This document shows positions 1-64,000 of a stretch of 64,000 nt of DNA, piece after piece (position 1 is the stretch's first letter; every line of letters starts with the position of its first letter). The position numbers and the translations under genes are program-made. The stretch spans positions 37,710 to 101,709 of IMG/VR virus record IMGVR_UViG_3300034107_000136; one strand, 5' to 3'. The notes below the pieces were generated by a model. That model was not told where the DNA came from, did no database searches, and saw nothing but the letters and a program-made list of their open reading frames with translations. This stretch comes from a virus.

Positions 1-2
1 AT

Positions 3-173
3 GAAGTAAGTGAAGTAAAAGATAGTTTTGGAAAGCGCGTGGACGCTGTGGAAAAGGACACTGCTTTCCGTAAGTCTGCTGATCTTGGCGAGATCTTGCA
101 GGAACAACCAATAGTGGTTAAAAAATCACTGTGGGGCGGCAGTTTCCTCAAAAATGCCGATCTATTTAAATAA
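3..173 (+). CDS. C-terminal end of a capsid-assembly protein (partial)
   Basis: The window opens inside a reading frame that runs from base 3 to a TAA at 171-173 and gives 56 residues. The piece is charged and ends in KKSLWGGSFLKNADLFK. It lies 30 bases before the major capsid gene, the usual place of a scaffold or prohead-protease gene. The position suggests a scaffolding or maturation role; the fragment alone does not prove it. Confidence 0.6.
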   Translation, partial: EVSEVKDSFGKRVDAVEKDTAFRKSADLGEILQEQPIVVKKSLWGGSFLKNADLFK

Positions 174-203
174 AACAGGAAGAAATTCAGGAGGTGAAAC
201 ACA

Positions 204-1328
204 ATGACACAAGAAATTATTAAGAACCAGCCAAGTGATACAGGAGAATACGGTGATCCAAACCCAGGTCTATACCAAGGTCAAGGAGCATTCGCCGCAG
301 GAGGTATTGGTACTGTGGAAGACCCAAGTGCTGGTGTATTGGGAAACATCCCAAACTCCAACTATGGTGACACAACAGGCCCAAACGCAGTTAATCCAGT
401 AGGAGCACCTGGTGGTCTTTTAAACCCAGAACAAGCACGTCGATTCATCGACTATGTTTGGGATGCAACAGTTCTCGCCCAAGACGGTCGTAGAGTTACA
501 ATGCGTGCAAACACGATTGAACTTGAAAAGGTCAACGTAGGTGAGCGTGTTATCCGTTCAGCAGCACAGGCACTTGGTGAATACACCAATGCTGGAGCAA
601 CATTCACAAAGGTTGAACTTACTACAAAGAAGATTCGTCTTGACTGGGAGGTTTCAACTGAGGCACTTGAAGATAACATCGAAGGTGCAGCACTTGAAGA
701 CCATCTAGTTCGTTTGATGACAAACTCATTCGGTAACGACCTTGAGGATCTTGCCATCAACGGTACTGGAGGGATGGACCCATTCCTTGGTATCATGAAC
801 GGTTTCGTAAATCAGGCAACTGATGGAGATTCACACGAAGCAGTCGTTGATACAACAGGAGGATGGACACCTGAGGTAATGCAGGAGATCATTTATGCTC
901 TCCCACGCAAGTACCGTGCTATCAAGTCAGGACTCAAGTTCTACGCAGGTACAGATGTCTTTGCAAACATTGTAAAGAACAACGGTACACTTGCAGATGC
1001 TATCTCTGAAGCACTTATGCCAAGAGTTAGCGGAACACCAGGACGTCGTGAAGACTACCTTTCAGGTGGTGGACAGACATTTGGTGGCGCTCGTACCACT
1101 CGTGTTCTTGGCATGAATGTTCAGGAAGTTCCTTACTACCCTGCTGGTTATGTCGATTTGACATTCCCACAGAACCGTGTATGGGGTTTCCAGAGAGACA
1201 TCACTGTTAACCGTGAGTACAAGCCAAAGAAGGACACAATTGAATATACAATTTTCGTCCGTTTTGGCCTAACATGGGAAGAACTAGACGCAATTGCATA
1301 CGCAGAAGCAACACCAGTTGTTTCCTAG
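204..1328 (+). CDS. Major capsid protein, HK97-type fold
   Basis: 374 residues, starting after a strong ribosome site (AGGAGGTG, bases 190-197). The first 70 or so residues are Gly/Pro-rich and probably flexible. A core such as AGATFTKVELTTKKIRLDWEV around residues 130-150 is typical of phage major capsid proteins, as is the ending YTIFVRFGLTWEELDAIAY. It forms the icosahedral shell. A strong terminator follows at once, and the gene has the translation signals of a highly expressed virion protein. The capsid assignment is fairly sure; the fold is inferred from family resemblance. Confidence 0.85.
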   Translation: MTQEIIKNQPSDTGEYGDPNPGLYQGQGAFAAGGIGTVEDPSAGVLGNIPNSNYGDTTGPNAVNPVGAPGGLLNPEQARRFIDYVWDATVLAQDGRRVTMRANTIELEKVNVGERVIRSAAQALGEYTNAGATFTKVELTTKKIRLDWEVSTEALEDNIEGAALEDHLVRLMTNSFGNDLEDLAINGTGGMDPFLGIMNGFVNQATDGDSHEAVVDTTGGWTPEVMQEIIYALPRKYRAIKSGLKFYAGTDVFANIVKNNGTLADAISEALMPRVSGTPGRREDYLSGGGQTFGGARTTRVLGMNVQEVPYYPAGYVDLTFPQNRVWGFQRDITVNREYKPKKDTIEYTIFVRFGLTWEELDAIAYAEATPVVS

Positions 1329-1340
1329 TATCAAATATGC

Positions 1341-1381
1341 TATGCTTTGGGGAGGGACTGCGGTCCCTCCCCTTAAGCATA
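1341..1381 (+). terminator. Rho-independent terminator after the capsid gene
   Basis: A ten-base-pair stem (1349-1358 with 1363-1372, arms GGGGAGGGAC and GTCCCTCCCC) closes a TGCG loop. An outer pairing of TATGCTT (1341-1347) with AAGCATA (1375-1381) extends it. Only two T residues follow, but stability and position fit transcription termination. Confidence 0.8.
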
Positions 1382-1384
1382 TAA

Positions 1385-1393
1385 TGATATAAT
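1385..1393 (+). promoter_or_regulatory. Extended -10 promoter
   Basis: TGATATAAT, an extended -10 box (TGnTATAAT), lies just after the capsid terminator and about 22 bases before the ATG at 1416, which has its own ribosome site (AAGGAGAGG). No convincing -35 hexamer is visible. The same motif recurs before other virion genes in this window. Confidence 0.7.
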
Positions 1394-1415
1394 TAACATA
1401 AAGGAGAGGTACAGC

Positions 1416-1865
1416 ATGATGAATGAATCAGTAGACTTGGTAGAAGAAGAGTCAGATGTTGAAGAAAATGAAACTGCTGTAGAAGCAGTAGCAAAAGAAA
1501 ACCCAGTAATTCAAAACGTAAAGGTGGGAGAAGTTGTCAACTATGACAACCAAAAGGTTATTACTGGACCAGCAAAGAAGAAGACATCAAGATCTTCAAA
1601 CATACAGAAAGATACTGAAAATGTTCTTGGATCGAAGGCTGCTGACAGAGCACTTGCAAAAATCATCGTAGAAGAAAAAAAAGAACCAAAGAAAGTTTCA
1701 GAAAAGATTGCACTTTGGTCAAACAAGAATATTCGTTGGTCAGATGTTGGAGACTTAAAAAAGGGTTATAATATTGTAACAGAGGGGGCATCCGAAAAGT
1801 GGCTTTCTAGGGATGGTATCCGCAAGGCTACTCCTGAAGAAGTAGCAACTTATTTCGGTAAGTAG
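1416..1865 (+). CDS. Hypothetical head-region protein
   Basis: 149 residues with a ribosome site AAGGAGAGG. The N-terminal 45 residues are strongly acidic and the middle is lysine-rich. The C-terminal 50 residues look folded and end in RKATPEEVATYFGK. It sits between the capsid gene and the connector genes, so a capsid-associated, decoration or head-completion role is plausible. I do not recognise a named family. Confidence 0.75.
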   Translation: MMNESVDLVEEESDVEENETAVEAVAKENPVIQNVKVGEVVNYDNQKVITGPAKKKTSRSSNIQKDTENVLGSKAADRALAKIIVEEKKEPKKVSEKIALWSNKNIRWSDVGDLKKGYNIVTEGASEKWLSRDGIRKATPEEVATYFGK

Positions 1866-1868
1866 TTT

Positions 1869-2885
1869 ATGGAAATTCCAAGAACGCAACCGTTTCCACT
1901 GACTTTTACTCAGTCTGGATTTGAAGCAGATACAGAATATGTGTTGTGCATTCTTGATGATCACGCGGCAGATCTTGTAGAGATTAGAAGTCCTAGCGAT
2001 TCAGATGGAACTATCTCCATAGATCTACCTAATTATTTTTCTAGGTACGATGATGAATACCGTGGAGAAATTTATTACAATCTTTCAATGACACCAGAAA
2101 CTACAATTTTACGAGGAGATTTAGTATGGGTAGACACAATTACAGTCATGCGTCCATATGTAAATCCATTAACTATTGCTGAAACTCCAGAAGACATAGC
2201 AAATGCAATAATTTATGAAGAAATTGCAAGGGCAATCATTAATTCAATAACTGGTGGATTCATGTATAAAAGAGAGGTGGTTGAAACCGTAGGACTAGGC
2301 AACGACTACCTATCAGTTCCATTTAGACTTAATAAAATAGTTCGGGTATATGAAAACGATGTAATTGTTTATGATACAGAGCCTGCTGATGCAGAAACTT
2401 GGACAAACGTAAAGGAATATTATATTACTCCAGACAAGGCATCTATCAGCGTGGTTGTGCCCGGTACAACTGGATTTAATAGAACACAGTCAAAGCCTGT
2501 AAACATGAGAAGAGGTGCATCAGATTCCTTTACTCTATACAACACTAACGACTCACCAAACTTTGCGTATGATGTGTACGATACTAAAACATTCTCAGAT
2601 TACGGGGGTAACTCTGTAATGTTTCCATCTGGATGGGATTATGTAGTATTGGTTGAAACGGGTTGGCCTATTATTCCACAAGATATAAAGCAGGCGACTA
2701 GCCTTCTCATCAGTGACATTAAATGCAACAATCTCCCTTATGTAAATCAATACATTTCAGAATATAAGAGCGATCAATTTAACATTAAATTTAATGATCT
2801 TGCATTTAAGGATACTGGAAACAGGATTGCTGACAAAATTCTTTCTGCCTACGTTAGGCCAATCTATCGCCTTGGTGTTTTGTGA
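1869..2885 (+). CDS. Probable head-tail connector or neck protein
   Basis: 338 residues starting three bases after the previous stop; the Shine-Dalgarno signal is weak, so translation may be coupled. The N-terminal 90 residues look beta-rich. The rest contains NDYLSVPFRLNKIVRVYEND and, near the end, a helical segment (QDIKQATSLLISDIKCNNLPYV) of the kind seen in connector proteins. Position after the capsid and before head-tail joining genes supports a neck role. No exact family is recognised. Confidence 0.65.
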   Translation: MEIPRTQPFPLTFTQSGFEADTEYVLCILDDHAADLVEIRSPSDSDGTISIDLPNYFSRYDDEYRGEIYYNLSMTPETTILRGDLVWVDTITVMRPYVNPLTIAETPEDIANAIIYEEIARAIINSITGGFMYKREVVETVGLGNDYLSVPFRLNKIVRVYENDVIVYDTEPADAETWTNVKEYYITPDKASISVVVPGTTGFNRTQSKPVNMRRGASDSFTLYNTNDSPNFAYDVYDTKTFSDYGGNSVMFPSGWDYVVLVETGWPIIPQDIKQATSLLISDIKCNNLPYVNQYISEYKSDQFNIKFNDLAFKDTGNRIADKILSAYVRPIYRLGVL

Positions 2886-3358
2886 TGGCGTTATTTCCAT
2901 GCTACAACCTATTCTTTCCAATGCATTGCGATGTCTACTATTCAGTAGAGACTCAAGATGATTATGGAAAGATGGTAAAAGAATGGTTTTTTGATAGATC
3001 AGAACATTGCTCAATATATTCAATTAGCGATAGATCTAATGATGAAAACTTTACTTTTAATGCCGCCAGCAAAGACATATTCTTTAAATTAGAAACCATG
3101 CTGTATGGAAGAACTCAAACAGATTTAAGAAAATCTTCAAGTGGAGAATACTATCCAATGTCTAATATTTTAATAAAAAATATTCGTGGCTTAGAGGGAG
3201 ATGACTCATTCTTTATTGAGACTGTAGGCGGGTATTCTGGAAAATCAACAATATATGAGATAAAGGCAAATCAACCATACGTTGGACCATTTAATAAAGT
3301 AGACTACTTTAAGATACAATTAGAACGTTCAGATATTCAAGGTGAGTTGATAACATGA
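2885..3358 (+). CDS. Putative head-tail joining protein
   Basis: 157 residues from the ATG at 2885, which overlaps the previous stop codon by one base (TGATG). A GTG at 2882 would add one residue. The protein is rich in aromatic and polar residues and probably beta-barrel-like. In siphovirus gene order this slot, two or three genes after the capsid, usually encodes a head closure or adaptor protein. The role is inferred from order only. Confidence 0.65.
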   Translation: MALFPCYNLFFPMHCDVYYSVETQDDYGKMVKEWFFDRSEHCSIYSISDRSNDENFTFNAASKDIFFKLETMLYGRTQTDLRKSSSGEYYPMSNILIKNIRGLEGDDSFFIETVGGYSGKSTIYEIKANQPYVGPFNKVDYFKIQLERSDIQGELIT

Positions 3359-4026
3359 TAGACATTAAGGTTGATGCAATGCAACTAAACAAAACTTTAA
3401 AGAATGTTGTGGATTACTCTGAAGGATTTCTTAAAGGTATAAACATGAAATCAATAGAGTTTAATAATGAGGTTGCTAACTTTACACATGCTGCACTAAA
3501 TAAATATATTGATTCTCAAGCAAGAATGAATCCACTTAGGCTTCACCATGTGTATGAGTGGGGCAAGGCTGGTAATCAAGCATCAAGACTTTTTGAGTTT
3601 GATACAAGAGTCTTAGGAAAAACTATATCATTTACTGGAAAGTTTCTTCCATCAAGATCTGTAAGTGATACGTCAAGTGAACCGTTTGTCAACAAGGCAA
3701 ATATTATGGAAAACGACATTCAAATAGTAATAGAGCCAAAGAATAGCGACGTGTTAGTATTTGAAAACAATGGAGAAACAGTTTTTACCACAAATGCAAT
3801 TTATATAGATCATCCTGGTGGAAATGAAGTTGCTGGAAGTTTTGGAGAAACAGTGAGTAATTTTTTTGACAATTACTTTACCAATGGATTGTTAAAGCCA
3901 TTAATAAATAAACTATCAACAGCAAGTGAGTTTGCTGCATCATTTTCCTCTGGTGCAAAAAGCGGTAGCAATGTGGGCATTCGTGCAGGAAAAGAATATT
4001 TAAATCTTAAGGGGATAGTTGAATGA
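3355..4026 (+). CDS. Putative tail-completion/neck protein
   Basis: 223 residues; the start overlaps the previous stop as ATGA, so translation is probably coupled. It begins MIDIKVDAMQLNKTLKNVVDY, as in HK97 gp10-like minor tail or neck proteins that start with a short strand and helix. The C-terminal third is Ser/Gly-rich. Gene order supports a head-tail junction role; the family call is tentative. Confidence 0.6.
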   Translation: MIDIKVDAMQLNKTLKNVVDYSEGFLKGINMKSIEFNNEVANFTHAALNKYIDSQARMNPLRLHHVYEWGKAGNQASRLFEFDTRVLGKTISFTGKFLPSRSVSDTSSEPFVNKANIMENDIQIVIEPKNSDVLVFENNGETVFTTNAIYIDHPGGNEVAGSFGETVSNFFDNYFTNGLLKPLINKLSTASEFAASFSSGAKSGSNVGIRAGKEYLNLKGIVE

Positions 4027-4526
4027 GCCTAACAGATCTAACCTTGCCAGTGCTTGCAGTAAACGGATATCTATGGGATACCATGAAAGACATTGAGCCA
4101 AGTTTTGCGGCAAGGTATGGATCTACCCTACCATTCTTCCCACTTAGCGATTCAGCAACGGGAGCAAGTTGGGAAAACAAACCTTACATTATCTATGACA
4201 GAATGATGAGAACTACGGGAAGTTCATTTTATCCAATAAAGAAGGATCATATACTTTATGCGGTAAAAGCAACAGACATTGAATCATTGCAGTGGGGACT
4301 TGCAATTGAATACATTCTTGATAGAATGGATGATGCTGCTCAAGATATCAATGAGTGGAATAGACAAAAGAATAATAAATATAAGGTATACTTTCATAGT
4401 TTGAGAGTGTTTCAATCGGAATCCTCTACAAATAGAAACTTCAGTACGAGGCCGTACTATATTACTGAATTCATCGTTCAGTCTGAATATCACTTTACTG
4501 AGTCATTAGAATCATTTTTGACATAA
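4023..4526 (+). CDS. Putative tail terminator protein
   Basis: 167 residues with an ATGA overlap with the preceding gene. Segments such as PYIIYDRMMRTTGSSFYPIKKDHILYAVKAT and the ending YYITEFIVQSEYHF resemble the mixed alpha/beta layout of phage tail terminator proteins, which cap the tail tube and join it to the head. It directly precedes the tail tube gene, the usual place of a terminator gene. Assigned by position and general character. Confidence 0.6.
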   Translation: MSLTDLTLPVLAVNGYLWDTMKDIEPSFAARYGSTLPFFPLSDSATGASWENKPYIIYDRMMRTTGSSFYPIKKDHILYAVKATDIESLQWGLAIEYILDRMDDAAQDINEWNRQKNNKYKVYFHSLRVFQSESSTNRNFSTRPYYITEFIVQSEYHFTESLESFLT

Positions 4527-4535
4527 AAAAGCAGG

Positions 4536-4541
4536 TATAAT
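4536..4541 (+). promoter_or_regulatory. -10 box before the tail tube gene
   Basis: TATAAT in the 70-base gap before the tail tube gene. A TTGACA at 4518-4523 is only 12 bases upstream, too close to act with it as a -35 box. This would be a -10-only late promoter giving a leader of about 50 bases with ribosome site AGAGGTGA. Confidence 0.5.
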
Positions 4542-4596
4542 AGTACCGAGGGAACAACCGCAACAAAAAATAAAAGGAAAATAGAGGTGAAGTAAA

Positions 4597-5271
4597 ATGG
4601 CTTATAGTCGTGGTGATTCAAAGCAGATTATCATTGGTGCAGCAGCACTATTTGTATCAAAGACTGCTCAATTTGATCCAACAAATACCAGCCCAGTTCT
4701 ACCAGATTTCGTGGCAGGTACAGCATACCGTGAAACACTTACAACTGCTTCAACAGTAGTTCGTAACGTCGGTTACACAATGAACGGTTTAGAAATTCAA
4801 TTTCAGCCAGATTTTGGTGAGGTTCAAGTAGATCAAATTCTTGACGTTGCAAAGTTGTACAAGCAAGGAATGCAGGTTAACCTTAACACAGCATTTGCAG
4901 AAGCAACTCTTGAGAACCTTCTCGTAGCAATTGCTGCTAGCGATAATGACCTTGCAAAAGATGTCAAGATGGACAACCCACTTGAAATAGGAACAGTTAA
5001 CTTTGCAGATGTCATGGAAATTAAATCAGGCGAACTTGGCGAATGCCCAGTAGAGCGTGGACTTATTGCAATTGGACCTGGAACAGGAGACTGTGCTGCT
5101 GGTTCAACAATCGAAAGAATTTATGTTGCTTACCGTGCCCTCTCAATTGAGAGTGTTACAGTATCCGCAAAGCGTGATGCCCCTTCAATGTTTGAAGTTT
5201 CATTCCGTTTGCTCCCAGCAAACAACGGTTCATACGGAAAGATCGTTGACCGTCTCGTCCCATCTTCATGA
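4597..5271 (+). CDS. Major tail protein (tail tube subunit)
   Basis: 224 residues after a good ribosome site (AGAGGTGAAG). Hydrophobic and small residues alternate with Thr/Val-rich strands. It has its own promoter and terminator and lies immediately before the tail-assembly chaperone pair, which is the near-universal place of the tail tube gene in siphoviruses. The protein would polymerise around the tape measure to form the tail tube. Assigned from context, size and composition. Confidence 0.75.
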   Translation: MAYSRGDSKQIIIGAAALFVSKTAQFDPTNTSPVLPDFVAGTAYRETLTTASTVVRNVGYTMNGLEIQFQPDFGEVQVDQILDVAKLYKQGMQVNLNTAFAEATLENLLVAIAASDNDLAKDVKMDNPLEIGTVNFADVMEIKSGELGECPVERGLIAIGPGTGDCAAGSTIERIYVAYRALSIESVTVSAKRDAPSMFEVSFRLLPANNGSYGKIVDRLVPSS

Positions 5272-5296
5272 TGTGACTATAATTTAATAGGCATTG

Positions 5297-5318
5297 GCCC
5301 CGCTTCGGCGGGGCTTTT
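5297..5318 (+). terminator. Rho-independent terminator after the tail tube gene
   Basis: A perfect seven-base-pair GC stem GCCCCGC (5297-5303) and GCGGGGC (5308-5314) with a TTCG tetraloop, followed by TTTT. This is a textbook intrinsic terminator. Confidence 0.93.
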
Positions 5319-5326
5319 GTCATGCG

Positions 5327-5335
5327 TGATATAAT
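5327..5335 (+). promoter_or_regulatory. Extended -10 promoter for the chaperone genes
   Basis: TGATATAAT immediately after the tail tube terminator, giving a leader of about 25 bases with ribosome site AGAAAGG before the ATG at 5368. It restarts transcription for the chaperone and tape measure genes. Confidence 0.7.
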
Positions 5336-5367
5336 TTACACACAAACCTTAGAAAGGGTAAAAATAA

Positions 5368-5709
5368 ATGGCTACTACAGTTTTTGAAAAGACAGATCTT
5401 GTACTTATGGATGGCACAAAAATATCTATGCGTCCATTAAAGATTTCACTCCTTCGTAAGTTCATGAAGAAGTTCGATACCGTTGTTGAGGTTGCCTCAA
5501 GTAACGTTGATTCAATGGATGTACTTATTGATTGTGCATTGATTGCAATGGAGCAGTACGCCCCAGATCTTTCAACAGATCGTGAGAAGTTTGAAGATGT
5601 TGCTGACATTAAGATGGTTTACAAGATCATTGAAGTTGCTTCTGGTATCAAGTTGGACGCAGAGGGAAACGATCAGGCGATGGCGGCGGCACTACTTGGT
5701 CAGAACTAG
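5368..5709 (+). CDS. Tail assembly chaperone, short (zero-frame) form
   Basis: 113 residues, the counterpart of lambda gpG. It lies between the tail tube and tape measure genes. In the classical system most ribosomes make this form while a minority shift frame to make a longer gpGT-like product; both help the tape measure and tail tube assemble. The helical sequence MRPLKISLLRKFMKKFDTVVEV and ending ALLGQN suit this role. The frameshift site lies near the end of this gene at 5664-5670. Confidence 0.85.
   Translation: MATTVFEKTDLVLMDGTKISMRPLKISLLRKFMKKFDTVVEVASSNVDSMDVLIDCALIAMEQYAPDLSTDREKFEDVADIKMVYKIIEVASGIKLDAEGNDQAMAAALLGQN
5664..5670 (+). promoter_or_regulatory. Programmed -1 frameshift slippery site (GGGAAAC)
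   Basis: The heptamer G GGA AAC is in the correct phase (codons GGA 5665-5667, AAC 5668-5670). The -1 frame then stays open to 6071. XXXYYYZ heptamers of this type, including lambda's GGGAAAG, drive the tail chaperone shift in many phages. Confidence 0.88.
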
Positions 5710-6071
5710 ACCTCGCTGTCCTTGAATCAGAAATATTTCTTTTAGGTAATTGGAAGGATTATGAAGAATTAGAAGATAATCTTTCTATGCCAGAATTAAC
5801 GGCAACCCTAACAGCAATAAGAGAAAGAGAAAACAATCACAATAAATTCTTAGCAGCAATTCAAGGAATTGACCTTGATGGAGAATCTCAAGAAACCAAA
5901 GGGCAGAAAGAATGGGAAGACCTTAAAGCAAGGGTATTTAGCGGTGGAACTGCAAAAGATTCAAATGATATAACATCCCTTCAAGGGATAAATGCTTCAC
6001 AGGCTGGTTTTGGTATTGGCGCTGGTCTTTCTTACAACAATGTTGGAGATGGATCGGGTAGTTGGGCATGA
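5670..6071 (+). CDS. Tail assembly chaperone, frameshift extension (T domain)
   Basis: This is the -1 frame continuation of the gene at 5368. The full product would be join(5368..5670, 5670..6071), 234 residues. After the slip the frame reads RSGDGGGTTWSELDLAVLESEIFLLGNW, a flexible linker and then an acidic helical domain. An ATG at 5787 exists but lacks a ribosome site and would cut the domain. As in lambda gpT, the extension is expected to contact tail tube subunits or the tape measure. Confidence 0.82.
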   Translation, partial: RSGDGGGTTWSELDLAVLESEIFLLGNWKDYEELEDNLSMPELTATLTAIRERENNHNKFLAAIQGIDLDGESQETKGQKEWEDLKARVFSGGTAKDSNDITSLQGINASQAGFGIGAGLSYNNVGDGSGSWA

Positions 6072-6078
6072 GGAAAAA

Positions 6079-6087
6079 TGATATAAT
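6079..6087 (+). promoter_or_regulatory. Extended -10 promoter before the tape measure gene
   Basis: TGATATAAT just after the chaperone stop, 20 bases before the ATG at 6107, with ribosome site AAGGTGA between them. No -35 box is evident. Confidence 0.65.
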
Positions 6088-6106
6088 CTATTAAGGTGAA
6101 AACATA

Positions 6107-9100
6107 ATGGCAGATGTAAATGCAATCATTAATATAGACATTAACTCGTCTTCTGCATTGGTAAATCTTAAAAGACTTGAATCGCAGATAGATCAGTTTA
6201 ATCGGTCTGTATCAACAAGCAATGCAACGGCTGCTGCATCACAACAAAGTTTAAATAGAGCACTTCTTGATGGCATAAATAACACTGGATTATTTACTTC
6301 AAAGATTATTCCAGTTGAATCATCAATGAAAAGATTTTCAAGATCTTTAGATGAGGGTCGTTTATCTCTTGGAGAGTATACAAGATACGCTGGATCTCAA
6401 TTACCTGGATTAAGCAAGGTGTTTAGAAAAGAATTTGACTCCATTGAACAAGTTGCCACATCTAGAGTTAAATCAATGCAGACTCAATATCTTGCCCTTG
6501 GTAAAACGGTAGATGGAGTTACAAGAGCAATCTCTTCAACTCCAACTGGATTAGCAAAAGGTATGGCTACAGACTTAGCCATGACTCAACAACGACAACA
6601 AATATTCAATAAATTACTTGATGATGGTTCTACTAAGTTGTTGAACTGGGGTAAAAATACTCAATGGGCTGGTCGTCAGTTGATGGTTGGCTTTAGCCTT
6701 CCCCTTGCTGCATTTGGCGCTGCCGCTGCCAAAACATTCATGGAAATTGACAAAGCAACTATTTCACTTAAAAGAGTTTATGGAGACTTAAGCACAACAA
6801 AAGAAGAGTTAGATTCAAATGTTGAGGCAGTAAAAGGTCTTGGAAAAGAATATACTAAATACGGTATAACACTAGCAGAAACAATATCCTTGTCTGGACG
6901 TGCGGCAGCCACTGGTGCAACAAATGAAAAACTTATGGCTGCAACTGAACAGACACTAAGATTTGCAACACTTGGTCAAATGGACTACAATCAAGCACTT
7001 GATACAACAATTTCTCTTCAAACTGCATTTGCAATTTCCAATGAAGATCTTGGGAAAACTGTAGATTACCTTAACGCTGTAGAAAACCAAACAATTCTTA
7101 CAATGGAAGACATGTCTGTTGCTATTCCAAGAGTTGCCACGGTAGTCAAGGGACTTGGGGGTAGTGTACAAGATTTAGCAGTAATGATGACAGCAATGCG
7201 TGAAGGTGGAGTAAGCGCAGAGAATGCTGCAAACGGTTTGAAGTCAGGTCTTGCATCTTTGATTAATCCAACAAAGAGGGCATCTGAAAGTTTGGCTGAT
7301 ATGGGTGTCAATCTCAAAGGCATCATTAATCAAAATAAGGGTGACCTTATGGGTATCGTTACTGAATTTGGAACGGCAATAAATAAACTAGATGAATTTA
7401 GTCGTCAACAGGTTCTTGAGCAGGTATTCGGTAAATTTCAGTATGCAAGAATGAGCGCATTATTTACTAATATTACAAAAGATGCTGGACAAGCAGCAAG
7501 AGCAATGGATCTTGCTGGAATGTCAGCAGAAGATCTTGCAAAGATTTCTGAAAAAGAACTTGGACAGATATCAGAATCAACATCTGTAAAGTTTCAAGCA
7601 TCAATGGAAAAACTTAAAATTTCCATCGCACCTATTGGAGAGGCATTCTTAAAAGGAATCACTCCAGTAGTCGATATGGTTTCAAAAATTGCTGATGCAT
7701 TTAATAATCTTCCAGATGGGGTAAAAAATGCAATAGCAGTTCTTACGGGCGTGGTTGCAGGAATAGGCCCAGTACTCCTTATGACCATTGGTTTGTTAGG
7801 TAACGGTATAGCAAACATAACAAAATTTGTTCAATTTATTAGAAAAAGTTTGGCTGGCATCAAGGGTGATGCATCAGCATTCACTTATTTAGCACAAGGA
7901 GAACTTGAAGCAGTAACAGCAAGCAAGGCGCTTGAAGGTAGTGCTGTTAATCTTACAGATAAATTACTTCTTCAAAGGGGAGCAGTAGTTGGTCTTACAG
8001 CAGAATACGAAAGATTTGCTCGTGCCGCAGGAATTGCTAGAGCAGAAATGGGACTAGTAAGTGGAGCGCCCATGCCCAGTGGTGGAGGTAGGCAAGCAAT
8101 ACCAGTACCAAGAATACGCAAAAATACAGGTGGAACAATTCCAGGTGTTGGAAGCACAGACACAGTTCCTGCAATGCTTACGCCTGGTGAATTTGTAATT
8201 AACAAAAAAGCAACTGCTCAAAACCTTCCACTGCTTCATGCAATAAATGATGGAAAAGGAATGGGAGGATTTAATAAGGGTGGGCAGATTCCTGGGGTAC
8301 AGTATTTTGCAATGGCAGGAAAAGTTCTTCCAAAACCCAAAAATGTAACTGTTCCTAAAGGTACGCAATCACCACAAATGACACATACAACACCAAAACC
8401 TATTTTATCAACAATTGGCACAGCAATGCCACAAAGAATTCTTGGTTCAGCAAGAGGAAGAGTTGCTCAGAGATTGGCTAATGCTGGAATTCCAGTTGAG
8501 TTATTAACTGATGCATGGATAAGAAGTCCATTTAATCAAAAACTTAAATCTAAAGTGCAAGGCTCAACAATAACTGATTGGGTAGAAGATTTAAAAGATA
8601 GTCAACTTGGTCCAGCGTACAGAAGAGCAGAAATAAGAGCGAGTGATTTAAGAGAAGAACTAAGAGGTAGTTTTCTTTCTGAAAACACTTATACTCAAGA
8701 GGATTTTGGAAATATAATAGAAGATGCTGCTAAAAGAATAAAACCAAGTTTTAGTCCAGCAATAGATTCTGCATATTTACCAAAACCAGAAGTTTTAAGA
8801 GAATATTCAGAGCAACTTGAGAGTGCTGGATTTTATTTACAAAAAAATGAAGCCAACGGTAAGAATTACATTGTAGATAGCACAGAAGTAGAAAAAAGAC
8901 AAATGGCTTCTTCCTCATACCCTTTAACAAGAAATAAAGGTGGTTTAATTCCTGGTGGAGAAGTAACACAAAGTAGACCATTCTATGGAGTGTTCAATGC
9001 AAAAACAATTGATATGTTTAAGAATTGGATAGGAACTCATTCTGAAGCAATTCCTGCACTTAGACAAACGATATTAAAAGATCCTAAAATGAAGTCAATG

Positions 9101-12100
9101 TTTGGTTCAGCATTTTTAAAAAGTAAAGAACCAGAAACATTACTTCGTTCTCAATTTATGTCATCTGTACCAGAGATTGGTTCTGAATTATCTTTAGGAG
9201 CGTTAAGGTCTTTTTCTGCCGAAGGTACTGATGTAGTGAGACACCTAGCAGATAGTAAAATAAGAAAGGAGGCTGAAAAAGCATCTTATGAGTTAGGTGT
9301 AGATCAAAAGAGACAAAAAAGAGATGCAGCAAGATTAAGAAAGGCAGAAACTGTTGGACTACCATCTTGGTCACCAGAACATAAATATCGTAGTCCAGTT
9401 GGTGGAGCAACTGGAATAGATGCGTGGATGGAAGATACTAGACGATCAATTGAACAAGGAAAAGCAGGTATTAAAAAAAGCAAATCAAAGATAAGGGATT
9501 ACAGGAAATTAAATCCAACCATCATTAGATTAAAAACTCCTGCTGGAACAATTCGTGCAAATCTTGATGATATTGTTCCACAAATTGAGCAGCAGTATGG
9601 AACTTCAGGTTCGTCTTATCAAGTTCAAGAACAAGAAAGAATTCTTAATAACGCAAGAATAAAAGTAAGTGGTAAGTCAACAGATAAAAATGGAATTACC
9701 ACTTTAGATGCTGAATTGATAGAATCCTTTGGATTAAATAAGGGTGGAACAATTCCAGGATCAGGAAATACAGATACAGTTCCAGCAATGCTTACACCAG
9801 GAGAATTTGTAGTAAATAAAAAAGCAACACAATCTAATATTGATCTATTACATGCAATCAACAGTAATGGCGATTCTCAATCAATGAAAAAATTTAACAA
9901 GGGTGGAATGATTGGTGACGTTCAATATTTTGCAGAGGGTGGTGAGGCTCAATCAGATAGAGGTAGTGCATCTGGATCTGGGGCATACAAAGCAGAAACA
10001 AGAAGAGTTATGGCTGTTGGTTGGGACAGTCTACAAACAGAATTAGACATTTTAAAAGAAATGAAAAAAAATAATGAACTTAATGAAACTCAAGTTAAAG
10101 CATTTTCTCAAGGAGAAACATCCCATATAACTCCAGAAGTTGGTCCAAATGGAGGAAAGATGTGGAGGCCATCAAATATGATGGCAGACTTGGGATTAAT
10201 CAATAATTACATTGAAGCACAAAAAGGTACATCTAAAAAAGCATTAGGAAATGCTAAATTGTTTGATGAAATTCAAAGCAAAACAAGTCTTTCCGCAGAA
10301 CGTTTGCGTGCAGAATTAGACTTACTTTCACGAGGATTCCATGCAACAACAAAAGAATCTGCTATGGCATTACGAGCACTCTCTCAAGTTGGTGATCAAA
10401 CCGGACAAAAAATAGCAGTTAGTAGAGTTTTAGATGCTAGATTACAGGGAACATTCTATGACACCTTAAATGCACCAGAAAGACAATACCGTTCAGACCT
10501 TCCAGTAGAAGAAAAATTTGGCAAGCGTAGTAAGCGTAGTAAGCCTGATAGAAACATTCCTCAGCCTGAAACTAGAGATCCAATGCGTCCACCAAAGTTA
10601 TCAGCACAAGAAGCGGATAAAATTAAAAGAAACGCAGAAAGAGAAGCAAGGTCTAGTCTTGGAATAGCACCGCACAGAGGATTTAGTGCAAGTCAAGGTG
10701 GAGGAGGGTATGATCAAAACGATATATTCATTCCTCAACAAGTTATAGATGAGGAATCTAAAAAAATAAGAACTAGAGAGTATGACAAAAGAAATAAGGA
10801 GCATGGAAGAGAACAAGCAAGATTAATTGCAGCATCAAAACAAAGCGAAATGAATCAGCCAACTCCACCAACTCCACCAACTCCACCAGAAATAGATGCA
10901 GATAAGCAAGGTAAAAGAGCAAAAATGGGTAGAGGAATGGCAAAGGCTGGTGGTGTCATAGGAATGGCATCCATGCTTCCCTTTATGATGCAAGATCAAG
11001 AAGGTAAGTTTATGGGCATGGATGCAAACATGCTTGGCATGGGAATGATGGGTGCAGGAATGGCTATGCCAGCAATAGGAAGTGCTATGAGTGCAGGTGG
11101 TGGTGCTGGAATGCTTGCAGGAGGTGGTGTGCTTGCAACCCTTGCTCCAGTGTTAGCCCCACTCGCTGCTGCCGCTGCTGTTGCTGGCGTTGGCTTGATG
11201 TTGTGGAGAAAAAACATTGATGAGACTTCTAAAGAAACATCTAAGTTAGCATCTAATGTTGGAGTAACAGCAAACTCTTTAGGAGAAGTATCAAAAATAT
11301 TAGGAGTCTCAACTCCATCTCAAAGACAAGCCCAAATGAACTTAGGAATAACAAAAGAAGATATTCAAAATCAAGAAATAATTTCTCCAATTCTTCAAAG
11401 TGAAGGTGGTCAAAAGTTTATTGAAGAATTAAAAACTGCAACATCTGAAGAAAGATTTAAGAAATTAGCAGATTACACTAAAGCGGCTATTGCCTCAGGA
11501 ATGATGGACAAGTCAATGGCTTCAACATTTGCTAAGGGGGTCAGCCTTTCATTAAACGATGTTCTTCTTGGAAGAAGAATGATGCCAGTTATATCTGGTC
11601 AAAAGATTGGCAGTGGTGGAATGATGTCCATAGCAGATGAAAGAATTTCTGCTCTTAATAAATCCTCAGAAATAAAAAGAGTTGCAGCAGCAAGCGGAGA
11701 ATCTCGAACTATCACAACTGCTGACGCGGCCTATACAGTAGGAGCAACAACTCAAGTAATATCTGATCTTTCTAATGTTATTGCTTTGGCTAGAGAGGAG
11801 TACGATAAGGGAACAATATCATTTGAAAAGATGAGATCAACAGTAGACAAGGCAACTGCTTCTCAGAATGAATACAGCAGTATGCTTACAAAAGCAATTT
11901 CTGGGTCTATGGAGCAAGGTGGAACCAGACAAGCACTTAATGATGCTCTTGTCACTATGGGTGTTGATCCAGAAAAAATATCAACATTTAAGAATGCTAT
12001 GGATATAGGTGTGGGCGGTCTTGGAGTAAGTGCTTTTCAACAAGAACAAACAAAAAGAATTTTGACAGAAAAGGGAATGTCTGGAAACATAGTTACTAAT

Positions 12101-15100
12101 CCAAATGCAATCGGCAGTAGTAGAAGTGCGGCATATGGTGCAAGATTCTCTAATTTAACTGGAAGCACAAAATCTTTTGAAAATTATCAAGCAGCAAAAG
12201 ATCAAGCAGCAAAAGATGAAAGTGCCATTGTAAATGCTCAAACTTCAGGATTAGCAGAGCAATTACTTCAAGCCGTTGCTGCTAATAAGATTACAATAGA
12301 TCAAGCAAATTTAATTTCAGAACAAGTAAAAACTGGATCAAAATTTGGAATGGATCTTGTTCGTGAGTTTAATGCAGGAGCAAAAGATTTAGGAGGAACC
12401 TTAAATGCATTATTTGTAGCCTCATCAAGAACAGCAGATATTGCTGGAGTTAGCGATGCTAAGGTTATGGGAATTTCACAAAAAGATAGGTATATTTCCG
12501 CTGGTGCAGCATTTGGACGTAAAGGTGGAGATGTTGATCAGTATGCTGCTTTAATTGAAAGCATTCCTTCACAAAAAAGAATAGACATAATTACAACATT
12601 TAACGGATTGACATATGAGCAACAATCAAAGCAAATAGCAGATATGACTCAGTTATCGGCAATTGGTGGAGCAGAAAATACTGGAAAACTTCAATCCTCA
12701 GATTTTTATCAAGGACAACTAAAAGCAGGGAAAACTGGAGGAATTGTTGATAGAGCGAAGGGTGCCGCTGCCGCAGGAGTTGGAGAAGATTACCTAAATG
12801 TAATGGCTACCATTTCAGCAGAAGACAACGGTGTTCCTATTTCATCAAAAGAATATAACTCTAGATCTAAGTTAGTTTTGAAATCATTAAAAGATTTTAG
12901 TTCTAATGACAAAATAAAAAAACAAGAGGCTGGAATAGTTTTACTACAGCAAATTGAAAATCCAGATGGTAAAAAAATAACAGCGGCTGAAGCAGAAAAA
13001 GGAATGCAAGACTTGATGAAAAAATTTGGAAAAGGAAAGACATTAAATCTTCCACCCACAATATTTAGAAAAGTTATAATTTTACAATCAAAGATCCTAG
13101 GACTACAACAAATGATAGATGCAAAAAGACTAGCACTATCAACTGCTAGCGGCGAGGGGGCACGAGATTTAAGGTTATCACTTAGAGCAGACGAAAACCA
13201 ACAAGTTGGAATTGATGAACAAATTTTATCTGAGTATAATCAATCAGGAGTTACTGGTGGTGGAGATGGAGAAGGAAGCAAAGATGGTGGTGGAGGTGGA
13301 TCAAAAGCCAATCCCCTACTAGACTTAAAAAAATCTATTCTTGATCAAATTAAAATGTATGTTGATATCAATGCAACAATGAAAAAACTGAATGATCAAA
13401 AATATAAGTTTTCAGATATGATATCAGGCAAGGGTGGAGTGCTTAACAGACTGCGAGGATTAAAAGGTAATGCTGGGGGTCTTAGTGATTCAGTCATTGA
13501 TGCTATTTCAGGTATGGGTCCAGATGCAGCAAAGAAATGGATTGAAAAAAATACTAAGGGTGGAAAACTTACCAAAGAAGGACAAAATCAAGCGGATCTT
13601 TTAAATTCAGGTAAAATTAGGGGAACCATAGAAGGTAATCTTGCAGAATTTAGAGGAGCAAGAGCACAAAGAAAAGCATACAGAAACCTCAGGGGTAGAG
13701 GATTAGATAATTCTGTAGTTCAAGCAATTGCAGGAGATCCAGAAAAAGCAAAAGAACTTGAGGTTCTTCAAGCAAGAGTAAATGCTGGAATAAAGAAATC
13801 AGTAAAGGACATGAATGCCTTTATTAATTCACAAATAAAGGCAACTAAGGAGGCAGAACTTCTTGCAAGAGCACAAGATCCTCTTCAAACTAAAATAGAC
13901 GATTTAACAATGGCACATAGAATAGACAGTGTAGTAATTAATAAACAAATTAAAATATATGAAGATCAAATTACTGCAATAAATAAAGAAATAACTGCGA
14001 TACAAGAGTTAAATTCTAAGGATCAAAATAGAATTAGAGATCTTGATCGTCAAAAAGAAATTATTAATCGTCAGATTGAAATACTTAATCGTGCAAACGA
14101 ATTAGATCAAAGAAGAGCAGATGCATTAAGAAGAGAAGATGATATAAGAAATAGAGCAGCAGATTCTTTAAATCATGAATTAGATATTATGTCTAAGCAA
14201 GAACAAAAAATACAAGATGCATACAATAAAAGAATTAAGGCTCTTGACGAAGTTGCAAAGATTAATGACTACATCATTAATCAACAAAAGAGCCAACTTG
14301 GATTAGCCGATGCATTGAGTCGTGGAGACATTTCAGCAGCAGTATCAGTGCAGCAAGATATGCAAGCAGGCAATGCTCAATTTGCTACTGAGCAAATGCG
14401 CTCTGGCCTTCAAACTGGGGTAGACAATCAAATTGCAGGCTTAACAACTACTGGTGGATTAACTAGAGATCAAGCAGAAGCACAAATTTCTGCTATCAAA
14501 GAGCAGTCATATCAAACAAGTTTATTAATTCGTGATATTGAAGATGCAATTTATCAAAGAAACCTTCAAATGATTCCATTAAAAGATAGTCAATTAGTAA
14601 TTGATAATCAAATTAGAGTTATTCAAGATGCAATGTATGTCAGAGAAACAAGTATTATTGAAATACAAAATGGTAAACTTGCTAATGCACAGAAGCAACT
14701 AGACAAAGAATTAGAAATTAAAACAGCCTTAGACGATAAGTTCAATAGCCAAGTGGCAGATTATGAATTACAAAAAGATATAGTAGACATGATTGACGCA
14801 CAAAGCACTGCTGTTGCACAACTTTCACGACATTACGAAGTTATTGCCAATCAAATTGATAATATTAATAAACTTGCTGCTAAAGCAACAAGTGAAATTA
14901 AAAAGCCAATAGAGAAGACAAATGAAACAGAAACAGACTTTAATGAAAGATATAAAAGATATGAAGATAGGATCTCTGCAATTGAAGCAAAAAGAGCAGC
15001 AGATGCGGCAGCAGTAGTAGCATCAATGACTCCAGTAAATAAGGCTGTTGGAGGATTGATTGGAGATGGAGCAAGAGATTCAATTCCTGCCATGCTTACC

Positions 15101-15397
15101 CCTGGAGAATTTGTAATGCGTAAAGCATCTGTGCAAAAATATGGATCATCAATGCTTGAAAAAATGAATATGGGTGCGTTTGAAATGCCAAGGTACAACG
15201 TTCAAGGACCACAAGAACAGACTAAGGCATCAAACACAAATAATACAAGCATTAACGCTCCAGTGTATAATACTTATAGTGTCAACGTCAACGTTCCAAA
15301 TACCAATGCTGATCCAGATGTTATTGCCAATAAGGTTATGATGAGAATGACGCAAATAGATAACTCAAACATAAGGAGTCTCCGTGGCAACAAGTAA
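6107..15397 (+). CDS. Tail tape measure protein
   Basis: 3,096 residues, very long for a tape measure. The N-terminal 550 residues hold the typical TP901-type tape measure region (ATGATNEKLMAATEQTLRFA, TMEDMSVAIPRV). Hydrophobic segments lie near residues 540-570 and 1610-1705. A module with core PAMLTPGEFV occurs three times (near residues 690, 1228 and 2995); the first two copies are each followed by FNKGG and VQYFA. A long charged coiled-coil region covers about residues 2590-2960. It sets tail length and is injected with the DNA. No peptidase or lysozyme domain was recognised. Confidence 0.93.
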   Translation: MADVNAIINIDINSSSALVNLKRLESQIDQFNRSVSTSNATAAASQQSLNRALLDGINNTGLFTSKIIPVESSMKRFSRSLDEGRLSLGEYTRYAGSQLPGLSKVFRKEFDSIEQVATSRVKSMQTQYLALGKTVDGVTRAISSTPTGLAKGMATDLAMTQQRQQIFNKLLDDGSTKLLNWGKNTQWAGRQLMVGFSLPLAAFGAAAAKTFMEIDKATISLKRVYGDLSTTKEELDSNVEAVKGLGKEYTKYGITLAETISLSGRAAATGATNEKLMAATEQTLRFATLGQMDYNQALDTTISLQTAFAISNEDLGKTVDYLNAVENQTILTMEDMSVAIPRVATVVKGLGGSVQDLAVMMTAMREGGVSAENAANGLKSGLASLINPTKRASESLADMGVNLKGIINQNKGDLMGIVTEFGTAINKLDEFSRQQVLEQVFGKFQYARMSALFTNITKDAGQAARAMDLAGMSAEDLAKISEKELGQISESTSVKFQASMEKLKISIAPIGEAFLKGITPVVDMVSKIADAFNNLPDGVKNAIAVLTGVVAGIGPVLLMTIGLLGNGIANITKFVQFIRKSLAGIKGDASAFTYLAQGELEAVTASKALEGSAVNLTDKLLLQRGAVVGLTAEYERFARAAGIARAEMGLVSGAPMPSGGGRQAIPVPRIRKNTGGTIPGVGSTDTVPAMLTPGEFVINKKATAQNLPLLHAINDGKGMGGFNKGGQIPGVQYFAMAGKVLPKPKNVTVPKGTQSPQMTHTTPKPILSTIGTAMPQRILGSARGRVAQRLANAGIPVELLTDAWIRSPFNQKLKSKVQGSTITDWVEDLKDSQLGPAYRRAEIRASDLREELRGSFLSENTYTQEDFGNIIEDAAKRIKPSFSPAIDSAYLPKPEVLREYSEQLESAGFYLQKNEANGKNYIVDSTEVEKRQMASSSYPLTRNKGGLIPGGEVTQSRPFYGVFNAKTIDMFKNWIGTHSEAIPALRQTILKDPKMKSMFGSAFLKSKEPETLLRSQFMSSVPEIGSELSLGALRSFSAEGTDVVRHLADSKIRKEAEKASYELGVDQKRQKRDAARLRKAETVGLPSWSPEHKYRSPVGGATGIDAWMEDTRRSIEQGKAGIKKSKSKIRDYRKLNPTIIRLKTPAGTIRANLDDIVPQIEQQYGTSGSSYQVQEQERILNNARIKVSGKSTDKNGITTLDAELIESFGLNKGGTIPGSGNTDTVPAMLTPGEFVVNKKATQSNIDLLHAINSNGDSQSMKKFNKGGMIGDVQYFAEGGEAQSDRGSASGSGAYKAETRRVMAVGWDSLQTELDILKEMKKNNELNETQVKAFSQGETSHITPEVGPNGGKMWRPSNMMADLGLINNYIEAQKGTSKKALGNAKLFDEIQSKTSLSAERLRAELDLLSRGFHATTKESAMALRALSQVGDQTGQKIAVSRVLDARLQGTFYDTLNAPERQYRSDLPVEEKFGKRSKRSKPDRNIPQPETRDPMRPPKLSAQEADKIKRNAEREARSSLGIAPHRGFSASQGGGGYDQNDIFIPQQVIDEESKKIRTREYDKRNKEHGREQARLIAASKQSEMNQPTPPTPPTPPEIDADKQGKRAKMGRGMAKAGGVIGMASMLPFMMQDQEGKFMGMDANMLGMGMMGAGMAMPAIGSAMSAGGGAGMLAGGGVLATLAPVLAPLAAAAAVAGVGLMLWRKNIDETSKETSKLASNVGVTANSLGEVSKILGVSTPSQRQAQMNLGITKEDIQNQEIISPILQSEGGQKFIEELKTATSEERFKKLADYTKAAIASGMMDKSMASTFAKGVSLSLNDVLLGRRMMPVISGQKIGSGGMMSIADERISALNKSSEIKRVAAASGESRTITTADAAYTVGATTQVISDLSNVIALAREEYDKGTISFEKMRSTVDKATASQNEYSSMLTKAISGSMEQGGTRQALNDALVTMGVDPEKISTFKNAMDIGVGGLGVSAFQQEQTKRILTEKGMSGNIVTNPNAIGSSRSAAYGARFSNLTGSTKSFENYQAAKDQAAKDESAIVNAQTSGLAEQLLQAVAANKITIDQANLISEQVKTGSKFGMDLVREFNAGAKDLGGTLNALFVASSRTADIAGVSDAKVMGISQKDRYISAGAAFGRKGGDVDQYAALIESIPSQKRIDIITTFNGLTYEQQSKQIADMTQLSAIGGAENTGKLQSSDFYQGQLKAGKTGGIVDRAKGAAAAGVGEDYLNVMATISAEDNGVPISSKEYNSRSKLVLKSLKDFSSNDKIKKQEAGIVLLQQIENPDGKKITAAEAEKGMQDLMKKFGKGKTLNLPPTIFRKVIILQSKILGLQQMIDAKRLALSTASGEGARDLRLSLRADENQQVGIDEQILSEYNQSGVTGGGDGEGSKDGGGGGSKANPLLDLKKSILDQIKMYVDINATMKKLNDQKYKFSDMISGKGGVLNRLRGLKGNAGGLSDSVIDAISGMGPDAAKKWIEKNTKGGKLTKEGQNQADLLNSGKIRGTIEGNLAEFRGARAQRKAYRNLRGRGLDNSVVQAIAGDPEKAKELEVLQARVNAGIKKSVKDMNAFINSQIKATKEAELLARAQDPLQTKIDDLTMAHRIDSVVINKQIKIYEDQITAINKEITAIQELNSKDQNRIRDLDRQKEIINRQIEILNRANELDQRRADALRREDDIRNRAADSLNHELDIMSKQEQKIQDAYNKRIKALDEVAKINDYIINQQKSQLGLADALSRGDISAAVSVQQDMQAGNAQFATEQMRSGLQTGVDNQIAGLTTTGGLTRDQAEAQISAIKEQSYQTSLLIRDIEDAIYQRNLQMIPLKDSQLVIDNQIRVIQDAMYVRETSIIEIQNGKLANAQKQLDKELEIKTALDDKFNSQVADYELQKDIVDMIDAQSTAVAQLSRHYEVIANQIDNINKLAAKATSEIKKPIEKTNETETDFNERYKRYEDRISAIEAKRAADAAAVVASMTPVNKAVGGLIGDGARDSIPAMLTPGEFVMRKASVQKYGSSMLEKMNMGAFEMPRYNVQGPQEQTKASNTNNTSINAPVYNTYSVNVNVPNTNADPDVIANKVMMRMTQIDNSNIRSLRGNK

Positions 15398-15971
15398 TTA
15401 TTTGGAAGGTAGAACGAGATGGTCTAGACCACAAGGACTGCTCTTCTCTGATAATGCAGGAACTCTTAGTAATGGCATCTTTGTTCCGCAGGGATCTGAG
15501 GCAGACGGTGATTTTATTATCCCCTCCGATCATAATCGTGGAGCAATAAACTTAACTCAACAAAGAATAGAGAATAGACTGAGAACTATTAATGGAACGA
15601 TGCGTTCGTACCATGTAGCAGACAAGATAAACCTTTCTGTTTCTTGGCAGAATCTACCATCTAGGGCACACTCGCAAGAAGAATCTTATAATGCTAATGG
15701 CATATACGATGGGACTGGAATTGAATATACCGCCGATGCAGGCGCGGGTGGAGTTGAAATGCTTGAATGGTATCAGAATCACTCTGGACCATTCTATGTA
15801 TATCTATCCTATGACAAATACATCAACTTTGAAGAAAATAGATATGATCACTTGAATCAATACAGTCAAGTTATCCACATGTTCTTCTCTTCTTTTGATT
15901 ACACAATATCAAAACGTGGTGCAACTAACCATGACTTGTGGGACATAAGTTTATCCTTGGAAGAGGTTTAA
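15384..15971 (+). CDS. Tail tip protein, distal-tail (Dit)-like position
   Basis: 195 residues from a GTG start that overlaps the end of the tape measure gene by 14 bases; the ribosome site AAGGAG lies inside that gene. It is rich in aromatic and beta-strand residues (FYVYLSYDKY, VIHMFFSSFDYTISKRG). The first gene after the tape measure usually encodes the distal tail protein that joins tube and tip, so that is the best guess. Confidence 0.7.
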   Translation: MATSNYLEGRTRWSRPQGLLFSDNAGTLSNGIFVPQGSEADGDFIIPSDHNRGAINLTQQRIENRLRTINGTMRSYHVADKINLSVSWQNLPSRAHSQEESYNANGIYDGTGIEYTADAGAGGVEMLEWYQNHSGPFYVYLSYDKYINFEENRYDHLNQYSQVIHMFFSSFDYTISKRGATNHDLWDISLSLEEV

Positions 15972-15972
15972 G

Positions 15973-18900
15973 ATGTTTCAGTCAGATGCGCTGAAAGATC
16001 ATCTACAGACTTCCTATACCATTGAAAACAAGTCACTAGTTTTTGCTGAGTGGAATCTTAATCAACCAGAAAATATAGCGAGGATTGGCAACTATCGCTA
16101 CAGACCTAGCGGTGGCGTCGTTGATGCTCAATTCGCTACAGTGCCGCTAACATACGATATCAACGATGCTGGTGGGTATTACACAGGAGCAACAGATGCA
16201 GACATTGTTGTTGATGGTGGGTATGATGACAATGGAGATCCTATAAGTTTTACTACCGCTAAAGATAAGATGCAGATGCTTTACTCACTTGAAGATTGTT
16301 TTAATCCGTTCAGACCAAGATCTGGAATAAACAAGATGATTTATTTGGGACTATCTGGAGCGGGGTATACAGAATCACAATACATTGCAAACTTTGGATC
16401 AGATTCTGCAACAAGACCAAGATACTATTTGTCATCAAAGTACGATCAATTTAAATATTGGACATCATATAGAACTCAAGACGGTGTGGAGTATGGCGTA
16501 TCTAAAACAATGTTTAATGGAAGATCATATATTGACGATGCAGTTCCCTTTGTTGTATACAACGAAAACATAACAGCAAATAGAATTGTTATCAAAATGC
16601 AGACAAACGTAGGAGAAACAAATCTTGGAGATATTCGTGTAGGAGAGACTACAATTCCAGATCCTCTCTACGGTGTTGCCAATCAAACAACTCCCGTTAG
16701 GTGGCGGGTAGAGGTGCTCAAGGGTACTTCTTGGATAGAGGTAGCATCCTTTGATGAGAACTCTCTTCGTTCTGATGGAACAGCAATAATACAATCTGAT
16801 GGATATGTAGAACTTGCATACGGATTACAGTTGCCAAATGAATATAAGGATATCTTTGTTTATGCTGGTGAAATATCTTCGTTTGATAGTCTTCCAACTA
16901 GCGCACCAAACGGGTATGCATATTTATTAAAAGATAATTCTGATGACAAGGGTATTTTTTATATATACAATGAAGTAGATAGTGAGTGGGTAGGGTTAGA
17001 CCCACAATACACTTGGGACATAGCAGACAATTTTGTTAGTAAGAATAGCAAATTTGTAACTGATTTGACTAATCCAGATTATTTTTGGGATCAAGGTAAA
17101 AAAGTATATAGAGACATTGAAGTATTTAAGGGCATAAGAATTGTAGTTGCAACAATGAATAAGCCGAATTGTACTTTTGACCTTATTGAATTATCCCCTC
17201 GTCTATCTGCTGATCTTACTGATCGTGTTCAAGACTTTAGCATTACGAGGACTCTTTCTGATTTGGGTAATGGAAAGATTCCTGTAGGATCTTTGCTTGC
17301 TGGTACTGGTCAAATAAACGTTAACGATAATGATTTTGCTTTCGTACAAAATAATTCATTTAATGAAATAACTTCTCAAGGAAGCATTGTATCAAAATAC
17401 TTATTGACACATGTAAAGTTTATGTTTTATGATGTGATAAGAAACGTTGACTCATATGATTACTATGTTCCTATAAAGACAATGTATTCTGAAGGTCTTC
17501 CTCAATCTCAAGGTAACTTTGATCAGATCTCTATAAACCTAAGAGATGCATATTTAATTCTTGAAGCAAGTCCTGCTCCATCCTTAATGCTTACAGACAT
17601 TTCTTTAAGTGCTGCAATAATGATTCTACTGGATTACATAGGTTTTAGCAACTACGTCTTTAAAAGAATTCAAGGGGTGCCAGACCCAGTTATTCCTTAT
17701 TTCTTTGTTGCACCAAATCAAAACGTTGCAGAAGTTCTTACTCAATTAGCAGTTGCAACTCAGAGTGCAATGTTCTTTGATGAGTATAATAATTTTGTTT
17801 TGATGACAAAAGAATATTTGTTACCAGATATCGGAGGAAGAGATTTAGATATAACGTTATTTGGTAACAAAGTAGATTCAATGTTACCAAACATTATTCA
17901 AGTATCTTCATCAAATAAAAGTGTTAACAATAATGGTCAAATAAACTATACTCAAAGATATATTCAAAGAACATATGGGTCAACTCGTCAATCCATGTAT
18001 AGTGATGAGTTTAAGACTTGGGTATATACTCCAACATTAATGTGGGAAGTTACAGGAGATCAAACTACTAAAGCAATAAATGAAACTGCTACTGAACAAT
18101 CTTCCTATTCGTTATCAGCAATGCCGTTAAATTCTAATCTCACAGCAGACGTTCCAACAGTGATAAACAACACAATGACCAACAATATACTTGACGTGGG
18201 CGAATCTATCTACTATATTGCTAGGTACAATGGATTCTTTTACGCTAATGGAGAGATAATAAAGTATGATGCAGTAGAGTATTCAATAACTGGACAAGCA
18301 ACACCATTGTGGATAAACAATGTTCAAGAATATCAAAACTACTTCCTAAATATTCCATTTAACGGAAAGATGTATCCAACAGGAAAGATAAGAATATATT
18401 CAGAACCAGAGTATATTGTTGTTGGAGGAGTGACGGTAATGAGTCCTGGCCCTGCTAAGATTCACGGTAGAGGTCAATTTGGAACAACCATAACAAATCA
18501 CGATGCTGGAATCAATACTTATTGGACAGATTCTAATAATGTGTATGGATGTCAGCAGCAAGGTAACTATATTTATAGTGCTGATCAAGTTGTTAATTAT
18601 CCATTAGGATTAGAAAAGAATACTGCTGCTGGTATAAGTAATGCAAAAGCAAGAGAAAGTTCTAGAAACGGTATTATAAAGAATACAACCTCTCAAGTCT
18701 ATTGGACAGAAAGACAAGTAAATGAATTTACAACAGCACAATCTGGAACTGTTCAATCTTCTGCACTAGTTTTTACTGGTCCAAACTTTGATACAGGAGT
18801 TTCGCCAAGAGATTATGTTTCTTATATACACAAGCCACTAGACAATGCCTATAAGCATTTTGGAACAAGAATGAGAATTATAGGTAAGATTGAAGCGGGT

Positions 18901-20580
18901 GCAAATAGAGTACAGACACCAATTGGAAGTGCTGAGTACATTTCAATCTCCCCCACAGATTCAAGCCAGCAGATGAGCATCTCAGGAGGCTCAGGTGGAA
19001 TAGGTGTTATGGTCAATAACACAACAAACAATGGTTATTATTTTGAAATAGCAGCACTAACAAACAACAACATAAGCAGTTATTATGATTCCAATAGAAA
19101 GCAAATAGTTGTCTATCCTGTTGCAGTAGGAGGAATAGCACTTTCTGGATCTGGAAACAGGATAGTAACAGTTACTACATCTGTAAATCATCAGTTTAAG
19201 GTTGGTGAAAAAGTTGTTATGTCTGGTTTTGTTAGATCCCCAGTCAGTTCAGAGGTAAATGGTGAGTTTACAATAACAGCAGTAACAGCAAGAACGCTCA
19301 CCTATGACTCAGGAGTATCAATTCCAGGAGTTCCGACAAGCGGTGGGCAAGCAGAAATCTATATTGACTCTGGTGTAAACATAAACAACCTAATATTTTA
19401 TAAGGTAGTTGAAGGACCAGATCCAGTTACAGGAGTAAGAGGAGCAGCCTACCCAGTCAAACTATGGTCTGGACTTGGAAACATCCTTGTTGACTCAGGA
19501 AGGTTTACAGGACAATATAGAACCGTTGGAGAAAATGCACCAACAGTATATGATCTTGCGGTAGAGTATAAGGATAGTGGAACAATCAGAACCTTCTACT
19601 TATATGTAAATGATAAACAAGTTGCAACAGTAGTAGATAGTGATCCTTTAATAAAAAATAACAACATGTGTGTCTTTGTTCGTGGGTCAACAAAGTGTAT
19701 GTTTGAAAACGTATACGCTTTATCAGAAAACTATGCTCAGAACACTATTGCCACAGCAGTAGATAACATATCGCAAGTGTTTGGAGATACAGAGATAAAC
19801 TCTTCTGAGGCGTTAAGGAAATATGCGGTAAATGGTTTTGTTCAGGCATCGTATTTAAGTGGTATCAGTAGTTATCAGCCACCAAACTTTAATATGTATT
19901 TTGAAGAATTTGGCACAATACTAAGAGAAGCCGCTCATTTTAATATTGAGTATGACAGAGCCTATCCTGCATTATATGCAAAACTTGCTCCAACAATGAA
20001 TAGAATTAAAACATATTCATCTTCTGGATTCTATGCTGGGGCATACGCAGCAGACTTCTTAATCTTTAATTGTTTAGATAAAAATATTAACCTTGACCCA
20101 ACATCGGGAAACTTCCTAAGAATTCAAGGAATAACATTTACTCAAAACACAACTAAAACTTTAACAGTAGATGATTATTTTAATAGAGTGTCAAATCTTG
20201 CTGACCCACAATTTGATTCTGGAAACTTAGTTTATAGTCCATTACATGCAAAAGAACTATACAACAAAGTGAAGGTTAGTAGAACTCGCCACGGCAATCA
20301 AGAGTTTTCTATTGATAGCATGTATATACAAACAGATGCAGCAGCGAATGATACCTTGGGTTGGATTATTAATAGAACGATGGAGCCTAAAAAGAATATT
20401 GGGATGACCACCTTCGGAACCCAAATGATTCAATTAGGAGATTTAGTAAACATATCCTATACAAATCCTGAAGGCATCAATGTTATTGCAGATATAGATA
20501 CAAAGTTTGTCGTCTATAATATTGAATATGGAAGAACTTCAAGCGGGACAAATATGACGTTATATTTGGCTGAGGTGTAG
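15973..20580 (+). CDS. Large minor tail protein / tail hub
   Basis: 1,535 residues, starting one base after the previous stop. Its place and size fit the tail-associated hub protein of siphoviruses. The first 900 residues contain hub-like stretches. Residues about 945-1255 look like a concanavalin/LamG-type beta sandwich (VKLWSGLGNILVDSGRF, RTFYLYVNDKQVATVVD), which often binds glycans. The end (YNIEYGRTSSGTNMTLYLAEV) resembles the C-terminus of hub proteins. A receptor or glycan contact is inferred. Confidence 0.8.
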   Translation: MFQSDALKDHLQTSYTIENKSLVFAEWNLNQPENIARIGNYRYRPSGGVVDAQFATVPLTYDINDAGGYYTGATDADIVVDGGYDDNGDPISFTTAKDKMQMLYSLEDCFNPFRPRSGINKMIYLGLSGAGYTESQYIANFGSDSATRPRYYLSSKYDQFKYWTSYRTQDGVEYGVSKTMFNGRSYIDDAVPFVVYNENITANRIVIKMQTNVGETNLGDIRVGETTIPDPLYGVANQTTPVRWRVEVLKGTSWIEVASFDENSLRSDGTAIIQSDGYVELAYGLQLPNEYKDIFVYAGEISSFDSLPTSAPNGYAYLLKDNSDDKGIFYIYNEVDSEWVGLDPQYTWDIADNFVSKNSKFVTDLTNPDYFWDQGKKVYRDIEVFKGIRIVVATMNKPNCTFDLIELSPRLSADLTDRVQDFSITRTLSDLGNGKIPVGSLLAGTGQINVNDNDFAFVQNNSFNEITSQGSIVSKYLLTHVKFMFYDVIRNVDSYDYYVPIKTMYSEGLPQSQGNFDQISINLRDAYLILEASPAPSLMLTDISLSAAIMILLDYIGFSNYVFKRIQGVPDPVIPYFFVAPNQNVAEVLTQLAVATQSAMFFDEYNNFVLMTKEYLLPDIGGRDLDITLFGNKVDSMLPNIIQVSSSNKSVNNNGQINYTQRYIQRTYGSTRQSMYSDEFKTWVYTPTLMWEVTGDQTTKAINETATEQSSYSLSAMPLNSNLTADVPTVINNTMTNNILDVGESIYYIARYNGFFYANGEIIKYDAVEYSITGQATPLWINNVQEYQNYFLNIPFNGKMYPTGKIRIYSEPEYIVVGGVTVMSPGPAKIHGRGQFGTTITNHDAGINTYWTDSNNVYGCQQQGNYIYSADQVVNYPLGLEKNTAAGISNAKARESSRNGIIKNTTSQVYWTERQVNEFTTAQSGTVQSSALVFTGPNFDTGVSPRDYVSYIHKPLDNAYKHFGTRMRIIGKIEAGANRVQTPIGSAEYISISPTDSSQQMSISGGSGGIGVMVNNTTNNGYYFEIAALTNNNISSYYDSNRKQIVVYPVAVGGIALSGSGNRIVTVTTSVNHQFKVGEKVVMSGFVRSPVSSEVNGEFTITAVTARTLTYDSGVSIPGVPTSGGQAEIYIDSGVNINNLIFYKVVEGPDPVTGVRGAAYPVKLWSGLGNILVDSGRFTGQYRTVGENAPTVYDLAVEYKDSGTIRTFYLYVNDKQVATVVDSDPLIKNNNMCVFVRGSTKCMFENVYALSENYAQNTIATAVDNISQVFGDTEINSSEALRKYAVNGFVQASYLSGISSYQPPNFNMYFEEFGTILREAAHFNIEYDRAYPALYAKLAPTMNRIKTYSSSGFYAGAYAADFLIFNCLDKNINLDPTSGNFLRIQGITFTQNTTKTLTVDDYFNRVSNLADPQFDSGNLVYSPLHAKELYNKVKVSRTRHGNQEFSIDSMYIQTDAAANDTLGWIINRTMEPKKNIGMTTFGTQMIQLGDLVNISYTNPEGINVIADIDTKFVVYNIEYGRTSSGTNMTLYLAEV

Positions 20581-20581
20581 T

Positions 20582-21337
20582 ATGGCTCAATCAAATGCAG
20601 AAAAAGCAATTGAACGGATGAGACTTGCTCAAGAGGCTACAAATGCAGGTAATTTTGCAGCCGCCGAAGCATATGCTGCTGCTGCTGCAAAACAAGCAGC
20701 CAAGGCTCCAGCAACTGTTCAACAAGCAGTATATAACCATACCGCTCAAATAATGCAAACTTTATCACAAACTCCAACAACACCAGCAACACCAACCCCC
20801 AAGGGTCCAGACTCTGGAGGCGGTGGAGGCGGTGGAGGCGGTGGAGGCGGTGGAGGCGGTGGAGGCGGTGGAGGTTCTTCAGCACCAGCATCTACACCGC
20901 CAGCGCCCGTAATTCCACCACCAGCAGCAACCACTTACGCAGTAAAACAGCCAGCCCCAAGCCTAGTCACATACAATGCAGAAACTTTGCCACAAGAACT
21001 TATTGTTGATTTGCTATTTGAGGATGTCGGTGGAACAGAGTTAATTAATGTTTCTAGGCATGATACCATTAATGGTCAAAACGTAGTCTATTCATTAGTA
21101 AGCAACCTATCTATATTAAATAGATCATTCAATCCAAATAACATTCTTGCTGGACAGATGTCATACTCTCAATTTTCTGAATACTCACTAGACATTGCAT
21201 CAAAACTAGTTGGTATTTCATTAGACGCAGGCGGTAACCTTGTTATTGAATTTTCATCAATAGGAAACGATGAGTATGCAGAGATAGAATTATCTAGCGA
21301 TGGTACAATATATAGGATTGGAGTGGTCATACCTTGA
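20582..21337 (+). CDS. Minor tail protein with polyglycine linker
   Basis: 251 residues. An Ala-rich helical N-terminus (residues 1-60) leads into a Thr/Pro segment, then an uninterrupted run of about 20 glycines (residues 79-98), then a Pro-rich stretch and a C-terminal beta domain of about 120 residues. The polyglycine is encoded by a nine-base tandem repeat. It lies between the hub and other tail genes and overlaps the next gene by four bases, so it is probably a flexible adaptor in the tail tip or fibre. Confidence 0.75.
   Translation: MAQSNAEKAIERMRLAQEATNAGNFAAAEAYAAAAAKQAAKAPATVQQAVYNHTAQIMQTLSQTPTTPATPTPKGPDSGGGGGGGGGGGGGGGGGGGGSSAPASTPPAPVIPPPAATTYAVKQPAPSLVTYNAETLPQELIVDLLFEDVGGTELINVSRHDTINGQNVVYSLVSNLSILNRSFNPNNILAGQMSYSQFSEYSLDIASKLVGISLDAGGNLVIEFSSIGNDEYAEIELSSDGTIYRIGVVIP
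20816..20875 (+). repeat. Nine-base tandem repeat GGAGGCGGT
   Basis: Six perfect copies of GGAGGCGGT (20816-20869) plus a partial GGAGGT encode the polyglycine linker. The unit keeps the reading frame, so slippage would change only linker length. Confidence 0.95.
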
Positions 21338-22470
21338 TTACAAATAACGGAAAAGAAATTATTGCTAAGTTTTTGCTTGGTCAAGCACCTGCATATGCAA
21401 CCCACATTGCATTAGGTTGTGGAGCAAAGCCAAACTCTGTGGGAGACTTTTCTGCTAAAGAGGTTATGGATTTTGAAATGATCAGGGTTCCAATTTCTTC
21501 AAGAGGATTTGTTGACGTGGGCGGCATAACAAAGTTAGCATTGTCAGCAGAAATGCCAACAGAATCTCGTTATGAGATATCTGAAGTTGCCCTATGGTCA
21601 GCAGCATCAAACAGCGCAGTCACAAACTCTGATAGCCGTATACTTTTTAGTTTTGATTCAAGCGAAGGGTGGAGACTTCATAAGACGGAATCTCCTGGAT
21701 TTACTGGGCCAATTCCAGAATTCACTGCATCTCTTGATGGTGGAGATGACACAAACGATATCAATCTTCCTGTCGTTGCTGGCGATGCTATCTTTGCAAC
21801 CACAGCAGACAACGAAACACTTCTTAGTTCAATCAGAAAAGATAGGCAAGAAGGTTCGCGGTTCCTTAATCACACCATCTTTTTAAGAGGAGACACCTCT
21901 GACATAAACTCGTCATTTGTTATCTCTGACGGAAGTGTTGGAAATTCATCCCACATCCATTTAGACGGAAGAAACATCAACTTATCTAAAAATAGTCCAG
22001 ACGATGAAATAAAGATCGCATTATCAATAGTTCCTCAACAAGAAAGTAATATTGTTATTCCAGATTCAACGAGGGTCGTCATTGAATTTCTTCAATCAGA
22101 AATAAATCCAACAGTTGGATATGCTCGTCTCACTCACGAAGTATTAAATACAGACTTAGAAGCAGACAATAGGTATGCCGTAATTACTAAAAAACTTAAA
22201 GATCTTGAAACATCTCCAGAATTTTCATGGACAGACGTAAGAATGATTAGAATATACACGTCAATACATAAGGATACAGGTGACGTTAATCCAAGCGATG
22301 AGTACTACGTTGTATTAGATGCAATGAGATTTGAAAACCTTAATTCTCCAAACCCGCTGTATGTAATGTCTGGGTATTCAGTTGTTGACACCACGCTACA
22401 AAGACCAATTGTAAAAATAGCAAACACTAGTAACTATATAGAGTTTAGGCTTTCCGTGGGAGTTGGGTAA
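21334..22470 (+). CDS. Minor tail protein
   Basis: 378 residues from a TTG start that overlaps the previous stop as TTGA. The opening ITNNGKEIIAKFLLGQAPAYATHIALGCGA is typical of a minor tail or fibre-base protein found in many actinophages. The middle is predicted beta-rich. The gene belongs to a tightly packed tail cassette with 1-4 base overlaps. It is a virion tip protein of unknown detailed role. Confidence 0.78.
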   Translation: MITNNGKEIIAKFLLGQAPAYATHIALGCGAKPNSVGDFSAKEVMDFEMIRVPISSRGFVDVGGITKLALSAEMPTESRYEISEVALWSAASNSAVTNSDSRILFSFDSSEGWRLHKTESPGFTGPIPEFTASLDGGDDTNDINLPVVAGDAIFATTADNETLLSSIRKDRQEGSRFLNHTIFLRGDTSDINSSFVISDGSVGNSSHIHLDGRNINLSKNSPDDEIKIALSIVPQQESNIVIPDSTRVVIEFLQSEINPTVGYARLTHEVLNTDLEADNRYAVITKKLKDLETSPEFSWTDVRMIRIYTSIHKDTGDVNPSDEYYVVLDAMRFENLNSPNPLYVMSGYSVVDTTLQRPIVKIANTSNYIEFRLSVGVG

Positions 22471-22907
22471 TGCCAAAGATAATAATAAGAAAAGAAGAAC
22501 TTCCCCCCATCAGTACAGATGATACTGGATACAACGTTCGTGTAAGATTGATATCTCAAGACAGAAACAGATCATCCTTTTGGACTCCATTGGTTACAAT
22601 CATCTCCCCTCAAGTAACTGAAATTCCATACATTACTCACATAGTCAATACTGGTTCTGGAAAAACAATAAATGTTGTTTGGGATGATAATCAAAATAAT
22701 AAAGAATACGATATTTATGTAAAGTGGTATATGACTAATGGAGATCCATCAGCAATTTGGGAGTACAAAGGATCGACACTATCAAATACCTATACTTTAA
22801 TAGATCCATCAGCCCATTCATATCAAGTAAGCGTACAGAGGCTGACCTATCCAAAACAATATTCTTCAAGGTATTCTCTGTTTACATCACCAATACAGAA
22901 CGTTTGA
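22470..22907 (+). CDS. Minor tail protein with fibronectin type III-like fold
   Basis: 145 residues, overlapping the previous stop by one base (TAATG). Residues about 50-140 show the strand pattern of an FN3 domain (ITHIVNTGSGKTINVVWDD, YDIYVKWYM, YTLIDPSAHSYQVSVQRL). Such Ig-like domains decorate phage tails and can bind host surface sugars weakly. The FN3 call is from pattern only. Confidence 0.68.
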   Translation: MPKIIIRKEELPPISTDDTGYNVRVRLISQDRNRSSFWTPLVTIISPQVTEIPYITHIVNTGSGKTINVVWDDNQNNKEYDIYVKWYMTNGDPSAIWEYKGSTLSNTYTLIDPSAHSYQVSVQRLTYPKQYSSRYSLFTSPIQNV

Positions 22908-22913
22908 TATACT
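22905..22913 (+). promoter_or_regulatory. Extended -10 promoter for a leaderless gene
   Basis: TGATATACT with its last base seven positions before the A of the ATG at 22920 (six bases between). Transcription would start at or next to the start codon. No ribosome site precedes the gene. Confidence 0.65.
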
Positions 22914-22919
22914 TAACCT

Positions 22920-23363
22920 ATGGCAATAGTTAGAGTCCCAGAAAGAGGGACGCCCCTAGATGTAACATACCTATATGATTTAGCAAACGCTATCAATAAC
23001 GTATCTAATTCGGTATCCTCAGCAACATATAATTACACTACAGTAAAAACTAGAGAAGCATCAGATCAAAGCATAAAAACTAGTGAGTCTAGGATTATTG
23101 CAGCGTATGTAGATGTAGTAAATAATGAAAACATGTTGGCAGGAACAACAAGATCATTCAGTTATGATTACCCATCAGACTTTAGATACGCACCAATCGC
23201 CACAGCAAGTCCTGTAAATACTGGACGGACGGCAGTTGGAAACGATGTCACTATTGTTTTAAATTCAATAACAACTTCCAGAGTAGAAGGAGAAATTAAA
23301 TTTGCTTCTACTGGAACGATGAGTGTAAGCATAAACTTAATCATTATTGGAATACCAACGTGA
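22920..23363 (+). CDS. Probable tail/fibre protein
   Basis: 147 residues. An N-terminal helical or coiled segment (VTYLYDLANAINNVSNSVSS) is followed by a beta-rich C-terminal domain ending MSVSINLIIIGIPT, a trimer-like layout of short fibre or baseplate proteins. It ends the rightward tail block. There is no Shine-Dalgarno signal and the -10 box is directly upstream, so the mRNA is probably leaderless. Confidence 0.65.
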   Translation: MAIVRVPERGTPLDVTYLYDLANAINNVSNSVSSATYNYTTVKTREASDQSIKTSESRIIAAYVDVVNNENMLAGTTRSFSYDYPSDFRYAPIATASPVNTGRTAVGNDVTIVLNSITTSRVEGEIKFASTGTMSVSINLIIIGIPT

Positions 23364-23369
23364 TATACT
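23361..23369 (+). promoter_or_regulatory. Extended -10 promoter
   Basis: TGATATACT overlapping the end of the previous gene, nine bases before the ATG at 23379. It would give a transcript with at most a two- or three-base leader. Confidence 0.55.
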
Positions 23370-23378
23370 TCTTTCATT

Positions 23379-23570
23379 ATGCTTACTTGTAAAAAATGTA
23401 GTGGAAGAATGTTTATTGATAGAGCATTCTCTGAACACAATCATATGGAAACTTTCTGTATAAGATGCGGAACAAGAGTGTTTTATCATAACTTTGATCA
23501 ATCAAATGGAGAAATCTCATGGCTATGGAACATGGAGAAGATGAGAATGAAAGATCATATATCCAAGTAA
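23379..23570 (+). CDS. Small zinc-ribbon protein
   Basis: 63 residues. Two Cys pairs (CKKC at residues 4-7 and CIRC near 27-30) form a likely zinc ribbon; the C-terminal half is acidic and aromatic. Its 3' end overlaps the next gene by 52 bases in another frame. Probably a small DNA- or protein-binding factor; no function is known. Confidence 0.65.
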   Translation: MLTCKKCSGRMFIDRAFSEHNHMETFCIRCGTRVFYHNFDQSNGEISWLWNMEKMRMKDHISK

Positions 23571-24061
23571 TACATAGAAAAAATAAAAAGGCTTGGTTCC
23601 TTGATGGAGATCTGGTAAGAATAATTCATGTCAGTCGTGCTCAAGGAATTGTTATACTTTGGAACTGTACAAAGTCTTTACAGATGACTGCCACTCTGGT
23701 AGAATTTAAAAGAAAGAGAAAAAGAGCCTTTACAGTAGCAGAAACAGCAAGACTTCTTAACTATCACAGAAAGAGTATTCCCAGACTAGTTAAAGCGGGA
23801 ATGCTTCCTCCTCCCATAGGACAACTGCCAGATGGCAGAACAGCATTTCATCATCTCAGTTATTATAGTGAAGATCATATCTGGGAAGCAAGAAATCTTA
23901 TGGCTCAGACCCATATGGGCAGGGCAAGAAAAGATGGAATGATAACAAATAATAAAACCCCAACAGAACAAGAACTCAAGTATGCAATGGGTGAGGGTCT
24001 TATTTATTATGTAAAGAATAATGAAGGAAGATTTATTCCTGTATTTAGTGAGACTGTCTAG
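23519..24061 (+). CDS. Helix-turn-helix protein (MerR/excisionase-like)
   Basis: 180 residues; the start lies inside the previous gene (52-base overlap), and an ATG two codons later is possible. Residues about 68-105 (FTVAETARLLNYHRKSIPRLVKAGMLPPP followed by DGR) match the winged helix-turn-helix of MerR or excisionase-like proteins. The region before it is basic. It sits between the tail block and the replication block, next to a strong promoter, so it may regulate phage transcription. Confidence 0.7.
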   Translation: MAMEHGEDENERSYIQVIHRKNKKAWFLDGDLVRIIHVSRAQGIVILWNCTKSLQMTATLVEFKRKRKRAFTVAETARLLNYHRKSIPRLVKAGMLPPPIGQLPDGRTAFHHLSYYSEDHIWEARNLMAQTHMGRARKDGMITNNKTPTEQELKYAMGEGLIYYVKNNEGRFIPVFSETV

Positions 24062-24064
24062 GTC

Positions 24065-24093
24065 TTGACTACTTACTATTAATCCAATATTAT
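24065..24093 (+). promoter_or_regulatory. Sigma70-type promoter of the replication block
   Basis: TTGACT (24065-24070), a 17-base spacer, and TATTAT (24088-24093). The first gene of the DNA-metabolism block starts at 24121 after ribosome site AGGAAAGG. The strong -35 box sets it apart from the -10-only promoters of virion genes. Confidence 0.75.
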
Positions 24094-24120
24094 AGGTCCA
24101 TCAACTAGGAAAGGCTTTAC

Positions 24121-24318
24121 ATGGAAGAAACCAGAATTGCTTGGTCACTCGGTTATACTTTTAATACCGGCAATTTTCAAAACCTTCGTCTTGACTGTCA
24201 AGTGACAGATTACAAGCACGATGATGAAACAGCCAAGGAAGCATCTGATCGTATTTATCAGTTTGTAGAAAATCAACTAATGGAAAAACTCAACGAGGCA
24301 AAGGAAGAACTAGCATGA
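24121..24318 (+). CDS. Hypothetical small protein
   Basis: 65 residues, first gene after the replication promoter, with ribosome site AGGAAAGG. The sequence reads as a compact alpha/beta domain (TGNFQNLRLDCQVTDYKHDD then a helix, EASDRIYQFVENQLMEKLNEAKEEL). Its stop overlaps the next start by four bases. A role in early DNA metabolism is suggested only by position. Confidence 0.7.
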   Translation: MEETRIAWSLGYTFNTGNFQNLRLDCQVTDYKHDDETAKEASDRIYQFVENQLMEKLNEAKEELA

Positions 24319-24518
24319 TCAATGATCATAGTGGACGATATGAAGCAAGAAACGAAAATCCAATCGTGCTTTGTTCCTATGGAGAGAGTCCAGCAGATGC
24401 CTTTAAGCAAATGGCTAAGTTACTAAAGAAGAGCGATCTTGTTAGCGACTTTGCAAGTGTTAATGCCGTAAACACTTCGTTTGAAGAAGGAATTCATTAC
24501 GTTACCGTCTATATTTAA
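24315..24518 (+). CDS. Hypothetical small protein
   Basis: 67 residues with an ATGA overlap with the gene before. The middle helix (ADAFKQMAKLLKKSD) and beta ends give a small alpha/beta fold. Not recognised; part of the early operon leading to the helicase. Confidence 0.65.
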   Translation: MINDHSGRYEARNENPIVLCSYGESPADAFKQMAKLLKKSDLVSDFASVNAVNTSFEEGIHYVTVYI

Positions 24519-24526
24519 GGAGAGTC

Positions 24527-24835
24527 ATGGCTGATCGCAAGGATAGGTTTGCACTTATCACTAGGTTCGAAAGGTCATGCAAGATGAAAGGCATGTCTGC
24601 GCCCACTATCAATAAGTACAATGAGCAGTGGGCAGCAGACGCCCTCTTGGAATCTTTTGATATAGATGAGTTGTACAGGGCAATGGAATACTATTTTAGT
24701 ATTCAGGAACGTCCCACATGGAAGGCATTTGCCAATAACGCTGGCCGCCTGCTAGAATCCATGAAGGCAAGTAAAGAAGACAGAGAATTTCGGGCAGAAA
24801 TGCGACAGAAGGCAAAGGAATGGGTGAATGGCTAA
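24527..24835 (+). CDS. Putative helicase-loader-like protein
   Basis: 102 residues, all-helical in appearance and basic, with ribosome site AAGGAGAG. It begins ADRKDRFALITRFERSCKM and ends KEWVNG. It lies directly before and overlaps (8 bases) the replicative helicase gene, where many phages encode a helicase loader or primosome protein. Function is inferred from position and character only. Confidence 0.55.
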   Translation: MADRKDRFALITRFERSCKMKGMSAPTINKYNEQWAADALLESFDIDELYRAMEYYFSIQERPTWKAFANNAGRLLESMKASKEDREFRAEMRQKAKEWVNG

Positions 24836-26042
24836 TCTAGAGGCAAAGACAATATCAGCAGTCTTGAATGACAAGCAGGTTCACATTCTGCTACAGGCTA
24901 ACATTGATACGATTCTTAGGACACACAACGATGTGTGGGGATTCGTAAGAAACTACTATGAGCAGAATCAGACTGTTCCTCCTGCAAACATTGTGAAGCA
25001 GCAGTTTGCTGATTTTGAGTACACCTCTGATACTGGTAGCACCAAGCATCATCTTGATGAATTGCGTACCGACTTTCTTAATGACAATATTAAGATAATG
25101 CTTCGCTCTGCTGCAAATGAGGTTCAAGATGGAAAGGCAACGGATGCCCTCAACACTCTTGTTACCGAAACAGCAAACCTAAAGCGCATCACATCAACAG
25201 TGCGAGATCTTGATGTTTCAAACGTTGATGATGCTGTAGCATACTTTGAGAATATCAAGAGGCTACAGGAAAGCGGTATGCATGGAATCTACACAGGACT
25301 TGCAGGATTTGACAACTATATGCCAGCGGGAATTACCCCCGGACAGTTTGGCGTCCTTCTTGCTTACCCTGCTATTGGTAAGTCTTGGATGGCCTTGTAC
25401 CTTGCTGTACAGGCATGGAAGCACGGCAAGTCACCACTGATCATCAGCCTTGAAATGACGGAGGCAGAAGTTCGTAATAGATTATTTGCAATTATTGGCA
25501 ACGGTATGTGGAGTCATCGTAAACTATCATCTGGAAACGTAGAGATTGATATGTTTAAGAAGTGGATGAGCAAGACCTTTGATGGCAAGCCAAGCATTCA
25601 TATTATTTCCAACGAGGGAATTGGAGAGGTTTCTCCATCAGTACTTCGTGGAAAGATTGATCAGTACAACCCATCTATCGTGTTTGTTGACTACTTGAAC
25701 CTTATGACTTCTAATACTCGTACTGAGAGTGAAGTTGTCAAGATGAAGAATCTTTCGCGGGAACTGAAGTTGCTTGCAATTAGCGAGGAAGTTCCAATCG
25801 TAGCCATCTCATCTGCAACACCAGATGACGTAACAGACATGAATAGTGTTCCTACTCTTGGTCAGACTTCATGGTCACGACAGATTGCCTATGATGCTGA
25901 TTGGTTACTAGCCCTAGGACGTGCAGCCAACAGTGATGTGTTGGAGTGCGTATTTAGGAAGAATCGTAATGGCTTTCTTGGAGAGTTTATGGTTCAGGTA
26001 GACTTCGATAGTGGTCGATTTATCTATAAGGATTTTGAGTAA
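24828..26042 (+). CDS. Replicative DNA helicase, DnaB-like
   Basis: 404 residues. The C-terminal RecA-type core has a Walker A loop at about residues 178-186 (AYPAIGKS, with Ala in place of the usual first Gly) and a Walker B strand near 282-290 (SIVFVDYLNLM). A later LGQTSWSRQIAYDADWLLAL segment is typical of the DnaB core. The N-terminal 150 residues are helical and would bind primase or loader. It unwinds DNA at the fork together with the primase (27840) and polymerase (29550). Confidence 0.88.
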   Translation: MANLEAKTISAVLNDKQVHILLQANIDTILRTHNDVWGFVRNYYEQNQTVPPANIVKQQFADFEYTSDTGSTKHHLDELRTDFLNDNIKIMLRSAANEVQDGKATDALNTLVTETANLKRITSTVRDLDVSNVDDAVAYFENIKRLQESGMHGIYTGLAGFDNYMPAGITPGQFGVLLAYPAIGKSWMALYLAVQAWKHGKSPLIISLEMTEAEVRNRLFAIIGNGMWSHRKLSSGNVEIDMFKKWMSKTFDGKPSIHIISNEGIGEVSPSVLRGKIDQYNPSIVFVDYLNLMTSNTRTESEVVKMKNLSRELKLLAISEEVPIVAISSATPDDVTDMNSVPTLGQTSWSRQIAYDADWLLALGRAANSDVLECVFRKNRNGFLGEFMVQVDFDSGRFIYKDFE

Positions 26043-26048
26043 ATAGTG

Positions 26049-26054
26049 TATAAT
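26049..26054 (+). promoter_or_regulatory. -10 promoter for a leaderless virion gene
   Basis: TATAAT preceded by TG, with six bases between it and the ATG at 26061. No ribosome site is present and no -35 hexamer is seen. Confidence 0.7.
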
Positions 26055-26060
26055 TAGTCT

Positions 26061-26345
26061 ATGCCAATTACACATAATCTTATATCACTAAACAATACAA
26101 CTGCAATACCAGTCTCTGTTACGGGTAATCATGCTGGAAGAGATATCACTATTCAAAATGTATCTAGTTCTGCAATTGTCTACCTTGGAGCAGAGGGTGT
26201 AACCACCACTAATTATGGATATAAAATTGCCCCAAATACTGCGTGGTCTGTAGAACTAAGGGGTGGAGATGTTTTGTATGCAATATCATCTACTACATCA
26301 GACGTAGCAGTAATACAACTTGGATTAGAGAGTATGAATATCTAA
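26061..26345 (+). CDS. Small beta-rich virion-type protein
   Basis: 94 residues, almost all beta-strand and small polar residues (GRDITIQNVSSSAIVYLGAEGV). It resembles small head-fibre or decoration proteins. It has its own late-type promoter, forms a pair with the fibre-like gene after it (one-base overlap, TAATG), and both interrupt the replication block. Virion role inferred. Confidence 0.65.
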   Translation: MPITHNLISLNNTTAIPVSVTGNHAGRDITIQNVSSSAIVYLGAEGVTTTNYGYKIAPNTAWSVELRGGDVLYAISSTTSDVAVIQLGLESMNI

Positions 26346-27571
26346 TGGCTAGATTTTATAATTCAGGTGGTGGAGCAGGCGGCGATGTATCTTTTACTGG
26401 AGAGGGCTGCATAGTATTCCCAAACGATGGTGAAGTTTGCAATGTGCCGAATAGTTCAGGGGATGGTGCTGGATACTCTACAATACAGATAAATCCAGAT
26501 ACCACTACCAATGATAATAGATATATCATTATTGATCCTACCGCGCCAAACCATATTCATATCCGTGCTGGTGGAACACAAGACGGTTCTAGTGCAGATC
26601 TATTCCTTGGTGGAGAAAGAAACAATGTTCATGTTTCTGATGGTGGAAGAGATGTGGTCATTAATACAAGACCAGCCACAGTTATCAACACTTATACAAA
26701 TCTAAACCCAACAGGTAACACCTCCTTTGTAGTAAGCAATACAGCAAATATTTATGTAGGAGATACAGCATATTATGCAGGTGGCGGTGATACAGTCACT
26801 GTTGACTCAGTTACACAAGACTTACCAAGTGCTGGGTTACAAACTATTACAGCAAACATAAATGGAACCCCAGCAATATTTGTTGGAGGTGCAGCCCATA
26901 TATTTAGTCATGAAGAATCATGGAACAACAGTTGGTTATTTAATGACTCTGGTGTTTTATCTGGCCCAGCAATGGGATCAGTCGCGGTAAATGGAATTTA
27001 TAACAACTTTACTGATGACCTATACATAGGTAGTTCAGAGTCAATTCAAATAAGTGGTACTGGAGGAGAATTCCTTAACGACTCCTCTATTCCATCAAAT
27101 CAGATTGCAACCATTGGAGATGTTGCAAGCAGCACTGTAAGGTACTCTCCAACCTTTACCGCCACTGGTCTAGCATTTACAGGCAGCGGAGTTACATACC
27201 CAACATATAACTCTTACTATACAAAAGCAGGAAAGATAGTTAGTTTTGTTATTGAACTTGACTTTACCACTGTCACTAACTTTGGTACTGGTCAATACAA
27301 ACTGCAACTCCCCTTTACACCTGCTTTTGGATTTAATCATTTTTCTGGCTGGATATGGGCTGATCCCAATGTCGATCCCGATACTGGCACTGGTCACACA
27401 ATTCTTAATGCTGATACAGCAGGAGTTACCGATGTTTTAGACCTACATTACCTTAAGCAATCAGGCGGGGCTAACTCACCAATTAGAGAAGGATTGTTCT
27501 TACAAGGACTCCCTGTAACTCTAACTAGTATCAGTAAGGTCTATGTTAACGGTACTTATATCTCTGCTTAA
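26345..27571 (+). CDS. Putative fibre / receptor-binding protein
   Basis: 408 residues from the ATG at 26345 (TAATG overlap). The Gly-rich N-terminus is followed by beta-helix-like repeats. The C-terminal 140 residues (IVSFVIELDFTTVTNFGTGQYKLQLPF, FNHFSGWIWADP) resemble the beta-sandwich head of phage fibre and receptor-binding proteins. It may be the tail or head fibre that contacts the host. It lies away from the tail block but shares its late-type promoter. Confidence 0.7.
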   Translation: MARFYNSGGGAGGDVSFTGEGCIVFPNDGEVCNVPNSSGDGAGYSTIQINPDTTTNDNRYIIIDPTAPNHIHIRAGGTQDGSSADLFLGGERNNVHVSDGGRDVVINTRPATVINTYTNLNPTGNTSFVVSNTANIYVGDTAYYAGGGDTVTVDSVTQDLPSAGLQTITANINGTPAIFVGGAAHIFSHEESWNNSWLFNDSGVLSGPAMGSVAVNGIYNNFTDDLYIGSSESIQISGTGGEFLNDSSIPSNQIATIGDVASSTVRYSPTFTATGLAFTGSGVTYPTYNSYYTKAGKIVSFVIELDFTTVTNFGTGQYKLQLPFTPAFGFNHFSGWIWADPNVDPDTGTGHTILNADTAGVTDVLDLHYLKQSGGANSPIREGLFLQGLPVTLTSISKVYVNGTYISA

Positions 27572-27588
27572 TTCAATTAACTATAGAC

Positions 27589-27597
27589 TGATATAAT
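27589..27597 (+). promoter_or_regulatory. Extended -10 promoter for a leaderless gene
   Basis: TGATATAAT, with six bases before the ATG at 27604. This is the typical leaderless arrangement seen repeatedly in the window. Confidence 0.72.
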
Positions 27598-27603
27598 TTA
27601 ATC

Positions 27604-27921
27604 ATGGTATTTCTTCATAAGAGAATAAAAAGATTTGAACTTGTTGGACAAATAGCCGACGATTCTTTTATCTTACGCATGAAGGAGCAGTACATAAAGT
27701 TGTTATCAGAGTCAATGAAAGATGAAGGATACGTTCAGCGTATTGACATTGACCCAGATTGGTCTGTATCATATGAGGACAACCATTACGAATTTATATT
27801 AAGCGTATACGGATCATATATTGGAAAGAGGGAAGCCGCATGTATCGACGGTTTAGACAAGAACCGACCTCTCTATACTCCCCAGAACAAGTTAAGCGAG
27901 TCATTCAAAACTCAGGTATAG
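27604..27921 (+). CDS. Hypothetical protein upstream of primase
   Basis: 105 residues, start set by the adjacent -10 box with no ribosome site. Compact alpha/beta character (KDEGYVQRIDIDPDWSVSYEDNHYEFILSVYG). Its last 82 bases overlap the primase gene in another frame. Not recognised. Confidence 0.65.
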   Translation: MVFLHKRIKRFELVGQIADDSFILRMKEQYIKLLSESMKDEGYVQRIDIDPDWSVSYEDNHYEFILSVYGSYIGKREAACIDGLDKNRPLYTPQNKLSESFKTQV

Positions 27922-28784
27922 AAGTAGTAGGAGAAGTTCCTAATGGATGGATTATGTTCTGTCCATTTCATAATAACTACCGCACTCCCGCAGGGGAAAT
28001 GGATAAGCATGGTGGACATTTCTACTGCTTCTCATGTAGTACATCAATCAGTCTTATTGACTTTGTAATCAATCTTACCAAAAAGACTTACTTTGAATCT
28101 GTTCGATTCATTAAATCTTTTGAGGTTGATAGTAGCATTGTTGATAGCCTTGACATTGCTCTTGAGACAAGGGTGGAGTTTGAGCCATTTGATGAACTCA
28201 TGATTAAGAGACTAAACAATCAAGCATTGGAATCTCCTAGGGCGGTTCGTTACTTTGAGTTTAGAAGTATAACCAAAGACAGCATGATAAAGTTTTCACT
28301 AGGGTATAGTGAGAAGCAGGACATGGTTACTGTTCCGATTACAACTCCAGATGGTAACATGTTCGTTGGGTTCGTCGGTCGTTCTGTGGAGGGTAAAGAT
28401 TTTAAGAATACCCCTAAACTTCCAAAGTCAAAGATTCTTTTCAACTTGCATAGGGCAAGATTACATGATACAGTATATGTAGTTGAATCTTCTTTTGATG
28501 CAATTCGTTTAGATCAATGCAACATTGCGGCGGTAGCAACTTTGGGTTCTAGTATATCTAAAACTCAGATTGACCTATTGACGAAACACTTTAACAATGT
28601 TATACTTATTCCTGACAACGATGATGCTGGTAAAGAGATGGTACGTCGTGTCATTGATGGTATGGGGCACAGAGCAGTATCAATTGGAATTCCCCAAAGA
28701 TTCAAGGATATCGGAGACATGACAGACTCCGATATCGGAGAGTTAGTTAAGAAAACGCAAGACCCACTATTAGCAATGTATTAA
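27840..28784 (+). CDS. DNA primase, DnaG-like
   Basis: 314 residues with ribosome site GAGGGAAG. A CHC2-type zinc finger lies at residues 40-66 (CPFH and CFSC). A TOPRIM domain follows, with acidic motif VVESSFDAI near 213 and IPDNDDAGKEM near 256. It would make RNA primers for the PolIII-like polymerase. At 314 residues it lacks the C-terminal helicase-binding domain of cellular DnaG. It overlaps the preceding small gene by 82 bases. Confidence 0.88.
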   Translation: MYRRFRQEPTSLYSPEQVKRVIQNSGIEVVGEVPNGWIMFCPFHNNYRTPAGEMDKHGGHFYCFSCSTSISLIDFVINLTKKTYFESVRFIKSFEVDSSIVDSLDIALETRVEFEPFDELMIKRLNNQALESPRAVRYFEFRSITKDSMIKFSLGYSEKQDMVTVPITTPDGNMFVGFVGRSVEGKDFKNTPKLPKSKILFNLHRARLHDTVYVVESSFDAIRLDQCNIAAVATLGSSISKTQIDLLTKHFNNVILIPDNDDAGKEMVRRVIDGMGHRAVSIGIPQRFKDIGDMTDSDIGELVKKTQDPLLAMY

Positions 28785-28808
28785 TCAACTATATAAGGAG
28801 CGTATTAA

Positions 28809-29480
28809 ATGAGTATTTTGAGAGGTTTGAAGGCTATGGAACAACTTGATCGCTCTCCTGCTAGTTTAGGAGACGGAACTAAGGTTCGTTGGGTTAAGTT
28901 GGAAGACAGTCAAAGCGTAAAGGTTCGATTTGTTAATGAACTTGATGAGGATTCACCAAACTATGATGCAGTACGAGATCTTGCAATTGTAGTATCTGAG
29001 CACACCAACCCAAAGGATTACAAGCGTAAGGCTGTCTGCACTATGGATAGTGAAGGCCGTTGCTTTGGGTGTGAGATGGCTAGGAAGCAGACTGAGGCTG
29101 ATCGTAAGCAGGGTTCGTGGCGTGCTCGTTTTCGCTACTACACCAACCTGCTTGTAGACGATGGCATGGAAGAGCCATACGTTGCTGTATGGTCACAGGG
29201 CGTAGGCAAGCAGTCTGCGTTTAATACTCTCAAGGAGTATGCCATTGACACCGGAAGTATTAGCAATAGGTCTTGGAGAATGAAGCGTCAGGGCAGTGGA
29301 ACTGATACCAGTTATATTATTCTTCCTGGAGATCCAGACAACGAGAAGTATGACTGGAGCAAGGTTGAGCCATTCAATCTTGAGAAGGTTGTTCGTCAGG
29401 TTCCATATGCAGAGCAGGAGTCATTCTATTTGGGATTTGATACTCCAACATCCAGCGACACAAAAAATGTTGACTGGTAA
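28809..29480 (+). CDS. Putative single-stranded DNA-binding protein
   Basis: 223 residues, ribosome site AAGGAGCG. It contains a Cys cluster (CTMDSEGRCFGCEMA, residues 77-91) and aromatic/basic strands (WRARFRYYTNLLV), and ends in acidic DTKNVDW, recalling the acidic tails of SSB proteins. Phage gp32-like SSBs combine a zinc site with an OB fold. Position between primase and polymerase supports the call. A terminator-like hairpin follows. Confidence 0.65.
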   Translation: MSILRGLKAMEQLDRSPASLGDGTKVRWVKLEDSQSVKVRFVNELDEDSPNYDAVRDLAIVVSEHTNPKDYKRKAVCTMDSEGRCFGCEMARKQTEADRKQGSWRARFRYYTNLLVDDGMEEPYVAVWSQGVGKQSAFNTLKEYAIDTGSISNRSWRMKRQGSGTDTSYIILPGDPDNEKYDWSKVEPFNLEKVVRQVPYAEQESFYLGFDTPTSSDTKNVDW

Positions 29481-29490
29481 TTGACAAACA

Positions 29491-29529
29491 GAGAAGGGGA
29501 CGGTAGAATAAAACTATCGTCCCCTTCTC
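29491..29529 (+). terminator. Strong hairpin between SSB and polymerase genes
   Basis: A 16-base-pair stem (29491-29506 with 29514-29529, one G-T pair) around the loop AATAAAA, then an A/T-rich tract. It lies ten bases after the putative SSB stop and just before the ribosome site of the polymerase. It may partly terminate or stabilise the SSB transcript so that SSB is made in excess. Confidence 0.72.
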
Positions 29530-29549
29530 ATTTATATTTAAGGAGTTTT

Positions 29550-32500
29550 ATGCCTAACTACGTCCCCCTTCACCTACATACAGAGTATAGTTTGATGGAC
29601 GGAGTTGCAAAACCAGAAGAATATGTAGAGCGAGCACAGCAGAACGGTATGTCTGCAATCGCTATCACTGATCATGGAACGCTATCTGGTCATCGACCAA
29701 TGTATCGTGCGGCTAAGGCGGGTGGCCTTAAGCCTATCCTTGGAGTAGAAGGATACATTACAGCAGATAGGTTTGATAAGCGTGACAGGAAAGAGCGAAC
29801 GCTTCCACTTGATATGGTCTATAACCATATAGTAATTCTTGCTAAGAATGATGTTGGCCTTGAGAATCTTGGTCGTCTTAATGAGATTTCTTGGAACGAG
29901 GGGTATTACCGTAAGCCTCGTATTGACTTTGAGGTTCTAGAGAAGTATCGTGAGGGGCTTATTGTTTCCTCTGCTTGCATGTCTGGCCTTATCAATAAGG
30001 CTATTGAGGTAGACGACTATGCTGTAGCAAAGGCGCACCTAAAGTGGTTTGGAGATCGCTTTGGCGATGATTTCTATGTTGAGGTTATGCCACACAATAC
30101 TGCTGGTATGAATCGGGCATTGATTGATCTTGCTGATGCCTGCGGTCATAAGATTATTGTAACTCCAGATTGCCATCATGCGACGGTAGACCAGAAGGTC
30201 ATTCAAGAGATCATGCTTATTAATAATACTCATGCTAAGTTTGAGAAGGATATCTCCTACGATAAGTCTCGTAAGGTAGAAGACCCTCTTAAGCGTCTTG
30301 ACTATCTGTATGGACAAGATCGAATGATGAGTTTTAATAAGTTTGATATTCATCTTCTTTCTGGTGATGAGATGCATGAGTCAATGGGTGAAGACTCTCG
30401 CGCAGACATGTTTGCTAATACTTTGGACATTGCCGACAAGGTGGAAGAGTATACGATTCATCGTAACCTAAACCTTCTTCCTGTTGAGCACAAAGATCCT
30501 GATGCACAGATCAGAAAGTATGCATTTTCTTGGCTAAAGGCCAACAACTTGGATACTAATCAAGAGTACGTTGACAGGCTCAATGAAGAACTTGAGACTA
30601 TCAAGCAGAAGAAGTTTGCCTCTTACTTCATCGTTGTCCAGAATATGCTTAATTGGGCAAAGAAGGAAGGTATCATGGTTGGTCCCGGTCGTGGATCATC
30701 TGCTGGATCACTAGTTTGCTATGCCTTGGGCATCACAGATATTGATCCTATCAAGCATGGACTTCTGTTCTTCCGATTCATTGACATGGATCGTGATGAT
30801 ATGCCAGACGTTGACTCCGATATCCAAGATTCTCGCCGTGAAGAGGTCAAGGATTATCTAGAGAAGCAGTATAAGCACGTTGCATCCATTGCAACGTTCC
30901 TACAGTTTAAGGATAAGGGCGTTGTTAGAGACGTGGCTCGTTGCTTTAACGTCCCTCTTGCTGATGTTAATCGTGCGCTAAAGACAGTTGATACTTGGGA
31001 AGAGTATGTGATGTCTAAGAATACTCAGTGGTTCCGTGAAAAGTATCCTGAGGTAGAACTGTATGGAAATCAACTGCGTGGTCGCATTCGTGGCACTGGG
31101 GTCCATGCAGCAGGCGTTGTTACGTCCAAGATTCCAATCTCTAGGGTCGCCCCAATGGAGACTCGTAACGTCACAGGAAGCGATTCTAGGCTCCCTGTGG
31201 TCGCGGTAGACATGGAAGAGGCAGCAGACATTGGTTTGATCAAGATCGACGCTCTGGGGCTTAAGACTCTTACGGTTATGAATGATGCTCTCAATATTAT
31301 TGAGGATCGAACTGGAAGAAGAATTGTTCTAAAGGATATTAATCTTGAGGATTCCAATATCTACAACATGCTGTCTGATGGGCATACCAAGGGAGTCTTC
31401 CAATGTGAAGCAACACCATACACAAACCTACTAATTAAGATGGGCATTAGTAAGTTTAATGAACTTGTTGCATCTAACGCCCTTGTACGCCCTGGTGCTA
31501 TGAATACTATTGGCAAGGACTATATTGCTCGCAAGCATGGCAAGCAGGGTATTGTTTATGCATCCCCAATCATGAAGGAGTTTACCGAAGACACTTACGG
31601 TACAATTCTATATCAGGAACAAGTTATGCTTGCTTGCACAAAGTTGGGCGGCATGACTATGGGAGAGGCCAATAAGGTTCGTAAGATTATTGGTAAGAAG
31701 AAGGATGCGAGAGAGTTTGACGAGTTCAAGGAGTTATTTGTTCGGAATGCAACTGGGCCACTTGGCGGGGCGGCTGCTGAAAAGATGTGGCATGACTTTG
31801 AAGCACACGCAGGATACTCGTTCAATAAGTCTCATGCTGTCGCTTACTCAACAATTTCGTATTGGACGGCGTGGCTGAAGTATTACTATCCGCTTGAGTT
31901 TATGTTCTCTCTTCTTAGCAATGAGAAGGATAAGGACGGTCGTACTGAGTACCTAATTGAGGCAAAGCGCATGGGCATTCCTATGCGTCTGCCACATATT
32001 AATGACTCTGGATCTGACTTTAAGATTGAGGGTAAGGGGATCAGGTTTGGTCTTTCTTCCATTAAGTACATCTCAGACAAGATTGCATCCAAGTATCTTG
32101 AAGCACGTCCATTTAAATCATTTGAAGATGTAAAGGAATTTACATACACAAAGGGTAATGGGGTTAACTCACGAGCACTTGAGTCAATGAGGGCAGTTGG
32201 AGCATTGACATTTCCAGACAACCCTAGGAATGACGAAGAGATTCGTAGCAACATGTATGAATACCTAAATCTTCCAGAGTTTAATATGCAGGTTCCACAG
32301 CACTACCATGCTTATGTAACCTCTGCTGATGACTTTGATGAGAAGGGCGCATTCATCCTTATGGGTGTTGTTCGTGGTATTAAGCGTGGTAAGGGATGGA
32401 GCCGTGTAGATATTCTAGACGGTACAGGATCAATTGGAGTATTCGATGAAGAACAAACTACTATCGAAGCAGGTAGGACTTACATTATTCTTGTTGGATC

Positions 32501-32819
32501 TAACAGAATTGTGGAAGCAGTTCCTATTGACGAGATATCAACGAGCAAGTCACCGCTTATCAGGTTTTTAAATTACAAGCAACTGCCGTACAGCGATGAC
32601 GAATACTATGTGTTATCCTTTAAGCCAAGGATTACCAAGGCAGGTAAGAGGATGGCAAGCCTAGTAGTTGCCAACTCAGGTAGAGATCTCCTATCAATGA
32701 TTGTCTTTCCAACTGCATTTGCGGTTGCATACACAAGGATAGAAGAAGGTAACATTTATAAGATTAACTACAGTCTCTCAAAGGACGAGGACTTAATATT
32801 TCAGGAGGTAGTTGCATGA
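29550..32819 (+). CDS. dnaE: DNA polymerase III alpha subunit (DnaE-like)
   Basis: 1,089 residues from the ATG at 29550, with ribosome site AAGGAG at 29540-29545. A PHP domain starts at residue 5 (PLHLHTEYSLMDG, ITDHGTLSG). The C-family catalytic centre includes PGRGSSAGS near residue 383 and PDVDSDIQD near 419, with two of the catalytic aspartates. The C-terminal part carries a helix-hairpin-helix-like region and a beta domain. It is the phage replicative polymerase. No separate beta clamp or 3'-5' exonuclease gene was recognised, so host factors may be used. Confidence 0.93.
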   Translation: MPNYVPLHLHTEYSLMDGVAKPEEYVERAQQNGMSAIAITDHGTLSGHRPMYRAAKAGGLKPILGVEGYITADRFDKRDRKERTLPLDMVYNHIVILAKNDVGLENLGRLNEISWNEGYYRKPRIDFEVLEKYREGLIVSSACMSGLINKAIEVDDYAVAKAHLKWFGDRFGDDFYVEVMPHNTAGMNRALIDLADACGHKIIVTPDCHHATVDQKVIQEIMLINNTHAKFEKDISYDKSRKVEDPLKRLDYLYGQDRMMSFNKFDIHLLSGDEMHESMGEDSRADMFANTLDIADKVEEYTIHRNLNLLPVEHKDPDAQIRKYAFSWLKANNLDTNQEYVDRLNEELETIKQKKFASYFIVVQNMLNWAKKEGIMVGPGRGSSAGSLVCYALGITDIDPIKHGLLFFRFIDMDRDDMPDVDSDIQDSRREEVKDYLEKQYKHVASIATFLQFKDKGVVRDVARCFNVPLADVNRALKTVDTWEEYVMSKNTQWFREKYPEVELYGNQLRGRIRGTGVHAAGVVTSKIPISRVAPMETRNVTGSDSRLPVVAVDMEEAADIGLIKIDALGLKTLTVMNDALNIIEDRTGRRIVLKDINLEDSNIYNMLSDGHTKGVFQCEATPYTNLLIKMGISKFNELVASNALVRPGAMNTIGKDYIARKHGKQGIVYASPIMKEFTEDTYGTILYQEQVMLACTKLGGMTMGEANKVRKIIGKKKDAREFDEFKELFVRNATGPLGGAAAEKMWHDFEAHAGYSFNKSHAVAYSTISYWTAWLKYYYPLEFMFSLLSNEKDKDGRTEYLIEAKRMGIPMRLPHINDSGSDFKIEGKGIRFGLSSIKYISDKIASKYLEARPFKSFEDVKEFTYTKGNGVNSRALESMRAVGALTFPDNPRNDEEIRSNMYEYLNLPEFNMQVPQHYHAYVTSADDFDEKGAFILMGVVRGIKRGKGWSRVDILDGTGSIGVFDEEQTTIEAGRTYIILVGSNRIVEAVPIDEISTSKSPLIRFLNYKQLPYSDDEYYVLSFKPRITKAGKRMASLVVANSGRDLLSMIVFPTAFAVAYTRIEEGNIYKINYSLSKDEDLIFQEVVA

Positions 32820-32851
32820 TTAAAACAGAAAAAGAAACTATGGAGGATATA

Positions 32852-33181
32852 ATGAATTTTGATACATGGGCAAAAGAGATTCATGAAACATCGGTAGAGA
32901 AAGGATTCTGGGAACCTAATAATGAAGAAACCCATACCATCTTCTATCTTAAGCAGATTGCTATGATTCATTCAGAGTGCTCTGAAGTACTAGAAGCAAT
33001 TCGTAAGGAAAAGGGAGACGATCAAGTTGTTGAAGAACTAGCAGACATCATTATCCGTACCCTTGACCTATATGAAGGATTGAAAGAAGATGGTTACACA
33101 GAAGAATCTCTTCATCAAGTTATGAGACGCAAGACAACCATCAATAGACAACGAGCACAAATGCATGGAGTGCTTGGGTGA
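32852..33181 (+). CDS. MazG-like nucleotide pyrophosphohydrolase
   Basis: 109 residues from the ATG at 32852, which has GGAGG six bases upstream. An earlier ATG at 32816 overlaps the polymerase stop and would add 12 residues. The segment HSECSEVLEAIRKEK then EELADIIIRTLDLY carries the EExxE/ExxD metal-binding pattern of MazG enzymes, which cleave nucleoside triphosphates to monophosphates. In phages it may clean nucleotide pools or lower alarmone levels. Confidence 0.82.
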   Translation: MNFDTWAKEIHETSVEKGFWEPNNEETHTIFYLKQIAMIHSECSEVLEAIRKEKGDDQVVEELADIIIRTLDLYEGLKEDGYTEESLHQVMRRKTTINRQRAQMHGVLG

Positions 33182-34194
33182 CAAACATTGAAGATATCCT
33201 TGCGAGTCTTAATCCTAAGTTACGGAAGAAGATTAGTTTAGGTTCAGAGATTGAACAAACACACTTTGCCAAGACTCCTAGTTTTGGATTAAATAGAGCA
33301 CTTAATGGTGGCTTTCCCTACGGTCGTCAAGTACTAGTGTGGGGAAATAAGTCATCTGGCAAGTCGTCATTCTGTCTACAGTTGATTGCACAGGCGCAGC
33401 AAGAAGGAAAGTCCTGTGCTTGGATTGATGCAGAGATGACCTACTCACCAGAGTGGGCTACAAAATTGGGAGTAGATAGTTCAAGTCTTATTCATTCAAC
33501 TGCTCGTACCATGAATGACATGGTTGATGTTGGCACAGATCTAATGAAAGCAGGGATAGATATAATTGTTGTTGACAGCATCTCTGCACTTCTTCCTGCA
33601 ATCTATTTTGAAAAAGATAGCACAGATCTGAAGCAATTAGAGAACACAAAACAAATTGGTGCAGAAGCAAGAGATATGACAAATGCTGTTAAGATGCTTA
33701 ACTATGCAAACAATCAAGTAAAGCCTACGCTGTTAATTCTTATATCGCAGGCCCGTAACAACATTGGTGCTATGTACGTCTCACAGCAGCCTACAGGAGG
33801 GATGGCGACCAAGTTCTACTCGTCTACCATCATTAAACTCTTCTCATCAGAGTCTGACAATCAAGCAATTAAAGGAAAGATCTATGTTGGAGATAAGATC
33901 ATTGAAGAGAAAGTTGGTCGAAAAGTTCGTTGGGACGTTCAGTTCTCAAAGACAAGTCCAGCATTCCAAACAGGAGAGTATGATTTCTACTTTAGGGGAA
34001 GTGATTTGGGAGTTGACTCTGTAGCAGACCTCGTTGATACATCAGAAATGCTGGGCTTTATTGAACGAGGAGGCGCTTGGTATACGGTTGAAGGAGAACG
34101 TTATCAAGGTAGAGAAAAGTTAATCCTTGGAGTTAAGGAAAATCTTGATATCCAGCAGGCACTAATTGAGAAGGTATCCAATGAGCAACTATAG
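33178..34194 (+). CDS. RecA-like recombinase
   Basis: 338 residues, GTG start overlapping the previous stop (GTGA). Walker A GNKSSGKS lies at about residues 56-63 and Walker B IIVVDSISALLP at 128-140. A later ISQARNN motif corresponds to the L1/L2 region. It would drive strand exchange for recombination-dependent replication and repair, along with the Cas4-like nuclease and RuvC-like resolvase downstream. Confidence 0.9.
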   Translation: MTNIEDILASLNPKLRKKISLGSEIEQTHFAKTPSFGLNRALNGGFPYGRQVLVWGNKSSGKSSFCLQLIAQAQQEGKSCAWIDAEMTYSPEWATKLGVDSSSLIHSTARTMNDMVDVGTDLMKAGIDIIVVDSISALLPAIYFEKDSTDLKQLENTKQIGAEARDMTNAVKMLNYANNQVKPTLLILISQARNNIGAMYVSQQPTGGMATKFYSSTIIKLFSSESDNQAIKGKIYVGDKIIEEKVGRKVRWDVQFSKTSPAFQTGEYDFYFRGSDLGVDSVADLVDTSEMLGFIERGGAWYTVEGERYQGREKLILGVKENLDIQQALIEKVSNEQL

Positions 34195-34387
34195 TAAGCC
34201 AAACTATAATAATCGTAATCATCTAAAACCAGCACCAAAGTTTACTAATTACAATGGTGAGTTCATCTGTCAAAGATGTAAGGCAGAAGTAAAGAGGGCT
34301 AGGTTCTGGAAGGACACCTTTGACTTTACTTGGATGTGTGAATGTAAGTTTGTTTCAAAAGTAAATCTTTATATAAAGGGTTACTGA
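34181..34387 (+). CDS. Small zinc-ribbon protein
   Basis: 68 residues from the ATG at 34181, overlapping the recA end by 14 bases; GAGAAGG lies upstream. The N-terminus is Asn/Tyr-rich and basic. CQRC and CEC, about 30 residues apart, make a zinc ribbon. Likely a nucleic-acid-binding accessory of the recombination genes; unproven. Confidence 0.68.
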   Translation: MSNYSKPNYNNRNHLKPAPKFTNYNGEFICQRCKAEVKRARFWKDTFDFTWMCECKFVSKVNLYIKGY

Positions 34388-34677
34388 TGACAGAACGTGG
34401 AGAGGCAAGCAGGATAGGTGCAAAATTGCACAAAAATTCTGGTCGCAATAACACTAAGGGAGATGCTAGTTGGCACAACTATGTTCTTGACTTTAAAGAA
34501 TTTACTAAGTCATTTAGCATCACTCAAAATGTTTGGGCAAAAGTAGTAACAGATACCTTAAGGGTTGACAAACAAAAGTCTCCTGCGATATGCTTAATCC
34601 TTGATGGTAAAACTAGGCTTGCCATAATTGAATGGTCTGAATTTGAAAGGTTGGTCGAAAATGACAACGACTCTTGA
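34387..34677 (+). CDS. Hypothetical basic protein
   Basis: 96 residues, start overlapping the previous stop by one base (TGATG). The first 40 residues are basic, the rest alpha/beta (FSITQNVWAKVVTDTLRVDK, AICLILDGKTRLAIIEW). No family recognised; the operon suggests DNA metabolism. Confidence 0.66.
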   Translation: MTERGEASRIGAKLHKNSGRNNTKGDASWHNYVLDFKEFTKSFSITQNVWAKVVTDTLRVDKQKSPAICLILDGKTRLAIIEWSEFERLVENDNDS

Positions 34678-34957
34678 GCAGATTAACGATCTGTATGAAA
34701 TTGCAGAGTACATGAATGATCCAGAGTTAACTTCGGCACTAGAGTTTATTGCCAAAGTTATCTTTAAGCCAGACATTCCACCACACGTTGCTACCGTAGA
34801 GATAGTTAGGATGCAAGCAATTGCAGCAAAACTTCAAATGCGAGCAACATGGATGGCTAATGTAGACAAAAGCAATAGGGATAAAAAGAATATCTATTAC
34901 ACCGCAGCGGCAGAGGTAGATAAGGTCGTTGCCGCATTAAAGTTTCTACTAAAGTAG
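34661..34957 (+). CDS. Hypothetical helical protein
   Basis: 98 residues from the ATG at 34661, overlapping the previous gene by 17 bases. It is nearly all-helical (EIAEYMNDPELTSALEFIAKVIF, ATVEIVRMQAIAAKLQMRATWMA). Not recognised. A start a few codons upstream (TTG at 34628) is less likely. Confidence 0.65.
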   Translation: MTTTLEQINDLYEIAEYMNDPELTSALEFIAKVIFKPDIPPHVATVEIVRMQAIAAKLQMRATWMANVDKSNRDKKNIYYTAAAEVDKVVAALKFLLK

Positions 34958-34990
34958 GGTACAATTATGTTTTACAAACAAAGGATAATA

Positions 34991-35761
34991 ATGGCTAAAA
35001 ACTTTTTAAAACAGGTAATGGATAAGCAACCAGAAGGAGCAATAGACACCAAAGCGTTTATTGAAAAGATTGAGTCTGGCTATATCGCAGGTAAGGGGCA
35101 GCCAGAATTCAAAAAGAAAAAGACTTTTAGCCCATCCTCTCTTGTGTATGGAAACGGTGCGTGCCCTAGATATTGGTGGTTGGCATTTACTGGAACAGAA
35201 TTTGTTGACGATCACGATCCATATGCTGTAGCAAACATGAGTTCTGGAACAATGGGTCATGAGCGAATTCAGAAGGCAATTGAAGATGCTGGAATGATGG
35301 TTGAGAAAGAAAAAAGAATCATTACTCAAGATCCACCAATCTTTGGTTTTGCAGATGCGGTAGTTCAGTGGGGAGAAGATCAGCCAGTAGTAGAAATTAA
35401 GACAATGAGGGATGAAGCCTTTGCTTATAGGAAGTATGCAAAGCCACCTTCATATCACTTAATGCAGTTAGTCATCTACATGAAGGTTCTTGGAAAGAAG
35501 TTAGGAATCCTTCTCTATGAGAATAAGAACTCTCACGAACTTCATGCCATCACAGTTGAGCCTACACCAGAACTTATTGAATGGGCAGACTATGCTTTTG
35601 ACTGGATGAGAAAAGTTCGATCACAGTGGGAGAATGAGGAAATTCCTCAAAAGACCTACAGGTCTAATTCAAAGGTATGCAAGGGATGCCCTGTATCAGC
35701 AGCGTGTGCTCTTGCTCCAAAGGGCAAAGATAAGATCGAACCCTTGGAGTATCTTGCATGA
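34991..35761 (+). CDS. Cas4/RecB-type nuclease with iron-sulfur cysteines
   Basis: 256 residues from the ATG at 34991 with AAGGA upstream; an ATG at 34967 would add eight residues. The PD-(D/E)xK core is seen as FGFADAVVQW (Asp near 120) and VVEIKT (Glu and Lys near 134-136), then the QxxxY-like motif HLMQLVIYM. Cysteines at ACPR (near 57) and CKGCPVSAAC (near 230-239) match the four-Cys iron-sulfur cluster of Cas4/AddB nucleases. It probably processes DNA ends for the RecA-like protein. Confidence 0.85.
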   Translation: MAKNFLKQVMDKQPEGAIDTKAFIEKIESGYIAGKGQPEFKKKKTFSPSSLVYGNGACPRYWWLAFTGTEFVDDHDPYAVANMSSGTMGHERIQKAIEDAGMMVEKEKRIITQDPPIFGFADAVVQWGEDQPVVEIKTMRDEAFAYRKYAKPPSYHLMQLVIYMKVLGKKLGILLYENKNSHELHAITVEPTPELIEWADYAFDWMRKVRSQWENEEIPQKTYRSNSKVCKGCPVSAACALAPKGKDKIEPLEYLA

Positions 35762-36054
35762 AGACTTGCAACTGGTGTGGCAATAACTTTACACCAAACG
35801 TTAACTATCAAATTTATTGCTCACCAGAATGCAGGGAACTTTCCACTAAAGAAAAAGTAAGTGAGAGACAAAGAAGTAAAAAAAGACAGTCTTTTATGGG
35901 AAAGAAACGATACTGTTCTGCTGGATGTGGAACAATTCTATCTATCTATAACTCAAAAAAACGCTGTAGCCAATGCAACGTTGATACAAATAAAATTGAC
36001 AAGGCGTTGAAACAACTTAAGGGAATAATAGATTATGAAAGAATTGACGAATAA
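35758..36054 (+). CDS. Small double zinc-finger protein
   Basis: 98 residues with an ATGA overlap. Two Cys clusters: CNWC with CSPEC near the start and CSAGC with CSQC later, joined by a basic stretch (SERQRSKKRQS). Likely a nucleic-acid-binding protein in the recombination operon. Confidence 0.7.
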   Translation: MKTCNWCGNNFTPNVNYQIYCSPECRELSTKEKVSERQRSKKRQSFMGKKRYCSAGCGTILSIYNSKKRCSQCNVDTNKIDKALKQLKGIIDYERIDE

Positions 36055-36601
36055 ACCAAGGTCATTCTGTTCTATTGATGCCAGCACTAATAGTCTGGCG
36101 TTTGCATATTTCTATGAAGAAAAGTTAAAGAGTTATGGGAAGATTAAGTATTTTGGAAGCGATATCTATGAAAAGATTATTGATACTGCATACAAAACAA
36201 AGGCATTCTTTGAAAACTTTGAAGATGTAGAATACATGGTGATAGAACAAGTGATCTATATGAATTCACCAAAGACTGCTGCAAACCTTGCAATGAGTCA
36301 TGGTGCGCTTGTTGCTGCTGCTGGAATAGCAGGTATAAATCATGTTGCAAGCGTTAGCCCAATGCAATGGCAGAATTGGTCGGGTAATAAAAGATTGACC
36401 GCAGAAGAAAAAGAAAAGATTCGTAATACAAATCCAGACAAGTCTGCCTCTTGGTATAAGACTCAAGAAAGATTGTTTCGTAAACAAAAGACAATAAGAT
36501 TTGTTAATGAAAAGTTTAACGTAAAGATTGACGATGATGATGTAGCAGATGCAGTCTGTATAGGAGCCTGGAGTATTGACAATTGGGGAAAGGTGTTCTA
36601 G
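36035..36601 (+). CDS. RuvC-like Holliday junction resolvase
   Basis: 188 residues, overlapping the previous gene by 20 bases. The RNase H-like fold is visible: Asp in CSIDAST (near residue 14), Glu in MVIEQ (near 70), and the acidic cluster DDDDVADA (165-172). These match the active-site acids of RuvC-type resolvases. It would cut branched replication intermediates before packaging. Confidence 0.83.
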   Translation: MKELTNKPRSFCSIDASTNSLAFAYFYEEKLKSYGKIKYFGSDIYEKIIDTAYKTKAFFENFEDVEYMVIEQVIYMNSPKTAANLAMSHGALVAAAGIAGINHVASVSPMQWQNWSGNKRLTAEEKEKIRNTNPDKSASWYKTQERLFRKQKTIRFVNEKFNVKIDDDDVADAVCIGAWSIDNWGKVF

Positions 36602-36604
36602 AAT

Positions 36605-36757
36605 ATGGCTAAGAACATGGGGCTTCATCACTCTGAAGCATTTTTAAAAAAAAGATTACACCTAGACAAAAAGACACCAGAGGAGATTGCAAAAGAATGC
36701 AACGTGAGTCTACAGATAATATATCGACAGATGAAAAAGTTTGGACTAAAAAAGTGA
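36605..36757 (+). CDS. Very small helix-turn-helix protein
   Basis: 50 residues starting three bases after the resolvase stop. The sequence LDKKTPEEIAKECNVSLQIIYRQMKKFGLKK is a clear homeodomain-like helix-turn-helix and takes up most of the protein. Its stop overlaps the GTG of the next gene. It may regulate transcription or act as a small DNA-binding adaptor. Confidence 0.7.
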   Translation: MAKNMGLHHSEAFLKKRLHLDKKTPEEIAKECNVSLQIIYRQMKKFGLKK

Positions 36758-36966
36758 AGGATATGGTGAATCATCCACCTCACTACACTTCAGATCCATC
36801 TGGTGTGGAGTGTATACAGATTACTCGTCATAGAAATTTTAATGTTGGAAACGCCATTAAGTATCTTTGGAGAGCAGGAATAAAGGATGATGCCAAGCAA
36901 ATTGAAGACCTAAAAAAGGCTATTTTTTACATAAATGATGAAATAAATAGATTAGAAAGTCTATAA
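36754..36966 (+). CDS. DUF3310-like small phage protein
   Basis: 70 residues from a GTG that overlaps the previous stop (GTGA); an ATG at 36763 gives 67. The core VNHPPHYT, then GVECIQITRHRNFNVGNAIKYLWRAG and a C-terminal helix is the DUF3310 pattern, widespread in phages. Its biochemical role is unknown to me; it is often near DNA metabolism genes, as here. Confidence 0.82.
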   Translation: MKDMVNHPPHYTSDPSGVECIQITRHRNFNVGNAIKYLWRAGIKDDAKQIEDLKKAIFYINDEINRLESL

Positions 36967-36969
36967 ACT

Positions 36970-36987
36970 GTGTGATCTGACTCACAC
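36970..36987 (+). promoter_or_regulatory. Inverted repeat upstream of the lysozyme promoter
   Basis: GTGTGA and TCACAC separated by six bases, ending 15 bases before the -35 box at 37003. It may be an operator or a weak end-of-operon hairpin. Confidence 0.4.
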
Positions 36988-37002
36988 TTCCACCATAAAC
37001 CA

Positions 37003-37032
37003 TTGACAATAGAGCATAGTCTGTGTTATGCT
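37003..37032 (+). promoter_or_regulatory. Sigma70-type promoter of the secreted lysozyme gene
   Basis: TTGACA (37003-37008), an 18-base spacer, and TATGCT (37027-37032). The gene follows at 37065 after the strong ribosome site AAGGAGG. Confidence 0.78.
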
Positions 37033-37064
37033 AGATAACTGTTGCCGCCGCAAGGAGGAATCAA

Positions 37065-37610
37065 ATGACGAAAACAAAACTGGTAGGAGGAATTATGGTT
37101 AGCATAATGGCAGTAACTTTTGTTACTGCTTCTGCTAATGCTGCTTCAACCGAACAGGTGTATGCTAAGTCAAATGCACCTATTGCGACGGAGGCTTTTA
37201 TGAATAAGCCTGTCGTGAAGATGGCTGTTCAAAAGCCAAAGATTACCTGTAAAAACTGGCTTGCTAGGGAACTAAAAAAGGCAGGATTTAAAGGAAGAGG
37301 ATTGAAGATCGCTTGGTCTATTGCTATGAGAGAAAGTGGAGGAAGGGCAGATGCCATTTCTTCTACTGGAGACTATGGAGTTTTTCAATTCAATCGCGCA
37401 GCGTGGGGAAAGCAACCTTGGTGGAATACATCAAAGATGCTCACACGCAACTACAATATCATGATTGCTTATAGCATTTCGCAACATGGTAGAACCTTTT
37501 ATCCTTGGGATATTGATGGTCGTGGAAATCACAAGGGCGCATATACATCTGCGTCTGTTTACAATAAGTACAAGTCGTGGTACAACAAGTATCCGACAAC
37601 CTGTAAGTAG
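37065..37610 (+). CDS. Secreted lysozyme/transglycosylase-like protein
   Basis: 181 residues. A signal peptide (basic start, hydrophobic core, ANA cleavage near residue 26) leads to a lysozyme-like domain at about 65-180. Its likely catalytic Glu is residue 90 in AMRESGG, followed by GDYGVFQFN, as in soluble lytic transglycosylases and Rpf-like proteins. It would be exported by the host Sec system and cut peptidoglycan. It has its own strong promoter, so it may act early or as a second lysin beside the M15-type enzyme at 44851. Confidence 0.8.
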   Translation: MTKTKLVGGIMVSIMAVTFVTASANAASTEQVYAKSNAPIATEAFMNKPVVKMAVQKPKITCKNWLARELKKAGFKGRGLKIAWSIAMRESGGRADAISSTGDYGVFQFNRAAWGKQPWWNTSKMLTRNYNIMIAYSISQHGRTFYPWDIDGRGNHKGAYTSASVYNKYKSWYNKYPTTCK

Positions 37611-37615
37611 TAGAT

Positions 37616-37665
37616 GGCGGGGTAGGGAAACCAATTCAACTAGGTGGCAACAACCCTATCCCGCC
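37616..37665 (+). terminator. Long-stem hairpin after the secreted lysozyme gene
   Basis: GGCGGGGTAGGG (37616-37627) pairs with CCCTATCCCGCC (37654-37665) through 12 base pairs, one G-T, around a 26-base loop. No T-run follows; a -10 box starts six bases later. It probably separates the lysozyme transcript from the terminase genes. Confidence 0.6.
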
Positions 37666-37670
37666 ACTGC

Positions 37671-37676
37671 TATACT
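37671..37676 (+). promoter_or_regulatory. -10 box before the small terminase gene
   Basis: TATACT, nine bases before the ATG at 37686, with no ribosome site between. The transcript would have a leader of two or three bases or none. Confidence 0.55.
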
Positions 37677-37685
37677 AGTGGCATT

Positions 37686-38210
37686 ATGATAGATATTATT
37701 GAACACATGGAGGAAGTAAACAAAGTAGCCTCCGAATATATAAAAGGATTTAATGAGACTGAGATCTCTAAAGAACTTGACATACCAAGAGCCAGAGTAT
37801 CTTCTCTTCTTAGAGAATGGAAAGCGATGGCGTCTAACTCAGAAGCAGTTAGATCAAGAGCAAGAGAAGCCCTTGCTGGAGCAGATCAACATTACAGTAA
37901 GTTGATCAAGCAATCCTATGAAGTTATTGAAGATGCAAACACTCAAGGTAGCCTTTCAGCAAAGACTGCGGCTATAAAACTTATTCTAGATATTGAATCT
38001 AAGAGAATAGATATGCTTCAAAAAGCAGGGTTGTTAGAAAATAAAGAACTCTCAGATCAGTTATTGGAAACAGAAAGAAAACAAGAACTACTGATGAAGA
38101 TCTTAGTAGAAGTATCTGGCAAGTGTCCAACGTGCAAACTAAAAGTTCTTGATCGCCTATCAGAAGTATCTGGTCCAAATGGAGATGCCGTGGTAATCCA
38201 TGAATCTTGA
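37686..38210 (+). CDS. terS: Probable terminase small subunit
   Basis: 174 residues from the ATG at 37686, chosen because of the -10 box just upstream. An N-terminal helix-turn-helix (residues about 22-45, NETEISKELDIPRARVSSLLREW) is followed by long helices for oligomerisation, and CPTC lies near the end. It overlaps the large terminase start by 11 bases. Small terminases bind the packaging site and stimulate the motor. The call rests on fold and position. Confidence 0.75.
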   Translation: MIDIIEHMEEVNKVASEYIKGFNETEISKELDIPRARVSSLLREWKAMASNSEAVRSRAREALAGADQHYSKLIKQSYEVIEDANTQGSLSAKTAAIKLILDIESKRIDMLQKAGLLENKELSDQLLETERKQELLMKILVEVSGKCPTCKLKVLDRLSEVSGPNGDAVVIHES

Positions 38211-39990
38211 TCTGTCAGAATTCCTTAGTGCCCTTGATGAGTCTCCATTTGAAGAGAGTCCAGTAGACCTTGACACATTCCTTCATGATCCCCAATATTT
38301 AGATCAGCCAGAACTATCACAGATCCAAAGAGATCTTGTAGAGGCCATGAGTCAAATCTATAAAGAAGATGATCTTATTAGGTTCATGGGATATGAAGAA
38401 GGTAAAGCACACTTTAAAAAATATACTAAAGCAGAGGTGCTTCTTCAGTTAGGCAAGGGATCTGGTAAAGATCACACATCCACCATTGGTTGTGCATACC
38501 TCGTATACAAACTCCTATGCTTAAAAGATCCCGCAAGATACTTTGGTAAACCACCCGGTGATGCTATTGATATTATCAATGTCGCGGTAAACGCTCAACA
38601 GGCAAAGAATGTATTCTTTAAAGGATTTAAGAATAAGATTGCTCGTTCCCCTTGGTTTGCAGGCAAGTATGATGCAAAGGCTGATAGCATTGAGTTTGAC
38701 AGAGCAATAACCGTATACTCTGGTCACTCTGAAAGAGAGGGCCATGAAGGACTCAATCTTATCTTGGCAATCCTTGATGAGATTTCTGGTTTTGCTCAAG
38801 ACTCTGCATCTGGAAACGAAAATGCAAAGACTGGTGATGCTATCTATAAAGCATTCCGTGCTTCTGTTGATTCAAGATTTCCAGACTTTGGAAAAGTAAT
38901 CCTGCTCTCATTCCCCCGATATCCAGGAGATTTTATCTCTAAGCGATATGACGAGGTAGTTGCTGAAAAAGATGTTGAACATAAGTCCCATACATTTGTT
39001 ATTAATGAAGAACTGCCACATGATTCACTAGATAATCAGTTTACTGTTGAGTGGACAGAGGATCATATAATATCCTATAAGTATCCAGGCATTTACGCCA
39101 TTAAGCGTCCAACATGGGATGCAAACCCAACAAGAAGAATTGAAGACTTTAAGATTGCATTCATGACTGATAACGCAGACGCTATGCAACGCTTTGCATG
39201 TATGCCATCATTCTCATCAGATGCATTCTTTAAGGATAAGAGTGTTCTTGAAAGAGCAATGTCTCTGCATAACCCCATAGATCAGTTCAAGCGGGTAGAA
39301 CCAGTATGGCAGCCTCAAGAGGGTGTTCGATACTATGTTCATGCTGACCTTGCCCAGAAGCACGACAAGTGTGCTGTTGCTATTGCTCATGTGGATAAGT
39401 GGGTTCAAGTAAGAACATTCAACGACTATACACAGATTCATCCATTTATTATTGTAGATGCAATTGTTTGGTGGGAGCCAAGAAAAGAAGGTCCAGTCAA
39501 CCTATCAGAAGTAAAGGATTGGATTGTTGATCTGCGTAGGCAAGGATTTAGCCTAGGTCTTGTTACGTTTGACAGATGGCAATCATTTGACATTCAACAA
39601 GAACTACAATCTGTAGGAATTAAAACAGATACTCTTTCTGTAGGAAAGAAACACTATGAAGATCTTGCAATGCTCTATTACGAGAACCGTGTAGTGATGC
39701 CTCACATAGACATTCTCTTACAAGAAATGAGCGAGTTAAGAATTGTAAGTGACAAGAAGGTCGATCACCCCAGAAAAGGCTCTAAGGATCTCTCAGATGC
39801 CGTTACAGGGGCGGTATACAATGCAATAGCGCACAGCCCTCGTAATGCTAATCAAGAGATTGAAATTCATGACTGGAAATCAATAAATAAAAAACATGTT
39901 ACAGATGCTAATGAAGACAATAAACGGTGGGAACCAAAGGAAATGCCAGACGACATTGCTGATTTCCTTGACTCATTTAATATGCTGTAG
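38200..39990 (+). CDS. terL: Terminase large subunit
   Basis: 596 residues. The ATPase domain has a Walker A-like GKGSGKD near 86-92 and Walker B LILAILDEIS near 186-195. The RNase H-like nuclease domain shows HADLAQKHDKCAVAI near 381 and DLSDAV near 529, the metal-binding acids. It packages DNA into the prohead and cuts the concatemer. It lies 38 kb from the capsid gene in this window rather than beside it. Confidence 0.9.
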   Translation: MNLDLSEFLSALDESPFEESPVDLDTFLHDPQYLDQPELSQIQRDLVEAMSQIYKEDDLIRFMGYEEGKAHFKKYTKAEVLLQLGKGSGKDHTSTIGCAYLVYKLLCLKDPARYFGKPPGDAIDIINVAVNAQQAKNVFFKGFKNKIARSPWFAGKYDAKADSIEFDRAITVYSGHSEREGHEGLNLILAILDEISGFAQDSASGNENAKTGDAIYKAFRASVDSRFPDFGKVILLSFPRYPGDFISKRYDEVVAEKDVEHKSHTFVINEELPHDSLDNQFTVEWTEDHIISYKYPGIYAIKRPTWDANPTRRIEDFKIAFMTDNADAMQRFACMPSFSSDAFFKDKSVLERAMSLHNPIDQFKRVEPVWQPQEGVRYYVHADLAQKHDKCAVAIAHVDKWVQVRTFNDYTQIHPFIIVDAIVWWEPRKEGPVNLSEVKDWIVDLRRQGFSLGLVTFDRWQSFDIQQELQSVGIKTDTLSVGKKHYEDLAMLYYENRVVMPHIDILLQEMSELRIVSDKKVDHPRKGSKDLSDAVTGAVYNAIAHSPRNANQEIEIHDWKSINKKHVTDANEDNKRWEPKEMPDDIADFLDSFNML

Positions 39991-39996
39991 TATAAT
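39991..39996 (+). promoter_or_regulatory. -10 box
   Basis: TATAAT starting at the base after the terminase stop codon, 24 bases before the ATG at 40020, with ribosome site AGAAAGG between. Confidence 0.6.
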
Positions 39997-40019
39997 TTTC
40001 ATATCAGAAAGGTAACAAT

Positions 40020-40202
40020 ATGGTTATATCATTTCTAATTGCTACGTTAATAATATTTTTATTAAACTTATTCATAACTCTGCTTTCTATTTCAAATCAG
40101 TACGGAGATGATCAAGAAGGCGTTGAGGTCTTTAGGGTAATAACATTAGGAGCAGTCTTAGTAATGATTACTTGGAATATAGTCGCCATAGTGTATATAT
40201 AA
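40020..40202 (+). CDS. Small membrane protein with two transmembrane segments
   Basis: 60 residues. Hydrophobic segments at about 2-22 (VISFLIATLIIFLLNLFITLL) and 38-60 are separated by an acidic loop (QYGDDQEGVE). Size and topology fit a holin, and the lysin genes at 37065 and 44851 are a few kilobases away, but this is only a candidate. It has ribosome site AGAAAGG. Confidence 0.65.
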   Translation: MVISFLIATLIIFLLNLFITLLSISNQYGDDQEGVEVFRVITLGAVLVMITWNIVAIVYI

Positions 40203-40207
40203 ATCAA

Positions 40208-40281
40208 GCGTCACGGCTGGCTGGTGGTCAGATGGTGTCTTATATACATCCTAGAGTTGGGTTCAATCCCCAAGTGACGTA
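40208..40281 (+). tRNA. tRNA-Ile (anticodon TAT)
   Basis: 74 bases. The acceptor GCGTCAC pairs with GTGACGT; the T arm is TTGGG-TTCAATC-CCCAA. The anticodon stem GGTGT/ACATC closes the loop CTTATAT with TAT at 40241-40243. Position 8 is G rather than U. It stands alone, 8 kb from the main tRNA group, and would read the AUA codon. No CCA is encoded. Confidence 0.78.
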
Positions 40282-40290
40282 CAATTGTTA

Positions 40291-40296
40291 TATAAT
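40291..40296 (+). promoter_or_regulatory. -10 box after tRNA-Ile
   Basis: TATAAT ten bases after the tRNA, 20 bases before the ATG at 40317, with ribosome site AAAGGAG. Confidence 0.6.
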
Positions 40297-40316
40297 TATA
40301 CAAAGGAGTTGATAAA

Positions 40317-40652
40317 ATGCCAATGTTATATTTACTAATGATTATTCCGTGGGCATTGACAGTAGTACTGTTATCCTATATAATTGTAAAGAATAATAAC
40401 AGAGATTTAGAAGAAGGTTATGATGATCTTAACATTGAAGATGAAGGTGATCATAAAATAATTCGTGCTGCAATATACGACAGTAAAGCATTCTGGGTTG
40501 ATGAAAATATATTCTACGAATCAGAAGTTATTAGAGAGCCAGACTGGTCTACAGCAAGACCAATCGACACAATGAAATTGTCAGAGAAATCTTTAAGCAA
40601 TCTATTAAAGATTCTTGATGATCTAAAAGAAAATGAAAAGGAAGAGCGATGA
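40317..40652 (+). CDS. Membrane-anchored small protein
   Basis: 111 residues. One N-terminal transmembrane helix (residues 3-25, MLYLLMIIPWALTVVLLSYIIV) is followed by an acidic soluble domain. Ribosome site AAAGGAG. The next gene overlaps it by four bases. Function unknown; a lysis or membrane-remodelling role is possible. Confidence 0.68.
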   Translation: MPMLYLLMIIPWALTVVLLSYIIVKNNNRDLEEGYDDLNIEDEGDHKIIRAAIYDSKAFWVDENIFYESEVIREPDWSTARPIDTMKLSEKSLSNLLKILDDLKENEKEER

Positions 40653-40996
40653 ATGTGGCAGTGCAAGGAACAAAAAACTTTATTGAATACAATGTGTTTA
40701 TGCGTGCGATGGGGGTAGCCCTATCATCTATTGCTGATGATGATGAATTTAATGTATATACTGTTGGTCCAGCACAAGTAAACTCCTTCACTTCAGAGTT
40801 CTGCAATATGTCAGAAGGAGGGCTGATGAGAAGAGGAATCAAGACAAGATTCTTTAAAGTTCCATCATCCTATATTGAAAAGAACGCCAAAACATTCGAC
40901 TACTTTGCCTTTCTTTCTTCCCCAAATGAGCGACCTTCAAGTCTGGTCACATACATGGAACTTATGGGAGTAGAAACTGGCATCTTTAGATATTAG
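40649..40996 (+). CDS. SLOG/DUF2493-like Rossmann protein
   Basis: 115 residues with an ATGA overlap. It begins NVAVQGTKNFIEYNVFMRAMGVAL and later VYTVGPAQVNS, the layout of SLOG-type Rossmann domains that bind nucleotides or nucleotide-derived signals. The match is by pattern, so moderate. The neighbour is a deaminase, so nucleotide metabolism or signalling is plausible. Confidence 0.6.
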   Translation: MNVAVQGTKNFIEYNVFMRAMGVALSSIADDDEFNVYTVGPAQVNSFTSEFCNMSEGGLMRRGIKTRFFKVPSSYIEKNAKTFDYFAFLSSPNERPSSLVTYMELMGVETGIFRY

Positions 40997-41005
40997 GATG
41001 TGAAC

Positions 41006-41365
41006 ATGCTCTCAAGAAGAGATACTGCATACCTTAGTGTTGCCAGATACTGTGCAGCAAAGTCAGTTGCTAGGAATACTCATGGAGCCGTTGTTGTTAA
41101 GGGCGGTAGAGTTCTAGGAATTGGATGGAATAAGAATAGAAATAACCCCACAAAGGTTTCTCCAGAACATATTAAGACTGAATGTTCATACCATGCAGAA
41201 GAAGTTGCAATTCGGGAAGCAGGGAAAGATAACGTTCGTGGGGCTATAATCTATGTGGCAAGAATAAGTAAAAATGGTAGTGATAGAGATAGCAAGCCGT
41301 GTTCAAATTGCGCTGCTCTTATTGAGCAGGTAGGAATTAAGCGAGTTATCTTTACATCTCAATAG
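41006..41365 (+). CDS. dCMP/cytidine deaminase family protein
   Basis: 119 residues from the ATG at 41006 (AGGA seven bases upstream); a GTG at 41000 is less likely. Zinc-binding HAEE lies near residue 65-68 and PCSNC near 98-102, the signature of the cytidine/deoxycytidylate deaminase fold. It would deaminate dCMP to dUMP or act on a related base, adjusting nucleotide pools during replication. Confidence 0.85.
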   Translation: MLSRRDTAYLSVARYCAAKSVARNTHGAVVVKGGRVLGIGWNKNRNNPTKVSPEHIKTECSYHAEEVAIREAGKDNVRGAIIYVARISKNGSDRDSKPCSNCAALIEQVGIKRVIFTSQ

Positions 41366-41374
41366 GAGAATATA

Positions 41375-41605
41375 ATGATTGTAACTAATTTAGAGCAAAT
41401 GGAAACCATTGTTTCATCACGAAAAGATTTGTCTTGGGATGGTTGGAACGTAGTAAAGCATAGCACTAGCAGCAACGCTATGTATTCAGTTGATGGAGAG
41501 TTTAAAGGTGGTAAGTGGATGAAGAAGAAAGTATTTCCTCTTACAGAGACTGGATGGAATATTTCAATCGTAGCAGGGAAACATGATGCACAGTTGGAAA
41601 AGTGA
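41375..41605 (+). CDS. Hypothetical small protein
   Basis: 76 residues with ribosome site AGGAGA. Aromatic and basic, with alternating strands (WDGWNVVKHSTSSNAMYSVDGEF, WMKKKVFPLTETGWNISIV). The end overlaps the WhiB gene by 23 bases. Not recognised. Confidence 0.68.
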   Translation: MIVTNLEQMETIVSSRKDLSWDGWNVVKHSTSSNAMYSVDGEFKGGKWMKKKVFPLTETGWNISIVAGKHDAQLEK

Positions 41606-41867
41606 TGCCAAATGCTTAGGAAAAGATACAAATCTATTCTTTGATAAGTATGAAGAAGATAAGGTTATAGCAAAAAAGGTAGACGCCTTTTGCCAATCAT
41701 GCAAAATGAACAGGATGTGTTTTTCTACTGGATTCTCTGGTAAAGAGTGGGGGGTATGGGGTGGAGTTTATCTAAAAGATGGTAAAATAGATAAAGAACA
41801 AAACTCCCATAAGACTAGAGAAGATTGGTCTAACACTTGGGAGTCATTAACTACGGAGATAAATTAA
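41583..41867 (+). CDS. WhiB-family iron-sulfur regulator
   Basis: 94 residues. Cysteines at 11, 37, 40 and 46 (C-x25-C-x2-C-x5-C) and GVWGG at 57-61 are the WhiB signature. The protein binds a 4Fe-4S cluster and usually works with the main host sigma factor. WhiB proteins occur only in Actinobacteria and their phages, so this is one of the best host indicators in the window. It may redirect host transcription or block a host WhiB; that is inference. Confidence 0.9.
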   Translation: MMHSWKSDAKCLGKDTNLFFDKYEEDKVIAKKVDAFCQSCKMNRMCFSTGFSGKEWGVWGGVYLKDGKIDKEQNSHKTREDWSNTWESLTTEIN

Positions 41868-42118
41868 TGTATACACCAGAGGTTGGAATGGCTATCAGAG
41901 CAGTTAAAATTCCAGTAGACATGTCTGTTGACATTGTTGATTATGGAAAATACCTTGGCATTAGATTTTACGAAAGCGAGTGGCAGCATATTAGTGAATA
42001 TGAAAGAACTAAAATGGCTGCCTATTTTGAATTAATTAGAAGGATCATTAAGAGTAAGGGTCTTGAGTCAACTCTAGATCCTATTTACGATAAACCCGGA
42101 ATTCAGGTATTGTCATGA
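41867..42118 (+). CDS. Hypothetical small protein
   Basis: 83 residues from the ATG at 41867, which overlaps the WhiB stop (TAATG); GGAGA lies upstream. Helical C-terminal half (EYERTKMAAYFELIRRIIKSK). Its stop overlaps the glycosyltransferase start. Not recognised. Confidence 0.68.
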   Translation: MYTPEVGMAIRAVKIPVDMSVDIVDYGKYLGIRFYESEWQHISEYERTKMAAYFELIRRIIKSKGLESTLDPIYDKPGIQVLS

Positions 42119-43185
42119 GTATATTTATTTCAATTGCTGGATACCGTGATACGGAGTTACCTAAAACAATTAAAAGTTTATACAATAACGCTGACAAACC
42201 TGAAGAACTTTATTTTGGAATTGTATCTCAAGATCTTAAAAATAAACATCCAGACGTTAGTTGGCTTGGAGATCAGGCAAAAATATATGAGATGCACGCT
42301 AGAGATGCAAAGGGTGCAGGCTATGCAAGAAAAATTGCGATGGAGTTGTATGAAGAAGAGGATTACTTTCTTCAAACTGATTCTCATATGCGATTTATTA
42401 AGGGTTGGGACACTAAATTAAAAGATATGCTTTTAGAATCTCAAAAGTTATCTAAAAATAAAAAGGTAATCCTCAGTCAGTTCCCTGCACCCTACACCAT
42501 CCACTCAGATGGTAGGGATTATTATGAAAAAGGAGATCCAGACTTTTGGGATGATGTGTCTTGGACAAGTGTGGTTAATACTTGGACTGGTGTTTGGGCT
42601 GGCAATAGAGAAGTCATGGAAGATAAAACAAAGCCCATGAAGTCTCACACTGTTCTTGCTGGGCTACTCTTTACTATTGGAGACTTTGTAAAAGAAATTC
42701 CATACGATGAAAGAATATGCTTTATGGGTGAAGAGTTGTGTATTGCAATGAGAGCCTACACTAGAGGTTGGGACATATATGCACCTAACGAAATGGTGTG
42801 TTGGCACTTCTATAAGCGTGAGAATAGACCAAAGGTATGGAATGATAATACTGGTGTTCGTTCTTGGACAGACATTGAAATGAAATCTCAAAAAGTTCAG
42901 AGAGATGTTATTCTAGGTATTGAGCAAGGTGTTTATGGAATAGGCGACTACGACAAGTATGTTGAATATCAAGAAATGATTGGAATAAACTTTGCTGATT
43001 TTTATACAAACAGCATAGACCGTAAAGTTAATTTAGGATTGCTTACTCAAGAAACTATTTTTGATGAAGAATTTAATATGATCGAAATATCAATAACTGG
43101 GTACTGTAACTCTGGTCTTCATGAAGAATGTTTTGCAAAAGATAACTGTCATTGTATTTGTCACGAAGGAGAAAAAAATGTCTGA
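42115..43185 (+). CDS. Glycosyltransferase, GlcNAc-transferase family-like
   Basis: 356 residues, ATGA overlap. A GT-A fold begins IFISIAGYRDTELPKTIKSLYNN, as in the family PF11397. AKGAGYARKIAMELY at 65-79 and the acidic QTDSHMRF motif near 87-94 likely bind nucleotide sugar and metal. The C-terminal 25 residues form a Cys/His patch (C-N-SG-LHEEC, then CHCICH) that recurs at 53356. It probably adds sugar to a phage or host target. Confidence 0.8.
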   Translation: MSIFISIAGYRDTELPKTIKSLYNNADKPEELYFGIVSQDLKNKHPDVSWLGDQAKIYEMHARDAKGAGYARKIAMELYEEEDYFLQTDSHMRFIKGWDTKLKDMLLESQKLSKNKKVILSQFPAPYTIHSDGRDYYEKGDPDFWDDVSWTSVVNTWTGVWAGNREVMEDKTKPMKSHTVLAGLLFTIGDFVKEIPYDERICFMGEELCIAMRAYTRGWDIYAPNEMVCWHFYKRENRPKVWNDNTGVRSWTDIEMKSQKVQRDVILGIEQGVYGIGDYDKYVEYQEMIGINFADFYTNSIDRKVNLGLLTQETIFDEEFNMIEISITGYCNSGLHEECFAKDNCHCICHEGEKNV

Positions 43186-43348
43186 GAATAACGATAGACT
43201 AATTAGTAACATGAACGCTGCATCTAGTAATATCAGAAAGATTATTGCTGGCAAAGGCGGGGACGGAGCAGAAAAAAAGTATGGTCAGGCATACCAAGAA
43301 CTGGTAAAGGTTGGACTAAAACCACAACTGCGTAAGAGATATAGATGA
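43178..43348 (+). CDS. Hypothetical basic small protein
   Basis: 56 residues from the ATG at 43178, with ribosome site GAAGGAG, overlapping the glycosyltransferase by 8 bases. Polar and basic, ending KPQLRKRYR. Not recognised. Confidence 0.6.
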   Translation: MSENNDRLISNMNAASSNIRKIIAGKGGDGAEKKYGQAYQELVKVGLKPQLRKRYR

Positions 43349-43980
43349 ATCAAGATGTCATCATTCCTTGGAGGAACGTAGGAGAGCCTTGGAGAAAGAA
43401 ACATTTTAATTTTCTCTTGGACTACTACTCCAAAAACTTTAATATAATTATTGGAAACAATGAGGGTGAGTTTAATAGGTCTGCGGCAAGAAATAGAGGA
43501 GTTGCAGAAAGCACCAGTTCCGTTTCTGTAATCATTGATGCTGACAATTATATCCCTATTAATCAAATACTAGATGCAGTTAGGGCGGCAGAAAGAAAAG
43601 ACATATTAGTAAAACCATTCTCTTCATTTGGATACTTAACTGAAGAATCCACAAACTTGTTTTATGAATACTATTATAATCAGTATATGGACTTCAGTCC
43701 CACATACATAGAACCCCCACAAAAAGATTTTACTGGAGGAGCCTATGTTATGAAGAAATCTCTTTGGCAGGATCTTGGGGGAATGGACGAAGGTTTTGTT
43801 GGATGGGGTGCAGAAGATGATGCATTTCATTTATTATGCAAGAACAAAGAAATAGCAATAAAGTATATACCTGGGATTGATCATCACCTTTATCATCCTG
43901 CATTCAGAATAACGTCTGAGTTTAACTATAATAAATTAATGAAGGAGTATGTACATGGGAACAAGTCATCCAGAAAGTAG
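43345..43980 (+). CDS. Glycosyltransferase, GT-A fold
   Basis: 211 residues, ATGA overlap. The motif NRSAARNRGVAES near 43-55, the acidic IIDADNYIP near 62-70, and GWGAEDDAFHLLC near 153-165 match family 2/galactosyltransferase-type enzymes. It overlaps the methyltransferase gene. Together with the previous enzyme it forms a sugar-transfer cassette of unknown acceptor. Confidence 0.82.
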   Translation: MNQDVIIPWRNVGEPWRKKHFNFLLDYYSKNFNIIIGNNEGEFNRSAARNRGVAESTSSVSVIIDADNYIPINQILDAVRAAERKDILVKPFSSFGYLTEESTNLFYEYYYNQYMDFSPTYIEPPQKDFTGGAYVMKKSLWQDLGGMDEGFVGWGAEDDAFHLLCKNKEIAIKYIPGIDHHLYHPAFRITSEFNYNKLMKEYVHGNKSSRK

Positions 43981-44464
43981 ACCTTGGGTACTAGATAAAA
44001 TTATTAAGAATGATATTAAATCAATCATTGATATTGGTGCTGGGTCAGGAACATATTATGATGCACTAAAACAAACAAGATACAAGGGCACCATTGATGC
44101 TGTAGAAGTTTGGGAACCATATGCTATTGAGTTTAATTTAAAGAAAAAGTATAAGAAACTTTGGATAGAAGATGTCAGAACCTTTGATCGCTTTCATCAT
44201 GACCTAGCCATCTTTGGAGATGTGTTAGAGCACATGACAGTAGACGAAGCACTTGATGTTTGGAATAGGGCATCAAAGTACTGTGCGTTTGCAGTTATCT
44301 CTATACCAATTATTGAGTATCATCAACACGCTATAAATGGCAACCCATATGAGGAGCACATTAAAGAGGATTGGACTCATCAAGAGGTTCTTGACACGTT
44401 CCCCCACATCATTGATTCTTGGCAGGGTGAAGTTGTTGGAGCATATTGGGCAAAGTTTAGATAA
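43955..44464 (+). CDS. SAM-dependent methyltransferase
   Basis: 169 residues from the ATG at 43955, seven bases after AAGGAG; an ATG at 43949 is too close to that site. Motif I IIDIGAGSGTY lies at 24-34, an acidic VEVWEPY strand near 51-57, and DLAIFGDVLEHM near 82-93, typical of class I methyltransferases. It may modify a sugar, protein or small molecule in the same cassette as the two glycosyltransferases. Confidence 0.82.
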   Translation: MGTSHPESRPWVLDKIIKNDIKSIIDIGAGSGTYYDALKQTRYKGTIDAVEVWEPYAIEFNLKKKYKKLWIEDVRTFDRFHHDLAIFGDVLEHMTVDEALDVWNRASKYCAFAVISIPIIEYHQHAINGNPYEEHIKEDWTHQEVLDTFPHIIDSWQGEVVGAYWAKFR

Positions 44465-44476
44465 AAGGAATAAATT

Positions 44477-44683
44477 ATGTATGTTGCAAAATTTAGTAGA
44501 GATTCAATCTTCTGGATAGTAACTATATTTGAAAAACGTTGGTCTGAATCAATGCTATCAAATGAATTAATTGAAATAAACAGAAAAGTATTTATACTAC
44601 ATTCCAGTGGATATCGTTGGATCAACTCAGAAATTTCTAGAATTCTATTCGATCAACATAAATTAGAGATAGTAAATGGATAG
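44477..44683 (+). CDS. Hypothetical small protein
   Basis: 68 residues, ribosome site AAAAGGA. Sequence SIFWIVTIFEKRWSES and SSGYRWINSEISRILFDQ suggests a small alpha/beta fold. Not recognised. Confidence 0.6.
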   Translation: MYVAKFSRDSIFWIVTIFEKRWSESMLSNELIEINRKVFILHSSGYRWINSEISRILFDQHKLEIVNG

Positions 44684-44685
44684 AA

Positions 44686-44694
44686 TGATAGAAT
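44686..44694 (+). promoter_or_regulatory. Extended -10 promoter for a leaderless small gene
   Basis: TGATAGAAT, a one-base variant of the extended -10 box, with seven bases before the ATG at 44702. No ribosome site. Confidence 0.5.
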
Positions 44695-44701
44695 AGTATG
44701 T

Positions 44702-44854
44702 ATGGTAGCCATAAGTGATATATATGAAGACTCAGACACATATGTTTGCATAACCCATAAGCAGTTAATGCCATGCATTCAAGAAGGTAATCATCTAGTA
44801 TCAAATTGGGTTTCAGATGTACAAAAAATCTTAAAAATAATGGAGAAAACATGA
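44702..44854 (+). CDS. Hypothetical 50-residue protein before endolysin
   Basis: Reads MVAISDIYEDSDTYVCITHK, a middle with CIQEG, and ends KILKIMEKT. The start is set by the -10 box seven bases upstream, and its stop overlaps the endolysin start as ATGA. Translation of the endolysin may be coupled to it. Not recognised. Confidence 0.6.
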   Translation: MVAISDIYEDSDTYVCITHKQLMPCIQEGNHLVSNWVSDVQKILKIMEKT

Positions 44855-45633
44855 GTTGGATTAAAAGAGAATCAGGAAATAGCGTGAGTAATCAAAACAC
44901 CAATACCACTAATAAGGTCGCTAGTAACTCTAATAGTTGGAAGTTAGTGGCTGGTGGAGAAGCCCTAAGAAATCAAGTAAACAATCGCTGGCCCAATAGG
45001 GACAAGCGTAGCGATGGAACTAAGGGTGATTCTGCCCATGCAACTAGAATCAGTGATCATAATCCAGATAGCAAGGGCGTAGTTCATGCATTGGATATTG
45101 ATGAGGATCTGAAGGGATCTAAGAATGACAACGTATGGTTTTCAGATCAACTAATTGCATACGCCAGAACAAGAAAGCCTGGATCAGAAAGATTAAAGAA
45201 TGTAGTTTATGAAAATAGAGTAGCATCAGGAACATATCCCACTAATTATTGGACATGGAGAAACGGAAACTTTGGTCATGATATTCATATGCACATATCT
45301 TTTTCTAATAAAGGTGAAACTGATGCAATGAAGTTTGACATTCCAATCCTTATGGGTAAGGGTGGTCAATGGGATGGAGCAGTTCCATTCTTTGATATCC
45401 TTTTAAATGCATCCATTAATGGTGCAACAAGCACAGCAACTTGGAGACTTGCTTGCAGACTTTCAGAATTAGGATTCTTTGAAGGAGCAGTGCAGCCAGA
45501 AGGAAAGCAGGCATTCCCATCTAGGGCAATAAAGAACATGCAAGACTATATGGGATGGGACAGAACCACATACAATGCAAAGATTCATAAAACAATTTGG
45601 AAAGAACTAACGCTTTCACATCTAGAAGCCTGA
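44851..45633 (+). CDS. Endolysin, M15-type peptidase
   Basis: 260 residues from the ATG at 44851 (ATGA overlap, GGAG upstream). A Ser/Asn-rich N-terminus precedes the catalytic domain: HATRISDHNPDSKGVVHALDID near 63-84 and HDIHMHISF near 143-151 provide the His-Asp-His zinc ligands of M15/VanY-type D,D- or L,D-peptidases. The last 90 residues look like a cell-wall-binding or peptidoglycan-binding domain. It would cleave peptide cross-links for lysis. Confidence 0.83.
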   Translation: MSWIKRESGNSVSNQNTNTTNKVASNSNSWKLVAGGEALRNQVNNRWPNRDKRSDGTKGDSAHATRISDHNPDSKGVVHALDIDEDLKGSKNDNVWFSDQLIAYARTRKPGSERLKNVVYENRVASGTYPTNYWTWRNGNFGHDIHMHISFSNKGETDAMKFDIPILMGKGGQWDGAVPFFDILLNASINGATSTATWRLACRLSELGFFEGAVQPEGKQAFPSRAIKNMQDYMGWDRTTYNAKIHKTIWKELTLSHLEA

Positions 45634-45660
45634 TGGTGATGATACTCACAGTTACTTTGT

Positions 45661-45689
45661 TTGACTAACAAACAAATTACTGATAAAAT
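45661..45689 (+). promoter_or_regulatory. Sigma70-type promoter
   Basis: TTGACT (45661-45666), a 17-base spacer, and TAAAAT (45684-45689), also extended by an upstream TG. The small gene at 45718 follows after ribosome site AAAGGAGG. Confidence 0.75.
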
Positions 45690-45717
45690 TGAGTATCACC
45701 CAAAAGGAGGTATTTAT

Positions 45718-45870
45718 ATGAAGACAATCACAAATTTGTTTTCTAGAATGTTTAAGTCTTATAACAATGAGATGACAAGCATTCATAGAGAGTGGGACAG
45801 ACAGCGAGCAAGATCCATGTCCCCTGCTGAAACAGCAGAAATTGATGCAATCTTTTCAAGACATGCTTAA
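45718..45870 (+). CDS. Small basic protein
   Basis: 50 residues from the ATG at 45718 with a strong ribosome site AAAGGAGG. An amphipathic helix (ITNLFSRMFKSYNNEM) precedes SMSPAETAEIDAIFSRHA. It has a near-consensus promoter of its own, so it is probably expressed strongly and early. Candidate host-takeover peptide; function unknown. Confidence 0.68.
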   Translation: MKTITNLFSRMFKSYNNEMTSIHREWDRQRARSMSPAETAEIDAIFSRHA

Positions 45871-45873
45871 TGC

Positions 45874-45902
45874 TTGACAGTCCCACCCTTAAGGTATATG
45901 CT
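45874..45902 (+). promoter_or_regulatory. Sigma70-type promoter
   Basis: TTGACA (45874-45879), a 17-base spacer, and TATGCT (45897-45902), the same -10 as at 37027. It lies before the GTG gene at 45943 with ribosome site AAGGAG. An inverted repeat overlaps it. Confidence 0.72.
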
Positions 45903-45913
45903 TTAGGGGTGGG
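45882..45913 (+). terminator. Inverted repeat overlapping the promoter
   Basis: CCCACCCTTAAG (45882-45893) pairs with CTTTAGGGGTGGG (45901-45913), about 12 pairs with wobble. It could end the transcript of the gene before it or act as an operator, because one arm lies in the promoter spacer and the other at the start of transcription. Confidence 0.5.
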
Positions 45914-45942
45914 TTAGTCATTTCTAGAGTAAGGAGTTAAAA

Positions 45943-46128
45943 GTGTTAGATGCAAGAGGAATTCCAACAAGAGTGTGTCCGTGTTGTGGACACGATCTTT
46001 TCACAGTACAAGTTTCGTTCGATGAAGACTATGAGATTTGTGGATATCTTCTTAACTGTGAATGCGCCTATTGTCACACAAAACTAACCGCTCCAACCCC
46101 GCTAGACCTAATCATGGAGAGTTACTGA
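45943..46128 (+). CDS. Small zinc-ribbon protein
   Basis: 61 residues, GTG start with AAGGAG upstream. CPCC near residue 10 and CECAYC near 45 form a likely zinc ribbon. Driven by its own promoter. Not recognised beyond that. Confidence 0.7.
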   Translation: MLDARGIPTRVCPCCGHDLFTVQVSFDEDYEICGYLLNCECAYCHTKLTAPTPLDLIMESY

Positions 46129-46143
46129 TGCAAACATTAGGTG

Positions 46144-46152
46144 TGCTATAAT
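46144..46152 (+). promoter_or_regulatory. Extended -10 promoter of the HNH gene
   Basis: TGCTATAAT, six bases before the ATG at 46159. Leaderless arrangement. Confidence 0.72.
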
Positions 46153-46158
46153 GTTTGC

Positions 46159-46605
46159 ATGAGAGAGATATCATTAACACAAGGAAAAACGGCATTAGTG
46201 GATGACGAAGACTACGAATATTTGATGCAATGGAACTGGCATGTAGCATCTAATAGATACGCATCTAGAGCAATTATGCTTCCCGATGGGAAAAAAACTA
46301 AAATTTCTATGCATAGGATAATAATGTCTTGTCCAGAATTTTATGAAATAGATCATATAAATAGAAATACTTTTGATAACAGGAAATCAAATTTAAGAAT
46401 AGTTTCACGCAAACAAAATGCAGATAATAGAAAAAATCTTTTCAAAAATAATACTAGCGGTGCTAAAGGTGTGTGCTTTCATAATGGAAAGTGGCAAGCA
46501 TCATATAGAAATAATGGACTATTGACGTATATTGGAAGATTCAATACAATAGAAGAAGCCAAAGAGGCATATGAGACTACAAAGTCTCACCTAACAAAGG
46601 AGTAA
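46159..46605 (+). CDS. HNH homing endonuclease with AP2-like domain
   Basis: 148 residues from the ATG at 46159. An HNH core (SMHRIIM, EIDHINRN, NLRIVSRKQNADNR at about 50-95) is followed by a C-terminal AP2-like DNA-binding domain (TSGAKGVCFHNGKWQASY to EAKEAYE). This combination marks free-standing phage homing endonucleases, which spread by cutting genomes that lack them. The gene is leaderless with its own promoter, as expected for a mobile gene. Confidence 0.85.
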   Translation: MREISLTQGKTALVDDEDYEYLMQWNWHVASNRYASRAIMLPDGKKTKISMHRIIMSCPEFYEIDHINRNTFDNRKSNLRIVSRKQNADNRKNLFKNNTSGAKGVCFHNGKWQASYRNNGLLTYIGRFNTIEEAKEAYETTKSHLTKE

Positions 46606-46608
46606 ATC

Positions 46609-47097
46609 ATCCAAACATTCGTGCCTTTTAACGATATGAAGTTGTCTGCTTTTGCTCTTGACAATCTTCGTTTAAATAAACAACTCTTGGAAGGACGACA
46701 GATCTATAATATTCTTGTCTCAGGTAAGCGCACAGGGGCTTGGGTAAATCACCCGGCAGTCAAGATGTGGCGTCATTACGACATGGCCCTTCTAGAATAC
46801 CTGCGTGCAATCAAGGATGAGTGCGTTAGTCGCGGTATTCAGACTGAAAAAAACTGGAATGCCATCATGGAAATTGATAACCGTAATTGGAATCGCGGGA
46901 GTAATGTGGTTATGCCTCCATGGTGGAATGATGAGCGTGTACATGAATCACATCGTAATAATCTTTATATCAAAGATAGTGTTCATTATATGATCTTTGG
47001 TGATGCAAAACGTGTGACATGTTGTGATAGTTGTAATTATTTTTGGCCTACACACACTCTTTTTTACAATGCAGAACTGCTCAGCAATGCAGTATAA
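46609..47097 (+). CDS. Pyrimidine-dimer-glycosylase-like protein, possible ATC start
   Basis: 162 residues if it begins at the ATC at 46609; a GTG at 46621 gives 158. The start IQTFVPFND followed by NLRLNKQLLEGRQIYNIL and AWVNHPAVKMWRHYDMALLEYL resembles the MSMEG_6728/Pyr_excise family, whose members typically begin MQTF-P. AAAGGAG lies six bases before the ATC. Likely a DNA repair enzyme for ultraviolet damage. The last bases hold the promoter of the next gene. Start codon uncertain. Confidence 0.72.
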   Translation: MQTFVPFNDMKLSAFALDNLRLNKQLLEGRQIYNILVSGKRTGAWVNHPAVKMWRHYDMALLEYLRAIKDECVSRGIQTEKNWNAIMEIDNRNWNRGSNVVMPPWWNDERVHESHRNNLYIKDSVHYMIFGDAKRVTCCDSCNYFWPTHTLFYNAELLSNAV

Positions 47098-47098
47098 T
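47093..47098 (+). promoter_or_regulatory. -10 promoter of the glycoside hydrolase gene
   Basis: TATAAT overlapping the stop codon of the previous gene, seven bases before the ATG at 47106. Leaderless arrangement. Confidence 0.68.
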
Positions 47099-47105
47099 TA
47101 GGTAC

Positions 47106-47930
47106 ATGTTATTTGGAAACAACGTCCTTGGACCAATGCCACCAGTAGGACCAATAAGATTGTGGGATGCTGGAGTAGTGTGGGCTGACCTAGAAAAACA
47201 AAAAGGTGTTTGGGATTGGTCTAAGTTAGATCATCTTGTTAGTCTTGCAGGTACACGATCAATAACCTTAGTGCTTGGTCACCCACCAGCATGGGCAGCA
47301 AAAGGTGGTCCAGACGGAAAGGAGGCTGTCTGGATGCCAGCAGGAAGCAATAGACCCCCCATTACAGCCATTGCTTGGCGAAGGTACATCACAGAAGTTG
47401 TGAACAGATACAAAGGTAGAATTAATAATTATCAAATCTGGAATGAGCCAGTAGATAAAAGATTTTATTCGGGGGAACTTAGTGAGTTGGCAACTATAAC
47501 AAAAAGCGCATACACATTAATAAAGAAACTTGATTCAAGTGCAAAAGTTTTGTCTCCTCCCTTGCAGCCAAGAAGGCAGGCAGCATGGAACACTAAAGGA
47601 AAAATACTACTTAAAGAACTCAAGAGTGCTGGATACCCATTTGATGTGTACACAATGCACATTTATCCACAAAAAGGTGAAGGAATAGAAGGCTTTGTAA
47701 GAGATTGTAAGTTAGTTCAAAATGCAATAGCCACATGTCCAAAAAAGCCACTATGGATAACAGAGTTTAACTATAATTTAGGCGGTACAGGAAATCCATA
47801 TCCTATTGCTCAACAAAATAAACTTATAGCAGAAACAGAGAAAGCCTGTAAGATGCTTGGCATACCTAGGGCTTATTGGTATGCCTATCAATATAATAAC
47901 CCAGCATTAATAGCAATAACAAACACTTGA
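47106..47930 (+). CDS. Glycoside hydrolase, clan A (beta-xylosidase/GH39-like)
   Basis: 274 residues, a TIM-barrel enzyme. The opening FGNNVLGPMPPVGPIRLWDAGVVWADLE is typical of retaining clan A hydrolases. The acid/base Glu is in YQIWNEP (near 114) and the nucleophile Glu in LWITEFNYN (near 219). No signal peptide is visible. It may act on a host surface polysaccharide or reshape cell glycans. Exact specificity cannot be read. Confidence 0.82.
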   Translation: MLFGNNVLGPMPPVGPIRLWDAGVVWADLEKQKGVWDWSKLDHLVSLAGTRSITLVLGHPPAWAAKGGPDGKEAVWMPAGSNRPPITAIAWRRYITEVVNRYKGRINNYQIWNEPVDKRFYSGELSELATITKSAYTLIKKLDSSAKVLSPPLQPRRQAAWNTKGKILLKELKSAGYPFDVYTMHIYPQKGEGIEGFVRDCKLVQNAIATCPKKPLWITEFNYNLGGTGNPYPIAQQNKLIAETEKACKMLGIPRAYWYAYQYNNPALIAITNT

Positions 47931-47955
47931 CAATAAGATTGTCAACATGTACAAT
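47927..47955 (+). promoter_or_regulatory. Sigma70-type promoter of the tRNA cluster
   Basis: TTGACA (47927-47932), a 17-base spacer, TACAAT (47950-47955). The first tRNA starts at 47969. The -35 overlaps the glycoside hydrolase stop. Confidence 0.8.
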
Positions 47956-47968
47956 ATAAATATACAAT

Positions 47969-48042
47969 GCGAATGTTGCATAATGGCAGTGCCTCAGTTT
48001 TCCAAACTGATAGCGCGGGTTCGATTCCCGCCATTCGCTCCA
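47969..48042 (+). tRNA. tRNA-Gly (TCC)
   Basis: Acceptor GCGAATG/CATTCGC, T arm GCGGG-TTCGATT-CCCGC, anticodon stem TCAGT/ACTGA with loop TTTCCAA. CCA is encoded at 48040-48042. Confidence 0.93.
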
Positions 48043-48043
48043 C

Positions 48044-48115
48044 ACCTCTGTAGTTCAATGGATGAACAGTTGGTTTCTACCCAATATGATGCAGGTTCGA
48101 ATCCTGTCAGGGGTA
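48044..48115 (+). tRNA. tRNA-Arg (TCT)
   Basis: Acceptor ACCTCTG/CAGGGGT with one wobble; anticodon loop TTTCTAC in stem GTTGG/CCAAT; T arm GCAGG-TTCGAAT-CCTGT. It reads AGA, a codon common in this AT-rich genome. No encoded CCA. Confidence 0.9.
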
Positions 48116-48178
48116 CTTAAAATAGGGTACAATATAAATGCTTATCACCTCTGACACGATCATGTGATAGGCACTTAA

Positions 48179-48252
48179 CTACTTGTGGGAAAGTTTGGCA
48201 ATCCGTCTGTTTTGGGAACAGAAGAACGCAGGTTCAATTCCTGCCAAGTAGA
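48179..48252 (+). tRNA. tRNA-Pro (TGG)
   Basis: Perfect acceptor CTACTTG/CAAGTAG, anticodon loop TTTGGGA in stem TCTGT/ACAGA, T arm GCAGG-TTCAATT-CCTGC. The 63 bases before it hold a -10-like TACAAT and a TATCAC/GTGATA hairpin. Confidence 0.92.
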
Positions 48253-48256
48253 CGTA

Positions 48257-48329
48257 CGGGCATTAGTAGACTGGTTTAGCACGTCACCCTGATAAGGTGA
48301 AGAAGGTGGTTCAATTCCATCATGCCCGA
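48257..48329 (+). tRNA. tRNA-Ile (GAT)
   Basis: Acceptor CGGGCAT/ATGCCCG, anticodon loop CTGATAA in stem TCACC/GGTGA, T arm GGTGG-TTCAATT-CCATC. No encoded CCA. Confidence 0.92.
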
Positions 48330-48341
48330 CGTTAGCACGCA

Positions 48342-48387
48342 AGAGTACGCCAATAGTTACCTAATCAGATAAGTATTAGCGTACTCT
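48342..48387 (+). other. Hairpin between tRNA-Ile and tRNA-Ala
   Basis: AGAGTACGC (48342-48350) pairs perfectly with GCGTACTCT (48379-48387); inner AATA/TATT pairing extends it. It may be a processing signal or stable spacer in the tRNA precursor. No T-run follows, so it is not a clear terminator. Confidence 0.65.
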
Positions 48388-48390
48388 CAA

Positions 48391-48463
48391 GGGGATATAA
48401 CTCAGTTGGTAGAGTGTCTGCTTTGCAAGCAGAAAGTCGCAGGTTCGAATCCTGTTATCTCCA
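48391..48463 (+). tRNA. tRNA-Ala (TGC)
   Basis: Acceptor GGGGATA/TATCTCC, D arm ACTC/GAGT, anticodon loop TTTGCAA in stem TCTGC/GCAGA, T arm GCAGG-TTCGAAT-CCTGT. Confidence 0.95.
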
Positions 48464-48465
48464 CG

Positions 48466-48540
48466 GTGACAGTAGTGTATGGGATGGCACAGCAAACTGT
48501 GGCTTTGCTAGACAGGGTTCGACTCCCTGCTGTCACACCA
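48466..48540 (+). tRNA. tRNA-His (GTG)
   Basis: Acceptor GTGACAG/CTGTCAC, anticodon loop CTGTGGC in stem GCAAA/TTTGC, T arm CAGGG-TTCGACT-CCCTG, CCA encoded at 48538-48540. A G precedes position 1, as needed for histidine tRNA, but the discriminator base is A rather than the usual C. Confidence 0.92.
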
Positions 48541-48541
48541 C

Positions 48542-48616
48542 ACCTCCGTAACTCAGTTTGGATAGAGTATCACGCTACGAACGTGAAAGCCATAGGTTCA
48601 AATCCTATCGGGGGTA
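48542..48616 (+). tRNA. tRNA-Arg (ACG)
   Basis: Acceptor ACCTCCG/CGGGGGT, anticodon loop CTACGAA in stem TCACG/CGTGA, T arm ATAGG-TTCAAAT-CCTAT. A34 would need deamination to inosine by host TadA to read CGN codons. Confidence 0.93.
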
Positions 48617-48621
48617 CGTTG

Positions 48622-48704
48622 GGAAGATTGGCAGAGTGGTTATTGCAGCGGATTGCTAATCCGTGAGTCGTAAGGCTCCATAGGTTCGAATCCTATATCT
48701 TCCG
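48622..48704 (+). tRNA. tRNA-Ser (GCT)
   Basis: Acceptor GGAAGAT/ATCTTCC, anticodon loop TTGCTAA in stem GCGGA/TCCGT, long variable arm GAGTCGTAAGGCTC, T arm ATAGG-TTCGAAT-CCTAT. Discriminator G, right for serine. Confidence 0.94.
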
Positions 48705-48735
48705 CGCAAAGAATGGTTGGATATGAACACCAATA

Positions 48736-48744
48736 TGGTATAAT
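48736..48744 (+). promoter_or_regulatory. Extended -10 promoter of an HNH gene
   Basis: TGGTATAAT, six bases before the ATG at 48751; a weak TTGGAT lies 16 bases upstream of the -10. Leaderless arrangement. Confidence 0.7.
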
Positions 48745-48750
48745 ATCCAT

Positions 48751-49179
48751 ATGAGAATTTGCAGTCAATGTAAAGAGAGTTTAGATGAGTCTAACTTCTA
48801 TGAAAGAAAGCGTGGTGGCAAGCAAGCCATCTGTATTTCTTGTAGAAAGATTTTAAATGAAATAAATTATCAAAACAATAAGAACAAAGTAATGGATAAT
48901 AAAAATCAGCGGATTGAAAGAAATAGAAAATTCATTGTTAGCATTTTAAGAATGGGCTGCGTTGACTGCAATAGTAAGGATATTCGAGTATTAGAGTTTG
49001 ATCATCTAAGAAATAAAACACTCGGTATAGCACAAATGAGATCTCATTCATTAGAAAGACTTAAAGAAGAAATAGATAAGTGTGAAGTTGTCTGTGCTAA
49101 TTGTCATAATATTAGAACTTCAGAAAGAAGAGATGACTGGAGACATAGGATATACTTAAAGGAAATGGGAACTATCTAA
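48751..49179 (+). CDS. HNH endonuclease with zinc fingers
   Basis: 142 residues. CSQC/CISC in the first 30 residues form one zinc site. CVDC near 69-72 and CANCHNIRTSERR near 118-130 frame the HNH core with FDHLRNKTLG between. This is a free-standing HNH endonuclease inserted in the tRNA cluster. Leaderless, with its own promoter; the stop overlaps the next gene by one base. Confidence 0.83.
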   Translation: MRICSQCKESLDESNFYERKRGGKQAICISCRKILNEINYQNNKNKVMDNKNQRIERNRKFIVSILRMGCVDCNSKDIRVLEFDHLRNKTLGIAQMRSHSLERLKEEIDKCEVVCANCHNIRTSERRDDWRHRIYLKEMGTI

Positions 49180-49616
49180 TGAGTACTGTGCTAGTTCTTA
49201 ATGCTGGTTTCGAACCACTTCACAGAGTAAGTATTCAACACGCTATTCGTATGCTCGTTAGAGAAGTTGCAGTAGTTGAAGAATCAATAGATGATAAAAC
49301 AATAGGACACTTTCCATTCCCTTTGGTTTTAAGGTTAGTTAGATATGTTAAGTTAAATTGGAGATCATCAACTCCTAAGTGGTCGAAAAGAAGATTGCTT
49401 GAAAGAGATCACTACTGCTGTGTGTACTGTGGAAAGCAGGCCACAACAGTCGATCATGTTATTCCTCGTGTCAATGGTGGAGAAACAACTTGGCTCAACA
49501 CTGTGTCAGCATGTTTACGTTGTAATGGTAAAAAGGGTTCAAGTAGTATTGAAAAAAGCGGAATGAAATTAGCAAGACAACCGTTTAAACCAACATGGAA
49601 AGACATAACGCACTAA
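49179..49616 (+). CDS. HNH endonuclease (YxCG...VDH type)
   Basis: 145 residues, TAATG overlap. The C-terminal half has CVYCGKQATTVDHVIPRVNGG and WLNTVSACLRCNGKKG, the classical HNH signature with two CxxC pairs. The N-terminal half (LVLNAGFEPLHRVSIQHAIRML) is common in actinobacterial and actinophage HNH proteins. Its stop codon is directly followed by the first base of tRNA-Tyr. Confidence 0.88.
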   Translation: MSTVLVLNAGFEPLHRVSIQHAIRMLVREVAVVEESIDDKTIGHFPFPLVLRLVRYVKLNWRSSTPKWSKRRLLERDHYCCVYCGKQATTVDHVIPRVNGGETTWLNTVSACLRCNGKKGSSSIEKSGMKLARQPFKPTWKDITH

Positions 49617-49697
49617 GCCTGATATGCTCCAAGGTGGGGCAGGAGACTGTAAATCTCTCGCGGTATCGCATGGTAGGTTCGATCCCTACATCAGGCA
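49617..49697 (+). tRNA. tRNA-Tyr (GTA)
   Basis: Acceptor GCCTGAT/ATCAGGC, anticodon loop CTGTAAA, long variable arm, T arm GTAGG-TTCGATC-CCTAC. It begins on the base right after the HNH stop codon, so RNA processing and coding share a boundary. Confidence 0.92.
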
Positions 49698-49724
49698 CAC
49701 TAATAAAAACTACGAAGGGATGCT

Positions 49725-49985
49725 ATGATGAAGAATACTATGGTTGATAATAGTAAGGTCAAAGATACTATTGTTGATGAGGTCAGTCCATCAAAAGTTC
49801 TTAATGCAAATGATCGTTGTGATTATTGTGGAAGTCAGGCATATTTTTGGGTAAACGGAATCAATGGAGATCTGTTGTTCTGCCGTCATGACTTTCTTAA
49901 ATGGGAAGATAAGTTGCGAGCATATGCTTTTGAGATTCTAGATGAAAGTCACAAGTTGGGCATTAAAGTAGAGTCATCTGCTTGA
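49725..49985 (+). CDS. Small zinc protein (DUF7455-like)
   Basis: 86 residues. After an acidic N-terminus, DRCDYCGSQAYFWVNG and LLFCRHDFLKWEDKL give a C-x2-C ... C-x1-H zinc site, the pattern of small actinobacterial proteins of the DUF7455 type. Ribosome site GAAGGGA. Function unknown. Confidence 0.75.
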   Translation: MMKNTMVDNSKVKDTIVDEVSPSKVLNANDRCDYCGSQAYFWVNGINGDLLFCRHDFLKWEDKLRAYAFEILDESHKLGIKVESSA

Positions 49986-50010
49986 CCTATAACTAAACAG
50001 TGTGTATAAT
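49982..50010 (+). promoter_or_regulatory. Sigma70-type promoter of the second tRNA group
   Basis: TTGACC (49982-49987), a 17-base spacer, TATAAT (50005-50010), six bases before tRNA-Trp. The -35 overlaps the stop codon of the previous gene. Confidence 0.82.
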
Positions 50011-50016
50011 ATAAAT

Positions 50017-50087
50017 GCGGTCTTGGTGTAGAGGTAACACAATTGTCTCCAAAGCAATTATCAAGAGTTCGATTCTCTTAGACCGTG
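50017..50087 (+). tRNA. tRNA-Trp (CCA)
   Basis: Acceptor GCGGTCT/AGACCGT, anticodon loop CTCCAAA in stem ATTGT/GCAAT, T arm AAGAG-TTCGATT-CTCTT. Confidence 0.92.
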
Positions 50088-50215
50088 CGATCATGCTTTT
50101 TCGAAGGCATTCATGAAATAGGTTCATGACTGGAATGACAGATAACAGGACTTACCTCCCGATAGTGTTGCAAAGTAGAGTCTAGAATCAAAATGCTAAA
50201 TTCGGTCTGTCACAT
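50088..50215 (+). ncRNA. Unexplained transcribed spacer between two tRNAs
   Basis: 128 bases with no good reading frame and no complete tRNA. TGACAGA near 50137 can pair with TCTGTCA near 50205, closing a large loop. GTGTTGC near 50166 can also pair with GCAACAC after tRNA-Thr (50290). It may be a structured spacer or a decayed tRNA or intron remnant. Nothing more can be supported. Confidence 0.35.
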
Positions 50216-50288
50216 TCCTCAGTAACTCAGCGGTCAGAGTTCTTCACTTGTAATGAAGGGGTCGGGGGTTCGACTCCCTCCTGAGGAT
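50216..50288 (+). tRNA. tRNA-Thr (TGT)
   Basis: Perfect acceptor TCCTCAG/CTGAGGA, anticodon loop CTTGTAA in stem CTTCA/TGAAG, T arm GGGGG-TTCGACT-CCCTC (one wobble). Confidence 0.94.
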
Positions 50289-50371
50289 CGCAACACCTAT
50301 AGACGGGGATATCCCCCGTTAAATCTCCGCTGGCATATCGGGGAGTTAAGAGTACTCAATATATGCCACTT

Positions 50372-50447
50372 GGCCCGTTGGAGTAGTGGTTATCTCACCT
50401 GACTTTCAATCAGGAGAAGGTCGGATCGTAACCGACACGGGCTACCA
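50372..50447 (+). tRNA. tRNA-Glu (TTC)
   Basis: Acceptor GGCCCGT/ACGGGCT, anticodon loop CTTTCAA in stem CCTGA/TCAGG, CCA encoded at 50445-50447. The T loop is ATCGTAA instead of TTCGAAN, an exchange of the 54-58 pair. The spacer before it contains the inverted repeat TGGCATAT/ATATGCCA. Confidence 0.88.
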
Positions 50448-50448
50448 A

Positions 50449-50520
50449 GGATGATTAACTCAACGGTAGAGTGATTGCTTTACATGCAATTGGTTGGGGG
50501 TTCGAATCCCTCATCATCCA
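50449..50520 (+). tRNA. tRNA-Val (TAC)
   Basis: Acceptor GGATGAT/ATCATCC, anticodon loop TTTACAT in stem ATTGC/GCAAT, T arm GGGGG-TTCGAAT-CCCTC. Confidence 0.94.
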
Positions 50521-50541
50521 CTCCAACTATCAAAGGAAATC

Positions 50542-51060
50542 ATGAACGTTGTTGATGAATTCAAGGGCATGATGCTTGAAGATATTAAGTATCAGATAGA
50601 TCTTAAGAGAGCAGATTTCACATCAGTCTTTCTTAACCTTACTCATGACTTTAATAAAGCGGTAGGTGTTCGTAATCACAATGCTTTTGCTGGTAAGGAT
50701 ATTTGGTTTGTTGGACGCAAGCAGTGGGATAAGCGTGGTTCAGTTGGAACATATCACTATGAGGATATTCACTATGCCAGTAACTGGGACAATTTTATTT
50801 TGCATAAGCCAGATGGACCACTCATCTGTGTGGACAATGTGGGCGACATACGTCAGGTTTCTCTAGGTTCATTTGACATTCCTTATAATTCTATCTTTGT
50901 TTACGGGGAGGAGGGATCGGGAATACCTCAGGAAATCCTAGATCAGGCAGATTATATCCTTAATGTACCAATGTGGGGTAGTGTTAGGTCATTGAATGTA
51001 AGCGTAACAAGTGGTATTATTATGTACGAGTATAGAAGACAGCATTCCCCGCTGGTGTAA
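50542..51060 (+). CDS. SpoU/TrmH-family RNA 2'-O-methyltransferase
   Basis: 172 residues from the ATG at 50542, with ribosome site AAAGGAAA. The SPOUT knot is clear: VYGEEGSGIPQEIL near 118-131 and VPMWGSVRSLNVSVTSGIIMYEY near 142-164, the motifs 2 and 3 of SpoU enzymes. The family methylates ribose in tRNA or rRNA with SAM. It sits inside the tRNA cluster and its last 15 bases are also the 5' end of tRNA-Gln, so phage tRNAs are the obvious candidate substrate. Confidence 0.88.
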   Translation: MNVVDEFKGMMLEDIKYQIDLKRADFTSVFLNLTHDFNKAVGVRNHNAFAGKDIWFVGRKQWDKRGSVGTYHYEDIHYASNWDNFILHKPDGPLICVDNVGDIRQVSLGSFDIPYNSIFVYGEEGSGIPQEILDQADYILNVPMWGSVRSLNVSVTSGIIMYEYRRQHSPLV

Positions 51061-51117
51061 TCGGCAACACGGCTGATTCTGGATCAGCAATACGAGGATC
51101 GTAACCTTGGCGGGGAG
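51046..51117 (+). tRNA. tRNA-Gln (CTG)
   Basis: Acceptor TCCCCGC/GCGGGGA, anticodon loop TTCTGGA in stem GCTGA/TCAGC, T arm CGAGG-ATCGTAA-CCTTG with the same unusual T loop as tRNA-Glu. Its first 15 bases overlap the end of the SpoU gene. Confidence 0.88.
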
Positions 51118-51138
51118 CGCAATAGAAAAAATAAATAT

Positions 51139-51209
51139 TTCCCGTTCGTCTAATGGCAAGACGATTGGCCTTGGACCAATTAATCGAAGTTCGAATCTTT
51201 GACGGGAAG
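51139..51209 (+). tRNA. tRNA-Gln (TTG)
   Basis: Acceptor TTCCCGT/ACGGGAA, anticodon stem ATTGG/CCAAT with loop CCTTGGA, T arm CGAAG-TTCGAAT-CTTTG. Position 33 is C, not the near-universal U, which is unusual for a working tRNA. Confidence 0.84.
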
Positions 51210-51217
51210 CAAAGCGG

Positions 51218-51223
51218 TATAAT
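51218..51223 (+). promoter_or_regulatory. -10 promoter of the sulfotransferase gene
   Basis: TATAAT nine bases after tRNA-Gln and six bases before the ATG at 51230. Leaderless arrangement. Confidence 0.7.
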
Positions 51224-51229
51224 TAACTA

Positions 51230-51988
51230 ATGATTATCAGCCCATCAAGAAACTTTATATTTATCCACCTAGAAAAATGTGGCGGCACATCAATAGAGTC
51301 AGCACTAGAACCACATCTATATTGGTCAGATATGATTCTTGGCAGTACAGATTTTGGTGAAAGAATGCAACAACTATACTATGATCGATACAGTCGTGAA
51401 GAGGTAAATGAATATATGTTGTGGAAGCATTCAACTGCAAAAGATATTCATGCATTCATTGGACACGACGAGTGGAATTCACTCAATAAAATATCTACCG
51501 TAAGAAATCCAGAAGATCTAATCATCTCTTTATATAAGTTTTCAAGAATGACAATTAAATATCATATTGGTAGAATTCATAGGTCAACTTGGAAAGACTA
51601 TTTAATGTCAGAAAACTTTCCACAGGTATATCCCTATACAGAAGGTTATATTCATGCCTATGTTGAATCACATATGGACGATAAGGGTATCAACGGTTTT
51701 GTAAATATACTATTAGATAAAGATTATCAATTTATTAAGCCTCAATTTGAAAGATTAAAGATAGATAGCAATACAAATATAGGCCGTGTGTTTGATTTAT
51801 CTGATATAGATAATGGGTGGCAAGAGATTCTCGAAATGCTAGATCTTCCTTGGTACACACAATTAGAAAAACTTAACTCAAGTGAGCATGTAGACGTTGA
51901 ACTATCTAGTAGATCAAAAAAAATAATTAAAAAGCATTTTGCTATTGACTATGATGTGCTTCCACAGTATACTGGTATCAATTGGTAA
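51230..51988 (+). CDS. Sulfotransferase family protein
   Basis: 252 residues. The 5' phosphosulfate-binding loop FIHLEKCGGTSIESAL spans residues 11-26 and the 3' phosphate-binding motif STVRNPEDLIISLYKF lies near 89-104, matching PAPS-dependent sulfotransferases. It would move sulfate to a sugar, lipid or protein. The enzyme sits with tRNAs and close to glycan enzymes, suggesting modification of cell-surface glycans. Leaderless. Confidence 0.85.
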   Translation: MIISPSRNFIFIHLEKCGGTSIESALEPHLYWSDMILGSTDFGERMQQLYYDRYSREEVNEYMLWKHSTAKDIHAFIGHDEWNSLNKISTVRNPEDLIISLYKFSRMTIKYHIGRIHRSTWKDYLMSENFPQVYPYTEGYIHAYVESHMDDKGINGFVNILLDKDYQFIKPQFERLKIDSNTNIGRVFDLSDIDNGWQEILEMLDLPWYTQLEKLNSSEHVDVELSSRSKKIIKKHFAIDYDVLPQYTGINW

Positions 51989-51994
51989 AAACAT

Positions 51995-52068
51995 GCGAGT
52001 GTATCCCAGCGGCTAGAGGACGACGGCTCAAAACCGTTGTGTCGTGGGTTCGAATCCCACCACTCGTA
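51995..52068 (+). tRNA. tRNA-Leu (CAA), short variable arm
   Basis: Acceptor GCGAGTG/CACTCGT, T arm GTGGG-TTCGAAT-CCCAC, anticodon stem GACGG/CCGTT with loop CTCAAAA. The CAA anticodon means leucine, yet the variable region is only five bases, whereas bacterial tRNA-Leu normally has a long arm. Confidence 0.82.
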
Positions 52069-52124
52069 CAATAGTTAGACCAGACAATGTACGGACATTT
52101 AATATAAAATAATAAAAACCCTCA

Positions 52125-52146
52125 TAACAATATGCTAATATTGTTA
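52125..52146 (+). promoter_or_regulatory. Perfect inverted repeat upstream of the sortase locus
   Basis: TAACAATAT and ATATTGTTA (nine pairs) around GCTA. Its symmetry suits a protein-binding operator or a hairpin; it lies 46 bases before the ATG at 52192. Confidence 0.5.
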
Positions 52147-52164
52147 CTAAGAGCGCCCCCCTTC

Positions 52165-52182
52165 TCTCCTAAAAAAAGGAGA
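52165..52182 (+). promoter_or_regulatory. Hairpin that could hide the ribosome site
   Basis: TCTCCT (52165-52170) pairs with AGGAGA (52177-52182) across six A residues. The second arm is the Shine-Dalgarno of the gene at 52192, so folding would limit translation. Confidence 0.5.
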
Positions 52183-52191
52183 TGCGTGTAA

Positions 52192-52908
52192 ATGAGGAAG
52201 AATGTGTTAATAGGTTTAATATTTTGGTTAGTAGTAGTTGTTATTGCGGTAACGGCAATTCTTATGACAACAGATGCTAAGGCAGAATCCGATAAGGTAA
52301 AAATATGCCATGCAACATCATCTGAAAAGAATCCATATACGAAAAATGAAGTGGATGTATCAAGCATAAATAATGAAAAGAATAAGTATCTTAATGGTCA
52401 TGGTGATCATGAAAGAGACATCATTCCACCTTTCACTTACGAGTCATCTTCTTTTGAAGGAAGAAATTGGGATGATGCGGGTAAGAAGATATGGGAGAAT
52501 GGCTGCAACATTGTAGAGCCAAGCCCAACACCCACTCCTACCCCCACACCTACCTCAACTCCAACACCTACTGTTACCCCAACACCCACAATTACACCCA
52601 CGCCTACAGCGAGTCCTACACCTACCATAACGCCAACAGAAACACCAACAGCGTCTAGCAGCCCTACTCCCACAGTAGTGCCTAATCCACCCTATGTGCC
52701 GCCTGTTATAGTGCCTGTGCCAAGTAATCCTGTAACACCAACAGTAGTTCCAGAGCCAACTATGACTCAAGAGCCAACACCAATGCCAACAGTAACACCA
52801 GCACCAGTTCCAAGTCCTACAAAGACACCAATGCCAATTCCTACAGCAGTTGATGCTGGCGGGGGAGGGATGGTGGAGATTCCTTTTTTAACATCAAAGC
52901 CCCGCTGA
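52192..52908 (+). CDS. Surface stalk protein, zero-frame product of the sortase locus
   Basis: 238 residues. A hydrophobic N-terminal segment (residues 5-24, signal peptide or anchor) is followed by a Cys-His domain ([33 protein letters not shown]; about 36-105) of a kind seen in actinobacterial surface proteins. Then comes a Thr/Pro stalk of roughly 110 residues with repeated PTPT units. The frame ends TSKPR after a perfect slippery site, and the next frame encodes a sortase domain. The zero-frame form would be a sortase-less surface protein. Confidence 0.78.
52884..52890 (+). promoter_or_regulatory. Predicted -1 frameshift site TTTTTTA
   Basis: The heptamer T TTT TTA is exactly in phase (CCT TTT TTA). 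Ten bases later a hairpin can form (52901-52907 with 52912-52919, one bulge), enclosing the zero-frame stop. The -1 frame enters the conserved start of a sortase domain. Confidence 0.75.
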
Positions 52909-53345
52909 TTCCAGTAGGGATAAAAAAGGACAACTCAGTAGACATTCCAGAGGATATATCAACGGTGGGTTGGTATAAATATGGAGCGGCCCCAGGCTCA
53001 AAGGGGGGGTCAACTGTCATCGTAGGACACCGAGATGGCACTGATCCTGAGCCTGGGGCTTTTTACTATCTTAATAAGTTAAGCAGTAAAAATTCCATTG
53101 TGATTGAATACTTAAATTATACAGCAATCTATGCAGTAAAGAGTGTAAATATAATAAGTAAAAAGAATTTTTATAAAATATCTAAAGATATATTTTCACT
53201 AAAGGGTAAGCCAAGAATTACATTGATAAGTTGTATTGGTCCATATGATAAAAATAAGGGCGGGTATCAGAAGAACATTATTGTTACTGCTGAGCCATTG
53301 ACGGGATACCCTTGGATACTCTACAATAGAGATCTAGACGGATAA
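52890..53345 (+). CDS. Class F-like sortase domain reached by -1 frameshift
   Basis: Full product join(52192..52890, 52890..53345), 384 residues. After the slip the frame reads [20 protein letters not shown] and [13 protein letters not shown], the normal N-terminal strands of class E/F sortases. The catalytic His is in VIVGHRDG and the Cys in [10 protein letters not shown]. The usual Arg position (YRDNVVV in relatives) reads YQKNIIV, so the third catalytic residue seems replaced. A GTG at 52965 would cut off conserved strands, supporting the frameshift. It would be a membrane-tethered, stalked transpeptidase facing outward. Confidence 0.75.
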
Positions 53346-53355
53346 GGAGCCTACT

Positions 53356-53643
53356 GTGGTTGCTAGGAGATCTAAGAAGTCTGATACGGAATTCATCCCA
53401 ACTCCAGATCGACAAATGGAGATGCCTTCAGGATTCTGTATGACTGGTCATCATCATGACTGTAAGTATATCTTTATATCGGGTAAGTGTGGATGCGATT
53501 GTCATACACAAACACCAAAAACACAAATTGTAAGAGAAGAAGTTGCGTTTATTGCGGATAGTACCATTGATGATACTATCATTGATGTAACTAATGAAGA
53601 ACTAATCATTATAGAAGATCCACGACCGTGGATTAAAAAATAG
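53356..53643 (+). CDS. Small Cys/His-motif protein
   Basis: 95 residues, GTG start with ribosome site AAGGAG. GFCMTGHHHDCKYIF then GKCGCDCHTQ (residues 26-51) forms a Cys/His metal site like that at the end of the glycosyltransferase at 42115. The second half is acidic (DDTIIDVTNEELIIIEDP). Not recognised. Confidence 0.68.
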   Translation: MVARRSKKSDTEFIPTPDRQMEMPSGFCMTGHHHDCKYIFISGKCGCDCHTQTPKTQIVREEVAFIADSTIDDTIIDVTNEELIIIEDPRPWIKK

Positions 53644-53651
53644 GAGGAAGT

Positions 53652-53879
53652 ATGAATAAAGATTTGTATCTGACTACTCAGGAGTTTGCAGATCTAGTAG
53701 CAAAGACTATAATTGATCAAGGATATTTTAAGGCTGAGGATGTATGTCATCCAGAAGATCTATCTAGTGCGTTTATAATGATGAGTAATACTATTGGAAC
53801 CACCCTATGTTGGGGAATTGACAAGGTACGAAACTCTCCTTCTAGTGATGTTAGGTATAAGTATGACAGTGCATATTGA
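53652..53879 (+). CDS. Hypothetical small protein
   Basis: 75 residues, ribosome site TAGGAGGAAG. Mostly helical (TTQEFADLVAKTIIDQGYF). The end overlaps the next gene by 17 bases. Not recognised. Confidence 0.68.
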   Translation: MNKDLYLTTQEFADLVAKTIIDQGYFKAEDVCHPEDLSSAFIMMSNTIGTTLCWGIDKVRNSPSSDVRYKYDSAY

Positions 53880-54015
53880 TGTTGTTGAAGGATACCCTGA
53901 GTTTCGTGGCAAACTGGTAAGAATATTTGCAAGGTGCATTGGATTAAGATTTGACCACGTTCTATTTGTTAATATAGTTGAGGAAGAAGAGGACAATGAT
54001 AAGAGTAACGATTGA
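53863..54015 (+). CDS. Hypothetical 50-residue protein
   Basis: Starts at the ATG at 53863 inside the previous gene. Reads TVHIDVVEGYPEFRGKLVRI and ends in an acidic tail (NIVEEEEDNDKSND). Overlaps the next gene by 20 bases. Not recognised. Confidence 0.58.
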   Translation: MTVHIDVVEGYPEFRGKLVRIFARCIGLRFDHVLFVNIVEEEEDNDKSND

Positions 54016-54289
54016 AATCGTACCATTTGGTAAGGAGGATAGGGCTAGAAAGATCGGCACTCTGCTCCTTGCCAATGATGGTGAGGGAACACATGAAACA
54101 GGAAACTATGCATATGTTTATGGATACACTGATAGGGATGTTTCAATGGCTCGCGGTACGATTAAGAAGTTCCCTCGCAGTCAAGGTGCTTGGGCACTTA
54201 TAAAGAAGATCCTTAATAGCAAGTCAGAAGAAGATACAGTTCTTACTGATTTGCTTATGGAGCGTCTTGAATCATATAAAGGTGTATAA
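53996..54289 (+). CDS. Hypothetical phage protein
   Basis: 97 residues from the ATG at 53996. It begins MIRVTIEIVPFGKEDRARKIGTLLLANDG and continues YAYVYGYTDRD, a compact alpha/beta protein of a kind often seen in phages of diverse hosts, with no known role. It ends 12 bases before the tmRNA, and the tmRNA promoter overlaps its stop. Confidence 0.72.
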   Translation: MIRVTIEIVPFGKEDRARKIGTLLLANDGEGTHETGNYAYVYGYTDRDVSMARGTIKKFPRSQGAWALIKKILNSKSEEDTVLTDLLMERLESYKGV

Positions 54290-54291
54290 TT
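54286..54291 (+). promoter_or_regulatory. -10 box of the tmRNA gene
   Basis: TATAAT overlapping the end of the previous gene, nine bases before the mature 5' end of the tmRNA. No clear -35 box at normal spacing. Confidence 0.65.
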
Positions 54292-54300
54292 AAATAGCGA

Positions 54301-54560
54301 GGGGATGAAAGGTTTCGACCTTGTTGGAATATGTGTGCGGCGTTTCAAGTGGAGTCTTGTAAACTACCAAATTATAATAAATGCAAATACACAAAACGCA
54401 TTCGCCCTAGCAGCATAAGGGCCGTGTGGCAACGGCATAGGAACAGAATCGTTGCATAAAGCACCACAATGTAGTACAATTGCTTTAAACGCTAGAGCAT
54501 AAACGTAACTGTTACACATAGGAATACAATGGGACAGGGGTTCGACTCCCCTCATCTCCA
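54301..54560 (+). ncRNA. ssrA: tmRNA (ssrA)
   Basis: 260 bases. The 5' end GGGGATGAAAGGTTTCGACC and the 3' end GGGGTTCGACTCCCCTCATCTCC form the tRNA-like domain (acceptor GGGGATG/CATCTCC). The resume codon at 54383 opens a tag ANTQNAFALAA with TAA at 54416-54418. The tag ending ALAA targets proteins to host proteases. No CCA is encoded. It rescues stalled ribosomes and is shorter than most one-piece bacterial tmRNAs (about 350-400 bases), so some pseudoknots must be missing or reduced. Confidence 0.93.
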
Positions 54561-54574
54561 CTGAAAGGATGGCA

Positions 54575-54757
54575 ATGCCAGTTTATTTATATACCTGCAA
54601 GGATTGCGGGGACATGGAAGTAAGACAGGACATGTACGATAATACACTCAAGACATGTCCTAAGTGCAGCAACATTGGTCTTGCTAAAAGATTTGTTCCA
54701 GTAGGAGTAAAGTTTACTGGATCAGGATTTTATTCAACAGATAATAGGGGTAAGTAA
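54575..54757 (+). CDS. FmdB-like zinc-ribbon protein
   Basis: 60 residues from the ATG at 54575, which has AAAGGA at a good distance; an ATG at 54569 is also in frame. MPVYLYTCKDCGDMEVRQDM and TCPKCSN are the FmdB zinc-ribbon signature; the end GSGFYSTDNRGK is also typical. Often a small regulatory or nucleic-acid-binding protein in actinobacteria and phages. Confidence 0.8.
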   Translation: MPVYLYTCKDCGDMEVRQDMYDNTLKTCPKCSNIGLAKRFVPVGVKFTGSGFYSTDNRGK

Positions 54758-54864
54758 TGGAAACAGCATTGTTTATTGCAGTTTTAATATTTGTATATGG
54801 CTTTGGAATGTACCTTGGATGGGAAGCAAGAAAAGATTATTCTAGGAGAAAAGATGAATCCTGA
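54757..54864 (+). CDS. 35-residue single-pass membrane protein
   Basis: Starts on the A of the previous stop (TAATG). METALFIAVLIFVYGFGMYLG forms one transmembrane helix, followed by a charged tail EARKDYSRRKDES. It may be a lysis or membrane peptide. It contains the ribosome site of the next gene. Confidence 0.6.
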   Translation: METALFIAVLIFVYGFGMYLGWEARKDYSRRKDES

Positions 54865-55009
54865 CCAGCCACAGTTTGAACTTTACTGGAGAGACGTAAT
54901 TAGTAGAGAGATAGATATGTATAGACTAATGAATAATCATCTAATTAGTGAAGATACCCTTGAAGTATTAGATGAGTTGATTAAGTTTGTCGGAAATCCA
55001 ACTCAATAA
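54854..55009 (+). CDS. Hypothetical 51-residue protein
   Basis: Starts at the ATG at 54854, six bases after AGGAG. Helical (ELYWRDVISREIDMYRLMNNHL, TLEVLDELIKFVGN). Not recognised. Confidence 0.62.
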   Translation: MNPDQPQFELYWRDVISREIDMYRLMNNHLISEDTLEVLDELIKFVGNPTQ

Positions 55010-55027
55010 ACAAATTAGGAGATTATT

Positions 55028-55222
55028 GTGAGTGCAGCAATTCATTGCGATGGTCCAGACTGTATTGGTTGGATGAAGATGGGCAGGGCATTTGCAGATA
55101 ATGCAGGTTTCTTGTCAGTATATTGGGGCGATGGGCCAGACAATAATTTTGATTTCTGCTCTTGGGACTGTTGTATTAGGTATGGAGCGACAAAGCCACC
55201 ATTAGTAATTATTGAGGAGTAG
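55028..55222 (+). CDS. Small Cys-rich protein
   Basis: 64 residues, GTG start with AGGAG upstream. CDGPDC near residue 7 and CSWDCC near 44 form a likely zinc site (FDFCSWDCCIRYG). Function unknown. Confidence 0.68.
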   Translation: MSAAIHCDGPDCIGWMKMGRAFADNAGFLSVYWGDGPDNNFDFCSWDCCIRYGATKPPLVIIEE

Positions 55223-55223
55223 C

Positions 55224-55523
55224 ATGTATCTTCCTGCTGATGAAGAGAGTGTAGGACCACACCATAATAAAAAGAAAGATACAAAGAGATGGTGTAAGGG
55301 TAAGGTGGGAAGAGAGCATGTTCTACATATAACTAAATCAAATTATGGTGGCACAAGCAATTGTAAAAATGCTCCTTGGTTTATTAGGAACAAGTCTGGT
55401 GAATTAAAACCATTCGATAGATATATTTGCTGGCATCAAAGGTCTTGTCAAAATTGCGGTAAGGTGCTAGAATATTGGTTACCAGCAGAAGAGTGCCCTG
55501 ACTACAAGGAGACAAATGACTAG
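55224..55523 (+). CDS. Small Cys-rich protein
   Basis: 99 residues, ribosome site GAGGAG. Basic, with CKGKVGREH, SNCKNAPWF, ICWHQRSCQNCGKVLEYW and EECPD; several Cys and His suggest metal binding. Not recognised. Confidence 0.68.
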   Translation: MYLPADEESVGPHHNKKKDTKRWCKGKVGREHVLHITKSNYGGTSNCKNAPWFIRNKSGELKPFDRYICWHQRSCQNCGKVLEYWLPAEECPDYKETND

Positions 55524-55653
55524 CAAGTGTCCAAACTGCGGCAACAAGGCATGTCAATGCTTTAGTTCTCCTTGTTGCGGAATGCTAATAACCAGTATTG
55601 ATCTTACTTATAATGCACATTGTGGATACTGCGGAAGGAATTGGAATGAGTGA
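55516..55653 (+). CDS. 45-residue zinc-binding protein
   Basis: ATG after AAGGAG, overlapping the previous gene by 8 bases. Nine cysteines in 45 residues: CPNCGNKACQCFSSPCCG and CGYCGRNW. Likely one or two zinc sites. Overlaps the next start. Confidence 0.66.
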   Translation: MTSKCPNCGNKACQCFSSPCCGMLITSIDLTYNAHCGYCGRNWNE

Positions 55654-55849
55654 TTCTACTTGGTATGACATAGCATACGCAAAAGGACGGATGGACGCTA
55701 CCGTTGCTGCCGTGCAGCGGGTTGAAACGCTTAAGCCACGACTATGGATGACTACGTTTGAAGGAGGGTACGACTGCTGCGGATGCAGCACCCTACTTGA
55801 CTTGTACGAAGACGCTGTTGACGCTATTAGAGGAGAACGTAGTGAGTGA
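55646..55849 (+). CDS. Small protein of a repeated phage family
   Basis: 67 residues from the ATG at 55646. YDIAYAKGRMDATVAAVQRVETL resembles segments of the proteins at 59926 and 60924 (Y-x-x-G-x-x-DA-x-AAAV-x-RVE-x-L), and CCGCSTLLDLYEDAVDAIRG follows. Overlaps the previous gene. Probably a member of the same local family; function unknown. Confidence 0.66.
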   Translation: MSDSTWYDIAYAKGRMDATVAAVQRVETLKPRLWMTTFEGGYDCCGCSTLLDLYEDAVDAIRGERSE

Positions 55850-56909
55850 ATGGAAAAAGATCTATAGATCAGCAACACCTATGACTTCAACGGTAGAGAT
55901 GGATACCCTTACCAGTAATCTGGTTCGCCCATTTGATTATGCATCAGATGGAACAGAGTCTTTCTATCCTTACATCCTTCCATCTGAACTCCCAAAGACT
56001 TTTGGTATCGGTGTTATTGTCGGTGCATCTGGCACAGGAAAATCTACCCTTCTTTCTGAGTTTGGAAAGTATGTCAAGCCACAATGGGACTATTCTAGTT
56101 CCATTGCCTCCCACTTCAATGATGCAGAAGATGCATCAGAGCGCCTTGCAGCCGCAGGACTTATGAGTATTCCAGAGTGGGTCAAGCCTTATCGGGTGCT
56201 GTCAAATGGACAGCAATTCCGTGCAGATCTAGCGAGGAGTATTAATAACTATGCTGTTCTTGATGAGTTTACTAGTGTTGTGGATCGTAACGTGGCAATG
56301 GCAGCGTCAACCGCGATGGCAAGATACATTCGAAAGAACGATGTACACAATGTTGTTGTGGCTACTTGTCATCGGGATGTTCTGGACTATCTTGAGCCTG
56401 ACTGGGTAATTGATCTTGATAAGGGTCTGTGGACCACTGGGAGGTGGGTTCAACGACCTGAACTGGCTCTCACAATACATCCTGCCCACTACAGCATTTG
56501 GACTTACTTCTCTAAGTATCACTACCTCAGCGAAAACCTCAACAGAGCGTCACACAACTATGTGGCAATCTGGAATGATCAGTTAGTAGGATTCAATAGT
56601 GTCATCACAGCACCGTCAGGTACTTATAAGAATGCTTATCGGGGTCATCGTCTTGTCGTTCATCCTGACTATCAAGGGTTTGGTTTTGGACCGAAGATCA
56701 GCGAGGGAGTAGCGCAGCATTATATTGATAATGGTAAGCGTTACTTTGCCAAGACTTCCCACCCTCGTTTGGGTGGGTATAGAGATAGCAGTCCCCTCTG
56801 GAAACCTACTAGCAAGAATCATATGAAGCGTAGAGATTCAGAAGGACATGATCGTTGGAAGATTAATCCTGATCGTTGGTCTTTCTCTCATGAGTATATT
56901 GGAGTATAA
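55842..56909 (+). CDS. ABC-ATPase fused to a GNAT acetyltransferase
   Basis: 355 residues, GTG start with AGGAG upstream. Residues about 1-195 are a soluble ABC-type ATPase: Walker A GASGTGKST near 61-69, signature-like LSNGQQFRADLARS near 122-135, Walker B AVLDEFTSVVD near 138-149 and a switch His in VATCHRD near 173-179. Residues about 210-355 are a GNAT domain with acetyl-CoA motif RLVVHPDYQGFGFGPKI. No transmembrane part exists. It could acetylate a host or phage target in an ATP-gated way; the role is unknown. Confidence 0.83.
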   Translation: MSEWKKIYRSATPMTSTVEMDTLTSNLVRPFDYASDGTESFYPYILPSELPKTFGIGVIVGASGTGKSTLLSEFGKYVKPQWDYSSSIASHFNDAEDASERLAAAGLMSIPEWVKPYRVLSNGQQFRADLARSINNYAVLDEFTSVVDRNVAMAASTAMARYIRKNDVHNVVVATCHRDVLDYLEPDWVIDLDKGLWTTGRWVQRPELALTIHPAHYSIWTYFSKYHYLSENLNRASHNYVAIWNDQLVGFNSVITAPSGTYKNAYRGHRLVVHPDYQGFGFGPKISEGVAQHYIDNGKRYFAKTSHPRLGGYRDSSPLWKPTSKNHMKRRDSEGHDRWKINPDRWSFSHEYIGV

Positions 56910-57115
56910 TGATTGATCTATGTGTTGGAGGATACTATGCATTACAAGATCATAAAGCATATACTCCAAATAAGTGCATCCATGTATTGGGTCCACGGCA
57001 TCTAGAAGGAATTACAGAGGAAGTAAGAGTAGTAGCATTACCTGACTGTGACTGGGATCTTCTAGCATATGTAGAAGAAAAAGCAGAACAAATTAACATT
57101 ATCTTTAACAACTAA
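56909..57115 (+). CDS. Hypothetical small protein
   Basis: 68 residues, TAATG overlap. Alpha/beta (CVGGYYALQDHKAYTPNKCIHVLG, EVRVVALPDCDWDLLAYVEEKAEQ). It directly follows the ABC-GNAT gene, so a partner role is possible. Not recognised. Confidence 0.65.
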   Translation: MIDLCVGGYYALQDHKAYTPNKCIHVLGPRHLEGITEEVRVVALPDCDWDLLAYVEEKAEQINIIFNN

Positions 57116-57128
57116 CGAAGGAGTGGCA

Positions 57129-57224
57129 ATGCATATTTGTATGGAAGAGGTTAATCTTGTCATTGCAGCAATCCGAGATCTAGCCTTAATGCTTCCGATT
57201 ATTCGTGTAAAGATCGGATTTTAA
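57129..57224 (+). CDS. 31-residue peptide
   Basis: Ribosome site GAAGGAG and ATG at 57129. Reads MHICMEEVNLVIAAIRDLAL then MLPIIRVKIGF, an amphipathic helix. Small but with clean translation signals. Confidence 0.55.
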   Translation: MHICMEEVNLVIAAIRDLALMLPIIRVKIGF

Positions 57225-57227
57225 GTT

Positions 57228-57500
57228 ATGAAAAAGATAACGACAGGCAATGGAACACATTACATTCTTGATGAAGATCATCGTTGTGCCCGTCGCATCA
57301 AAGGTGAGGGACGAAATGATATGCGTGGCGATGGTGAATGGTTCTATTACACCAGCATGGGGGCATGGGATAAGGAAGAAAACAAAATCGTCAGCCCTCC
57401 AGTAATTGGAATGCCAATCTTCTTTAACCTTACGGGTCATCGTGACTATGATTGGCGAATGACAACAACTGTTAGAAATATTGAGGAGGTAGAGGAATGA
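57228..57500 (+). CDS. Hypothetical protein
   Basis: 90 residues. NGTHYILDEDHRCARRIKGEG, GEWFYYTS and VIGMPIFFNLTGHRDYDWRMTTT look like a beta-rich domain. Stop overlaps the next start by four bases. Not recognised. Confidence 0.66.
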   Translation: MKKITTGNGTHYILDEDHRCARRIKGEGRNDMRGDGEWFYYTSMGAWDKEENKIVSPPVIGMPIFFNLTGHRDYDWRMTTTVRNIEEVEE

Positions 57501-58147
57501 TAGAGAAGATAGATCTAGATGCAATACTTGATACCCCTGTAGTCCCTGCCGATGCAGGAGAGTATGCAGAGGGGCTTACTAAGATTCTCAGCAGGATTCC
57601 CCCTCGTTGGGGACGTTGGGTTCAATGTGGCAAGGGTTGGTATCCTCTTCTTTGTGAACTTAATGAAAAACTTGCAGCAATCTTTCCAGATTACGAACTT
57701 CATCAAGTCAAGGAAAAGTTTGGTACTCTGAGGTACTACATTGGTTTCCCAGAACTAAACCCACAGTGCTGCCTAGATAGGTATGCTGAGCGTCCTGTAG
57801 AGGGTGCTGTAGACCCTAAATGGCTCTATGGTATTGAGCGTACTCTTCAAGAACAGTACGCTCTAGATCAATGGTTTTATGAGTTTGAAAAGCATCTAGA
57901 AGGTGAAGACCATGTTAATCAATGGGATGCACTAGAGCCAGAGCGTGATCGGAGACGAGAATGTTCTGACAAGATGCACAAGATCATTGACGAATATGAA
58001 GATCGAACAATGCGTACTTGCGAGACTTGTGGAAAAAACGCAGCACTTGCGTCAACAGGAGGGCGGGGTACTTGGTATAAGACCCTATGCACCCAATGTG
58101 CAGAAGAACTAGGATACATGATAATTGAGGAGGAAGATAATGAGTAG
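57497..58147 (+). CDS. Conserved phage protein with zinc site
   Basis: 216 residues. The segment GWYPLLCELNEKLAAIFPDYELHQVKEKFGTLRYYIGF is widespread in phage hypothetical proteins. The C-terminus carries CETCGKNAALAS and TLCTQCAEELGY, a four-Cys zinc site. Role unknown; ATGA overlap with the previous gene. Confidence 0.76.
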   Translation: MIEKIDLDAILDTPVVPADAGEYAEGLTKILSRIPPRWGRWVQCGKGWYPLLCELNEKLAAIFPDYELHQVKEKFGTLRYYIGFPELNPQCCLDRYAERPVEGAVDPKWLYGIERTLQEQYALDQWFYEFEKHLEGEDHVNQWDALEPERDRRRECSDKMHKIIDEYEDRTMRTCETCGKNAALASTGGRGTWYKTLCTQCAEELGYMIIEEEDNE

Positions 58148-58406
58148 CGATGATTTCTTAGAATTCGGAATCATGCAATATGTAGAAGAGTTTGAAAGTC
58201 TCAAGATATACATTCACTTGAAGGATAAGACAATCCTTGCATTTGATAACGTTACACATGATCCTATTCGTTATAAAGGATGGATTAGTATTTATCACAA
58301 GTGGTTTAGTACTCAAGAGGTTTGCAGTATGATTCCTGCAAGTGATTTTTCATATGTTACTTATGTTACAACAGAACATAAGGAAAAGTCTAATGAGGAA
58401 GATTGA
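58140..58406 (+). CDS. Hypothetical small protein
   Basis: 88 residues from the ATG at 58140, overlapping the previous gene by 8 bases, with GAGGAGG upstream. A beta-rich segment (LKIYIHLKDKTILAFDNVTHD) and SFVYVT-like C-terminus. Not recognised. Confidence 0.65.
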   Translation: MSSDDFLEFGIMQYVEEFESLKIYIHLKDKTILAFDNVTHDPIRYKGWISIYHKWFSTQEVCSMIPASDFSYVTYVTTEHKEKSNEED

Positions 58407-58423
58407 ACTGAATATGGATTCCA

Positions 58424-58648
58424 GTGAAACTGAATCTGTTTCGTAATCCTGCCGTAGACCCTTATGTATCGCACATGAGGGTTATCTACGAGGATAATAT
58501 GAGAAAGCAAACAGAAGAGTATTGGCGAACTAAGATTGCCATTGATATTCAAAATGAAGTAAACTTTCATGCTTGGGGTAACTACCTCAATGGAGGTTCT
58601 TGGGAAGAAGGAATGGCAAAGGCTAAAGAGATTGCCTTGGGGCGGTAG
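58424..58648 (+). CDS. Hypothetical protein
   Basis: 74 residues from a GTG; an internal ATG at 58476 is possible. Helical and polar (DNMRKQTEEYWRTKIAIDIQNEV). It ends inside the left arm of the terminator that bounds the pstS cassette. Start uncertain. Confidence 0.58.
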   Translation: MKLNLFRNPAVDPYVSHMRVIYEDNMRKQTEEYWRTKIAIDIQNEVNFHAWGNYLNGGSWEEGMAKAKEIALGR

Positions 58649-58670
58649 AGAAATCTACCGCCCTTTCTTT
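58640..58670 (+). terminator. Rho-independent terminator, left boundary of the pstS cassette
   Basis: GGGCGGTAGA (58640-58649), GAAA loop, TCTACCGCCC (58654-58663), then TTTCTTT. Ten perfect pairs. Nearly the same hairpin lies after pstS. Confidence 0.93.
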
Positions 58671-58703
58671 GTTCATCTACAGTTCATGGTAAGTTTCTCA
58701 TAA
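58671..58703 (+). promoter_or_regulatory. PHO-box-like direct repeats upstream of pstS
   Basis: Three units with exact 11-base spacing: GTTCATC (58671), GTTCATG (58682), GTTTCTC (58693). This matches the direct-repeat PHO boxes bound by the PhoP response regulator in Actinobacteria (core GTTCACC in 11-base units). It lies just upstream of the pstS promoter. Confidence 0.72.
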
Positions 58704-58727
58704 TATGTGGCTCCTGTCTTGATTTCT

Positions 58728-58736
58728 TGCTATGAT
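58728..58736 (+). promoter_or_regulatory. Extended -10 promoter of pstS
   Basis: TGCTATGAT, about 35 bases before the likely transcript leader end; no good -35 box, as expected for a promoter that needs an activator. The leader contains the hairpin GTTGGA/TCCAAC and ribosome site TAGGAAA. Confidence 0.62.
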
Positions 58737-58777
58737 TATCTCGTTGGAAAGTCCAACCATAACGATAGGAAAAATAT

Positions 58778-59827
58778 ATGCGGAAAGTTTTAGTGGCTAC
58801 TGCTACAGCAGTTGCAGCAGTAATTGCATTGGCATCACCAGCACAAGCAGCAAACGGTATTGCGGGTGGTGGAGCATCATTCCCATACCCATTCATTTCA
58901 ACCTGTGCAGCAGATTTCAACGGCTCACAGAGCAATTTCACAGTAAACTATACTTCAACGGGATCTGGTACTGGTAAGGGTAACTTTACAAAGGGTACGT
59001 TTGTATTCGCACAGACAGACAGCAAGTACACATCGGGCGAGCCAACCTTTGGTTGGGAATACATCCCCAACATTGGTGGAGCAATTGCTTTCCCAATCAA
59101 TCTAACAAACACCAAGACAGGTAGAAGCCTTGGATCTTCAATTCAGTTAAAGAGAATTACTCTTGCAAAGATTCTTTCTGGAAACATCACTGCATGGAAT
59201 AACAAGGAAATTCTTAATGACAATCCAAGGATTGCATCTGGCATTCCTGCAACACTAATTAAGGTAGTTTACCGTTCAGATACATCTGGCACAAGCAACA
59301 ATGCACTTCAGTACCTCAATGCTTGGACACCAACAATCTGGCCGAAGGTTCAGGATGATTTCGGAACTGCATTTCCAAGCGGTAAGCCACTAGCAAGTTC
59401 AATTGCAGGCAAGGGTAATGCTGGAGTCATGGCATCAATCATTGCAACTGAAGGATCAATTGGTTATGTAGACTTAGGAGATGCAAAGGGCTACCCTGCT
59501 GCTCGTATTCAGAATGCACTTGGAGAATTCATTGCTCCATCCTCTAGTTCCGCTGCAAAGAACCTAGCCAACCAAACAAGTGTTGCATCAAATGGCCTTG
59601 TAACACTTAACTATAATGTCAAAGTTTCTGGTGCATACCCGCTAGCAATCTTTAGTTACATGCTTGTTCGCACTGATGGCAAGGGACCAAATGGTCTAGG
59701 CGTTCGTCAGTTTGCAGACTATGTAATTCAGAAGTGTGGTCCATCACGGGCTGCATCACTTGGATACGTTCCCGTTGGCGGCAAGGTTCTTGCTACAGCA
59801 AAGACTCTCGTCAACAACATCAAGTAA
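58778..59827 (+). CDS. pstS: Phosphate-binding protein PstS
   Basis: 349 residues. A signal peptide (residues 1-24, ending AQA) precedes GGGASFPYPFISTCAADF, the N-terminus of PstS proteins. Later YTSTGSGTGKGNF, YRSDTSGTSNN and AEGSIGYVDL-like segments provide phosphate ligands. No lipobox Cys is present at the cleavage site. It would bind phosphate outside the membrane and feed the host Pst transporter, helping phage DNA synthesis when phosphate is scarce. Strong PHO-box-like repeats lie upstream and matching terminators on both sides. Confidence 0.93.
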   Translation: MRKVLVATATAVAAVIALASPAQAANGIAGGGASFPYPFISTCAADFNGSQSNFTVNYTSTGSGTGKGNFTKGTFVFAQTDSKYTSGEPTFGWEYIPNIGGAIAFPINLTNTKTGRSLGSSIQLKRITLAKILSGNITAWNNKEILNDNPRIASGIPATLIKVVYRSDTSGTSNNALQYLNAWTPTIWPKVQDDFGTAFPSGKPLASSIAGKGNAGVMASIIATEGSIGYVDLGDAKGYPAARIQNALGEFIAPSSSSAAKNLANQTSVASNGLVTLNYNVKVSGAYPLAIFSYMLVRTDGKGPNGLGVRQFADYVIQKCGPSRAASLGYVPVGGKVLATAKTLVNNIK

Positions 59828-59840
59828 ACTACATAGCGAA

Positions 59841-59869
59841 GGGCGGCAGAGAAATCTGTCGCCCTTTTC
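59841..59869 (+). terminator. Rho-independent terminator, right boundary of the pstS cassette
   Basis: GGGCGGCAGA (59841-59850), GAAA loop, TCTGTCGCCC (59855-59864), then TTTTCT. Same loop as the hairpin before pstS and only compensatory-type changes in the stem. Confidence 0.93.
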
Positions 59870-59871
59870 TA

Positions 59872-59900
59872 TTGCACAAATATCCTTTATGCCCTATACT
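59872..59900 (+). promoter_or_regulatory. Sigma70-type promoter of the small Cys-rich gene cluster
   Basis: TTGCAC (59872-59877), a 17-base spacer and TATACT (59895-59900). The gene at 59926 follows with GAGAGG upstream. Confidence 0.65.
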
Positions 59901-59925
59901 TATCATATACAAGAGAGGCGTAATT

Positions 59926-60210
59926 ATGAGTACACATTTCCCTGAATGTATTAATTTTGCTGGGCCTTGCTGTCCTTGGATGGGTGACTGCACATGCCAA
60001 TGCATCTGTGATATTCTCCGTGCTTGTGAAGAAAGAGTAACTAAGCAAAATGAAACTAACATCTTTGACCTGTACGATGCTGAATACGAAAATGGTTACG
60101 AAGATGGCATCAATGCAGCGATTGTAGCGGTACAAGAGTTGATGAATAAGCCTGGGGCACATGCAGAGCATTACATTTCAGCAATCGACCTATTAAGGAA
60201 ATCGGAATGA
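59926..60210 (+). CDS. Small Cys-rich protein, member 1 of a tandem family
   Basis: 94 residues from the ATG at 59926. It reads HFPECINFAGPCC, then CTCQCICDILRACEERV, and later YENGYEDGINAAIVAVQELM. The family core HxPEC ... CxCDxLxACExRV recurs at 60924, 61223 and 61542. The Cys/His set could bind zinc. Function unknown. Confidence 0.72.
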   Translation: MSTHFPECINFAGPCCPWMGDCTCQCICDILRACEERVTKQNETNIFDLYDAEYENGYEDGINAAIVAVQELMNKPGAHAEHYISAIDLLRKSE

Positions 60211-60476
60211 GCATTCAGCGGTTTGACTATGCGGGGGTAGTCGGAGATATTGATTACGCAGAGGGAACATATGTAAGATATGAAGATCATCTATCTGCAT
60301 TAGAGAGCATTATTGGTGATATTGTTGATAAGGCTTGGGCTAAAGGATATGCTGAGGCTGAAAAGTTTTTTACTAACTCATGCCTAGCGTGTGGCTATGC
60401 AGGAGAATGGTCCACATGGATATGTGAAGTTTGTGCGGCAGAATTACTTGAGGATGAGGATGAGGATTCTAAATGA
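60207..60476 (+). CDS. Small Cys-containing protein
   Basis: 89 residues, ATGA overlap. An acidic helical part (AEGTYVRYEDHLSALESIIGDIVDKAW) and CLACGYAGEWSTWICEVCAAE, a four-Cys ribbon, then an acidic tail. Not recognised. Confidence 0.68.
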   Translation: MSIQRFDYAGVVGDIDYAEGTYVRYEDHLSALESIIGDIVDKAWAKGYAEAEKFFTNSCLACGYAGEWSTWICEVCAAELLEDEDEDSK

Positions 60477-60580
60477 AAGAGTTAATTAGTAAGTGGAAGT
60501 ATTCTAAAAAGCGCGGGGCATGGATCATGAAATGGAAGCGTAGGAAAGTAAAGCCTCTTAGTATAAAGGAGAACCCATGA
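60473..60580 (+). CDS. 35-residue basic peptide
   Basis: ATGA overlaps at both ends tie it to its neighbours. ELISKWKYSKKRGAWIMKWK then RRKVKPLSIKENP, very basic and Trp-rich. It also carries the ribosome site AAAGGAG of the next gene. It may bind nucleic acid or only couple translation. Confidence 0.55.
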   Translation: MKELISKWKYSKKRGAWIMKWKRRKVKPLSIKENP

Positions 60581-60759
60581 ATCTATCAGATTTTATCTAC
60601 ATGCCAAATACTAACTCTTGGTATATCAAGAAGACAGCAACATATGTCTATCAATCTTATATGCAAAGTGTAGATAGGGAAACAGTAAGGCAGCATCTCG
60701 TTGATTGTGTTGGTAGTTATCCATCAGAAGAGTTGCTTGATACCCTTATAGGAGTGTGA
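60577..60759 (+). CDS. Hypothetical 60-residue protein
   Basis: Ribosome site AAAGGAG. FIYMPNTNSWYIKKTATYVYQSYMQSV, then REVVRQHL-like helix and YPSEELLDTLIGV. Not recognised. Confidence 0.64.
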   Translation: MNLSDFIYMPNTNSWYIKKTATYVYQSYMQSVDRETVRQHLVDCVGSYPSEELLDTLIGV

Positions 60760-60766
60760 GTTAACC

Positions 60767-60943
60767 ATGACTGAGCAAGGTTCTGGTGGGAAAACTGCAA
60801 TGAGGTGTCATTACTGCCAAGAGAGAGTTTATTTCTTTGAAGATGTAAGCGATCCATTGCATTATGATCGCTCACCGTTATGTACATATGGAAGCGTTAT
60901 TAGATGGATGGAGGCTGTTCCTCATGAACGATCACTTAGATGA
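60767..60943 (+). CDS. 58-residue protein with one Cys pair
   Basis: ATG at 60767 with GGAG upstream. AMRCHYCQERVYFFEDVSDP then SPLCTYGSVIRWME: C-x2-C and a third Cys. Overlaps the next gene by 20 bases. Not recognised. Confidence 0.6.
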   Translation: MTEQGSGGKTAMRCHYCQERVYFFEDVSDPLHYDRSPLCTYGSVIRWMEAVPHERSLR

Positions 60944-61226
60944 ATGTCCAGAAGTTTTTATAGATTGTTATGGAACATTATGTGATTGTGAATACTCACA
61001 CTTTTGTATCTGTGATGCGCTGCGGGCCTGCGAGGCTCGGGTCACCGCTCTGGCGACTCCAGAAACCGTGGCGCAAGCCGGGTATTGGTACGAGCAGGGC
61101 CAGCGTGACGCCATCGCTGCCGCCGTGAAGCGGGTAGAGGCGCTGCCGATCCCGCTAGACGAGGACCGCAGCATCGTGATGGATCGGATAGCGGTCATCG
61201 CCGCGATCAAGGTAGATCAGCCATGA
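60924..61226 (+). CDS. Small Cys-rich protein, member 2 of the tandem family
   Basis: 100 residues from the ATG at 60924 with GGAGG upstream. HLDECPEVF, CDCEYSHFCICDALRACEARV, then YEQGQRDAIAAAVKRVEAL. From about base 61015 the DNA turns GC-rich, unlike its surroundings, so this part of the gene looks recently acquired or recombined. Function unknown. Confidence 0.74.
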   Translation: MNDHLDECPEVFIDCYGTLCDCEYSHFCICDALRACEARVTALATPETVAQAGYWYEQGQRDAIAAAVKRVEALPIPLDEDRSIVMDRIAVIAAIKVDQP

Positions 61227-61549
61227 TTGAGCATTTACCAGAATGTTTCGAGCAGTGGCAGATCGCACGCAAATGCAACATCTGCGATGCGCTGCGTGCC
61301 TGCGAGGAGCGAGTGCGAGGCGAGGAGCAGCAGCGAATAGAGGCTGCCCTGAGGTCTGTCGGACAGCACGATGCGGCATGGGAGTTAGCCATCCGTGAAA
61401 GGACACTCCGAGATGCACGGGAAGCGATTATTGCAGCAAAGTCTTTAAACGTTGCAAGCAGTCATGCATTGGATAAAGAGGCACGGTTCATTTGGATGAA
61501 CCATGCACTAGAGGCTATTGACGCATTACGAGAGGAAACTAATGACTGA
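61223..61549 (+). CDS. Small Cys-rich protein, member 3 of the tandem family
   Basis: 108 residues, ATGA overlap. HLPECFEQW, CNICDALRACEERVRGEEQQRIEAAL, later EARFIWMNHALEAIDALRE. The first 200 bases are GC-rich and the rest returns to the local AT-rich style, which marks a recombination joint inside the gene. Confidence 0.74.
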   Translation: MIEHLPECFEQWQIARKCNICDALRACEERVRGEEQQRIEAALRSVGQHDAAWELAIRERTLRDAREAIIAAKSLNVASSHALDKEARFIWMNHALEAIDALREETND

Positions 61550-61784
61550 GCATCTACCAGAGTGCTGGGCGAAGCATGAGAGTGATCCTCCAGCATGGTG
61601 CATCTGCGATGAACTCCTTGCCTGTGAAAAGCGGGTACTTGGAGAAGGAATCCAAAAACTACTAATTGCTGAAGGTGTTAGAGGATTTATAGAGTATGGT
61701 AAGTCTAGATGGAATAAAGGATATGAGATGGGATATGCAGTAGCGAAAGTCAAATACAAGAAACGACGGAGGATTAATGAATAA
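61542..61784 (+). CDS. Small Cys-rich protein, member 4 of the tandem family
   Basis: 80 residues from the ATG at 61542. HLPECWAKH, WCICDELLACEKRVLGEG, then a Lys-rich C-terminus ending KYKKRRRINE. AT-rich again. Overlaps both neighbours by 8 bases. Confidence 0.72.
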   Translation: MTEHLPECWAKHESDPPAWCICDELLACEKRVLGEGIQKLLIAEGVRGFIEYGKSRWNKGYEMGYAVAKVKYKKRRRINE

Positions 61785-61995
61785 GGTAATCGTAATACAA
61801 GAAGTGTTGTATGGTACTAATGCTGGTCAAGGTATGACTGCATCAGGTGAAGGCGGGTACGACATTTGGATTAGAGATGAAAATAATTATATGGACTTTC
61901 TAGGATTCATCAAGGATGAAGAGTTAGTTAACACAATCATGTATTATGAAGACTTGGGAGATAGAGTAGAGATTAGGTATCTTCCACATGAGTGA
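61777..61995 (+). CDS. Hypothetical protein
   Basis: 72 residues. KVIVIQEVLYGTNAGQGMTASGEGG, YDIWIRDENNYMDFLGFI and DRVEIRYLP suggest a small beta-rich fold. Last rightward gene before the repeat region. Confidence 0.68.
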   Translation: MNKVIVIQEVLYGTNAGQGMTASGEGGYDIWIRDENNYMDFLGFIKDEELVNTIMYYEDLGDRVEIRYLPHE

Positions 61996-62079
61996 TAATG
62001 TAACATTCATACCCCTCGTAAATTAACATTACTCGCTAACAGAATGAGTTAGGTTCGCGCAAAAATAGAAGACACATCC

Positions 62080-62109
62080 TTGACACATGGTAGGTATCTA
62101 CGATACAAT
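62080..62109 (+). promoter_or_regulatory. Sigma70-type promoter in the repeat region
   Basis: TTGACA (62080-62085), an 18-base spacer and TACAAT (62104-62109). No convincing gene follows for about 320 bases, so the product may be a non-coding or primer RNA. Confidence 0.6.
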
Positions 62110-62270
62110 TCATGCAGTGGATGAATTTCGCGGGGCAGTCAAAGTAAGTCTCATCACTATACATACACTAACAACCTATACATATACATGGTGTTTATAA
62201 GGTATACATATGGCTGAATAACCTATACATTCTCATGTAATGGATAGTATTATCCATAATACTGATACAT

Positions 62271-62310
62271 AATTATGCCTAATTATGCACAATAATGCCT
62301 TAATATGCAC
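62271..62310 (+). repeat. Four ten-base iterons
   Basis: AATTATGCCT, AATTATGCAC, AATAATGCCT, TAATATGCAC in direct tandem, with a looser fifth copy after. The units alternate CT and AC ends, so a 20-base period is also visible. Confidence 0.8.
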
Positions 62311-62429
62311 AAATGTATGCATAATATACATAAAAGATGTTACTGATTATATATTTATGATTGAAGAATGAATTTTATAAGGGAATTGGGTTACAGAAAA
62401 AATGTATTCTTAATCATAATCTCTTAATA

Positions 62430-62570
62430 ATGGGGCAAAACATGCAGAATTCCCCCCAAAACGTAGCCGTAATGGAGGAAAACCTGTATAAAACTATGAA
62501 TTTATATATCCCAGTGGAGGATGGCAGAAACATAACAATTTCGTTACGGTTTTGGCAGGGCATATCGTAA
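62430..62570 (+). CDS. Doubtful small protein in the repeat region
   Basis: 46 residues from an ATG at 62430 with no ribosome site; later ATGs at 62442 and 62472 are possible. The end LYIPVEDGRNITISLRFWQGIS looks protein-like. No promoter or Shine-Dalgarno decides the start, so it may not be expressed. Confidence 0.3.
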   Translation: MGQNMQNSPQNVAVMEENLYKTMNLYIPVEDGRNITISLRFWQGIS

Positions 62571-62595
62571 TGACATATAGTTACATGTGTTATAT

Positions 62596-62667
62596 ATATG
62601 TATAGGGAAATTCCTTATACCTTAGTATAGGAAGGTATGTATATGTATAGGGAAATCTTATACATTT
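62596..62667 (+). repeat. Direct repeat ATGTATAGGGAAAT...TTATAC
   Basis: Two copies of a 20-odd base element (near 62597 and 62644), each TATGTATAGGGAAAT followed by CTTATAC. A third related TAGTATAGGAAGGTATG lies between. They precede the end of the leftward gene at 62658. Possible protein-binding sites or origin part. Confidence 0.7.
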
Positions 62668-63173
62668 ATTATATCTATACCGCCTTGACAAGAGGGGGAA
62701 CATGTGATAGCAGCACACAAGGCTATCTCTATCCTCCACTCAGGGGTAGCAGGAAAGTCCTTAGTAGTAAATAGACTACCTAATGCAAATGGTCCACCCG
62801 ATCCTAATGCTGTTTCATTAACTTCCGCTACGCTCCAGTCAGCAGTATTCATTTCAAACAATCTACCTTGTGTTCCTATGAGAAATTCGGAGGTATGCTC
62901 AGGATCATGACTACTATATAGATCTATAGCACTACGCATATGTGATACTACGTCTGTTCGTAATGTCTTATAAGGATCTTCTCCTGCATCAGGCATATCA
63001 ATGATTTCCATCAATTGCCCTACCCCCAGAGATCCTGAATAACCAAATACCCATTCATTATTAATATGCACCTTTGGGCGGGATAAAGAAAGGATAGTTG
63101 AATCATCTGATATACCTCTATCTGCACCTATATATACTGTAGTACCGTCTGTTATACCTACAACAATTGTCAT
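62658..63173 (-). CDS. Proteasome-beta/HslV-like Ntn-hydrolase protease
   Basis: 171 residues from the ATG complementary to 63171-63173, with AAGGAG six bases upstream. After Met removal Thr becomes residue 1. Asp17 (GADRG) and Lys33 (SRPKV) have the exact spacing of the 20S proteasome beta and HslV catalytic site. A later ALGSGGPFALGSLF matches the Gly-Ser-Gly-Gly loop of the family. The size equals HslV. It would form a self-compartmentalised or free N-terminal nucleophile hydrolase; whether it needs an unfoldase is unknown. Confidence 0.83.
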   Translation of the reverse strand: MTIVVGITDGTTVYIGADRGISDDSTILSLSRPKVHINNEWVFGYSGSLGVGQLMEIIDMPDAGEDPYKTLRTDVVSHMRSAIDLYSSHDPEHTSEFLIGTQGRLFEMNTADWSVAEVNETALGSGGPFALGSLFTTKDFPATPEWRIEIALCAAITCSPSCQGGIDIINV

Positions 63174-63188
63174 TACTTCTCCTTTAGA

Positions 63189-63311
63189 TTTCGGCATTCT
63201 TAAAATGGCCCTCGTAATGTCTACGAGATTATTATTATATACCCGGGAAGGATTTTCGGCATTCTTAAAAGGTGCCTCGTAATGTTTATAGGATTGTTAT
63301 ATATGCCCGGG
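63189..63311 (-). repeat. Duplicated 65-base leader/promoter unit
   Basis: Two near-identical units (63189-63246 and 63254-63311) start TTTCGGCATTCTTAAAA and end near CCCGGG. On the minus strand the inner copy reads GGGTATATAATAATAATC, with a TATAAT, and both can fold a short hairpin around TACGAG. They lie upstream of the leftward protease gene. Confidence 0.8.
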
Positions 63312-63316
63312 CCGTT

Positions 63317-63349
63317 CCCCTAGCACCTAGAGAATCCTAGGGCTAGGGG
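63317..63349 (-). terminator. Hairpin after the leftward gene at 63358
   Basis: CCCCTAGC (63317-63324) and GCTAGGGG (63342-63349) form eight pairs, with inner CTAG/CTAG pairing. It lies directly after the stop of the gene at 63358. No T-run follows on the minus strand, so termination is only likely. Confidence 0.55.
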
Positions 63350-63357
63350 GACAAGGG

Positions 63358-63660
63358 CTAAACCGCTACAGGCTCAAGAGGTGGCTGGTCTGATGCCTCA
63401 AATGCAGCAGACAAATCAGCATACTCTCCATCAGCAGGAATGTCAATGTACTCGCAGAACATATCCCAAGTCTCGTCAATAAACGAGGGAGAATCAGAAG
63501 CCTCATTGATAGTGGCATAACCATTGTCAACCATGTAGGCTAGTGGCAGTGCCACATCGTTATACTTGAAGAACTCCATCCATGCTTCGCTTGACTGAAT
63601 GTCCTCCCTGTAGTAGGCCCATAGGTCACCTAGCACACTGCACTTATTGGAAAAGTCCAT
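63358..63660 (-). CDS. Hypothetical acidic protein
   Basis: 100 residues from the minus-strand ATG at 63660, ten bases after AAGGAG; an ATG three codons earlier (63669) is too close to that site. Acidic and aromatic (DLWAYYREDIQSSEAWMEFFKYND, DETWDMFCEYIDIPADGEYAD). Acidic early phage proteins are often inhibitors that mimic DNA, but nothing specific is recognised. Overlaps the gene at 63644. Confidence 0.7.
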   Translation of the reverse strand: MDFSNKCSVLGDLWAYYREDIQSSEAWMEFFKYNDVALPLAYMVDNGYATINEASDSPSFIDETWDMFCEYIDIPADGEYADLSAAFEASDQPPLEPVAV

Positions 63661-63868
63661 CTTGCACATACTCCTTATTCTGTCGGTCGTTCTTGATTTC
63701 CCACTTTACCTGCTCGCCAAACTCAACGATGCGCTCTACGATGATGCGAGGCTGAGCCTTCATCACCGTGTACATGGCAACATAGATCAGTTCTTGATCT
63801 GTGATACGCATGTCAGCGAATGCATCGACAACCTTGTCAGCGACTCGCTCTATACGTTTGATATCCAT
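63644..63868 (-). CDS. Hypothetical helical protein, leaderless
   Basis: 74 residues. MDIKRIERVADKVVDAFADMRI, then a helix ELIYVAMYTVMKAQPRIIVERIVEFGEQ, and a basic end. The start follows the -10 box by six bases with no ribosome site. First gene of the leftward operon. Not recognised. Confidence 0.72.
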   Translation of the reverse strand: MDIKRIERVADKVVDAFADMRITDQELIYVAMYTVMKAQPRIIVERIVEFGEQVKWEIKNDRQNKEYVQDGLFQ

Positions 63869-63874
63869 GTGCTT

Positions 63875-63903
63875 ATTCTACCCCCTGCGCTATAGAATGT
63901 CAA
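63875..63903 (-). promoter_or_regulatory. Leftward sigma70-type promoter
   Basis: On the minus strand: TTGACA (63903-63898), a 17-base spacer, TAGAAT (63880-63875), then six bases to the ATG at 63868. It combines a full -35/-10 pair with a leaderless start. Confidence 0.82.
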
Positions 63904-63916
63904 GAGGTGGAAGGAA

Positions 63917-63941
63917 GGGAGTCAGTAGCGAATTGACTCCC
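63917..63941. terminator. Hairpin upstream of the leftward promoter
   Basis: GGGAGTCA (63917-63924) and TGACTCCC (63934-63941) give eight pairs around a nine-base loop; CTCCCCTTT follows. It may end transcription arriving from the right or separate divergent units. The last 59 bases of the window hold nothing else I can support. Confidence 0.6.
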
Positions 63942-64000
63942 CTCCCCTTTCCAACCTGCACGGTCCAGCATATCAACTTACGTTGCACCCCAACACCGTG

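Follow-up and report, generated by a model that had tools for sequence, protein, structure and literature searches.

An intact sortase in the -1 frame of a phage surface-stalk gene, probably expressed by programmed ribosomal frameshifting

How is a sortase, an enzyme that fixes proteins in the cell wall, translated when its reading frame has no start codon ahead of the domain and is entered from a preceding gene in another frame? This question is raised by a locus in a 64,000-nucleotide stretch of DNA (the window, meaning the whole stretch analysed), which originates from an IMG/VR virus record of 101,709 bases. The window is DNA of a tailed phage, and among its genes are many for tRNAs, one for a tmRNA and a pstS-like gene. 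Relatives of the pstS-like gene (up to 79% identity) come mostly from genomes of freshwater Actinobacteria and Ca. Nanopelagicales, and therefore the host of the phage probably belongs to this group. The tRNA cluster (sixteen genes) and the tmRNA gene occupy positions 47969-52069 and 54301-54561 of the window.

The stalk ORF (52192-52908; this and all features of the gene given below are on the + strand) encodes, in frame 0, a protein of 238 amino acids consisting of a signal segment, a surface domain with the motifs ICHAT, GHGDH and DIIPPF, a Thr/Pro stalk, the motif VDAGGGG and the residues MVEIP before the stop codon. The surface domain (52288-52512) contains invariant Cys and His residues and is common to host surface proteins and other actinophages. 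Its structure was predicted with confidence (pLDDT 84.6), and a search of the PDB with this model gave no significant fold match. The preliminary description had named the first segment a signal or anchor segment. A signal segment is indeed present, but it may be cleaved rather than act as a membrane anchor, because an AXA-type signal-peptidase motif is found there in all three phages (DAKA/E, NAQA/K and ANA/G). The VDAGGGG motif (52849-52869) is sorting-like and aligns with VPAGxG of the host proteins, and its DNA, GGGGGAGGG, is at the same time Shine-Dalgarno-like. In the host proteins a transmembrane segment and a basic tail come after VPAGxG. The frame 0 product of the window carries the motif-like VDAGGGG, but its C-terminus is without the membrane segment and basic tail of a sortase substrate.

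Near the end of the stalk ORF is the slippery heptamer T TTT TTA (52884-52890), located in X XXY YYZ phase as CC[T TTT TTA] ACA, and the stop codon TGA (52906-52908) follows shortly 3' of it. The same sequence, U_UUU_UUA, is the shift site of HIV and shifts in E. coli too, far less than A_AAA_AAG (PMC5009743). Among the codon positions of 25 window genes, 0.48% carry an in-phase heptamer, and at this background rate the probability of one chance heptamer in the stretch concerned is about 0.024.

The open stretch of the -1 frame covers 52854-53345, and the first ATG, GTG or TTG in it is GTG 52965, already inside the sortase domain. From 52890 to 53345 it encodes a class F-type sortase domain with the catalytic His in GHRDG and the catalytic Cys in LISC, which confirms the earlier observation of a stalk ORF ending just after an in-phase TTTTTTA with an intact sortase in the -1 frame. 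The -1 frame matches Sortase PF04203 (1.2e-18), and its best NCBIfam match is the class F family NF033748 (5.6e-28, 97.5 bits, below the curated cut-off of 166). A model of the homologue in L001, a related phage described below, has a pLDDT of 86, and its fold matches solved sortases. The catalytic His and Cys are invariant in 16-17 aligned sequences. At the presumed Arg position the phage has GGYQKN while host homologues have R, Q, E, D or L; the Gln-Lys noted earlier as a peculiarity is thus ordinary, many host class F sortases having Gln or Glu. The sortase is under purifying selection (dN/dS 0.29 against L001). The -1 frame had also been described as opening into the N-terminal strands of the sortase. 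The domain does continue there, but its first strand, VEIP, is still encoded in frame 0, so that the shift point falls within the sortase domain, after that strand.

A first scan of genome contigs found no relative. The closest complete homologue known to us is L001, whose sortase is 74% identical to that of the window. In L001 stalk and sortase form a single frame of 413 residues; the junction reads CCT TCT TTG ATG and is without a heptamer, and at the T tract the junction of the window has one base fewer. The near-identical contig L005/G002 stops inside the stalk, before the junction. L001 is therefore precisely the kind of homologue, with a shared frame for stalk and sortase and without the heptamer, which the preliminary description had said would point to a sequencing error or pseudogene, and because of it the split arrangement is not universal. 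On L001 alone a simple one-base indel was favoured; this view was overturned by a second relative, L076.

L076 belongs to a distant phage (L076/G169, 58,213 b), and its sortase is 47% identical to that of the window. It was retrieved by a search with the N-terminal domain alone, blind to frame, and for this reason provides an independent test. Its stalk ends ...IPAGGGGMAVEVPVLK followed by TAA in frame 0, while the -1 frame encodes an intact sortase, with SHRDG and MITC present and the first start codon of that frame (GTG 5666) inside the domain. The junction, GTC CCC GTT TTA AAA TAA, contains T TTA AAA in phase, adjoining the stop. This heptamer lies one codon later than that of the window, and both frame relations are -1. 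One -1 shift at each junction gives gap-free products in the window and L076 (VEVPVLKINAEIVPVG), which align with the in-frame L001 sequence VKIPSLMVEAPLTPVG and also fit the host pattern V.IP.L.V.A.V.PVG. Likewise, the fused L001 protein maps to frame 0 and then to frame -1 in both G000 and G169. Only two examples of the split arrangement are known (window and L076), and their heptamers differ, which speaks against frameshifting. The joint chance of the heptamers in these two loci is 2.3e-4, a figure which takes into account five possible positions for the window and two for L076 and leaves out the shared -1 frame. Among about 35 ORFs common to G000 and G169, none except the sortase gene is split between frames. 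Comparison with G002, which is of the same lineage (88-95% identity over most aligned stretches), revealed no evident frameshifting indel inside a convincing gene; the indels listed affect intergenic DNA, tRNA genes or short, doubtful ORFs.

Programmed -1 ribosomal frameshifting, yielding the stalk and a stalk-sortase fusion, is in our assessment the best and a highly probable reading of these sequences, because L076 repeats the -1 relation at the corresponding codon with a canonical heptamer, because the joint chance is so low, and because no other shared gene is split. The earlier proposal of such a mechanism is supported for the window and L076 but does not extend to L001.

The frame change could instead have arisen in the DNA. 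Independent one-base indels, or errors of sequencing or assembly, might have disrupted an originally in-frame fusion in both the window and L076, so that each gene would be a recent pseudogene, as the single frame of L001 and the base missing from the T tract of the window junction would suggest; T-rich tracts are indel-prone, and both records are IMG/VR metagenome assemblies. However, such accidents would have had to strike at sites no more than about one codon apart, in each case towards -1 and on an in-phase heptamer, with no further shared gene broken in either genome and the remainder of each sortase intact, including the catalytic His and Cys. We consider this explanation unlikely.

Separate translation of the sortase, by reinitiation or internal initiation past the stalk stop, appears very improbable. 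It would have a parallel in the host sortases, which are separate genes with their own start, and a purine-rich sequence is present 5' of the stop in the window, but the sortase frame offers no ATG, GTG or TTG before the internal GTG codons at 52965 (window) and 5666 (L076), its first strand lies in frame 0, and a sortase freed in this way would, unlike those of the hosts, be without a membrane anchor. Scarcely credible to us is the view that the ribosome plays no part and that slippage at the T6 tract, either in transcription or in replication (phase variation), restores the frame. Both sites match the ribosomal heptamer rule exactly, and T6, like T4A4 in L076, is short for slippage (about nine or more T are cited for transcriptional slippage, and repeat tracts of seven are used; PMC3711429), even though the window does have a homopolymer T tract and surface proteins are commonly phase-variable (PMC3711429).

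Stimulators of frameshifting were sought on both sides of the heptamer, and none that is both close and conserved was found. A small hairpin (52900-52919, -9.3 kcal/mol) begins 9 nt 3' of the heptamer and, as described earlier, contains the frame 0 stop codon; it is a possible, unproven stimulator. Only 1 of 200 shuffles is as stable, while folding over 80 nt at the junction is not unusual (z -0.52). The close hairpin is weaker and further from the heptamer in L076 and a comparable one occurs in the non-shifting, heptamer-less L001, and because of this its role as a stimulator is unconvincing and only weakly supported. Alignment of homologues, which had been suggested as a check, therefore recovers the -1 relation and a heptamer in L076, but neither in L001, and the hairpin is not clearly conserved. 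Upstream, the Shine-Dalgarno-like GGTGGAG of the window is situated 6-8 nt 5' of the heptamer, whereas GGAGG of L076 is about 22 nt away, outside the range of 6-17 nt over which upstream elements of this kind have been tested as stimulatory (PMC4066793).

Another RNA structure is present further 3', inside the sortase coding sequence. This phage-specific, three-part stem-loop (52989-53059, followed by TTTTT; L001 5097-5167; L076 5633-5703) is located 98 nt 3' of the heptamer in the window and 95 nt in L076. In the three phages it is far stabler than synonymous-codon shuffles (z -4.8, -4.4 and -4.3; 0 of 400 as good), whereas the equivalent region of ten host sortases is generally not unusually stable, with one exception (z -2.8). 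From the window to L076, both partners of four stem pairs differ and pairing is retained, that is, the changes are compensatory; compared with L001, the window shows less synonymous change within the stem (p 0.045). An Rfam search of the sequence returned only the upstream tRNA above threshold. An intrinsic terminator was considered and not accepted, as T5 follows the stem in the window and L001 and only TTTCT in L076. It is possible, this poor T tract of L076 notwithstanding, that the stem is a terminator which frameshifted ribosomes cover.

The likely origin of the gene is indicated by the hosts. Class F sortases are common among 166 host-order genomes, and in three of these (L065, L066 and L067) an ICHAT-domain stalk protein is encoded directly 5' of a separate class F sortase. 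At the C-terminus of these stalk proteins VPAG[DGT]G is followed by a membrane segment and then a basic tail, and the adjoining sortase has its own anchor. The two genes of host genome G097 are separate. The sorting-like signal of host stalk proteins has the general form [VI]xAGxG, and VPAG[DGT]G with its membrane segment and basic tail is a candidate for the sorting signal of class F enzymes. The host pairs thus share with the phage gene the same domains in the same order and the VPAGxG motif in the same place. They differ in being separate genes, in the C-terminal membrane segment and basic tail of the substrate and in the anchor of the sortase. The phage keeps the sorting-like motif, and its sortase occupies the place of the host membrane segment and tail. 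Because the host order encodes both parts as separate neighbouring genes, we propose that in the phage a host-type substrate/sortase pair became a single gene.

The sequences themselves show the frame relation, both heptamers, the identity of the domains, the gene pairs of the hosts and the conserved stem in the RNA; we infer the shifting itself, its ratio, the activity of the enzyme, its recognition of a substrate and its effect at the surface. At 52906-52908 the majority of ribosomes would terminate; their product would be a secreted Cys-His domain carried by a Thr/Pro stalk ending VDAGGGG, while a minority would slip one base back at T TTT TTA and make a 384-residue substrate-sortase fusion. 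Frameshifting would then set the ratio of substrate to enzyme, with much substrate and little fusion enzyme, and the sortase, acting in cis or in trans, would link the stalk protein to the envelope of the infected cell. Since L001 is an always-fused form, a need for two products can be claimed only to a limited extent.

The gene looks like a substrate plus substrate-enzyme design in the style of gag/gag-pol. It shares with the -1 frameshift genes of that type the HIV heptamer U UUU UUA, which is identical, and the output of a structural or substrate product together with a minor enzyme-bearing fusion. The phage gene, however, combines a surface protein with a transpeptidase and has candidate stimulators only; the two are analogous, not homologous. 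It is a tentative suggestion that such an output serves the cell wall with the stem in the sortase frame as an added control, for example as a terminator unless frameshifted ribosomes cover it. The tail assembly chaperone G/GT genes resemble it in their -1 frame transition in a phage, with a short and a long product, but encode unrelated proteins that act in virion assembly rather than a secreted surface enzyme. Such a chaperone pair with a -1 transition is itself present just 5' of the tape measure gene in both phages (window 5368-6071; G169 2200-2850), and in both the overlap is without an X XXY YYZ heptamer. Compared with class F sortases of Actinobacteria (NF033748, PF04203), the phage enzyme has the conserved strands, the His of GHRDG and the Cys of LISC, and is 39-48% identical to host-order enzymes. 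Unlike them, it is without its own N-terminal membrane anchor and stands behind a surface-protein stalk, being reached through a frame change.

A GenBank phage collection queried with the sortases of the window and L076 gave no match. The L001 query found three Arthrobacter phages, which match in the N-terminal domain only, and plasmid matches are ordinary class F sortases. In keeping with the preliminary description, a partial literature search found no description of a phage-encoded or frameshifted sortase. The novelty therefore lies in the combination of two known things, a class F sortase and -1 frameshifting, which was not found described. If our reading is true, this would be, as far as could be found, the first case of a sortase produced by recoding, and also the first of a phage gene that unites a wall-anchored surface protein with its own anchoring enzyme. 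No physiological role is known for class F sortases (PMC13251363), and for this reason the substrate-sortase pairs of phage and hosts offer a candidate substrate and motif.

ICHAT-domain surface proteins are also encoded by other phages (L077 4977-5672, L078 4962-5744, L080 4950-5666 and L008 2887-3678). LPxTG-like signals are found on phage ICHAT proteins (LPQTG in L077, LPPTG in L078 and MPDTG in Arthrobacter phage Racecar gp190), which are apparently made for the sortase of the host. Because of these signals, phages of Actinobacteria seem to display ICHAT proteins on the infected cell, the lineage of the window supplying its own enzyme. Our reading, if true, also points to remodelling of the infected cell's surface by phages of abundant freshwater Actinobacteria.

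A second, distant viral record (IMGVR_UViG_3300009988_000032; L073 4845-5432) encodes a stand-alone sortase-like protein of 195 residues with its own ATG, which ends ITCGG...GYEDNIVVTA. A hairpin (window 52165-52182; L076 4947-4973) that is strong only in L076 (z -3.1) and weak in the window and L001 contains the ribosome-binding site of the stalk gene.
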